Made by a program: the position numbers and the translations under genes. Positions 1 to 35,237 of a stretch of 35,237 bases of DNA are shown one piece after another. Position 1 is the stretch's first letter. Every line of letters begins with the position of its first letter. The notes under the pieces were generated by a model. That model did no database searches, was not told where the DNA came from, and saw nothing but the letters and a program-made list of their open reading frames with translations. The stretch comes from a filamentous cyanobacterium CCP5 (GTDB taxonomy: Bacteria > Cyanobacteriota > Cyanobacteriia > Phormidesmidales > Phormidesmidaceae): positions 1 to 35,237 of the forward strand of contig PYEQ01000003.1 in NCBI GenBank assembly GCA_003017785.1, in the 5' to 3' direction.

Positions 1-1005
1 CATGGTCAACATTTCCAGGCGACGGAAGCGAAAGAGCTTTTGCGTCAGAAAGGCCGCGAGAAACTTGCTGATGAGCAGGGCGGCCAAAAGGCTGAGGGAG
101 AAGCCTAACGCTCTGAGGCTGCTAAAGAAGGCCGGAATATCAATCAGCAAACCGATATCGACAAAAAAGATCGGGATAAACAGGACGTTGCCCACAAAGA
201 CAATTTTTTCTTTGACCTGGGTGTTGCCGACAACTTCGTTAACGGCTAGGCCAGCGAGAAAGGCCCCGACAATCTTTTCGACGCCGATGAGTTCGGCCCC
301 AATGGCGGCGACAAAAATGACCAGCAAAATGAACAGAAACTGGTTGCCCTGGTTGTCGCCCGAGCGCCGGAAAAACTCGCGGCCCAAGCGATCGAAGCCC
401 AAGAGAATGACAAGGGCATAGATGGCTAAACCGATGATCAGTTGTCCTAAACTGACGAGGGTAAAATCGCCAGTGCCCGCGCTGATGCAAATGGCTAAGA
501 CAATCAGCGCCCCAATATCGGTAAAGATGGTGCCGCCCAAGGTGGTGATGACGGCAGGATTGCGAGTGACCTCATACTGGCGCACGATGGGATAGGTGAG
601 CAAGCTGTGGGAGGCAATCAGCGATCCCACCAGAATTGCACTCACGAGCGGAAACCCGGCGACCAGCCCCAGCCCGGTCCCCGCCAGCAGCGGTAAGCCA
701 AAGGTCAGGCTGCCAAAGGCGGCGGCCCGATACTTCATCTTCTGGAACTCGGCCATGTCGATTTCCAGTCCGGCGACAAACATCAGATAGAGCAGCCCCA
801 CATCGGAAAGGAGCTGCATCACGGGGTCTTCGGTGTTGAGCAGGTTTGATCCGTGGGGGCCAAATAAGATGCCCGCGGCGAGGAGCCCCACCAAACCAGG
901 TAGGTTAATGCGCTCAAATAAGAGCGGCACGATGAGGATAACGGCGACTAGAACCGCAAACGCCACGATAGGTTCGCCGTTTAAGTGCTCAAGCAGGGAG
1001 GACAT
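1..1005 (-). CDS. Cation:proton antiporter, CPA2 family (3' end outside window)
   Basis: The minus strand is open from an ATG at 1005-1003 to the window edge, giving about 335 residues that start MSSLLEHLNGEPIVAFAVLV. It is very hydrophobic with many membrane helices and contains glycine-rich segments typical of the Na+/H+ exchanger domain of CPA2 antiporters (LLAAGILFGPHGSNLL, DVGLLYLMFVAGLEIDM, EKIVGAFLAGLAVNEVVG). Members exchange Na+ or K+ for H+ across the membrane. The C-terminal part is cut off, so presence of a TrkA-N or other soluble domain cannot be judged. It reads in the same direction as the response regulator and kinase upstream of it, with 56 bases between, so it may be co-transcribed with them. 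Ion specificity is not readable from the sequence. Confidence 0.85.
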   Translation of the reverse strand, partial: MSSLLEHLNGEPIVAFAVLVAVILIVPLLFERINLPGLVGLLAAGILFGPHGSNLLNTEDPVMQLLSDVGLLYLMFVAGLEIDMAEFQKMKYRAAAFGSLTFGLPLLAGTGLGLVAGFPLVSAILVGSLIASHSLLTYPIVRQYEVTRNPAVITTLGGTIFTDIGALIVLAICISAGTGDFTLVSLGQLIIGLAIYALVILLGFDRLGREFFRRSGDNQGNQFLFILLVIFVAAIGAELIGVEKIVGAFLAGLAVNEVVGNTQVKEKIVFVGNVLFIPIFFVDIGLLIDIPAFFSSLRALGFSLSLLAALLISKFLAAFLTQKLFRFRRLEMLTM

Positions 1006-1061
1006 AGAAAAATTGCCTGGATAGAGCGCTGGATTCAGGAAAGATGGGGGCAGTAATGGGC

Positions 1062-1757
1062 TTAACCCTCGATCGCTGGATTTGGGGGGATGCCTTCGGT
1101 GTCGATTAACCCCTGCCGCAAGGCAATGACGACGGCCTGAGTGCGATCGCGCACCTCCAGTTTTTGCAGAATGGCGTGGACATGAACCCGAACCGTACCC
1201 GCAGCGATGTACAGGGATTCGGCAATTTCGGAATTGCTTTTGCCACTGGCAATCAGCGCTAAAATCTCCCGTTCCCGCTGGGTCAGGGGGTTATCTGGCA
1301 CCGGGACGGATGGAGGCACCTCAGCGAGCGGCTGCTGGAACTGAGCGCGAATTTGTTGGGTGGCCTGAGCATCCCACCAGGAAGCTCCCGCCGCGACGGA
1401 CTGAATCGCCAAAATCAACGATTCGGCGGCCACTCCTTTCACACAATAGCCCTGGGCCTGGGCTTCAATCAGGCGATTGATCAGCGTGGGTTGTGAGTGG
1501 GAGGTCAACACCAGGATGGGCAACTGGGGCATGAGCTGCTTCATTTGCCGACAGGTTTCCACCCCACCAAGGCCGGGTAACCCCACGTCTAAAATCACGA
1601 TGTCAAATTCCTGCTGCGTGACCAAAGCGAGAGCGGTTTCCCCGTCTTCGGCTTCGGCGGCAATTTCCAGCATCGGTTCTTGCTGGAGTCGGGTGGCCAG
1701 TCCCAGGCGAAACAGCTCGTCGTCTTCGACTAATAAAATTTGGAGGAGAGACGTCAT
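1062..1757 (-). CDS. NarL/FixJ-family response regulator
   Basis: A 231-residue two-domain regulator. The N-terminal receiver has the acidic pocket (ILLVEDDELF, residues 7-16) and the phospho-accepting aspartate D57 in DIVILDVGLPG. The C-terminal third is a LuxR-type helix-turn-helix (PLTQREREILALIASGKSN, then EIAESLYIAAGTVRVHVHAI) that binds DNA. Length is normal for the family. Its start codon overlaps the stop of the kinase gene by four bases (ATGA), which indicates translational coupling and a cognate pair. The pair is divergent from kdpA, whose upstream region holds repeated TCTAAACGC motifs. Control of the kdp operon is an attractive inference but not shown. Confidence 0.9.
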   Translation of the reverse strand: MTSLLQILLVEDDELFRLGLATRLQQEPMLEIAAEAEDGETALALVTQQEFDIVILDVGLPGLGGVETCRQMKQLMPQLPILVLTSHSQPTLINRLIEAQAQGYCVKGVAAESLILAIQSVAAGASWWDAQATQQIRAQFQQPLAEVPPSVPVPDNPLTQREREILALIASGKSNSEIAESLYIAAGTVRVHVHAILQKLEVRDRTQAVVIALRQGLIDTEGIPPNPAIEG

Positions 1758-2881
1758 GCCGTAGTTTTGCTCGTCATGGGTAAAGGCAACTGATTAACGC
1801 AGGCGGGTAGGCGAAAGGCAAAGACCGCACCATTCGCGCGAGACTCTGCCCAGATTTTACCGCCGTGGGCTTCCACAATTTGACGACTGAGGTAAAGCCC
1901 TAGCCCGGTACCTTTGGCTTGGCGATCGCTCTGCCCTTGATAAAAGCGATCGAACAAATGCGGCAACTCATCGGTCGGAATGCCCTGTCCCTCATCCATG
2001 ATTTGCACCTGACAATGCCCGTTGGTAGAGCCCATCACCACCTGCACCGAACTGCCCCGCCGCGAATGATTGACGGCATTCGATAGCAGATTGACCAATA
2101 CCCGCGACAGCTGCAAAGCATCGCCTTGGACGCAGTAAGACCGCCGAAAATCTGAATCTTCATCCCTGACTCGCAGATGAATCTGGCGCGAGGTGGCCAG
2201 GGGCACGACATCGGCGACGGCTTCCTCAGCCAGGGTGAGCAAATCGACGCGCTGGCGCTGCAACCTTAGCCCTTCGGCATCGTTGCGGTAAACATCCATC
2301 AGCGTTTCTACCAGCTGCAGCGTCTTTTGATGGCTGCGGGTCATTACCTCAAAGACCCGACGTTGGGGCAGCGACACCGGACCAAAGTTCTCACTCCGCA
2401 ACGCCCGTAACGTCTCCAAGGCTCCCAGCAGTGGCGTCTTCAAATCATGGGTCAACGTTGAAACAAAATCTTCTCGCACCTGAGCCAGCTGTTCCTGGGC
2501 CTGAAGCTGTAAGCGCTGCCGCGTGATGGCCTGCTCGTATGACTGCAGGCGATCGCCCAGCCAACCCGTTACTCCCAGCGCCAGCACCGTAATAATCCGA
2601 TTCGCAACGGTCGCAGGCGTCACTGTACCGATGCCAGGAATAAACAGATTCAAGATGGTGCAGACGATCGCAACGGCGGTTACCCAGATGGTGGCTCGAC
2701 GACTGAGCCGGGTGCTGGCGATGAGCACGGCCCCGACATACAGATACCCAAACACATAGGGCGGGGGCGTGCTGTACTCCAGCAAGATGACCAAAACAAA
2801 GATGACCCCAATCAGCCAGTGAATGCGATGACGGGCCTGAATTAGCTGATCGAAATAGGAGGCAGGTCTAGACCGTGGCAT
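1754..2881 (-). CDS. Membrane sensor histidine kinase
   Basis: A 375-residue kinase. The first 105 residues form about four membrane helices with very short loops and no obvious extracytoplasmic sensor domain, so it probably senses within or at the membrane. A short linker leads to the HisKA domain with the phosphorylated H145 (STLTHDLKTPLLG), followed by an HATPase_c domain with N box (LLSNAVNHS), G1 box (DEGQGIP) and G2 box (GTGLGLYLS). All catalytic motifs are intact. It overlaps the response regulator by four bases. The KdpD of this window lacks a transmitter domain, so this kinase, divergent from kdpA, is a candidate for the missing phosphotransfer partner. That link is inference. Confidence 0.88.
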   Translation of the reverse strand: MPRSRPASYFDQLIQARHRIHWLIGVIFVLVILLEYSTPPPYVFGYLYVGAVLIASTRLSRRATIWVTAVAIVCTILNLFIPGIGTVTPATVANRIITVLALGVTGWLGDRLQSYEQAITRQRLQLQAQEQLAQVREDFVSTLTHDLKTPLLGALETLRALRSENFGPVSLPQRRVFEVMTRSHQKTLQLVETLMDVYRNDAEGLRLQRQRVDLLTLAEEAVADVVPLATSRQIHLRVRDEDSDFRRSYCVQGDALQLSRVLVNLLSNAVNHSRRGSSVQVVMGSTNGHCQVQIMDEGQGIPTDELPHLFDRFYQGQSDRQAKGTGLGLYLSRQIVEAHGGKIWAESRANGAVFAFRLPACVNQLPLPMTSKTTA

Positions 2882-3297
2882 AGGGAAAGATTGGTTAAGG
2901 GTCAGGAAATAGTGAATAACTTAAATTATTTGTCAATCCATTTTAAGAGCTGAATTGAATAAATGGGTTGAATTTATATCAGGTGATATAGGTGTTTATG
3001 AGTTTTATCTAAACGCTTCTAAACGCCTCCAGTCTTTCTGCCTAATCCTGGCAATATAAATCCTGTCTAAACGCGGCTCTATACCTTGTCAAAGTTGTTT
3101 GAAAGACGGAATAGTAATGCTGTTGGTTCTGCACAGAGATTTTTTAATTAGTTGGTTGGAAGATGGGATGTTGGAACGTTAGAGAGTTGGAAAGTTGGAA
3201 CGTTCAAACGTTCAAACGTTCAAACATTCCAACGTTTCAACCCTCCAAACCCTAATCTCTTGTTTTCTTTCTCTACTCCTATAGTTGGAGCTTTCTT
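2882..3297 (+). promoter_or_regulatory. Divergent control region between the histidine kinase gene and kdpA
   Basis: A 416-base, AT-rich gene-free stretch that must hold the promoters of both the kinase operon and kdp. Three exact copies of TCTAAACGC occur at 3008-3016, 3018-3026 and 3066-3074. The first two are spaced ten bases apart, one helical turn, and a TATAAA lies between the second and third (3055-3060). The distal part, 3171-3250, is an octamer-repeat cluster listed separately. A GGAG at about 3286-3289 serves as ribosome binding site for kdpA. Exact promoter boxes are not clear. Confidence 0.5.
3171..3250. repeat. AACGTT octamer repeat cluster, copy 1 (upstream of kdpA)
   Basis: Degenerate tandem octamers: a left part of purine type (TTGGAACG units), a middle of exact ACGTTCAA units, and a right part of pyrimidine type (ATTCCAACGTTTCAACC). 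AACGTT is itself palindromic and the left and right parts are complementary, so the cluster can fold in RNA or DNA. Related clusters occur at 4999, 5457, 7670, 8439, 8890 and 9541, almost every junction of the kdp operon. Confidence 0.85.
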
Positions 3298-4992
3298 ATG
3301 ACACAAGGTTTTTTTCAGTTAATAGTTTTCCTGGCCATTTTGTTAGTGATTTCTCCTTTCTTGGGTAGATACATGGCGCGGGTATTCATGGGGCAGAGGA
3401 CGCTGCTCGACCCCGTTGTCACGCCGCTAGAACGACTGTTGTTTGCGACTAGTGGTTTTGCTAATCAATCGTCTATGACGGGTGGTCAATACGTCAGAGC
3501 GGTGCTGGTGAGCAACCTGGTGATGGGAATTTTGGTATTTCTCATCTTTATGCTGCAAGGGGTACTGCCGCTGAATCCAACCGGTCTGGCTGCCCCGAAT
3601 TGGGACTTAGCGCTGCACACCGCGATTTCGTTTGTGACGAATACGAACCAGCAGCATTATTCGGGCGAAACCACTTATACCTACTTTTCCCAGGTGGGAG
3701 CGCTGGGCTTTTTGATGTTTACCTCGGCGGCAACCGGGATTGCGGTGGCGATCGCCTTTATCCGGGGCCTGACGGGGAATGCCCTGGGCAATTTCTACGT
3801 TGATCTGACCCTATCGATCACCCGGATTTTGCTGCCGATTTCGATAGTGGGGGCGATCGCCCTGGTGATTGCTGGCGTACCGGAAACCTTTGCGGGGCCA
3901 GCGGTAGCTCAAACTCTGGAAGGGGCGACTCAATACATTGCCCGTGGTCCCGTAGCCCACTTTGAAATCATCAAAGAGTTAGGTGAAAACGGCGGTGGCT
4001 TTTTCGGCATCAACTCGGCCCATCCCTATGAGAACCCCAACAACTTCACGAATCTGCTGACCAACATCATCATGTTGGTGATTCCAGCAGGGCTGATTTT
4101 GACCTACGGCATTATGGCGGGCAAGCCTCGCCAGGGTTGGCTCATCTTTGGCATGGTATTTATCTTTTACGCTGTCATGGTGGGTATCACCGCTTACGGG
4201 GAATATGTCGGCAATCCGCTGGTCAACACTCTTTTGGGCGAGCAGGCTCCCAACCTCGAAGGTAAGGAGGTGCGTTTTGGCTGGGCACTCACGGCACTCT
4301 GGGCCGTTTCAACTACGGGGACGATGTGCGGTGCTGTCAACGGGATGCACGATTCGCTGATGCCACCTGGCGGGTTTACTACCCTTTCTGATATGTTCTT
4401 GCAAATTATCTGGGGTGGTCAGGGAACTGGTACTGCCTACCTGTTCGTATTCCTCATCCTGACGGTGTTTCTCACGGGCCTAATGGTAGGACGTACCCCC
4501 GAATTCCTCAGCCGCAAGATTGAGAAGCGAGAAATTGTCCTGGCCAGCATTATCCTGCTCGCTCACCCGATCGCCATCCTGATTCCTGGGGCGATTACCC
4601 TGGCTTTTCCCGAAACCTTAGCGGGCATTAGCAACCCCGGTTTTCACGGCATTTCCCAGGTGATTTATGAATACGCTTCCGTCGCCGCCAATAACGGATC
4701 CGGCTTTGAAGGACTCGGGGATGCCACCCTCTGGTGGAACCTTAGCGCTAGCTTCTCGCTGATCGTGGGTCGCTACGTGCCTATCATTGCCCTGGTTTAC
4801 CTGGCCGACAGCATGGCTCAGAAGCAACCCGTCCCCGAAACCGCAGGCACGCTTTACACCGATAGCTTCTTGTTCACGGGCGTGACGGCAGGCACGATCC
4901 TGATTCTCGGCGCGTTGACCTTCTTGCCGGTGCTGGCGTTAGGGCCGATCGCGGAAGGGTTTGCGATCGCGAAAGCTGCTGCTGGAGGGTAA
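3298..4992 (+). CDS. kdpA: Potassium-transporting ATPase subunit KdpA
   Basis: A 564-residue polytopic membrane protein, the usual length for KdpA, the subunit that holds the K+ selectivity filters of the high-affinity Kdp pump. Recognisable filter and pore-loop segments are [11 protein letters not shown] (first third), [19 protein letters not shown] (middle), [16 protein letters not shown] and [11 protein letters not shown] (last third), giving the four repeats of the KtrB/TrkH-like fold. The ATG at 3298 has a GGAG about eight bases upstream. It opens the kdp operon. Between it and kdpB lie repeats and an antisense small gene, an unusual interruption because kdpA and kdpB are normally adjacent. 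Confidence 0.97.
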
Positions 4993-4998
4993 GAAAGG

Positions 4999-5040
4999 CG
5001 TTGGAACGTTGGAACGTTGGAACGTTGGAACGTTTTAACG
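4999..5040. repeat. AACGTT octamer repeat cluster, copy 2 (after kdpA)
   Basis: Four near-perfect TTGGAACG units in a row followed by TTTTAACG. It begins seven bases after the kdpA stop and reaches the stop codon of the antisense S23-type gene. Its strand sense is opposite to much of the cluster at 5457-5500, so the two could pair around the S23 gene. Confidence 0.85.
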
Positions 5041-5406
5041 CTTACTCGATTGCAGATACGCCATAAACCGACTGAGCTGACCACTGCACTTTTCTACTAA
5101 ATCAAACAACTGTGCAAATTCGGCTTGATTGATATGACCTGCGTCGAGAGCAATATAGGTCTGCGATCGCAATTCCCCCGCCGATGCCTTAGCAATCCCC
5201 AGATAGTTGATAAAGAGCTTCGGAGTCCTGCTTTCAAACCCTTCTGCAATATTTGACATCACCGAGACTGCGGCACGGCGCATCTGATCTTTAAGCCCAA
5301 AATCCCGCGAGAAATGTCCTTCGCTAGAAACTTTATAAACAAAACGAGTCATTTCCCGCGCCGTTTTCCAAGCCTCAATTTCCTCGAACCTCCGAATCGT
5401 TCCCAT
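5035..5406 (-). CDS. Four-helix-bundle protein, S23/IVP family
   Basis: A 123-residue mostly helical protein. The opening FEEIEAWKTAREMTRFVYKV, the central segment LKDQMRRAAVSVMSNIAEGF and the EFAQLFDLVEKCSGQLSRFMAYL ending are hallmarks of the S23 four-helix-bundle family, first known from intervening sequences of 23S rRNA and related to the Avd accessory proteins of diversity-generating retroelements. Family members are basic oligomers thought to bind nucleic acid; no enzymatic activity is known. The gene is antisense between kdpA and kdpB and flanked on both sides by octamer-repeat clusters. It looks like a cassette inserted into the operon; its role here is unknown. Start at 5406 gives the family-typical N-terminus. 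Confidence 0.9.
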   Translation of the reverse strand: MGTIRRFEEIEAWKTAREMTRFVYKVSSEGHFSRDFGLKDQMRRAAVSVMSNIAEGFESRTPKLFINYLGIAKASAGELRSQTYIALDAGHINQAEFAQLFDLVEKCSGQLSRFMAYLQSSKR

Positions 5407-5456
5407 GTTGTGCTCAACCCTGAAATCATGCTCCTAAAGTTCCCCTTCCAACCTGA

Positions 5457-5500
5457 CGTTAGAACGTTCGAACGTTTAAACGTTGTAACGTTCTAAACCT
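5457..5500. repeat. AACGTT octamer repeat cluster, copy 3 (before kdpB)
   Basis: A run of AACGTT cores at eight- to nine-base spacing (GACGTTAGAACGTTCGAACG, then TTTAAACGTTGTAACGTTC). It lies between the start of the antisense S23-type gene and kdpB, and is partly complementary to the cluster at 4999-5040. Confidence 0.85.
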
Positions 5501-5539
5501 CCCTATTCCTCCTTTGTCCCTTTCATTTCATCAATAGCC

Positions 5540-7627
<2,088 letters not shown>

Positions 7628-7640
7628 GAGATTTTGCATC

Positions 7641-8435
7641 ATGACTCTTTTTTCTTCTCAAACTTCACCAACGTTCAAACGTTCGAACGTTCAAACATCC
7701 GGTAAACCTGAAGCACCCCTAGCGGAACCGACCCCGGCAGAAAGTACTGCAATCTCGACGAATATTTTGATCGTGCATAACGAGACGGCAACCCGACTGA
7801 TATTGACTGATTTTCTACACCCCGAGGGCTACCGCGTTCATGGGGCAGCGGATTGGGAAGCCACATTTGAGCAACTGCAACAACAAGCCATTGACCTGGT
7901 GATTTTAGACCTCGCCATTTCTCAACAGGCCGAAGGCGGGCGCTTGGGACAACTGCTCTCGCTCTACCCCAGCATCAGAGTGGTGATGATTTGCGACCAT
8001 TGCAGCCTGGAAGATGCCGTCAATGCCATGAAACAGGGGGCCGTGGATTTTCTTCACGAACCCCACGGCTACCTCCAACGCCCCTTTGAACCCGAACGGA
8101 TTCGCACCGTTGTCGCGGAAGCATTGAGCCATCCTCCCGCTGCTGGAGTCCCCGCAGGCGACTTCGATGAGTTGATCGAACGCGCTCGCCAGTGCGCCCA
8201 GCAAAGCGAATTTAACCAAGCCCGAAAGCTCATCGGTGAAGCGATGAAGCAGGCCCCTGAACGGCCAGAGTCCTTCACGTTACTGGGCTTGATTACCGAG
8301 TGCTCCGGCGATCGCTTAGAAGCCCTCAAACTCTACCGAGCCGCCTTGGGACTTGATCCAACTTACCAACCTGCCGAAGTCAATCTAGAGCGGGCAACGA
8401 CTAACTTGAGAGCCCGTCCCTGTTTTGATGATTGA
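7641..8435 (+). CDS. Degenerate receiver domain plus TPR protein in the kdp operon
   Basis: A 264-residue soluble protein with no standard Kdp counterpart. Residues about 41-135 resemble a response-regulator receiver (NILIVHNETATRLILTDFL; IDLVILDLAIS with D90 at the phosphorylation position). The acidic pair that binds Mg2+ is replaced by H46-N47, and the usual conserved lysine near VDFLHEPHGYLQRPF is not evident, so phosphorylation is doubtful. Residues about 155-255 form two or more TPR-like helical repeats (ARKLIGEAMKQAPERPESFT; EALKLYRAALGLDPTYQPAE), suggesting protein binding. It starts 13 bases after kdpB. Its N-terminal tail (TFKRSNVQTS) is encoded by the octamer repeat. A pseudo-receiver adaptor for Kdp control is an inference. 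Confidence 0.8.
   Translation: MTLFSSQTSPTFKRSNVQTSGKPEAPLAEPTPAESTAISTNILIVHNETATRLILTDFLHPEGYRVHGAADWEATFEQLQQQAIDLVILDLAISQQAEGGRLGQLLSLYPSIRVVMICDHCSLEDAVNAMKQGAVDFLHEPHGYLQRPFEPERIRTVVAEALSHPPAAGVPAGDFDELIERARQCAQQSEFNQARKLIGEAMKQAPERPESFTLLGLITECSGDRLEALKLYRAALGLDPTYQPAEVNLERATTNLRARPCFDD
7670..7698. repeat. AACGTT octamer repeat, copy 4 (inside the receiver-TPR gene)
   Basis: Units AACGTTCAAACGTTCGAACG and TTCAAAC are located inside the first codons of the receiver-TPR gene, read in frame as TFKRSNVQT. The other clusters are mainly intergenic, so this copy has been absorbed into the coding sequence. Confidence 0.8.
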
Positions 8436-8438
8436 GAG

Positions 8439-8487
8439 CGTTTGAACGTTCCAACGTTTCAACGTTCAAACGTTCAAACGTTTCAAC
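8439..8487. repeat. AACGTT octamer repeat cluster, copy 5 (before kdpF)
   Basis: Units TTTGAACGTTCCAACG, TTTCAACG and TTCAAACG occupy the spacer between the receiver-TPR gene and the kdpF-like gene. An in-frame ATG at 8442 would read through this repeat and is therefore disfavoured as the start of the kdpF-like gene. Confidence 0.85.
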
Positions 8488-8510
8488 AACCACTACTTGG
8501 AGATCTGCTA

Positions 8511-8762
8511 ATGAATAAATTTACTCTGCGACCCCTCGAAATCTGTAATGACTGCCTGGATCGTCTTCAGCAGCGCCGTTCCCGGATCGCCTTGGGGCTG
8601 TTTATGGCTTTGTGCTTAAACCTGGTGATCGCGCCTGCCATCTACGCTGCTACCGACAATCTCGCCCGAGGCAATGCCTATGCTCTTGGCCTGCTCGGTC
8701 TAGTGGTCATTGGCCTTGCCGCCTATCTCACCGCCGTCATTCTTAAACCGGAGAAATTTTGA
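8511..8762 (+). CDS. kdpF: KdpF/KdpG-like small membrane subunit
   Basis: Eighty-three residues from an ATG at 8511, which has GGAG about seven bases upstream; the alternative ATG at 8442 lies in repeat DNA and lacks such a site. A cysteine-containing N-terminal segment (LEICNDCLDRLQQRR) is followed by two hydrophobic helices (about residues 25-45 and 56-78) and ends GLAAYLTAVILKPEKF. That ending matches the LxPEKF tail of KdpF, the single-span peptide that stabilises the Kdp complex. The protein is longer than enterobacterial KdpF (about 29 residues), as with the extra small kdp genes known in cyanobacteria. Position before kdpC agrees with a structural role. Confidence 0.8.
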   Translation: MNKFTLRPLEICNDCLDRLQQRRSRIALGLFMALCLNLVIAPAIYAATDNLARGNAYALGLLGLVVIGLAAYLTAVILKPEKF

Positions 8763-8764
8763 TC

Positions 8765-8902
8765 ATGCTGAAACGGCTCATCAACCAAATCCGTGAACAA
8801 ATTCGGATGGGGCGAATGAAGCGCCAGCTCCGACAAGCACAACTTGATCGATATCGCGATCGCCATCGTCGCCGCCACCCAGATAAATATTCAAACGTTT
8901 AA
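8765..8902 (+). CDS. Small basic ORF (45 aa) between kdpF and kdpC
   Basis: An ATG two bases after the kdpF stop opens a 45-codon frame (MLKRLINQIREQIRMGRMKR at the N-terminus, then an RDRHRRRHPDK stretch) preceded by GGAGAA eight bases upstream. It is strongly basic and predicted helical, without a membrane segment. The last codons (YSNV, TAA) fall in an octamer-repeat unit. Good spacing, ribosome binding site and operon position favour translation, but the peptide is not recognised and the length is short, so it could be fortuitous. Confidence 0.45.
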   Translation: MLKRLINQIREQIRMGRMKRQLRQAQLDRYRDRHRRRHPDKYSNV

Positions 8903-8935
8903 GCGTTCTAACGTTCTAACGTTCCAATCCCCCAC
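8890..8935. repeat. AACGTT octamer repeat cluster, copy 6 (before kdpC)
   Basis: Units TTCAAACG, TTTAAGCG, TTCTAACG, TTCTAACG and TTCCAATC in tandem, beginning inside the end of the 45-codon ORF and filling part of the spacer before kdpC. Confidence 0.85.
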
Positions 8936-8976
8936 CCTCCAACCTTGCCCACACAACCTCAACCCCTCTAAAAACT

Positions 8977-9549
8977 ATGTTTCAAGACATCACCACCAGC
9001 ATCCGCACCACGATCCTTCTCTGGCTGCTCACCGCCCTGATTTACCCCTTGCTGATTTTTGCGATCGGCCAGGGGATCTTTCCCGCTCAAGCCAACGGCA
9101 GTCTAATCACTAACGGCCAGGGCCAAGTCATCGGCTCTACCCTCATCGGTCAAGCCTTTAGCAGCGAAGAATATTTCTGGAGCCGCCCCAGTGCAGTTGA
9201 TTACAGCATTGGCGAAGATGCCGCCCCTACCGGACTCTCAGGCGCAACTAACCTGGCCCCCAGTAATCCTGACCTGCTCGTCTTAGCTGAAGCAAGAGCG
9301 GAAATTCTACAAGCTGCCAATATCAACCCTACTGCCGATCTCCTCTACAGTTCCGGCTCCGGCCTCGACCCCCACATTTCACCGGCGAGCGCGATCGCCC
9401 AAATCGATCGCATCGCCGCCATCCGTAACCTTTCCCCCGACGACCTGCAAACCCTGATTCAACAAAATACCGAAGGTCGATTCTTAGGCATCTTTGGCGA
9501 ACCCGCCGTCAACACCGTCACCCTCAACCTCGCCCTGGATCAACGTTAG
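8977..9549 (+). CDS. kdpC: Potassium-transporting ATPase subunit KdpC
   Basis: A 190-residue protein with one N-terminal membrane helix (residues about 10-32, TILLWLLTALIYPLLIFAIG) and a periplasmic domain with the KdpC signatures GSTLIGQAFSSEEYFWSRPS, SGATNLAPSNPDL and SGSGLDPHISPASAIAQIDR. KdpC is the essential accessory subunit of the Kdp pump, thought to assist nucleotide use by KdpB. Length is typical. The ATG at 8977 lies just after a repeat-bearing spacer. No strong Shine-Dalgarno sequence is seen. Confidence 0.96.
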   Translation: MFQDITTSIRTTILLWLLTALIYPLLIFAIGQGIFPAQANGSLITNGQGQVIGSTLIGQAFSSEEYFWSRPSAVDYSIGEDAAPTGLSGATNLAPSNPDLLVLAEARAEILQAANINPTADLLYSSGSGLDPHISPASAIAQIDRIAAIRNLSPDDLQTLIQQNTEGRFLGIFGEPAVNTVTLNLALDQR

Positions 9550-9586
9550 AACGTTCCAACGTTTAAACGTTCAAACGTTCAAACCC
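9541..9586. repeat. AACGTT octamer repeat cluster, copy 7 (between kdpC and kdpD)
   Basis: Units CAACGTTAGAACG, TTCCAACG, TTTAAACG and TTCAAACG overlap the last codons and stop of kdpC and continue into the spacer before kdpD. Confidence 0.85.
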
Positions 9587-9620
9587 CCGACTCTCTCAAC
9601 TCCTCCCCCGCTTTTTGCTT

Positions 9621-10751
9621 ATGTACAACCCCGCCGCGATTCCCGTTCCTGAAGGCTTCGCCAACGCCTCTGCCAGCTACCAAAAACCCCACCGCCGAGG
9701 CAAACACAAAATCTTCATTGGCATGGCCCCTGGCGTCGGCAAAACCTACCGCATGCTCGAAGAAGGTCACGCCCTCAAGCAAGATGGAGTCGATGTGGTT
9801 GTGGGACTCTTGGAAACTCATGGTCGGGAGGAGACGGCTCACAAGGCAGAAGGGTTGGACCTGATTCCCCGTAAACGAGTGAATTGCCGGGGAGTCATGC
9901 TGCAAGAAATGGATACAGAAGCCATTCTGGAGCGGGCTCCTCAGCTAGCGCTGGTGGATGAACTGGCCCACACCAACATACCGGGTTCCCAGTGGGAGAA
10001 GCGTTATCAGGATGTCGAACAACTGCTAGAAGCTGGCATTGATGTTTACTCCACCGTCAATATTCAACATTTAGAGAGCTTGAATGATTTGGTGCATCGC
10101 ATTTCTGGAGTTGTGGTGCGGGAGCGCATCCCCGATCGCGTGATCGATGCTGCAGACGAAATTGTCGTGGTGGATGTCACCCCAGAGATGCTGCAAGAAC
10201 GCCTCCAAGAAGGCAAAATCTATGCGCCTGAAAAGATTGACCAGTCTCTGCAAAACTTTTTTCGCCGCAGTAATCTGATTGCCCTGAGAGAATTAGCCCT
10301 GCGCGAAATTGCCGACAACATTGAAGAGGATTCGGTCGCAACGGATCAACATCCCCACTGTAATATTCAAGAGCGGGTTCTGGTCTGTATTTCAACCTAC
10401 CCCAATTCTATTCAGCTTTTGCGACGCGGGGCTCGCATTGCCAATCAAATGAATGGGCGACTGTTTGTTTTATTTGTAGCTGCTGAAGGTAAGTTTTTGA
10501 CAAAACCAGAAGCGCTGCATATTGAAACCTGTGAACGACTATGTCGAGAGTTTGAAGGTGAATTTATTCGAGTAGAAGCGCCTGATATTGTGTCGGCGAT
10601 CGTTGAAGTTGCGACTCAAGAACGTATCACTCAGATTGTTTTGGGTGAGACTCGACGCTCCCGACTTAAATTGCTCTTTAAAGGTTCCATCGTGCAGCGC
10701 CTAATGCGAGCCCTACCTCAAGTTGATTTACACATTATTGCTAATAACTAG
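9621..10751 (+). CDS. kdpD: Short KdpD sensor protein (KdpD plus USP domains, no kinase)
   Basis: A 376-residue protein corresponding only to the N-terminal cytoplasmic part of enterobacterial KdpD. Residues about 25-235 are the KdpD domain, with a Walker A-like loop FIGMAPGVGKTYRM, GLLETHGREET and LVDELAHTNIPGS. Residues about 250-376 are a universal-stress-like domain (VLVCISTYPNSIQLLRRGAR; IVLGETRRSRLKLLFKGSIV). The membrane helices, HisKA and ATPase domains of E. coli KdpD (about 890 residues) are absent, and nothing downstream restores them. Short KdpD is known from cyanobacteria such as Anabaena. It must act through another kinase or by a different mechanism. The ATG at 9621 is preferred over an in-frame TTG six bases upstream. 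Confidence 0.93.
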   Translation: MYNPAAIPVPEGFANASASYQKPHRRGKHKIFIGMAPGVGKTYRMLEEGHALKQDGVDVVVGLLETHGREETAHKAEGLDLIPRKRVNCRGVMLQEMDTEAILERAPQLALVDELAHTNIPGSQWEKRYQDVEQLLEAGIDVYSTVNIQHLESLNDLVHRISGVVVRERIPDRVIDAADEIVVVDVTPEMLQERLQEGKIYAPEKIDQSLQNFFRRSNLIALRELALREIADNIEEDSVATDQHPHCNIQERVLVCISTYPNSIQLLRRGARIANQMNGRLFVLFVAAEGKFLTKPEALHIETCERLCREFEGEFIRVEAPDIVSAIVEVATQERITQIVLGETRRSRLKLLFKGSIVQRLMRALPQVDLHIIANN

Positions 10752-10895
10752 CTAGATTGACTTTTTAAGCTGATATGAGTCTACACTGAGAAATCATAAG
10801 AATTCATCCTCTTCAAATTACTGAAGCAATGCTAAATCTAGATATATGTTTTTAGGAGAAGGTTCTAGCAAGTCTTCTGTAGTTCTGTAGTAAGG
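10752..10895. other. AT-rich spacer after kdpD
   Basis: No gene is visible. The spacer ends with the left copy of a 10-base direct repeat TGTAGTAAGG (10886-10895) that flanks the MITE-like element. No convincing rho-independent terminator for the kdp operon was found. Confidence 0.5.
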
Positions 10896-11070
10896 CAGAG
10901 TAAGCGCAAGAAAATTGTAGCCAAAGTGTGCATTGGCTTTCAGGCGATGCGGACCTGGCTAGAACTCTCATTTTCCCGGGCTTGCCTTTCTCAATAGTCA
11001 TACCTTATTGACCTGCCTGCGGCTTGTTTTCTCAATAGGACAGCTCTTATTGATTCTTGCGCTTACCCTG
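10896..11070. mobile_element. MITE-like element, 175 bp, with terminal inverted repeats and target duplication
   Basis: The ends are 17-base inverted repeats matching at 16 positions: CAGAGTAAGCGCAAGAA at 10896-10912 and the complement of CAGGGTAAGCGCAAGAA at 11054-11070. A perfect 10-base direct repeat TGTAGTAAGG borders it on both sides (10886-10895 and 11071-11080), as expected for a target-site duplication. The interior has no coding capacity but contains the short repeated motif CTCAATAG(T/G) and several TTATTGA segments. Size and structure fit a non-autonomous element mobilised in trans, perhaps by an IS4-type transposase, whose duplications are of similar length. The source element is not identified. 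Confidence 0.85.
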
Positions 11071-11080
11071 TGTAGTAAGG

Positions 11081-11192
11081 CTAAGTACAGGACAAAAATT
11101 GAACAACCTCAGAAAACTCTTCGACTCTCCAGTTGAGATTGAGGACAATCGAGCGTAGATGGTGGAGTCCATAGCGGAATAAGCTTTTAGCC
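11081..11192 (-). pseudogene. C-terminal remnant of a transposase (ends FLSCT)
   Basis: The minus strand encodes a 36-residue tail, AKSLFRYGLHHLRSIVLNLN followed by WRVEEFSEVVQFLSCT and a stop. This looks like the extreme C-terminus of a cyanobacterial IS4-superfamily transposase. The upstream part of that gene is missing because the element ending at 11193 starts there. The MITE-like element lies immediately beyond its stop codon, so three mobile sequences are stacked in this spot. Family assignment is from the tail only. Confidence 0.55.
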
Positions 11193-12352
11193 CGACTCAG
11201 ATCTTGCACCTTGACAGGAAGGATGCGAGAAAAGGGCGTGAAACGTATACCTAGCGAGGATCATAAAGATTCTTGCCCACGCCCAAGAGCTAATTTACCA
11301 GCTCCTCGACGGGATGCTGAGTGCCTATCAGCGCCAAAGCCTGAAAGCGCTACTCGAACTATTTCTCAGAGTACAAGGGGCACCGCTGCCTGACCATAGC
11401 CAGCTGAAGTCGGCTAGTGCCTTGAGCCGGTTCCTCACCGTGTATAGCTGGTCAGTGCGCCAGGCGATTCGCCGCGAACTTAAGCGCTATCGGCCTCGAG
11501 GACGCCGTCCTCATCCGCAGGTGATTCTGGACATGACGACGTTGGAGAAACGAGGCAAGTTTAAAGCCTTTGCAGATCTCATTACGGTGTTTCATGGCAA
11601 ACGAGGGGTGCATGGGGTGGTGCTCTACCTGGTAGTTGGCCCATGGCGGGTGCCCTGGAGTTTTCGGGTTTACCGAGGTAAAGGGCAGCCCTCAGTGGCT
11701 CAGTTAGGGCTGCGTCTGGTGCGTCAACTGCCCAAGTGGCTCAAACGCGCCTTCAAACTCAGAGTCCTGGCCGATACCGCCTTTGGCCCGGTGGACTTTC
11801 TCAAAGGCATCCGCCAATTGAAGCTCTATGCCATCACAGGGGTACGCTACGACCGCAAACTCAACGATGGGCGACAACTGTTTCATCTACACAAGCCGGG
11901 GCAGCCAGTGCGCTTGAGCGGACTCGACTTCCCAGTGACCGTTGCCTGGTTCTATCTCAAGCGTGACGGCCAGAAGAAACGCTCTCAACGATTTGTCCTC
12001 TCGACTGAGCCCCTCAAAGCCAGCACTATCGTTTGGTGGGGACGACATCGCTGGCAGATAGAGGGCTTTTTCAAAACCGCCAAGCATCGTTTTGGCCTCC
12101 ATCGCTTTGGTCAGCAGACCTTGCTGGGCCTGTATCGCTGGCTGGTGCTGTCGTTGGTGGCCTTTGTCTTGGCCCATTGGGGCTATCTCTCGATGGAATC
12201 TCAGGCGTTACCTGACTGGGCTGAGGCTGCAGCCGAAGTCGCCTTAGCTGATGTACTGATGGCCCTACTACTGGCTGACATCGAGCGCAGGCGACCATTA
12301 CTGCAACAGCAGGGAATCGAGATTCACGTTACAAGGTGCAAGATGTGAGTCG
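11193..12352 (+). mobile_element. IS4-type insertion sequence, about 1.16 kb
   Basis: Inverted repeats of 21 bases with one mismatch mark the ends: 11193-11213 and 12332-12352, both with the core ATCTTGCACCTTG preceded by CGACTCA. They enclose one transposase gene that nearly fills the element. No target-site duplication is evident when the ten bases on each side are compared, suggesting a deletion or recombination at one border. The left end cuts another transposase remnant and the right end cuts the duplicated gene tail at 12364, so the element sits at a rearrangement point. Confidence 0.8.
11314..12348 (+). CDS. Transposase, DDE type (IS4 superfamily)
   Basis: A 344-residue protein carrying a plausible DDE catalytic triad: D in VILDMTTLEKRGKF, D in LRVLADTAFGPVDF, and E in RWQIEGFFKTAKHRFGL, the last being the characteristic third motif. 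It is basic in the N-terminal half, as expected for DNA binding. The frame remains open upstream of the ATG at 11314 and encodes plausible protein (KILAHAQELIYQLLDG), so a non-ATG start up to about 70 bases further upstream is possible. The stop overlaps the right inverted repeat. It appears intact and may be active. Confidence 0.85.
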   Translation: MLSAYQRQSLKALLELFLRVQGAPLPDHSQLKSASALSRFLTVYSWSVRQAIRRELKRYRPRGRRPHPQVILDMTTLEKRGKFKAFADLITVFHGKRGVHGVVLYLVVGPWRVPWSFRVYRGKGQPSVAQLGLRLVRQLPKWLKRAFKLRVLADTAFGPVDFLKGIRQLKLYAITGVRYDRKLNDGRQLFHLHKPGQPVRLSGLDFPVTVAWFYLKRDGQKKRSQRFVLSTEPLKASTIVWWGRHRWQIEGFFKTAKHRFGLHRFGQQTLLGLYRWLVLSLVAFVLAHWGYLSMESQALPDWAEAAAEVALADVLMALLLADIERRRPLLQQQGIEIHVTRCKM

Positions 12353-12363
12353 CGCTCTTTCTT

Positions 12364-12444
12364 GACAAAGATGGAGTACTCCAAGCGATCGCCCGCGACT
12401 ACCTGGGCATTCCCAACTGGAACGAAGCCACCTATGTCAATTAG
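12364..12444 (+). pseudogene. Gene-tail fragment, copy 1 of a duplicated 26-codon sequence
   Basis: An open fragment encodes DKDGVLQAIARDYLGI followed by PNWNEATYVN and a stop. The same tail recurs at 18078-18158 with nine base differences in 81, six of them silent, so both derive from a once-selected coding sequence. Here it lacks any upstream gene: the IS right end lies 11 bases before it. The parent protein is not recognised. Confidence 0.6.
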
Positions 12445-13061
12445 CCACAGTAGGAGCACGAAGGTCTGCCGCTTCGCCGCAAACCTCACCTTGTCGTTTT
12501 CTAAAGCTTTAACCGAACGACAGCTTTATTTACCTTATAAGATCGTTCAATAGACATCTTCTGGCCCTGGATGTCGGTCCGCCCGACACCAATAGTGATG
12601 CAACCGGGCGCGATCGCTATCTGTCTCGGTGCGTCGGAGCCCGAACTGGGCGGCTAGGGCCGTTGCGGGCTTTCATGCCATCACCAAACGGCTATGACGG
12701 CTACTGCTGAGGAAGTTTGATCGCTGTGGCCTGCTGCCCCGTGGCCAGGACGACTCCAGAGCCATCGAGTTGTTTGAGGAGGTAGGTATGAGGGGTGCGA
12801 TCGCAGGCGAGTTTGAGTAGCCTCTTTTGAGTTTGAGCGATGCCCAATTTACCGATCTGATTTTCCTCAATGGGAAGTCGCAGACTCTATCTAAGCAATA
12901 GGCATCTTCTATTATGGTTCAATGTATCGGACGCTAGCATCGAATTGTAGAGATATTTGGATGAGTTCCTCGGCAGGTTGATAGCAGAGTGGATGACTCC
13001 ATCCACGGTCAGCCACCAGCCCACTCTTGTTCAAATAAATAACGAGATGCGGGAGGTTGAG
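12445..13061. other. Decayed spacer before the P2-type ATPase gene
   Basis: No intact gene. A 31-base palindromic repeat lies at 12492-12522. Around 12680-12820 the plus strand has a protein-like stretch (RKFDRCGLLPRGQDDSRAIE, then LFEEVGMRGAIAGEFE, stop) interrupted upstream by a stop codon, probably a gene relic. A frame continuous with the ATPase extends back to a TTG at 12957 but has no ribosome binding site. The ATPase promoter should lie in 12880-13050; no clear boxes were found. Confidence 0.5.
12492..12522. repeat. 31-base palindromic dispersed repeat, copy 1
   Basis: Arms TGTCGTT and AACGACA enclose 17 bases (TTCTAAAGCTTTAACCG). A second copy of the same length, arms and most of the loop lies at 28918-28948. 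Both can be read on the minus strand as CRSV..LENDK. It may be a fragment of a dispersed cyanobacterial repeat. Confidence 0.65.
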
Positions 13062-15806
13062 ATGCTGATCGAGGCGAGATCGCTCTCCTTTCATGAGTAT
13101 TCCATCGTTGATATCGCCCAACAGCTTGAGACCGACCCGAAGTCTGGGCTAAGCGTCGAAGACGTCGCTCGTCGCTACGAAACCTATGGCCGCAATGAGC
13201 TGCCCGTCAAACCCGGAAAACCGGTTTGGCTCAAGTTTTTGCTGCAGTTTAACCAGCCGCTGCTCTACATCCTGCTGCTGGCGGGGGCGGTGAAGGCCTT
13301 TCTCGGCTCCTGGACCAATGCGGCAGTAATCTGGGGCGTGACGGTGCTTAACGCCATCATCGGCTACGTGCAGGAAGCTAAGGCCGAAGGGGCGATCGCG
13401 TCTTTAGCCAAAGCCGTTGCCACTGAAACCACTGTCCTCAGGGGCGGGCAGATGCTGCGGGTGCAGTCCCAGGATCTGGTGCCGGGGGATCTGGTGCTGC
13501 TGTCGTCGGGGGATAAGGTGCCCGCCGATCTGCGCCTAGTGAAATCGCGAAATCTCCAGATCGATGAGTCGGCCCTGACCGGAGAATCTGTACCGGTAGA
13601 GAAATCCACTGCGTCGCTCCCAAAAGAGACCCCGCTAGCGGAGCGCACCAACATGGCCTACGCCAGCAGCTTTGTCACCTTTGGTCAGGGCACGGGGCTG
13701 GTGGTGGCGACCGCTGGGGCCACCGAGGTGGGCCAAATTTCCCAGTCCATGGAGCAGCGGGTGAACCTGACGACTCCCCTGACCCGCAAGTTTGCCGCCT
13801 TTAGCCGCACCCTGCTCTACTGCATCCTGACCCTAGCCACCCTCACCTTTGCCATCGGTCTGGGTCAGGGCGAATCCTGGGAGTACATGTTTGAAGCGGC
13901 GGTAGCGCTGGCGGTGAGCGCCATCCCCGAAGGATTGCCTGCGGTGGTGACGATTACCCTGGCGATCGGCGTCAACCGCATGGCCCGTCGCCACGCCATC
14001 ATTCGCAAGCTGCCCGCTGTGGAGGCCCTGGGCAGCGCCACCGTCATCTGCTCCGACAAAACCGGCACCCTCACCGAAAACCAGATGACGGTGCAGGCCA
14101 TCTATGCCGGAGATCAGACCTATCAGGTCAGCGGTAGCGGCTATAGCCCCAAGGGTGACATCGGTCTCGGGGCGGGCGATACTCCTGAGAACTGCTTTCT
14201 GGCCGATCGCCTCCCCGACGCCTTGCGAGAATGCCTGGTGGCAGGGGTGCTCTGCAACGATAGTCAGCTCAAGCAAACGGGGGACTACTGGACGGTGGTC
14301 GGCGACCCAACGGAAGGGGCCTTGATTGCCGCCGCCGCCAAAGCGGATTTGAATCAGGCAAGCATGACCAGTTCAGTGCCCCGGCTCGATTCCATCCCCT
14401 TTGAGTCGGAATACCAGTACATGGCGACCCTGCACGATGCCCTTCCCCGCGTCGTCTACGTCAAAGGCTCTGTGGAAGCCTTATTGCAACGTTGCTCCGA
14501 CACCATGACCGAGTCGGGCCAATTAAAGCCGCTGGATCGATCAGCCATTGAGCAGGCGGTTGGCGCTATGACTGCCAAAGGACTGCGGGTACTCGCCTTT
14601 GCCCGCAAGACGGTGGGCGATCGCCACCACTCCATCGACCATGATGATATTCAGTCGGGCCTGGTGTTTCTGGGATTACAGGGCATGATTGACCCGCCCC
14701 GCCCGGAGGCGATCGCCGCCGTCCACGCCTGTCAGTCTGCAGGCATCTGGGTGAAGATGATCACGGGCGACCACATTGCCACGGCCCGGGCGATCGCCCA
14801 CCGCATGGGCATCCAGCAATCCAGCGAGGTAGCTGCCTTTGAGGGCAGGCAACTGGCGGCCATGGACGATGCCCAACTGGCCCAAACCGTCACCGATGGC
14901 GATGTCTTCGCCCGGGTCGCCCCCGCCCAAAAGCTGCGGCTGGTGGAAACGCTCCAGCTGAAGGGCAACATCGTGGCGATGACCGGCGATGGCGTCAACG
15001 ATGCCCCGGCCCTCAAACAGGCGGACATCGGCATTACCATGGGCAAAAACGGCACCGAAGTCGCCCGAGAAGCCGCCGACATGCTGCTCACCGACGACAA
15101 CTTTGCCTCCATCGAAGCGGCGGTCGAAGAAGGGCGCACCGTCTACCAGAACTTGCGGAAAGCGATCGCCTTTCTCCTGCCTGTGAACGGCGGGGAATCC
15201 ATGACCATTCTGATCAGCGCCCTGCTCGCGAGGGACTTACCGATTCTCTCCCTCCAGGTGCTGTGGCTGAACATGATCAACTCTCTGACCATGACCGTGC
15301 CCCTTGCCTTTGAACCCAAGTCCAAGGGTCTGATGCAGCAACCCCCTCGCCCCCCCGGCGAATCGTTGCTCACCGGACGGCTCCTGCGTCGGATTCTGGC
15401 GGTTTCCTTGTTCAACTGGATTTTGATTTTCGGCATGTTCGAGTGGGCTAAGGCAACTACAGGAGATATCGCCGTTGCCCGCACCATGGCCATTCAAGCG
15501 CTGGTGGCGGCTCGGATTATTTACCTGCTCAGCATCAGCCAGTTGGGCGTCAGCCTCCTTCAATTCTTAAGTCGCCAATCAGCTTCCATTGCCAACGCCC
15601 CCATCCTGATTAGCGGCATTCTCGGAGCAGTCGTCTTGCAGGTGGTCTTTAGCCAATGGGGACTGATGAATACGCTGTTTGAAACCGCGCCCCTCACTTG
15701 GAGCCAGTGGTTAATTTGCCTGCTGCCCATGGTGCCCATGGTGCCCTATGCAATTTTCGTCAATCAGATTGACTCGCCCCGTCGTATTGGCGAGTCTAAT
15801 CGATGA
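13062..15806 (+). CDS. P2-type cation-transporting ATPase
   Basis: About 914 residues from the ATG at 13062, chosen because GGGAGG lies five bases upstream; an in-frame TTG at 12957 would add 35 unconserved residues. Domains in order: cation ATPase N-terminal domain ([20 protein letters not shown]), actuator with [15 protein letters not shown], the transmembrane-4 motif [12 protein letters not shown], phosphorylation site [15 protein letters not shown], nucleotide domain with [15 protein letters not shown], hinge [16 protein letters not shown], and a C-terminal membrane domain. PEGLP places it among Ca2+/Na+-type P2 pumps. Transmembrane segment 6 reads [13 protein letters not shown], lacking the T-D pair of SERCA-type Ca2+ pumps, so the substrate is uncertain. 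It is followed by a stress-protein and an antiporter gene. Confidence 0.92.
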
Positions 15807-15875
15807 TGCTAACGCGCATCGAAGCTTAGTTATACAACGCTATCACTTCCTTCTTTTACCTCAGATTCTAGAAAA

Positions 15876-16331
15876 ATGATCGAAAAAATTCTGGTTGCTA
15901 TTGAGCCCGGTGATGCCTGCCACCATGTCTTCCACCAGGCAGCTGAATTGGCTCAGAAAATCCAGGCAAGCCTCAATTTGCTAAGCATTTTAAGTCCTAA
16001 AGAAGACGGTAGCCTCACCCTAGCTCCTTACTCGGATCGGGATTGGACGACCTATCGAGAAACTTATGGAAAGTTAGAAACGGCAAACATTAGACTGCTG
16101 CAAAGTTTGACCGACAAGGCAAAAGAGATGGGCATCAAGGCCGAATTCACCCAAGAAAGCGGCAGCCCTGGGCCGACTATTTGTCAATTTGCAAAAATCT
16201 GGGGCGCTGATTTGATTATCGTGGGCAGTCGCGGGCGTAAAGGCATGAGTGAAATGCTGTTAGGCAGCGTCAGTAATTATGTCGTGCATCACGCAACCTG
16301 CTCGGTCATGGTAGTACATCAGCAGGATTAA
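15876..16331 (+). CDS. Universal stress protein, UspA family
   Basis: A 151-residue single-domain Usp. The N-terminus MIEKILVAIEPGDACHHVFH matches the first strand and helix, and the ATP-binding signature G-x2-G-x9-G-S is present in VGSRGRKGMSEMLLGSVSNY, followed by HHATCSVMVVH. Members bind ATP and modulate stress responses or transporters. It lies 69 bases after the P2-type ATPase and six bases before the antiporter, so it is likely co-transcribed and may be a regulatory partner of either transporter. Its exact role is not inferable. Confidence 0.92.
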   Translation: MIEKILVAIEPGDACHHVFHQAAELAQKIQASLNLLSILSPKEDGSLTLAPYSDRDWTTYRETYGKLETANIRLLQSLTDKAKEMGIKAEFTQESGSPGPTICQFAKIWGADLIIVGSRGRKGMSEMLLGSVSNYVVHHATCSVMVVHQQD

Positions 16332-16337
16332 ACAATC

Positions 16338-17996
16338 ATGGAACTTTTAGCCAACCCTTTCTATGAAACTGCCTTTGTGCTGCTGGTCTCTGCCATCATC
16401 GGGGCAATCGGGCTGCGCCTGCGGCAGCCCTTAATTGTGACGTTCATTGCAGTAGGAATTCTGGTCGGGCCTTCGGTCTTAGGATGGATCACCCCCAGTG
16501 AAGAAATGGAGCTATTTGCGCACCTGGGAATTTCCCTGTTGCTATTTGTAGTGGGCCTGAAGCTCGATCTACACCTGATTCGCAGCATGGGGCTAGTGGC
16601 GCTGGCAACGGGACTCGGGCAGGTGGCCTTCACATCTATCGTGGGCTTTTTGCTGGCATTACTGCTGGGGTCTGCGCCCTTAACTGCGCTCTATATCGCG
16701 GTTGCGCTGACGTTTTCTAGCACCATTATCGTTGTCAAGCTGCTCTCGGATAAGCGCGAAATTGATTCCCTGCATGGGCGAATTGCCCTGGGCTTTTTGA
16801 TTGTGCAGGATCTGGTGGTGGTGCTGGTGATGATTGGCCTGTCAGCCCTGGGCAGTGAGGGCAATCTCTCGCTAGGGATGACCCTGCTACAAATACTGTT
16901 GAAGGGAGGTCTGCTGCTGCTGGGGGTGGGGGCCTTGATGGTAGCGGTGCTGCCCAAACTCCTGAACTATCTGGCGAAATCCCAGGAATTGCTGCTGGTA
17001 TTTGCGATCGCCTGGGCAGTTTCCCTAGCGGCCCTGAGCGAAATTCTGGGGTTCAGCACTGAGGTGGGGGCGTTTTTGGCGGGTATATCCCTGGCCTCCA
17101 CCAGCTATCGAGAAGCGATCGGCGCTCGGTTGGTCAGTATTCGCGACTTCCTACTGCTGTTCTTTTTTGTCAACCTGGGTTCCCAGCTAGATTTGAGCCT
17201 ACTTGGGGCTCAGATTGGGCCTGCTTTAGTGCTGTCCTTATTCGTGCTGATTGGCAATCCGGCGATCGTGATGGCGATCATGGGCTACATGGGCTACCGC
17301 AAGCGCACAGGCCTCCTCGCCGGGTTGACGGTGGCTCAAATCAGCGAATTCTCTCTAATTCTGGCCGCTTTGGGGTTGAACCTGGGCCACATTAGCGAAG
17401 AAACCGTGGGACTCATTACCCTGGTAGGACTCATCACGATTGGCCTCTCAACCTATCTCATCCTGTATTCCCATGTTCTCTATGAGCGGCTGTCTCCTGC
17501 TTTAAGTATTTTTGAACGCCAGATCCCCCACCGCGAAGAGGCGGATGATGCGGACTACGGGGCAGCCGGAGCCGATGTCATCGTCTATGGCCTGGGGCGC
17601 TATGGCGGCTGGTTAGTCAATAGCCTGGCGAGCAAGGGATTGGAAGTTCACGGCGTAGACTTTGACCCCGAAAACGTTCGCCGCTGGCGACGCCAGGGTT
17701 TTTCCGCCCATTATGGCGATGCAGAAGATCCCGAATATCCCAGCCATCTGGCCTTGAGTACCGTGAAATGGGTGATCAGCAGTATTCCAGGAATCGAGGT
17801 CAATCGCACCCTACTCCACGCGTTGCAATATCATGGCTATCAAGGCAAACTGGCGGTCACCGTTCATAATGACCAGGAAGATGCCGTCTTTCAAACCTCT
17901 GAGGTGGACTTAATTCTGCGTCCCTTCGTGGATGCCGCCGAACAGGCCGCTGATGAACTGGTGCAAATTCTTAGACCAAGACCTGGAGAACGATAG
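16338..17996 (+). CDS. Cation:proton antiporter, KefB-like, with TrkA-N domain
   Basis: A 552-residue protein. Residues 1-390 form a CPA2 exchanger domain with about 12 membrane helices (LIVTFIAVGILVGPSVLGWI; GISLLLFVVGLKLDLHLIRS; LGFSTEVGAFLAGISLASTS). Residues about 410-540 form a Rossmann-type TrkA-N/RCK domain (VIVYGLGRYGGWLVNSLASK; VHGVDFDPENVRRWRRQG; HYGDAEDPEY) that would bind a nucleotide and gate transport. The family mediates K+ or Na+ exchange for H+. It begins six bases after the universal stress protein gene, indicating one operon. A remnant ORF begins immediately after its stop. Confidence 0.9.
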   Translation: MELLANPFYETAFVLLVSAIIGAIGLRLRQPLIVTFIAVGILVGPSVLGWITPSEEMELFAHLGISLLLFVVGLKLDLHLIRSMGLVALATGLGQVAFTSIVGFLLALLLGSAPLTALYIAVALTFSSTIIVVKLLSDKREIDSLHGRIALGFLIVQDLVVVLVMIGLSALGSEGNLSLGMTLLQILLKGGLLLLGVGALMVAVLPKLLNYLAKSQELLLVFAIAWAVSLAALSEILGFSTEVGAFLAGISLASTSYREAIGARLVSIRDFLLLFFFVNLGSQLDLSLLGAQIGPALVLSLFVLIGNPAIVMAIMGYMGYRKRTGLLAGLTVAQISEFSLILAALGLNLGHISEETVGLITLVGLITIGLSTYLILYSHVLYERLSPALSIFERQIPHREEADDADYGAAGADVIVYGLGRYGGWLVNSLASKGLEVHGVDFDPENVRRWRRQGFSAHYGDAEDPEYPSHLALSTVKWVISSIPGIEVNRTLLHALQYHGYQGKLAVTVHNDQEDAVFQTSEVDLILRPFVDAAEQAADELVQILRPRPGER

Positions 17997-17999
17997 TAA

Positions 18000-18158
18000 A
18001 GCCCAACTCGGTATCGGGATGTCATTAACCGGGGAAATCTCCACCCACTGGGCTCCTGCCATAATCGGATTGCCCAGGACAAAGATGGAGTACTCCAAGC
18101 GATCGCCCGCGACTATCTGGGTATCGCCAACGGGAATGAGGCCACCTACGTCAGTTAG
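18000..18158 (+). pseudogene. Gene-tail remnant, copy 2 of the duplicated sequence
   Basis: Starting four bases past the antiporter stop, an open frame without a start codon encodes YRDVINRGNLHPLGSCHNRI and continues AQDKDGVLQAIARDYLGI to ANGNEATYVS and a stop. The last 27 codons match the fragment at 12364-12444. Tandem stops precede it, so it is the C-terminal end of a lost gene. The parent family is not recognised. Confidence 0.6.
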
Positions 18159-18177
18159 CCTCAGCCCTCACGGAGCT

Positions 18178-18396
18178 TCAAGCTAAGGCATCCGCCAAGG
18201 CTCTATAATCCGACACCCGCCGCCGGGGCTTCCCCTCATCGCCACTTTGAGAAGCGATCGCGGTAATTAGAGCAAAGCCATCATGACATTCGTTGCAAGC
18301 TTCATCCAGGAAGCGAAAGAAGAAACATCCCAGTCGTTTCTGGGGGCTTAGTTTCTGCTCTGCAAGAATTTTTATTCTTGCAGATAACAATGACAA
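18178..18396 (-). CDS. Doubtful 72-aa ORF with a CxxCH motif
   Basis: The minus-strand frame overlaps the end of coaR by 25 bases and encodes a short protein with FLDEACNECHDGFALITAIA and a basic tail (KPRRRVSDYRALADALA). CNECH has the form of a haem c attachment site, but no export signal or other cytochrome features are seen, and its start lies in a hairpin. It may be a gene relic or a chance frame. Confidence 0.22.
   Translation of the reverse strand: MSLLSARIKILAEQKLSPQKRLGCFFFRFLDEACNECHDGFALITAIASQSGDEGKPRRRVSDYRALADALA
18360..18383. terminator. Perfect hairpin spanning the coaR stop codon
   Basis: CTGCAAGAAT and its exact complement flank a four-base loop. The coaR stop (complement of 18372-18374) lies inside the hairpin. 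There is no long T tract after it on the minus strand, so termination is plausible but not certain; it could instead stabilise the 3' end of the mRNA. Confidence 0.5.
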
Positions 18397-19469
18397 TTCG
18401 GCTTTTCAATCAGGGAAGCTGCCAGGCGGTTCAAAGCGACTGCTGCCAGTAGTCCACCGCCGGACGTGCCCTCTACAGTGAGATAGGGAATGTCGAGCTG
18501 CATGAGTTGTCGCTTGGCAGCGGGGGCATGGCTAAAACCGATGGGTAGGCCAATGATGAGAGCTGGCTGGCGGTGATGCTGAGCGACTGCTGCCAACAGT
18601 TTTATCAACACCGAAGGTGCATAGCCGACAACCCAGATATTGCCGTCAATCAGTGAGTCGAGCCGCGCCTGCCAGTTGGTTTCTTGCCAAAAAGTTTGTT
18701 CGGCCTCAGCCGCACTGCTGAGGTGAGGATCGTCGAGTAGCGTTGTCCATGGGCAGCCCAGATGAGTAAGCCGCGTTTGATCCAGTGAGTTGGCCACCGC
18801 TGGTACATCGCTGACGACCGTACAGCCTGCCTGCAAGGATTCACGCGCCGCTTTAATCGCATTAGGACTAAAGCGCACAAACCCGGCCAAGCTGACATCG
18901 CCGCAGGCCAAAACCAGGTGGGAAATGATATCTACCTCAATTTCGGGACGTTGAGATAGATCGGGTAGCAACTGCTGAAGGGCTTCGTGAAAGTTTTCGG
19001 GATGGTCGGCAGTGGCCGCGTCGAGATGGTGCCAGAGGTCTTCGCTGAGGGACTGAGCGGTTTGGGTTTCGACCTCTAAAAGCCGGAGCTGGGCGATCGC
19101 CTCAGCCTGCATGGACTGACACCCGCGATCGCGCCCCAGTAACCCTTCCAAAGCGGTGGCCGTTTGGCGCAGTTTAATCAGTTTTTGCAGAACGGTTTGA
19201 TACTGCTGCTGCAACTGCGGCCACAGTGACTCTGACCCATTGGATACCGCCTGTTTGGCCAACATTTGCTTGATGTGAGCAAGCTGAAACCCCTGCTGCT
19301 TCAACGCCACGATGCGCTGGAGTCGCTGCACATCCGCATCAACATACAGCCGATAGTTCCCCTCAGAACGTGGCGGGGGCGGCAGCAGCCCAATCTGGTG
19401 ATAGTGCCGCACCATGCGAGGTGTGATGCCGCAGCCAACGGTTTGGGTGAGTTCTTTGATGGTGAGCAT
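18372..19469 (-). CDS. coaR: CoaR-type cobalt-responsive MerR activator with precorrin isomerase-like domain
   Basis: A 365-residue fusion. Residues 1-75 are a MerR winged helix (MLTIKELTQTVGCGITPRMV; LYVDADVQRLQRIVALKQQG), residues 80-140 a coiled helix, and residues about 150-350 a CbiC/CobH precorrin-8X methylmutase-like domain (LVLACGDVSLAGFVRFSPNA; ESLQAGCTVVSDVPAVANS; PALIIGLPIGFSHAPAAKRQ). The protein ends NCHCYLQE; the Cys-His-Cys tail is the cobalt-sensing motif known for Synechocystis CoaR. CoaR activates the cobalt exporter gene coaT when cobalt is in excess. Here coaT is divergent, 62 bases away, across a MerR-like operator. Assignment is firm from architecture and context. Confidence 0.93.
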   Translation of the reverse strand: MLTIKELTQTVGCGITPRMVRHYHQIGLLPPPPRSEGNYRLYVDADVQRLQRIVALKQQGFQLAHIKQMLAKQAVSNGSESLWPQLQQQYQTVLQKLIKLRQTATALEGLLGRDRGCQSMQAEAIAQLRLLEVETQTAQSLSEDLWHHLDAATADHPENFHEALQQLLPDLSQRPEIEVDIISHLVLACGDVSLAGFVRFSPNAIKAARESLQAGCTVVSDVPAVANSLDQTRLTHLGCPWTTLLDDPHLSSAAEAEQTFWQETNWQARLDSLIDGNIWVVGYAPSVLIKLLAAVAQHHRQPALIIGLPIGFSHAPAAKRQLMQLDIPYLTVEGTSGGGLLAAVALNRLAASLIEKPNCHCYLQE

Positions 19470-19471
19470 GC

Positions 19472-19505
19472 CCTTGACCTTAACATCAATGTCAAGGTTT
19501 ATGGT
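19472..19505 (+). promoter_or_regulatory. MerR-type operator-promoter of coaT
   Basis: An inverted repeat CCTTGAC (19472-19478) and GTCAAGG (19491-19497) lies in the coaR-coaT gap. TTGACC at 19474-19479 can serve as -35 and TATGGT at 19500-19505 as -10, with a 20-base spacer. Overlong spacers of 19-20 bases with an inverted repeat between the boxes are the hallmark of promoters activated by MerR-family proteins through DNA distortion. Confidence 0.75.
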
Positions 19506-19531
19506 GATGCCGTAATCTGTATGGGCTTGAT

Positions 19532-21514
19532 ATGGCTGATAGTGTTTCCACGGCTTGGCAAAAGCGGTTTCCGGACTGGCTACAGACCTATCCAGAGGCG
19601 ATCGCGGCAGTCACCTGTGGACTGCTCACCCTATTGGGCTGGTTGGCCCTGAGCGGCAACTGGATTGGCGTCGGCGTCTGGGTATTGCTGGCGGCCTACG
19701 TCATTGGTGGCTTTGACAGTGCCCGTGAGGGACTGACGACGCTGTGGCAAGAGCGGGAACTGGACGTGGATCTGCTGATGATTGTGGCGGCAATCGGGGC
19801 GGCCATCCTCGGACTGTGGCAGCAGGAGTATTATCTGCTGGTGGATGGCGCGATCCTGATCCTGATTTTCGCCGTCAGCGGTGCTTTGGAAAGTATCGCC
19901 CTGCATCGCACCGAGCGGAACATTCGTAGCTTGATGCAGCTCGCCCCCGATACCGCCAGGGTTGCGGTTCAGGGGCAGGAACGGATGGTGGCAACGCAGC
20001 AGCTGCAGGTGGGCGATCGCATCCTGATCAAGCCGGGGGAGCTGATTCCCACCGATGGTCTGGTACAGGAAGGTCAGAGTGCGGTGAACCAAGCGCCGAT
20101 CACGGGGGAGTCGATTCCCGTGGAGAAGGCGATCGGGGATGAAGTCTTTGCGGGGACGATTAACGGCAATGGCGCTTTGACCGTCGAACTGCACAAGCCC
20201 CCAGAGAGCAGCCTGATTCAGCGGGTGATTCGCTTGGTGGAGCAGGCCAAAACCTCCGCGCCCCCTTCCCAGCAGTTTTTGGAAACCTTTGAGCGGGGCT
20301 ATGCCAAGGTCATCGTGGGAGCCGGACTGCTGCTGGCCCTGCTGCCGCCGCTGCTGTTGCAGTGGAGCTGGGAAACGACCATTTACCGAGCGCTGATCTT
20401 TCTGGTGGTGGCGTCTCCCTGTGCGCTGATGGCGGCGATTATGCCGACGCTGCTGTCAGGGATTGCGCGGGGGGCGCGGCAGGGCATCTTGTTCAAAGAC
20501 GGGGCGCAGTTAGAAACCATGGGACAGGTGCGGGCGATCGCCTTTGACAAAACCGGCACTCTGACTACGGGCATTTTGCAGGTGAGCGACCTGATTCCCG
20601 CCCCCGGCATTGACTCAGACCGATTGCTGCAAGTCGCCGCCTCCCTGGAAACCTACTCCGAACATCCCATCGCCGAAGCTATCGTGCAGACTGCCCATCG
20701 CCAAAAATTACCGCTGCTGCCAACCCAAGCGGTTCAAGCCGAAGTGGGACAAGGCATTTCCGGCACTTTGGAAGGGGCTGCCGTGCGGCTCGGAAAACCT
20801 GCGTTCGTGTTGGTGGAGGCTGCTGTTGCCACGGTCGCCACGGCCACTCCGACAGTCCGCCAGACATCCCAGGAACTACCGCCTGCCCTGCTGCAAGCGA
20901 GTCAGCGCCTGGAGCGGGAAGGCAAGACCGTCATCTGGGTCAGCCAAAATCGACAGGTGCTGGGTCTGCTGGCTGTGGCCGATGAGGTACGCCCCACGGC
21001 TCCCAGCTTGCTCAACCAGCTCCGCAAACTCGGTATCAACGCCACCGTCATGCTCACGGGCGACAACGACGCCACCGCCCAGACCGTCGCCCAAGCCGTC
21101 GGCGTCAATACCGTCTTCTCCAACCTCCTGCCCGAAGACAAAGTCACCGCCATTCAGCAGCTCCAGCAGCAATACGGCACCGTGGCGATGGTCGGCGACG
21201 GCATCAACGACGCCCCCGCCCTGGCCCAAGCCTCCGTGGGCATCGCCATGGGCGGCGCAGGTAGCGATGTCGCTCTGGAAACCGCCGATATTGTCCTCAT
21301 GGCCGATCGCCTCGAAAAGCTAGAGCAGGCCATTCGTATCGGCAAACGCTCCCAGCGCATCATCCGCCAAAACATCGCGATCGCCCTGACCTCGATCGCC
21401 CTGCTGATGGTCGCCAACTTCCTGGGTGAACTCACCCTGCCTGCCGGAGTCCTCGGCCACGAAGGCTCGACGCTACTGGTCACGCTCAACGGCTTGCGGT
21501 TGTTGAGGGGATAA
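19532..21514 (+). CDS. coaT: Cobalt-exporting P1B-4-type ATPase CoaT
   Basis: A 660-residue heavy-metal P-type ATPase. The membrane metal-site motif is SPC (VVASPCALMAAIMPTLLSG), and the C-terminal helix has HEGST, together marking the P1B-4 cobalt/zinc subgroup. Other motifs: actuator APITGESIPVEKAIG, phosphorylation site AFDKTGTLTTG, HP dipeptide in SEHPIAEAI, hinge [16 protein letters not shown]. No N-terminal CxxC metal domain is present, as in known CoaT. It pumps Co2+ out of the cytosol. Divergent coaR and the intervening MerR-type operator support cobalt-inducible expression. Confidence 0.94.
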   Translation: MADSVSTAWQKRFPDWLQTYPEAIAAVTCGLLTLLGWLALSGNWIGVGVWVLLAAYVIGGFDSAREGLTTLWQERELDVDLLMIVAAIGAAILGLWQQEYYLLVDGAILILIFAVSGALESIALHRTERNIRSLMQLAPDTARVAVQGQERMVATQQLQVGDRILIKPGELIPTDGLVQEGQSAVNQAPITGESIPVEKAIGDEVFAGTINGNGALTVELHKPPESSLIQRVIRLVEQAKTSAPPSQQFLETFERGYAKVIVGAGLLLALLPPLLLQWSWETTIYRALIFLVVASPCALMAAIMPTLLSGIARGARQGILFKDGAQLETMGQVRAIAFDKTGTLTTGILQVSDLIPAPGIDSDRLLQVAASLETYSEHPIAEAIVQTAHRQKLPLLPTQAVQAEVGQGISGTLEGAAVRLGKPAFVLVEAAVATVATATPTVRQTSQELPPALLQASQRLEREGKTVIWVSQNRQVLGLLAVADEVRPTAPSLLNQLRKLGINATVMLTGDNDATAQTVAQAVGVNTVFSNLLPEDKVTAIQQLQQQYGTVAMVGDGINDAPALAQASVGIAMGGAGSDVALETADIVLMADRLEKLEQAIRIGKRSQRIIRQNIAIALTSIALLMVANFLGELTLPAGVLGHEGSTLLVTLNGLRLLRG

Positions 21515-21821
21515 TCGGGGACAGGTCGGCTAGGTCGGTGATATCGCCAGATGGTCAAACTTGTCGCGCCGCTACCTGAAGCTGTTATGCATCTCAAAGA
21601 TTTCTTCTCCGGTGCCAATCACCAGCTGATTAGCATCGAGTCTTTTTGTCGTCGAACGCTTGAATTCACCTGAAAGAAATGCCCCTTGGGGGCATAGAAC
21701 ATCAGTCAGCAAACTGATAGCTTGCTATGAATAACATTTTCTCATTGAGTTTCATCGCAGTCTGAAAGCTCTACCTTTATCGATTTTTTCTAACCACAAC
21801 ATATGGGCTTTGCACTAAGTT
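21515..21821. other. Spacer between coaT and the CsoR-family gene
   Basis: No gene is visible. Its main content is the palindromic operator-like element at 21679-21703 and a homologous downstream stretch to about 21727 (TGATAGCTT). The promoter of the CsoR-family gene is expected between 21700 and 21820; no clear -10/-35 pair could be chosen. Confidence 0.5.
21679..21703 (+). promoter_or_regulatory. Palindromic operator-like element, copy 1 (upstream of CsoR-family gene)
   Basis: ATGCCCC-TTG-GGGGCAT is a perfect seven-base inverted repeat with a G/C tract, followed by AGAACATC. It recurs at 22236-22260 before the superoxide dismutase gene. G/C-tract palindromes are typical CsoR/RcnR-family operators, and autoregulation is usual in this family. 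A hairpin function cannot be excluded. Confidence 0.65.
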
Positions 21822-22178
21822 ATGACCATTAGAAAGCCCAATCCTGCCGATGAGCGAAGCCCTTCGCTTCACCGTCATGGAGATGAGTCGGCAACCTCTC
21901 ACCAGCACGTTCATGATCCTGAATCACTCCAGCACATTATTAACCGACTAGCCCGGATAGAAGGCCAAGTTCGGGGGATTCAAACCATGATTCGCAATCA
22001 GCGGTCTTGTCCTGACGTTTTAGTGCAAATCGTTTCTGTGCGGGCTGCTTTGGGGCGGGTCGGCCGCATTATTTTGGATGAGCATCTTAGCGATTGCCTC
22101 ACACGGGCGGTGGAAGAAGGCAATATCCAGGAAGAAATGAAACAACTGAAAACGGCACTGGATCGCTTTTTGCCCTGA
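21822..22178 (+). CDS. InrS-like nickel/metal-sensing repressor, CsoR/RcnR family
   Basis: A 118-residue all-helical DUF156 protein. The core has INRLARIEGQVRGIQTMI and the metal ligands C63 (RSCPDVLVQI), H88 and C92 (LDEHLSDC), the C-H-C pattern shared by CsoR and InrS. The N-terminal extension is histidine-rich (H17, H19, H27, H29, H31); H31 lies at the same distance from C63 as the N-terminal nickel ligand reported for Synechocystis InrS lies from its cysteine. These proteins repress metal-export genes until metal binds. Neighbours are a cobalt exporter, an iron superoxide dismutase and a nickel/peptide-type ABC importer, consistent with nickel sensing. Metal identity is inferred. Confidence 0.88.
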   Translation: MTIRKPNPADERSPSLHRHGDESATSHQHVHDPESLQHIINRLARIEGQVRGIQTMIRNQRSCPDVLVQIVSVRAALGRVGRIILDEHLSDCLTRAVEEGNIQEEMKQLKTALDRFLP

Positions 22179-22235
22179 GTTAATGATTGACCTGCGATCG
22201 CACCATTGCGTGAGGTCATCCATCAAACCAAGCTA

Positions 22236-22260
22236 ATGCCCCTCAGGGGCATAGAACATC
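22236..22260 (+). promoter_or_regulatory. Palindromic operator-like element, copy 2 (upstream of sodB)
   Basis: ATGCCCC-TCA-GGGGCAT followed by AGAACATC: same arms and same right flank as the copy at 21679-21703, only the centre differs. Similarity continues for about 25 further bases (ATCGGTGAGCGATTTGATAG). It lies 58 bases after the CsoR-family stop and about 172 bases before the superoxide dismutase start. Confidence 0.65.
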
Positions 22261-22432
22261 GGTGAGCGATTTGATAGGCTTTTCACCGGGTGGAAAAATA
22301 ATGGAAACAAGTCCGTCTTGACTAGGCATGGCGAGCACCTTGCTGTTGGTTCAATGCCTGGGAGATATCAATTTTCATCAATGCATTTCCCCCTTAAAAA
22401 GTGATAACGTTCGTTGAGAGAACTAGATCCTG

Positions 22433-23032
22433 ATGGCTTACGAGCTTCCAGCTTTACCCTACGACTACACAGCTCTTGAACCCGATATTTCTAAGAGCAC
22501 TTTAGAGTTTCACCACGACAAGCATCATGCCGCTTATGTGAGTAAGTTCAATGCGGCAGTAGCAGGCACTGACTTAGATAGCCAGCCGATTGAAGCTGTG
22601 ATCAAGGCGATCGCGGGCGATCCTGAAAAGAGCGGACTGTTCAATAATGCGGCTCAAGCTTGGAACCATACCTTTTACTGGAACAGTATGAAACCCGGTG
22701 GTGGCGGGATGCCTACAGGCGACCTGGCAAAGAAGATTGAGGCTGACTTTGGCAGCTTTGAGAAATTTGCCGAAGCCTTCAAGAATGCCGGAGCGACTCA
22801 GTTCGGTAGCGGCTGGGCCTGGCTCGTGCTAGACAATGGCACCCTCAAAGTCACTAAAACGTTGAACGCCGATAATCCCCTGACCAGTGGGCAGGTGCCG
22901 CTGCTGACGATGGACGTCTGGGAGCACGCCTACTACCTGGATTACCAAAACAAGCGCCCTGACTATATCGGAGCCTTCTTAGGGAGCCTGGCTAATTGGG
23001 ATTTTGCCGCCCAAAATCTGGCCGCTGCTTGA
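22433..23032 (+). CDS. sodB: Iron superoxide dismutase
   Basis: A 199-residue cytosolic superoxide dismutase converting superoxide to oxygen and hydrogen peroxide. Metal ligands are in LEFHHDKHHAAYV, AAQAWNHTFYWNS and MDVWEHAYYLDYQN. The glutamine in AAQAWNHTFYW is the outer-sphere residue typical of iron rather than manganese enzymes. Length and N-terminus (MAYELPALPYDY) are standard. A potential metalloregulator palindrome lies upstream and a good rho-independent terminator downstream. Control by the neighbouring CsoR-family sensor is inferred from the shared element. Confidence 0.96.
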   Translation: MAYELPALPYDYTALEPDISKSTLEFHHDKHHAAYVSKFNAAVAGTDLDSQPIEAVIKAIAGDPEKSGLFNNAAQAWNHTFYWNSMKPGGGGMPTGDLAKKIEADFGSFEKFAEAFKNAGATQFGSGWAWLVLDNGTLKVTKTLNADNPLTSGQVPLLTMDVWEHAYYLDYQNKRPDYIGAFLGSLANWDFAAQNLAAA

Positions 23033-23109
23033 GTCATCCTGAGCCTGTTCATGACTTCAACTGGCTGAGCCAACGCCACTCTGTCGCTGCGTTTGAAGTC
23101 TGGCTGCAC

Positions 23110-23149
23110 GGCTCTGTCTCGCCGAGGCAGAGCCACTTTATTCGGTTTT
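23110..23149 (+). terminator. Rho-independent terminator after sodB
   Basis: GGCTCTG (23110-23116) pairs with CAGAGCC (23128-23134), extended by one further C-G pair, around an 11-base interior containing CTCGCCGAG. It is followed by the T-rich ACTTTATTCGGTTTTA. Placed 78 bases after the sodB stop, it should end that transcript before the next gene. Confidence 0.75.
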
Positions 23150-23162
23150 ATCCAATTCCATT

Positions 23163-23396
23163 ATGATTCTGAACCCTGATTACCCTCACATCGTCTGGTC
23201 GTTCACCTATCGGGGCTGGCGACTAGAGATTGACCAAAGCGCAGAGGAGGGTCAAACCCTGTATGCCGTTTGGGCGAATCACGAGGCGGGCTGTGCGGTA
23301 GCGGTTCCCTGTGCTTTCACCCAATCAGAGGCGATTAAGCGAGCCAAACGATATGTGGATGTCCGCATGAACACCCCTGCCATCAAAATTGTGTGA
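23163..23396 (+). CDS. Small conserved-looking hypothetical protein (77 aa)
   Basis: The ATG at 23163 opens a 77-residue soluble protein (MILNPDYPHIVWSFTYRGWR at the N-terminus, FTQSEAIKRAKRYVDVRM near the end). Codon use and composition look coding, with predicted beta strands first and a final helix. It is not recognised. The stop lies seven bases before the start of the nickel/peptide-binding protein gene, so it probably leads that operon. It might be a small accessory protein of the importer; this rests only on position. Confidence 0.6.
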   Translation: MILNPDYPHIVWSFTYRGWRLEIDQSAEEGQTLYAVWANHEAGCAVAVPCAFTQSEAIKRAKRYVDVRMNTPAIKIV

Positions 23397-23403
23397 GGTT
23401 GCT

Positions 23404-25047
23404 ATGAGTCTTAAACAACAGTTCTTGCTGGGAAATTTAGGTGCTGCTCTGTTGGGCATAGGGTTGGTCGGTTGCGGTGCTGGCCCAACGGAGTCGGCAG
23501 ATGTCTCAGAACCCGCTGAGTCGGTGACTCGGACAGGTTCAGCAGAGCAAATTGTGCTGGCGATCGCGGGCGAAAGTGAAGAGGGCTACGACCCGACCCT
23601 GGGCTGGGGTCGCTACGGGTCGCCCCTATTCCAGAGCACGCTGCTGAAGCGGGATGCTGACCTCAACATCGTCAACGATCTGGCGACGGACTACACCGTG
23701 AGTGCAGACGGGCTGACCTGGACGGTGACGATTCGCGACGATGCGGTCTTCTCCGATGGCGAACCCCTGACCGCTGAGGATGTAGCCTATACCTTCAACC
23801 AGGCAGCCGAAAGTGGTGGTTTGACAGACGTAACTGTTTTGGAAGAAGCGGTGGCCGTAGACGACACCACCGTTGAGTTGCGCCTCCAGGAACCCCAAAG
23901 CACTTTCGTGAATCGCCTGATTACCCTGGGCATTGTGCCCGAACATGCCTACGGGTCGGACTACGCCCGCAACCCGATCGGCTCTGGTCCTTACCAGATG
24001 GTCCAATGGGATGAAGGGCAGCAGCTCATCGTCGAGGCCAACCCCGACTACTACGGCGAAGCGCCCGGCATTGATCGCCTCGTCTTTCTGTTTGTAGAAG
24101 AAGATGCCGCCTTCGCTGCCGCCAAAGCGGGACAGGCCCAGGTGGCGAGCGTCCCCCAGGCGCTAGCGGTGCAGACCATCGAGGGGATGACCCTCTATGA
24201 CGTCACCAGCGTCGATAATCGGGGGCTGATGTTTCCCTACATTCCGGCATCGGCAGGGGAAACGACGCCCGATGGCGACCCGATTGGCAATGATGTCACA
24301 GCCGATCCGGCGATTCGGCAGGCGGTGAACTACGCGATCGATCGCCAAGCCCTGGTGGATGGCGTTTTGGAAGGCTACGGCTCCGTCGCCTATGGCCCTG
24401 TCAGCGGGCTGGCCTGGGAAGAACCCAGCGCGGCGATCGAAGATGCCCAGCCGGAAAAAGCCCAGGAAATCCTAACGGCGGGTGGCTGGGTCGATAGCGA
24501 CAGCGATGGGGTGTTGGAAAAAGACGGTCTGAAGGCCGAATTCACCGTTCTCTACCCCGCCAGCGACAGCACCCGACAGGCCCTAGCCCTGGCGACGGCG
24601 GAGATGTTGAAACCCATTGGCATTCAGGCCAACGTCGAAGGCAAAAGCTGGGATCAGATTGAGCCCGCCATGCACAGCAACGTGGTGGTATTTGGCTGGG
24701 GCAGCCACGACCAGACCGAGATCTACAACCTCTATCACAGCCAGTCGGCCCAGGGAGATTTCAATAACGCCGGGTACTACGCTAACCAGGCCATCGACGA
24801 AACCCTGGATCTGGCCATGGGTGCCCCCTCGGAGGCTGAAGCGATCGCCTTCTGGAAAGCCGCCCAGTGGGATGGCAACCAGGGCTTTACCGCCAAAGGG
24901 GATGCGGCCTGGGCCTGGCTGGTGAATTTAGACCACACCTACTTCGTCAGCGACTGCCTGGATATCGGTCAACCTCAAGTGGAACCCCATGGCCATGGCT
25001 GGCCGATCACTGCCAACATCGCTGAGTGGGAGTGGACATGCAATTAA
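23404..25047 (+). CDS. nikA: ABC transporter substrate-binding lipoprotein (NikA/DppA family)
   Basis: About 547 residues from the ATG at 23404 (GAGG seven bases upstream), starting MSLKQQFLLGNLGAALLGIG and a lipobox LVGC, so it is a lipoprotein of the periplasm. The mature part is a family-5 extracellular solute-binding protein (DGLTWTVTIRDDAVFSDGEP; LTAEDVAYTFNQAAESGG; RNPIGSGPYQMVQWDEGQQL; FTVLYPASDSTRQALALATA). This family binds peptides, or nickel chelates in NikA. The setting among a nickel-type sensor and cobalt exporter suggests nickel or a metallophore, but the ligand cannot be read. It overlaps the first permease gene by ten bases. Confidence 0.85.
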   Translation: MSLKQQFLLGNLGAALLGIGLVGCGAGPTESADVSEPAESVTRTGSAEQIVLAIAGESEEGYDPTLGWGRYGSPLFQSTLLKRDADLNIVNDLATDYTVSADGLTWTVTIRDDAVFSDGEPLTAEDVAYTFNQAAESGGLTDVTVLEEAVAVDDTTVELRLQEPQSTFVNRLITLGIVPEHAYGSDYARNPIGSGPYQMVQWDEGQQLIVEANPDYYGEAPGIDRLVFLFVEEDAAFAAAKAGQAQVASVPQALAVQTIEGMTLYDVTSVDNRGLMFPYIPASAGETTPDGDPIGNDVTADPAIRQAVNYAIDRQALVDGVLEGYGSVAYGPVSGLAWEEPSAAIEDAQPEKAQEILTAGGWVDSDSDGVLEKDGLKAEFTVLYPASDSTRQALALATAEMLKPIGIQANVEGKSWDQIEPAMHSNVVVFGWGSHDQTEIYNLYHSQSAQGDFNNAGYYANQAIDETLDLAMGAPSEAEAIAFWKAAQWDGNQGFTAKGDAAWAWLVNLDHTYFVSDCLDIGQPQVEPHGHGWPITANIAEWEWTCN

Positions 25048-26027
25048 GGCCAATCGCAACCTTTGCGGCTCAGAAGCTGCTGCGGCTGGGTCTCTTGCTG
25101 CTGGCGGTGGCGATCTTCACCTTCGTGCTGCTGAGTCTGTCCCCCATCGACCCGGTGCAGGCCTACATCGGCGCCGACATGCTCCAGATCAGCCCCGAGC
25201 AGCGGCAGTTGATTGCTGAACGCTGGGGGCTCGATCAGCCGATGATTGTCCGGTTTTGGGACTGGCTGGGGCAGCTCCTGCAGGGCAACTGGGGCACCTC
25301 GATGGTGTTTAACCAGCCCGTGGGCGAGGTGATTGCCAATCGGTTTTGGGTGTCGCTGCAAATGCTGGCGATCGCCTGGCTCCTCTCCGGCATCCTCGGT
25401 CTGGGACTGGGCATTCTGTCCGGGGCACTGGCCGGTTCCTGGGTTGACCGGGTGATTCGCCTCTACGCCTACACCCTGGCCTCGTCACCTACCTTTTGGG
25501 TAGCCCTGCTGCTGCTGATTGTCTTCTCGGTGTCCCTGAGGGTCACGCCCATTTGCTGCGCCGCACCGCCGGGCGTGTTGGCCGAAAACGTCACCTTCTG
25601 GCAGCATCTCCATCACCTATTGCTACCCGCGATCGCCCTCAGCATCATTGGCATTGCCAACATCGCCCTGCACACGCGCCAAAAGCTGATCGACGTGCTG
25701 CACAGCGACTACATCCTGTTTGCCCGCGCCCAGGGTGAACCCCTCTGGGGTGTGATTCGCCACCACGGCTTTCGCAACCTGATTCTGCCTGCCTTGACCC
25801 TGCAATTCGCCTCCTTGAGTGAGCTGTTTGGCGGGTCGGTGCTAGTCGAGCAGGTATTTGCCTATCCCGGTTTGGGCGAGGCCACGGTACAGGCCGCTCT
25901 CCGAAGCGACGTGCCGCTGCTGGTGGGCATCGTGTTCTTCAGCGCCCTCTTCGTCTACACCGGCAATACGCTGGCCGATCTGGCCTATCCCCTTGTTGAC
26001 CCCCGCATTCGGTTAGGAGGAAGTTAG
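25038..26027 (+). CDS. nikB: ABC transporter permease, NikB/DppB family
   Basis: About 329 residues from the ATG at 25038, which overlaps the preceding gene and follows GGGAGTGG. Typical of the first permease of nickel/peptide importers: N-terminal helix with LLSLSPIDPVQAYIG, six membrane helices, and the ATPase-coupling loop near YILFARAQGEPLWGVIRHHG, ending LAYPLVDPRIRLGGS. A Cys-Cys pair (TPICCAAPPG) lies in the loop after helix 3. It forms the channel with the next permease. Nickel versus peptide specificity is open. Confidence 0.85.
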   Translation: MQLRPIATFAAQKLLRLGLLLLAVAIFTFVLLSLSPIDPVQAYIGADMLQISPEQRQLIAERWGLDQPMIVRFWDWLGQLLQGNWGTSMVFNQPVGEVIANRFWVSLQMLAIAWLLSGILGLGLGILSGALAGSWVDRVIRLYAYTLASSPTFWVALLLLIVFSVSLRVTPICCAAPPGVLAENVTFWQHLHHLLLPAIALSIIGIANIALHTRQKLIDVLHSDYILFARAQGEPLWGVIRHHGFRNLILPALTLQFASLSELFGGSVLVEQVFAYPGLGEATVQAALRSDVPLLVGIVFFSALFVYTGNTLADLAYPLVDPRIRLGGS

Positions 26028-26151
26028 TTTTTAGTTTTGAGTTCTTAGTTTTGAGTTTTTAGTTCTTAGTTCTCTATTCCAAGTCTCAATTCAAAACTCA
26101 ACATTCAAAACTCAAAACTCAACATTCAACCCTATTCATTCAAAACTATTC
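26028..26151. repeat. Heptamer/octamer repeat spacer, TTTTGAGTTCTTAG type, with inverted symmetry
   Basis: The left half repeats TTTAGTTTTGAGTTCTTAG; the right half repeats the complement-like AACTCAAAACTCAACATTC. The two halves can form a long imperfect hairpin between the two permease genes. The sequence is low complexity, unlike the neighbouring GC-rich genes, and does not encode protein. Confidence 0.85.
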
Positions 26152-27015
26152 ATGTCCCTCACCACCACCACTACTCCAGCTACCGTCCCAAGACGCCACA
26201 GCAATCGACGACAGCGCACCCTTTGGGGCATTACTCTCTGTACGCTTTTGCTGCTGGCGATTATCCTCAGCCCCTGGTTCATGGGCGATGCGGGTCTAAG
26301 TACCGTGCTCACCCAGCGCAACCAGCCCCCCTCTCTGGCTCACCCCTTCGGCACCGACTGGCTCGGGCGGGATATGCTGAGTCGTTCCCTCCACGGCATG
26401 TCCCTGAGCTTGCGCATTGGCCTCCTCGCCGCCGCTATCAGCGCCCTAATTGGCACTGGCCTGGGATTAGCAGCGGGTACCCTCGGCGGCTGGATCGACG
26501 CCGTCATCACCTGGATTATCGATGTGTTTTTCAGCCTGCCCCATCTGGTGCTGCTGATCTTGATCGCCTTTGCCATGGGCGGCGGCACTACCGGCGTGAT
26601 CGTCGCCGTGGCCCTCACCCACTGGACCAGCCTGGCCCGAGTCATCCGCGCCGAAGTACTACAGGTCAACAGCTCCGACTACGTCCACCTGTCCCGCCGC
26701 TTCGGCCGATCGCCCCTCTGGATTGCCCGCCACCACATGGTCCCCCACATCATTCCCCAACTGCTAGTGGGGCTGATTCTGCTGTTCCCCCACGCCATTC
26801 TGCACGAAGCGGCACTGTCCTTTATCGGGATTGGGCTGTCGCCGCATATCCCGGCGATCGGGATCATCCTGGCAGAATCCATGCGCCACCTCTCGACGGG
26901 CTATTGGTGGCTTGGCGTTATGCCGGGGCTGCTGCTGCTGCTCTCGGTCAAGGCTTTCGACTGGTTGGGGGAAAACGTACGGGCGTTGCTCGATCCGAAG
27001 ACGAGTCAGGGGTAA
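26152..27015 (+). CDS. nikC: ABC transporter permease, NikC/DppC family
   Basis: A 287-residue second permease. The N-terminus has a soluble lead, a helix (LCTLLLLAIILSPWFMG) and the family motif HPFGTDWLGRDMLSRSLHG. Then come five helices and the coupling loop SSDYVHLSRRFGRSPLWIAR. The segment EAALSFIGIGLSPHIPAIG is diagnostic for NikC/DppC/OppC proteins. Start at 26152 follows the repeat-filled spacer; no clear ribosome binding site is visible. It pairs with the upstream permease. Confidence 0.87.
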   Translation: MSLTTTTTPATVPRRHSNRRQRTLWGITLCTLLLLAIILSPWFMGDAGLSTVLTQRNQPPSLAHPFGTDWLGRDMLSRSLHGMSLSLRIGLLAAAISALIGTGLGLAAGTLGGWIDAVITWIIDVFFSLPHLVLLILIAFAMGGGTTGVIVAVALTHWTSLARVIRAEVLQVNSSDYVHLSRRFGRSPLWIARHHMVPHIIPQLLVGLILLFPHAILHEAALSFIGIGLSPHIPAIGIILAESMRHLSTGYWWLGVMPGLLLLLSVKAFDWLGENVRALLDPKTSQG

Positions 27016-27017
27016 GA

Positions 27018-27172
27018 GGGTGCAAGGTTTAAGGTGCAAGGTATACGGTGCAAAGTGCAAGAGCGGTGCAAGGTGCGCCGTAGACCGTAGACCGTAGACC
27101 GTCAACCCTAGACCCTAAACCCTAAACCTTAAACCCTGCACCCATCCACCCATCCACCCATCTACCCGCCCC
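27018..27172. repeat. Short tandem repeat spacer (GTGCAAG, CGTAGAC, CCTAAAC and CATCCAC units)
   Basis: Consecutive blocks: GGTGCAAGGTTTAAGGTGCA type, then exact heptamers CGTAGAC (three and more), then CCTAGAC/CCTAAAC/CTTAAAC, then CATCCACC octamers. The first block and the CCTTAAACCCTGCACC part are complementary, so the spacer can fold. It resembles the short tandemly repeated repetitive sequences described in filamentous cyanobacteria. Confidence 0.88.
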
Positions 27173-27174
27173 CC

Positions 27175-28104
27175 ATGCTCTCAGTCTCCAATCTCGGCAT
27201 CACCTTTACCCAGTACGACCAGGGATTGCACCGCAAGCAGCTCACGGTCATCACCGACCTGGATTTGACCGTTCAGGCGGGAGAACTGGTAGCGGTGGTG
27301 GGCGCGAGTGGTTCGGGGAAGAGTCTTTTGGCCCATGCCCTGTTGGGGATATTGCCGGAGAACGCTCAGCTATCCGGGAAGATGGAATTTCAGGGAGCAC
27401 CGTTGACTCCAGAGCGGTGCGAGGCTTTGCGGGGTAAGGCGATCGCCCTCATTCCTCAGTCCGTCGGCTATCTGGATCCGTTGATGGCCGTGGGGCGGCA
27501 GGTGCAGCGGGTGGGACAGCTCAATGGCCTACCCGCGCGATCGGCCAGAACCCTGATGGAGCGCACCTTTGCCCGCTATGATTTGCCTGCCTATACGCCG
27601 AAGCGCTACCCGTTTCAGCTCTCGGGGGGGATGGCACGGCGAGTGCTGGTTTCGACCGCAGTCATGACGCAGGCCCAGCTCGTCATTGCCGATGAGCCGA
27701 CACCGGGACTGCACCCGGATGTCGTCACCGAAACCTTGAACCATCTGCGAGAACTGGCTCAGGAGGGACGGGGCGTGATTCTGATTACCCACGACATTGA
27801 AGCGGCATTGCAGGTGGCCGATCGCGTGGCAGTGTTCTATGCCGGCACCACCGTCGAAATCGCTGACGCCCAGGATTTCACCACAGGCAATCTGCGGCAT
27901 CCCTACACCCAAGCGCTCTGGCGATCGCTGCCTCAAAATGACTTCGTGCCGGTGCCGGGCAACCAGCCAAGCCCGGAAAGTTTGCCGTCAGGGTGTTTGT
28001 TTAGCGATCGCTGTCCCTGGGTGACAGCAGATTGCGAAGTTGCGCGTCCTGAAGCCAGGTTTGTCCGTCAAGGTTGGGTGAGGTGTATTCATGCTGAAGG
28101 GTGA
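27175..28104 (+). CDS. nikD: ABC transporter ATPase, NikD/DppD family
   Basis: A 309-residue ATPase. Walker A is GASGSGKS, the Q loop lies in IALIPQSVGYLDPLMAVGR, the ABC signature is QLSGGMARRVLVS, Walker B is LVIADEPTPGLHP and the switch histidine is in ILITHDIEAAL. The C-terminal oligopeptide/nickel-type extension has four cysteines (SGCLFSDRCPWVTADC, then WVRCIH), typical of this subfamily where it may bind an iron-sulfur cluster or metal. It overlaps the next ATPase gene by 14 bases. Confidence 0.88.
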   Translation: MLSVSNLGITFTQYDQGLHRKQLTVITDLDLTVQAGELVAVVGASGSGKSLLAHALLGILPENAQLSGKMEFQGAPLTPERCEALRGKAIALIPQSVGYLDPLMAVGRQVQRVGQLNGLPARSARTLMERTFARYDLPAYTPKRYPFQLSGGMARRVLVSTAVMTQAQLVIADEPTPGLHPDVVTETLNHLRELAQEGRGVILITHDIEAALQVADRVAVFYAGTTVEIADAQDFTTGNLRHPYTQALWRSLPQNDFVPVPGNQPSPESLPSGCLFSDRCPWVTADCEVARPEARFVRQGWVRCIHAEG

Positions 28105-28744
28105 AAATCTCTGGTTTCGCTATGGGGCTAAACTGCCGTGGGTGGTGCAAGACCAATCATTCCCGATATTACCGGGGGAAATTGTAGGCCTGATAGCTCC
28201 CTCCGGCTATGGCAAAACCACCCTTGGCAAACTGCTGGCAGGCTATCTATTGCCGACCCAAGGCCACGTCACGCTGGACGAACAACCCCTGCCCAGCCGA
28301 GGCTATTGCCCCGTACAGCTGGTCTTTCAAAATCCGGAGCTGTCGGTCAACCCCCGCTGGCGCATCGATCGGATCTTGCGGGAAGGGCACCCGCCGCAAC
28401 TGCACTACCTGGATGCCCTCGGCATTCACCCCGGCTGGATGACCCGCTACCCCCATGAGCTGAGTGGGGGAGAACTGCAAAGGGTGGCGATCGCCCGCGT
28501 TCTCAACCGCAACACCCGCTACTTGATCGCCGACGAAATGACCGCCATGCTGGATGCGAATACCCAAGCGCTCATCTGGCAGGTAATTTTAGAGTTTGTC
28601 CGTCAATATCAGGTTGGGGTGATTGCAATTAGTCATGATCAGCCTCTGCTAAAGCGAATCTGTCAGGGACATTCCATCAAGCGCTTGACCGATAGTGCCC
28701 AACTAACGGTAAACCCTGGGTTATCTCTTCCAAGACCTTTTTGA
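28091..28744 (+). CDS. nikE: ABC transporter ATPase, NikE/DppF family (short)
   Basis: A 217-residue ATPase with Walker A APSGYGKTT, Q loop VQLVFQNPELSVNPRW, signature ELSGGELQRVAIAR, Walker B YLIADEMTAMLD and switch histidine AISHDQP. It lacks the C-terminal cysteine extension, as NikE-type partners often do. Together with the preceding ATPase it would form the nucleotide-binding heterodimer. A hairpin follows four bases after the stop. Confidence 0.88.
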   Translation: MLKGENLWFRYGAKLPWVVQDQSFPILPGEIVGLIAPSGYGKTTLGKLLAGYLLPTQGHVTLDEQPLPSRGYCPVQLVFQNPELSVNPRWRIDRILREGHPPQLHYLDALGIHPGWMTRYPHELSGGELQRVAIARVLNRNTRYLIADEMTAMLDANTQALIWQVILEFVRQYQVGVIAISHDQPLLKRICQGHSIKRLTDSAQLTVNPGLSLPRPF

Positions 28745-28747
28745 ACC

Positions 28748-28782
28748 TGCAATAGGATAGGGCAATGATCCTACCTATTGCA
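28748..28782 (+). terminator. Hairpin after the nickel/peptide-type transporter operon
   Basis: TGCAATAGGATAGG pairs with CCTACCTATTGCA with one bulged base around an eight-base loop. It starts four bases after the last gene of the operon. No T tract follows, so it may terminate weakly or protect the 3' end. Confidence 0.55.
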
Positions 28783-28917
28783 GAACCGCCGAAGCCGACC
28801 CACCGCGAGATCGCGTCACCTCAACTTGCCCGGACACCACCGACAAGATCGCTGATGTGATCGACGCCATTATCAAGTGGAACACGGCTTCAGCAGAGGC
28901 ATAAAGGTCAGCTGCTT

Positions 28918-28948
28918 TGTCGTTTTCTAAGATTCCAACTGAACGACA
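28918..28948. repeat. 31-base palindromic dispersed repeat, copy 2
   Basis: Arms TGTCGTT and AACGACA around TTCTAAGATTCCAACTG, matching copy 1 at 12492-12522 in length, arms and most of the loop. Confidence 0.65.
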
Positions 28949-28989
28949 GACATCCTTGCCATCCAAGAACGATCTTCGAATGTGCTGTC

Positions 28990-29157
28990 CTAGCGAACGA
29001 CGGGTTGCTCTGCTGCCTGGTGCCCTAATTGGAGAATGTCGCTAGCGATCGCTTGAGAGGCTGTGTCAGCGATAGCGTGCCAGTCATCGTCAGTGAAGAG
29101 ATGAGCAAGCCTAGTTCCACCCGAGTTTGTGTGGAGTAACCGTGAGGGAGAGGTCAT
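28990..29157 (-). CDS. Possible small ORF (55 aa)
   Basis: An ATG at 29157 opens 55 codons (MTSPSRLLHTNSGGTRLAHL; then FTDDDWHAIADTASQAIASD; ending AAEQPVVR). The acidic helical middle looks protein-like, but no ribosome binding site stands out, the product is not recognised, and the surroundings are decayed, so a relic is equally likely. Confidence 0.3.
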   Translation of the reverse strand: MTSPSRLLHTNSGGTRLAHLFTDDDWHAIADTASQAIASDILQLGHQAAEQPVVR

Positions 29158-29246
29158 AGGAGGCAAAAGCCATGACCAAGGAACGACCTACGAAGAAAAG
29201 GACTGATTAGGAGAGAGGGCATCATTTAGGTAGGTACACGGGTGGG

Positions 29247-29411
29247 CTAACACTTGTGGAACCTCACATACTCTTGAACTTGAGCGCGCACGGTCGATGC
29301 AATTGCTCCCAATGTTGTCATAGGCCGGTTTTGCTCACAGGCTTCTTGATACAGCAGTTCTGCCATACGCTGGCCTCATTGCAGTAGTTCTCGACGTTCC
29401 TCGGGTGTCAT
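29247..29411 (-). pseudogene. Transposase N-terminal remnant, possibly ISKra4 family
   Basis: The minus strand reads MTPEERRELLQ, a TGA at 29376-29378, then GQRMAELLYQEACEQNRPMT and TLGAIASTVRAQVQEYVRF before a stop. The helical pattern with TLGAIASTVRAQVQEYV resembles the N-terminus of ISKra4-type transposases. The internal stop (tryptophan codon would restore it) and the missing catalytic part show decay. The same frame stays open further upstream to about 29505. Family assignment is tentative. Confidence 0.4.
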
Positions 29412-29488
29412 GGCAGAACTGCTCGCATTGTTGATGACAGCACTACTCTCATCTTCCTCGACAGAAAGTGACGTGCTCCCTTTTGACT

Positions 29489-29986
29489 TTAGACTGAACT
29501 CAAAATGCGTTCGCCGTTAGCTTTCCATCCCTGAATACTCGGTGGAAAACCTTGAATGTTACTGTATCCCAGCATTTGTAAAGCCATTACGCCCATGGCT
29601 GTACGATAGCCAGAGGAACAATAAAGAATGACAGGACGGTCTTTGGAGACTTTTTCCAGATTTTGCGTGAGCGATCGCAACGGAATATTGATGGCACCTG
29701 GAATATGGCCGCTCTTAAATTCTGCAGGCTCGCGCACATCAATCAACACAGCCTCTTTATCCTGGAGAAGTTTTTTTAACTCGCCAATTCGCTTCACGGT
29801 GTAGTAATTATCGGGGAGTGATTGAAGAAATTCATCTACCCCTAAAAAAGATGAGCGATTGTCAATGCTCTCTAAGGAGCTCCCGGTGGTTAGGGGATTG
29901 GCCATTGCCGCAGCATGCGGTATGCTTCCCCACCATAAACCGATGGATAGCCAGCCAATGATTAAGGTCAGCGTAATTTTCTTCAT
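29489..29986 (-). CDS. Exported rhodanese-domain protein
   Basis: About 165 residues from the ATG at 29986 (MKKITLTLIIGWLSIGLWWG, then SIPHAAAMA), a clear signal peptide; an ATG seven codons upstream would weaken it. The mature part is a single rhodanese domain: VLIDVREPAEFKSGHIPGAI, and the active-site loop YCSSGYRT with catalytic cysteine about residue 123. Rhodaneses transfer sulfane sulfur from thiosulfate or persulfide. Export to the periplasm suggests handling of external sulfur compounds. It follows the ACR3-like permease by 34 bases and is the last gene of the minus-strand island. Confidence 0.9.
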   Translation of the reverse strand: MKKITLTLIIGWLSIGLWWGSIPHAAAMANPLTTGSSLESIDNRSSFLGVDEFLQSLPDNYYTVKRIGELKKLLQDKEAVLIDVREPAEFKSGHIPGAINIPLRSLTQNLEKVSKDRPVILYCSSGYRTAMGVMALQMLGYSNIQGFPPSIQGWKANGERILSSV

Positions 29987-30020
29987 AGCTGAAATTAGGG
30001 TAATCAAACGTGGATTATGG

Positions 30021-31019
30021 CTAAGCCGACTGTTCTAGCTGGGGCGGGCTTTCAGGAATAGGGCCAAAGATGCGATCAGTAAATCGCACATACCAGGCCG
30101 CTGCCTGCACCTGAATGATATAAGCCATGGCGATAATCAAGGCGATTTCCGATCCCTGTTCTTTGCCAAAGGCGGTCATGGCGATCGCTAAGGCAATGGA
30201 CAGGTTGCGCATGACAGTGCCATACACCAGGGCGATCGCATCCCCGCGATTAAAGAACACCTTGCCCACAATCGTGCTGAGCAGAAAATTGCCGAGGTAC
30301 AAAATACCCAGAGGAATCAAAAATGACAGCAGTTCTAAGGGGTTGGCCACAATATCCTTGGCCTTGAGTGCCATGGCTACAAAGACAATGCCCAACACAC
30401 CAATGGTGGAAAAGGCGGGAAACTTTTGCTTCAGGTTTTTGTTGTACTTATCGGCCCCCACGAGCTGAATCAGTGAGATGCGGGTAACAAACCCGAGGAT
30501 CATTGGCAGAAAGACAATAATCACAATCTGCTTAAAAATGCTGGAAAGGGGAATTTCAACCACCGTTCCCATTAGCCATTTGGCATAAAACGGGGTGGCC
30601 ACGGAACCCAAAATCAGCCCAATCACGGTCATCTTGACGGCGGCGCTGAGGTTGCCTTTGGCAAAGCCCGTCCAGGAAATGGTCATGCCGCTGGTAGGCA
30701 GCAGGGAAGCCAGCAGCAGGCCCAGGGCCACCAGGGGGCGATCGCCGAAAAACACCTTGCCCATGGCAAAGGCAAAAAACGGCACCACGGCAAAGTTGAT
30801 CGCCTGAGTGACCACCTGCACCTGGGTATCGCCCCCCGACAGGACTTTTTGGATTTGCAGATTAATCATCATGGGATACACCATGAGGAATGTCAGGGGA
30901 ATGATCAGCGATTTTAGGGGAGCTGGATTCGCGATCGCTCCCACAATAATCCCCGCCACCATAAAGGCGGGAATGGACCAAACTAGATTTTTTTGAATAA
31001 AGCCCAAGACTTTCCACAT
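30021..31019 (-). CDS. ACR3/BASS-superfamily permease lacking the arsenite cysteine
   Basis: A 332-residue protein with about ten membrane helices resembling arsenic-resistance ACR3 transporters (PAPLKSLIIPLTFLMVYPMM; TVMRNLSIALAIAMTAFGKE). In ACR3 exporters the fourth helix carries an essential cysteine (P-C-T-A-M-V); here the corresponding segment is LLPTSGMTISWTGF, without cysteine, and no arsC or arsR gene is seen nearby. The neighbours are rhodaneses, DUF302/DUF2892 proteins and sulfide:quinone reductase. A sulfur oxyanion or related anion as substrate is therefore an inference worth considering; arsenite remains possible. Confidence 0.8.
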   Translation of the reverse strand: MWKVLGFIQKNLVWSIPAFMVAGIIVGAIANPAPLKSLIIPLTFLMVYPMMINLQIQKVLSGGDTQVQVVTQAINFAVVPFFAFAMGKVFFGDRPLVALGLLLASLLPTSGMTISWTGFAKGNLSAAVKMTVIGLILGSVATPFYAKWLMGTVVEIPLSSIFKQIVIIVFLPMILGFVTRISLIQLVGADKYNKNLKQKFPAFSTIGVLGIVFVAMALKAKDIVANPLELLSFLIPLGILYLGNFLLSTIVGKVFFNRGDAIALVYGTVMRNLSIALAIAMTAFGKEQGSEIALIIAMAYIIQVQAAAWYVRFTDRIFGPIPESPPQLEQSA

Positions 31020-31063
31020 GGGACGGCTCTCCTTAATCGTTGTGATGATGAATGATGGTTTGC

Positions 31064-31306
31064 TTAATCTGAAACCTCAGCGGTTTTCGCGGTGCCCTTT
31101 TGAGTGGGGAGTCCGGCTTTTTGCCAGGCCATCATGCCCCCGGTAATGTTGAATACTTGGCTAAAACCGGCTTTCACGAGTGTCTGCGCCGCGATCGGGC
31201 TGCGGTGAGAGGTCAGACAAATCAGGGCAATGGGAGTCTCTTTGGGGAGTTGTGCAAACCACTGTGGTAAGACCCAGGAGCGCAGGATGGGTACTCGGCT
31301 TCTTTT
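31064..31306 (-). pseudogene. C-terminal half of a rhodanese gene
   Basis: The minus strand encodes WVLPQWFAQLPKETPIALI, the active-site region CLTSHRSPIAAQTL and VFNITGGMMAWQKAGLPTQ, then a tail and TAA at 31066-31064. This is the second half of a rhodanese domain. No start codon or N-terminal half (IDVRE.xEF.xGH) is found in this frame; upstream DNA codes for a NifX-like protein in a different frame. A deletion fusing two genes out of frame explains it best; a frameshift error is possible. Confidence 0.7.
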
Positions 31307-31542
31307 CTGGCAAGGCGGCCAACCAATTCACGGCCCATGCCCCCGGCAATCAAGACTTGAACCTCATCCAGGGGATGGGTCGCGTAGGGCGAACTGTTGT
31401 GGAATGATTGCTCTTTGGGTAACTCTAAAAATGATTTGCCTAAAACGGCCGTTTGGTCGATGTCGTAAATCCAAAAATTTTGACATCGACCAGCATGAGG
31501 GGTGATGGTCTGTTTATCTTGACTGGCGATCGCGATTTTCAT
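31222..31542 (-). CDS. NifX/NafY-like (dinitrogenase Fe-Mo cofactor domain) protein, truncated
   Basis: The frame encodes MKIAIASQDKQTITPHAGRC through HPLDEVQVLIAGGMGRELVG, the recognisable fold of the Nitro_FeMo-Co family, small proteins that bind or carry metal clusters. After about residue 85 the sequence changes to a frame overlapping the rhodanese remnant (PSCAPGSYHSGLHNSPKRL), so the last 20 or so family residues are lost. The product of 106 residues may be non-functional. No nif genes are nearby; related proteins occur in sulfide and sulfur clusters. Confidence 0.65.
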   Translation of the reverse strand: MKIAIASQDKQTITPHAGRCQNFWIYDIDQTAVLGKSFLELPKEQSFHNSSPYATHPLDEVQVLIAGGMGRELVGRLARKEAEYPSCAPGSYHSGLHNSPKRLPLP

Positions 31543-31644
31543 AGCTGGGTTTTCTCTCTTAAGAATGTTGAGCTTCGTTCTGAATGGGTGTTGCTAAATT
31601 CATCTGATAGCAACGATAAATTCGGGTGGTTATGCAGGCGGGCT

Positions 31645-32121
31645 CTATGGGTTTCCTTGCACCACCAATACTGAGCAAGCGACATGGTGCAAGACATAAT
31701 TACTCACGCTGCCCAGGAACATCTCGGAGATCCCTCCCAGGCCTCGACGCCCTAACACAATCAAGTCGGCTTCCCATTCCTGGGCCAAGTCGCGAATCAA
31801 GGGACCTGGGTGACCCACGGCACACCGAGACTGAACCGGGATGTGCTGTTCGGTTGCTTGAGCGACATAACGTTTTAACCAGTGCCGGGTCTCGCTAAGC
31901 TTTTCCTCTAACTGGCTTTGCTGAATGTTGGCAAAGGCCCCCGACAGGTCGGTCTCCATTTCAATCGCGTCAAAGGCACCGAGCCCCAGATGAAAGTCCC
32001 AGTCCAGGGCAGTGAACAGCATCAACTGGCTATCGTTGTCCAAGGCCGTTTTGATTGCCTTGGCAAAGACATCGTCAGCCTGCTGAGAACGATCTAGAGG
32101 GACTAAGATTTTGGTGAACAT
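31645..32121 (-). CDS. Universal stress protein, UspA family
   Basis: About 158 residues from the ATG at 32121, which follows GGAAGAAT at a proper distance; an upstream in-frame start has no such site. MFTKILVPLDRSQQADDVFA opens the fold, and the nucleotide-binding signature is LGRRGLGGISEMFLGSVSNY followed by HHVACSVLVVQG. It belongs to the ATP-binding Usp type. It is distinct from the copy at 15876, sharing only the family motif. Location between petC and the NifX-like gene suggests co-expression with the sulfur genes. Confidence 0.92.
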   Translation of the reverse strand: MFTKILVPLDRSQQADDVFAKAIKTALDNDSQLMLFTALDWDFHLGLGAFDAIEMETDLSGAFANIQQSQLEEKLSETRHWLKRYVAQATEQHIPVQSRCAVGHPGPLIRDLAQEWEADLIVLGRRGLGGISEMFLGSVSNYVLHHVACSVLVVQGNP

Positions 32122-32168
32122 GGTAATTCTTCCGGTTTTCTGGGCCAAGTCAGGTGTTTGTTAAGTCC

Positions 32169-32702
32169 CTAGACCCACCAGGGCTGTTCTCCTGTCCGGG
32201 GGTCAGTTTCATTCCAGGGATAAATCCAGATGGCGTCATCTTTCACCGCCACATGCACAATCTTGAGCGGCAGAGGAGCTGGCCCTCGAACAACCTTGCC
32301 ATCGGGATCGTAGAGCGATCCATGACAAGGGCATTGAAACTGTTGAGCATTCGCATTCCAGGGAAAAGTGCAGCCCAGGTGAGTGCAGTTATCGACAATT
32401 CCCATCGGCGATAAGGAACCATCATTCTGGATGGTCAGATAGGTCGGTTCACTCGCTAAGCCCGCAATCAGGGCGCGAGTGCCAATGGGTTCAGCCAGAA
32501 TTTGACTCGCCGGAATGGGATTACCCAGTTTGTCTTTAGCGAGAATCCCGCCCCCTTCAGTCACCTCCCGAGGCGGCACAAAAAAATTGGCAATGGGGTA
32601 CAGCGCCGATCCAGCCGTGGCTGCCACCGTTGCCCCGGTCAGAAAGTTGAGCAATTGCCGTCGTGACAATGACGGGTTTTCATAAGGAATGGCATTTTCC
32701 AT
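32169..32702 (-). CDS. petC: Rieske iron-sulfur protein of cytochrome b6f type (PetC paralogue)
   Basis: A 177-residue protein. After a short N-terminus with twin arginine (LSRRQLLNFLTGATVAATAG) and one membrane helix comes the PetC region (GGILAKDKLGNPIPASQIL) and the Rieske cluster ligands in CTHLGCTFPWN and CPCHGSLYD, followed by GKVVRGPAPLPLKIVHV. It transfers electrons from plastoquinol to cytochrome f. The gene stands alone, away from petA, which in cyanobacteria normally accompanies the main petC, so this is probably an alternative PetC. Neighbouring sulfide genes suggest a form used under sulfide; that is inference. Confidence 0.92.
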   Translation of the reverse strand: MENAIPYENPSLSRRQLLNFLTGATVAATAGSALYPIANFFVPPREVTEGGGILAKDKLGNPIPASQILAEPIGTRALIAGLASEPTYLTIQNDGSLSPMGIVDNCTHLGCTFPWNANAQQFQCPCHGSLYDPDGKVVRGPAPLPLKIVHVAVKDDAIWIYPWNETDPRTGEQPWWV

Positions 32703-32705
32703 CAT

Positions 32706-33007
32706 TCAAATTCACTCCAGTTATTTTTATGACAGTGCAGAAAGAAATGGTTCGGTAGTTCTCTCAAAAACCCAGTTTTTTAGGACTCACCCAGATTGCA
32801 GCGGCGGGTTGATCCGGTAGACCCTGAAGATTGATTCAGGGTCTAAAACCAAGAAGCTACCGGGGGGTAGTCACTCTTAATCCTGGGAGCAACGACTGCA
32901 GAGGAAAGCTGCTAGGAATCCAGGTCATGAGTCAGAGGAAGCGATCGCTCACCCGGCCTGAAAATCTCCATCGCACATTTACCCCCCGTGGATAAAATCG
33001 TCGGACC
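32706..33007. other. Spacer between the DUF2892 and petC genes
   Basis: No gene is visible. It holds the hairpin at 32819-32844. A promoter for petC on the minus strand should lie between 32705 and 32815. Two short C/A-rich stretches are seen but no convincing boxes. Confidence 0.45.
32819..32844. terminator. Hairpin between the DUF2892 and petC genes
   Basis: AGACCCTGA and TCAGGGTCT form a perfect nine-base stem with an eight-base loop. It could end transcripts of the DUF2892 gene on the minus strand, but no T tract follows in that direction. Confidence 0.55.
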
Positions 33008-33223
33008 TTATGACAGGGATTGGTTGGACTTGCGAGTGTTGATGCCGAGCAACCCGTACAGGGCACAGGAACCAATCAGTCCCGTGAGCAGAGCGACACC
33101 CCCGACTACAGCTAGCCCGATGCCGAGGGCTGACCCCGCATAGGTAAACAGCCCCAGATACAGCAGAACAGCGGCGGCGATTAGGCGCAGCAAGCGATCA
33201 GTAGTACCGACATTGTTAAACAT
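33008..33223 (-). CDS. DUF2892 family small membrane protein
   Basis: Seventy-one residues from the ATG at 33223 (MFNNVGTTDRLLRLIAAAVL); an ATG eight codons upstream adds unconserved residues. The N-terminal segment MFNNVGTTDRLLR is typical of DUF2892, with two membrane helices and the motif GSCALYGLLGINT. Such domains occur alone or fused to rhodaneses (as in YgaP) and are common in sulfide-oxidation loci, possibly anchoring or moving sulfur species. Its own function is unknown. Confidence 0.85.
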   Translation of the reverse strand: MFNNVGTTDRLLRLIAAAVLLYLGLFTYAGSALGIGLAVVGGVALLTGLIGSCALYGLLGINTRKSNQSLS

Positions 33224-33355
33224 GGGATTTATCTCCAAAAAAATCAATCAAAATTGAATCCGTCAAAATGGAATCAGGTGAATGTGTGGATGTCTGGATG
33301 TTGTGAGCACCGGCTAACCGTTCAGGAACTCAACATTCAAGGACTTGGGCGAAAC

Positions 33356-33778
33356 TTAGGCCACCCCAGCCATCTCAAGTGCAGCGGCGGCAGGTAAGCG
33401 ATCGATCACAGCCTGCATCTTTGCGCTAGCTTCCAGGGCGATCGCCTTGGCCTCGGGGGTATGTACCATCAAAAACATCATCAGCGGATCAACTGCTGAG
33501 ACTTCGACGCGACCATCTTCATGCTCTTGGACCACCACATTGCAGGGGTAAAGCGCCCCGGCTTTGTCATCTGCCTGAATCATGCTGTAGGCGATGCCAG
33601 GGTGGCAAGCCCCGAGAATTTTGTAATTCCGAAAGTCTTTGCCGAGCTTTTTCTTAAAGGCGGCTTGCACATCAATTTCGGTCAGGATCCCCAGTCCTTC
33701 TTCTCGAAGGGACTCCGTCACCTGCTCTATGGCCTCTTCAAAGGAGGAATTTACAACTTTACTAAAGTGATACATCAC
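33356..33778 (-). CDS. DUF302 domain protein
   Basis: A 140-residue soluble protein. MYHFSKVVNSSFEEAIEQVT, LREEGLGILTEIDVQAAFKK, YKILGACHPGIAYSMIQAD and GALYPCNVVVQEHEDGRV are the characteristic DUF302 segments. The family has a compact alpha-beta fold, an unknown activity, and is repeatedly found beside sulfur-oxidation and heavy-metal genes. Two conserved cysteines (in GACHPG and YPCNV) could act in redox or binding. It is divergent from sqr. Confidence 0.9.
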   Translation of the reverse strand: MMYHFSKVVNSSFEEAIEQVTESLREEGLGILTEIDVQAAFKKKLGKDFRNYKILGACHPGIAYSMIQADDKAGALYPCNVVVQEHEDGRVEVSAVDPLMMFLMVHTPEAKAIALEASAKMQAVIDRLPAAAALEMAGVA

Positions 33779-34191
33779 TCATGACTCCGTTTGTTTCATA
33801 GTTCGAGTCAGGGAAACTGCCTATCAATCAGGCGACAAAGATCGCCTTCAGACATAGACAGACCCTCGATTAACCAATCATCTGTTCATTGTATGACCAG
33901 ATAGTAATATAGTAACTCAATAGCTCTTTGCTTTTGGCTGACCGGCGAGAAAGCAATCTTCAGGAAAGGTGCATAGATTTTAGTCTATTTATGACATTAT
34001 ATAACTACTTAGTAGTATGGTTTAGTAAGAGGTGTCTGGTTGCCCTCAAAGGAAGCGGCTCATCACTTCCTCGAATTGTTGACTTATCGTCCGATGGGCC
34101 GGCGCTCAGGTGTTTAGAGAGTGGAATGTCCCCAGGGGATGAAGCAACACCTATAAAAAGTCCGAATAACAATAGAGGATGCAAGCACGCT
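33779..34191. promoter_or_regulatory. Divergent control region between the DUF302 gene and sqr
   Basis: An AT-rich stretch of 413 bases without a gene. Two palindromes lie in the centre: ATAGATTTTAGTCTAT at 33973-33988 (five-base arms) and ACTACTTAGTAGT at 34004-34016 (five-base arms), spaced about 30 bases. Such AT-rich inverted repeats resemble ArsR-family operators; no regulator gene lies within the window. The sqr mRNA leader would be long if transcription starts near the palindromes. AGAGGA at 34173-34178 is a weak ribosome binding candidate for sqr. Confidence 0.55.
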
Positions 34192-35237
34192 ATGGCTAAT
34201 GTTGTAGTTATTGGGGCCGGATTGGGGGGCTTGCCCGCCGCCTATGAACTCCGGCATCTGCTGCCGTCAGAACATACGGTCACCTTAGTATCGGAGCAAT
34301 CGGAATTCACCTTTATTCCAGGGTTGATTCAGGTCGCCTTCAATTTGAAGCCATTAGCACAGGTTCAACTGGGCTTGGCTCAACTGGCTCACCGTCATCA
34401 TCTCAATTGGGTACCGGGTAAGGTCACGGCCCTTGACCCCGCCCACCAGCGCCTAACGGTTGAGGGGCAGGAGACGATCGCCTATGACTACTTACTCATC
34501 GCGACCGGCGCATCCCTTGCCTGGGACTGGATACCTGGCACTGGCCCCCATGGAGGCTACACCCACTCTGTCTGCACCCCCGACCACGCTCTCGAAGCCC
34601 GTCAAGCTTGGCTCGCGTTTCTTGAAAACCCTGGGCCGATCGTCGTCGGTGCGGCTCCGGGAGCCGGGTGTTTTGGCCCCGCCTATGAATTTGCCCTGAT
34701 TGCCGATCAAGAATTGCGCCGCCGGGGGTTACGACACCAAGCGCCGATCACCTACGTCACTCCAGAACCCTATGCCGGACATTTGGGGGTTTCCGGCGTT
34801 AAAAACGCCCGTGAACTGACCGCAGAGCTGATGCAAAAACGCGGGATTGAGGTGATTGACAATGCCACTATTGCGGCGGTGGAGCCTCAAGCGGTGACCC
34901 TGGCCGATGGCCGCCAGTTGCCCTTTGATTACGCCATGATTTTGCCAGCCTTTCAGGGGGCGCAGTTTATTCGAGCGGTGCCTGGACTCGGTGATGAAAA
35001 GGGCTTCATCCCCATTTTGCCGACCCAGCGTCACCCTCAGTTTGCCAACATCTATGCCGCCGGAGTGAGTGTCAAATTGGCCCAACCCGATGTCACCTCG
35101 GTACCGATTGGGCTACCCAAAAGTGGGCAAATGGCTGAAGCGATGGCGACCGCTGCGGCCCACAATATTGCGGTTGACCTCAAAGCCATCAACGCCAACC
35201 CTCAAGTACCAACCTTAGAGGCCCTCTGTTTTGCTGA
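34192..35237 (+). CDS. sqr: Sulfide:quinone oxidoreductase (3' end outside window)
   Basis: At least 348 residues of an FAD disulfide-reductase-like enzyme. N-terminal dinucleotide motif VVVIGAGLGGLPAAYELR, then YDYLLIATGASLAWDWIPGT and KSGQMAEAMATAAAHN. Three cysteines stand at C128 (HSVCTPD), C160 (GAGCFGPAYEF) and C346 (EALCFA), matching the positions of the three conserved cysteines of bacterial sulfide:quinone reductases, where two bind the sulfide-derived sulfur. The enzyme oxidises sulfide and passes electrons to plastoquinone, giving sulfide tolerance or anoxygenic electron supply. The last part is missing, so the membrane-attachment C-terminus is not visible. Confidence 0.85.
   Translation, partial: MANVVVIGAGLGGLPAAYELRHLLPSEHTVTLVSEQSEFTFIPGLIQVAFNLKPLAQVQLGLAQLAHRHHLNWVPGKVTALDPAHQRLTVEGQETIAYDYLLIATGASLAWDWIPGTGPHGGYTHSVCTPDHALEARQAWLAFLENPGPIVVGAAPGAGCFGPAYEFALIADQELRRRGLRHQAPITYVTPEPYAGHLGVSGVKNARELTAELMQKRGIEVIDNATIAAVEPQAVTLADGRQLPFDYAMILPAFQGAQFIRAVPGLGDEKGFIPILPTQRHPQFANIYAAGVSVKLAQPDVTSVPIGLPKSGQMAEAMATAAAHNIAVDLKAINANPQVPTLEALCFA

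Follow-up and report, generated by a model that had tools for sequence, protein, structure and literature searches.

ArsR-family persulfide sensors of the SqrR/BigR type control sqr and persulfide genes. Three cyanobacterial arrangements resemble parts of the locus described here. In metagenome-assembled genomes of three Thermostichales species, sqr is flanked by petC2, which is given as a remark (Mol Biol Evol 2024, PMC11304991); its authors infer horizontal acquisition of these sqr genes and also propose a low-oxygen role in electron transport. In Acaryochloris, AM1_0449-AM1_0451 together with psbA1 form the cluster DUF2892-petC-rhodanese-psbA1, in which petC responds to low oxygen with induction, and a DUF2892 gene, a petC isoform and a rhodanese are also grouped in slr1181-slr1185 of Synechocystis (PMC5295598). 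The sqr operons of Geitlerinema sp. PCC 9228 and the plasmid sqr operon of Synechocystis combine sqr with arsR-type control; the latter contains DUF302, and psbA is found near sqr in several genomes (PMC5061849).

The stretch of DNA analyzed (35,237 nucleotides, hereafter the window) ends in a putative sulfide island, which shares with the Thermostichales genomes the adjacency of a type I sqr and petC2; the DUF302/DUF2892/SBF set, a clade-wide test and a common element are absent from the accessible part of that report. The grouping of DUF2892, petC and rhodanese is shared with Acaryochloris and Synechocystis. An Acaryochloris-type locus (L055) has the same DUF2892/petC/rhodanese order and its PetC falls into the homology group of the window PetC; the name PetC2 is based on synteny with the published cluster. 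That cluster includes psbA1, whereas psbA was not found within the island of the window, and sulfide is not mentioned in the paper (PMC5295598). For Geitlerinema and Synechocystis, neither petC nor Rieske proteins are mentioned (PMC5061849), whereas the putative leftward operon of the island contains petC2. The initial annotation knew of no description of the gene set as a unit. As pairs or partial clusters, sqr/petC2 (PMC11304991) and DUF2892-petC-rhodanese-psbA1 (PMC5295598) are published, whereas a clade-wide PetC2–sqr link and a common element were not found in the literature searched.

Gene content of the putative sulfide island

The island is located at the end of contig C681, where a type I sqr is divergent from a leftward run in the order DUF302–DUF2892–petC2–usp–(broken nifX-like/rhodanese)–SBF permease–rhodanese. 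For sqr (34192 to 35235, plus strand), 348 codons are present and the 3' end is missing because the window ends with the contig. The nearest solved relatives of the encoded protein are the sulfide:quinone reductases (SQR) of A. ferrooxidans (E 9e-81, 275 bits) and Aquifex (E 6e-72, 246 bits), whereas comparisons to SQRs other than type I gave at most 91 bits, which places it in type I. Its three catalytic cysteines (VCTPDH, GAGCFGP, LCFA) match those of A. ferrooxidans in the alignment, and the island copy is the only close SQR of the genome.

All genes of the leftward run are on the minus strand. The run starts with the DUF302 gene (33356 to 33778; PF03625, E 3e-25), followed by a DUF2892/YgaP-like transmembrane protein (33008 to 33247; PF11127, E 4e-19), the Rieske gene petC2 (32169 to 32705; PF25471 TM_PetC and PF00355 Rieske, NF045928 above cut-off) and a universal stress protein (31645 to 32148; PF00582). 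Further along are an SBF-superfamily permease, distantly ACR3-like (30021 to 31019; PF01758, E 3e-27), and a rhodanese-domain protein (29489 to 30007; PF00581, E 7e-22), which likely carries an N-terminal signal sequence. The grouping of SQR, DUF302, DUF2892, Usp, PetC and one rhodanese with a divergent sqr was confirmed as initially annotated, but the NifX-like protein and the second rhodanese of that annotation are fragments. The NifX-like ORF (Nitro_FeMo-Co; 31222 to 31542; PF02579) exists, but is truncated in comparison with locus L040: its first ~83 conserved codons are kept and an out-of-frame tail follows. Of the second rhodanese (about 31065 to 31271, recovered by three-frame translation), a C-terminal remnant with the active loop CLTSHRS is present and the N-terminal part is gone; the remnant shows 68-85% identity to the intact rhodaneses of L012, L009 and L040. 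Compared to L040, ~480 bp between both genes are absent, hence, both are broken in this assembly.

The permease was annotated as ACR3-like, which is correct for the superfamily (PF01758/SBF) but not for ACR3 itself, since TIGR00832 gives 85.4 bits against a cut-off of 282.8, i.e., ~200 bits too low. This bears on a reading of the locus as an arsenic-response island, with ArsR control, an ACR3-like exporter, DUF302, ArsA in relatives, and SQR co-regulated as in Synechocystis. Membership of the permease in the SBF/ACR3 superfamily fits, as does co-regulation of the Synechocystis sqr with arsenic genes (cited in PMC5061849), but arsR, arsC and arsB are absent from the island itself.

PetC2 and its association with sqr

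The island PetC has the transmembrane anchor and both cluster boxes, CTHLGC and CPCHGS (PF25471, PF00355, alignment). In the PetC tree it belongs to a PetC2 clade apart from the petCA-linked PetC1 (support 99/97). A canonical petC1 followed by petA was found on contig C863 (L116) of the same genome, which excludes the island gene as the sole petC and confirms it as the extra copy that had been proposed.

The same island genes recur around the PetC2 clade in dozens of cyanobacteria and their grouping is far above chance. Culturable relatives that carry this locus include Nodosilinea sp. LEGE 07088 and Leptolyngbya sp. PCC 7375. Among 390 cyanobacterial genomes, type I sqr is present in 51 of the 69 with PetC2 and in 49 of the 321 without (Fisher’s Exact Test, P = 3e-21 by genome, P = 4e-10 by genus); both genes were found together in 31 genera. 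Of 73 PetC2 genes, 34 are located ≤ 7 kb from sqr; in the island, the two are ~1.5 kb apart and divergent. The linkage was seen repeatedly with varying orientation and gene order. DUF2892 adjoins PetC2 in many loci, sulfur genes surround PetC2, and usp was found in few related loci only. The initial annotation had proposed an alternative Rieske protein paired with sqr, to be abandoned if PetC2 and sqr did not co-occur elsewhere or if this was the only petC; as the genes do co-occur and co-locate and a second petC exists, neither applies, and the reading is partly supported by these sequence comparisons.

Decay of nifX and one rhodanese and the scarcity of usp in relatives indicate that the cluster turns over, as expected if sqr and petC2 were neighbors by chance or history without a working link. 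Such an adjacency is very improbable considering that the linkage is found again in varied orientations and orders, that the co-occurrence spans 31 genera and that unlinked sulfur operons carry the same element (see below).

At some loci, genes for heme oxygenase, HemN and AcsF are close to PetC2, and other loci contain ArsA-like and ArsR genes. The latter would be compatible with the arsenic reading. The former would suit a general low-oxygen response, in which PetC2 would be a micro-oxic Rieske isoform, similar to the alternative D1 of photosystem II; the signal would be oxygen or redox state, and sqr would be carried along because sulfidic sites are also low in oxygen. For this speak the published induction of the matching petC of Acaryochloris (16 to 276 counts), for which the stimulus was low oxygen and not sulfide, the slr1181-slr1185 genes of Synechocystis, which are also up (PMC5295598), and the 18 of 69 PetC2 genomes without type I SQR.

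A palindromic element at sulfur promoters

The sqr/DUF302 intergenic region contains the palindrome ATATNACTANNTAGTNATAT. Its consensus was derived by alignment and scanning, as a search for short palindromes alone was uninformative. The better copy, operator-like ATATAACTACTTAGTAGTAT (33999 to 34018, unstranded), has 1 mismatch to the consensus, and a weaker second copy closer to DUF302 (33891 to 33910, unstranded) has 2 mismatches. The palindrome at 33999 to 34018 is near-identical in L009, L012, L014 and L040, while the flanking sequence has diverged. A weak promoter match directed towards sqr has its -10 hexamer at the end of this palindrome, but such matches are no more common here than in shuffled sequences; overall, neither the promoter nor the terminator scan exceeded shuffled sequence in the number of matches.

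The element was found again upstream of sqr, DUF302/DUF2892–petC2, psbA, ETHE1-like–rhodanese, Hdr-like and arsR genes, in excess over control palindromes. An exact match is present in 9 of 390 genomes, a criterion which is too strict. Since close relatives supplied the seed through their sqr/DUF302 region, the counts at these promoters are partly circular, except for the held-out sqr promoters, of which 7 of 20 carry the element at ≤ 3 mismatches compared to 0-1 for control palindromes. Canonical petC1 promoters have none (0/20). The element is most frequent at ETHE1-like, arsR, DUF302 and sqr promoters, although about half of the sqr genes only are preceded by it. Within the present genome, four sites with ≤ 2 mismatches exist, all at sulfur promoters, and one of them has an ETHE1-like-rhodanese operon on one side and a divergently oriented arsR on the other. 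A search of the accessible literature with the letters of the palindrome gave no relevant paper.

This distribution weighs on both remaining alternatives. Three of 8 heme oxygenase genes are preceded by the element, in line with a low-oxygen response, but its peak at ETHE1-like, arsR, DUF302 and sqr promoters and its confinement to sulfur promoters in this genome argue against oxygen as the signal; we consider this reading unlikely. The arsenic island was dropped as first choice because the permease is below the ACR3 cut-off and the element precedes no SBF gene (0 of 17); the element-bearing operons elsewhere in the genome are of the persulfide type, and an arsenic response is improbable.

A proposed sulfide/persulfide regulon

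The gene cluster and the recurring element suggest that photosynthetic parts are exchanged as a coordinated sulfide response. The locus is probably part of a cyanobacterial ArsR-controlled sulfide/persulfide regulon which brings in an alternative Rieske isoform. An ArsR-family repressor, encoded elsewhere beside a persulfide-dioxygenase-like operon, would bind ATATNACTANNTAGTNATAT in the sqr/DUF302 region and keep both divergent operons silent until an increase of sulfide or persulfide, the presumed signal, releases it. The leftward genes may form a single transcript. SQR would hand electrons from sulfide to plastoquinone, the DUF302, DUF2892 and rhodanese proteins would be expected to deal with sulfane sulfur, and PetC2 would enter the b6f complex under sulfide or persulfide as a substitute Rieske subunit, such that b6f still feeds electrons to photosystem I. 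In PCC 7002, polysulfide leads to higher psbA and petC transcripts (PMC12466478).

The candidate ArsR regulator (L153:1914-2282) is encoded on contig C362, and 12 of 17 arsR genes of its subfamily have the element upstream. It shares the fold family with SqrR/BigR, the first sensing cysteine of which is conserved and aligned; a second cysteine is present in the last helix, offset from the SqrR position. Similarity to solved SqrR/BigR amounts to only 34-36 bits, and the NCBIfam BigR profile gives 40 bits, below its cut-off of 155. The proposed cyanobacterial regulon would differ from those of SqrR/BigR by also including b6f and D1 genes.

The PetC2–sqr link and the common operator-like element offer a testable answer to the purpose of the second Rieske isoform, namely a sulfide response, and may serve as a marker for cyanobacteria able to shift towards anoxygenic photosynthesis, a question bound up with the oxygen history of the Proterozoic. 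In a wider form, which we hold to be evenly balanced between right and wrong, the ATATNACTANNTAGTNATAT-marked ArsR regulon would rebuild the photosynthetic chain by adding SQR, replacing the Rieske protein by PetC2 and, in many species, swapping D1, and its further members would be persulfide dioxygenase, rhodanese and Hdr-like proteins; this would be a switch from water-driven to sulfide-driven photosynthesis. A ‘rogue’ D1 was not found in the present genome, whose four D1 copies (two of them partial) have normal Mn ligands where covered. In some species, the swapped D1 would be a neighboring ‘rogue’ D1 without Mn ligands.

Gene content of the island

All genes named for the island (29489-35237) in the initial annotation are present, with sqr (34192-35235, + strand) divergent from the rest. 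The source assembly has 906 contigs and is 95% complete with 5.7% contamination; the right edge of the window is the end of its contig and cuts the sqr ORF. The leftward run, opposite to sqr, comprises DUF302, DUF2892, petC, usp, a NifX-like gene, a rhodanese piece, an SBF permease and a rhodanese. The SQR, the only close copy found in the CCP5 genome, keeps all three SQR cysteines, and its closest solved structures are those of the type I enzymes of A. ferrooxidans (E 9e-81) and Aquifex (E 6e-72).

Two initial assignments were narrowed. The permease belongs to the SBF superfamily, but reached only 85 bits against the ACR3 cut-off of 283. Of the two rhodaneses, the second is a C-terminal piece, and the NifX-like gene retains about 83 conserved codons. 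Compared with L040, another petC2 locus, about 480 bp are absent between the NifX-like and rhodanese genes (31065-31542); hence, both are broken here, barring an assembly fault. Similar decay was seen in locus L011. Directly before the island, at 25026-28744, two permease and two ATPase genes form an ABC transporter of the peptide/nickel type, with no sign of a link to the island.

The PetC2 clade and its association with sqr

The island petC is indeed an extra copy: on contig C863, the same genome carries a canonical petC1 with petA after it. A third Rieske-type protein (contig C736; L115:1824-2390) is distant, with a very long branch in the tree, and by eye is without a PetC-like anchor. Among the matches listed to the window PetC in 390 genomes of the class, two groups are separated by a clear gap: 73 genes of 69 genomes with 63-91% identity and 259 bits or more, and general PetC1 with about 50-55% identity and 213 bits or less. 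The tree likewise places the window PetC in a clade apart from the petCA copy (support 99/97). The clade was named PetC2 by synteny, since the published order DUF2892-petC-rhodanese-psbA (PMC5295598) is found again in the Acaryochloris-type locus L055. Fifteen positions are diagnostic for PetC2 versus PetC1, including Thr-Phe for Val-Val immediately after the first cluster box (CTHLGC-TF versus CTHLGC-VV). Since PetC2 retains the cluster ligands as well as the Ser and Tyr of CPCHGSxY, it likely has a high, b6f-compatible redox potential.

Type I sqr was found in 100 of the 390 genomes. Both genes occur in 51 genomes, PetC2 only in 18, sqr only in 49 and neither in 272 (Fisher's exact test, 3e-21, a value inflated by kinship of the genomes); the corresponding numbers of genera are 31, 8, 27 and 91 (P 4e-10). 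The expected co-occurrence was thus found and extends to co-location, as 34 PetC2 genes lie ≤ 7 kb from sqr, mostly divergent as in the window; in Pseudanabaena-like genomes, the two genes share a strand. Given the genus-level test and these varied orientations, relatedness is not the whole story. None of ten PetC1 genes in sqr genomes, among the matches listed, was within 20 kb of sqr.

In 68 named loci with a petC2 ORF, window included, the commonest neighbors are rhodanese (50), SQR (37) and DUF2892 (34), followed by NifX-like (21), psbA, Tll0287-like and DUF3122 (20 each), ArsR (18), SBF (17), ETHE1-like metallo-beta-lactamase (MBL; 14), DUF302 (12) and Hdr-like proteins (12). Heme oxygenase and putative HemN and AcsF were also found. 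In many loci the adjacent D1 is a ‘rogue’ form without Mn-cluster ligands (D170E, E189Q/K/A/R, E333A/S and D342L/P/T, where covered; L010, L013, L029, L030, L035, L039, L040, L043, L055, L072 and L075), often with sqr also close. No rogue D1 was found among the four D1 copies (two partial) of CCP5. In genomes of the Oscillatoria/Phormidium type, including the sulfide-tolerant Phormidium pseudopriestleyi, PetC2 has HdrC-HdrB-HdrA-like operons in its vicinity (L034, L037, L048, L074 and others; also L155 and L157).

The initial annotation knew of no description of this gene set as a unit, which holds only in part. In Thermostichales, petC2 adjoins sqr (PMC11304991), and petC-psbA1-rhodanese-DUF2892 clusters have been published (PMC5295598), as have the proximity of psbA to sqr, the association of arsR with sqr and an sqr operon that contains DUF302 (PMC5061849). 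For the clade-wide PetC2-sqr link and the element described below, no earlier description was found in the literature searched, which covered few subscription papers; priority of the element is therefore not certain.

A shared palindromic element

Alignment of the sqr/DUF302 intergenic regions of close relatives revealed a conserved 20-bp near-palindrome (window 33999-34018), for which scanning of the loci gave the symmetric consensus ATATNACTANNTAGTNATAT. Within 0.99 Mb of PetC2 loci, 70 sites were counted with ≤ 2 mismatches (0-4 for control patterns of similar composition) and 122 with ≤ 3 mismatches (controls 5-21). With ≤ 3 mismatches and ≤ 300 bp upstream of the gene, the element precedes DUF302 (9/11), MBL (11/15), one ArsR subfamily (12/17), SQR (19/38), HdrC (10/20), DUF2892 (16/34), psbA (9/24) and heme oxygenase (3/8), versus 19/362 for other families; controls were near zero. 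Many of the Hdr-like operons bear the palindrome. As a hold-out, sqr promoters were taken from 20 genomes in which PetC2 is not linked to sqr; they contained it in 7 (≤ 3 mismatches) and 14 cases (≤ 4), versus 0-1 and 0-3 for controls, and 20 canonical petC1 promoters in 0 and 1, respectively.

The CCP5 assembly has only four sites with ≤ 2 mismatches: two in the sqr/DUF302 intergenic region, one on C362 between divergent arsR and an MBL-rhodanese operon, and one on C726 upstream of a second MBL-rhodanese operon. Summed over 42 genomes, 166 such sites compare with 88 for the reversed control; at about twofold, part of the genome-wide sites are therefore chance. Thirty of 75 sites (20 genomes, among the matches listed) lie ≤ 12 kb from sqr or PetC2, and those elsewhere include promoters of MBL-rhodanese-TauE, Hdr-like, psbA and arsR genes. 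Outside PetC2 clusters, in loci L158, L160 and L164, the palindrome precedes DUF2214 membrane-protein genes and also occurs near a Tll0287-like gene.

Candidate regulator and proposed mechanism

The leading candidate regulator is the arsR adjoining the C362 site. It encodes an ArsR/SmtB protein in which one cysteine aligns with the first sensing cysteine of SqrR/BigR, whereas the second is offset and lies in the last helix; assignment as BigR itself was ruled out by the NCBIfam cut-off. A second ArsR subfamily, beside sqr in some genomes, has the element upstream in 0/9 cases, as expected if it is located inside the sqr operon; this subfamily, too, may be able to bind the element. In the window, the site coincides in part with the -10 hexamer of a weak sqr-directed promoter match, itself no better than chance; judged by position, this is the placement repression would need.

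We propose that sulfide or persulfide, the presumed signal, would relieve ArsR repression, whereupon SQR would reduce plastoquinone, the ETHE1-like and rhodanese proteins would clear persulfide and PetC2 may provide an alternative Rieske subunit for b6f. Published work lends support: under low oxygen, counts for an Acaryochloris petC matching the PetC2 cluster rose from 16 to 276 (PMC5295598), and in PCC 7002 psbA and petC transcripts, the latter not necessarily of the PetC2 clade, increased with polysulfide (PMC12466478).
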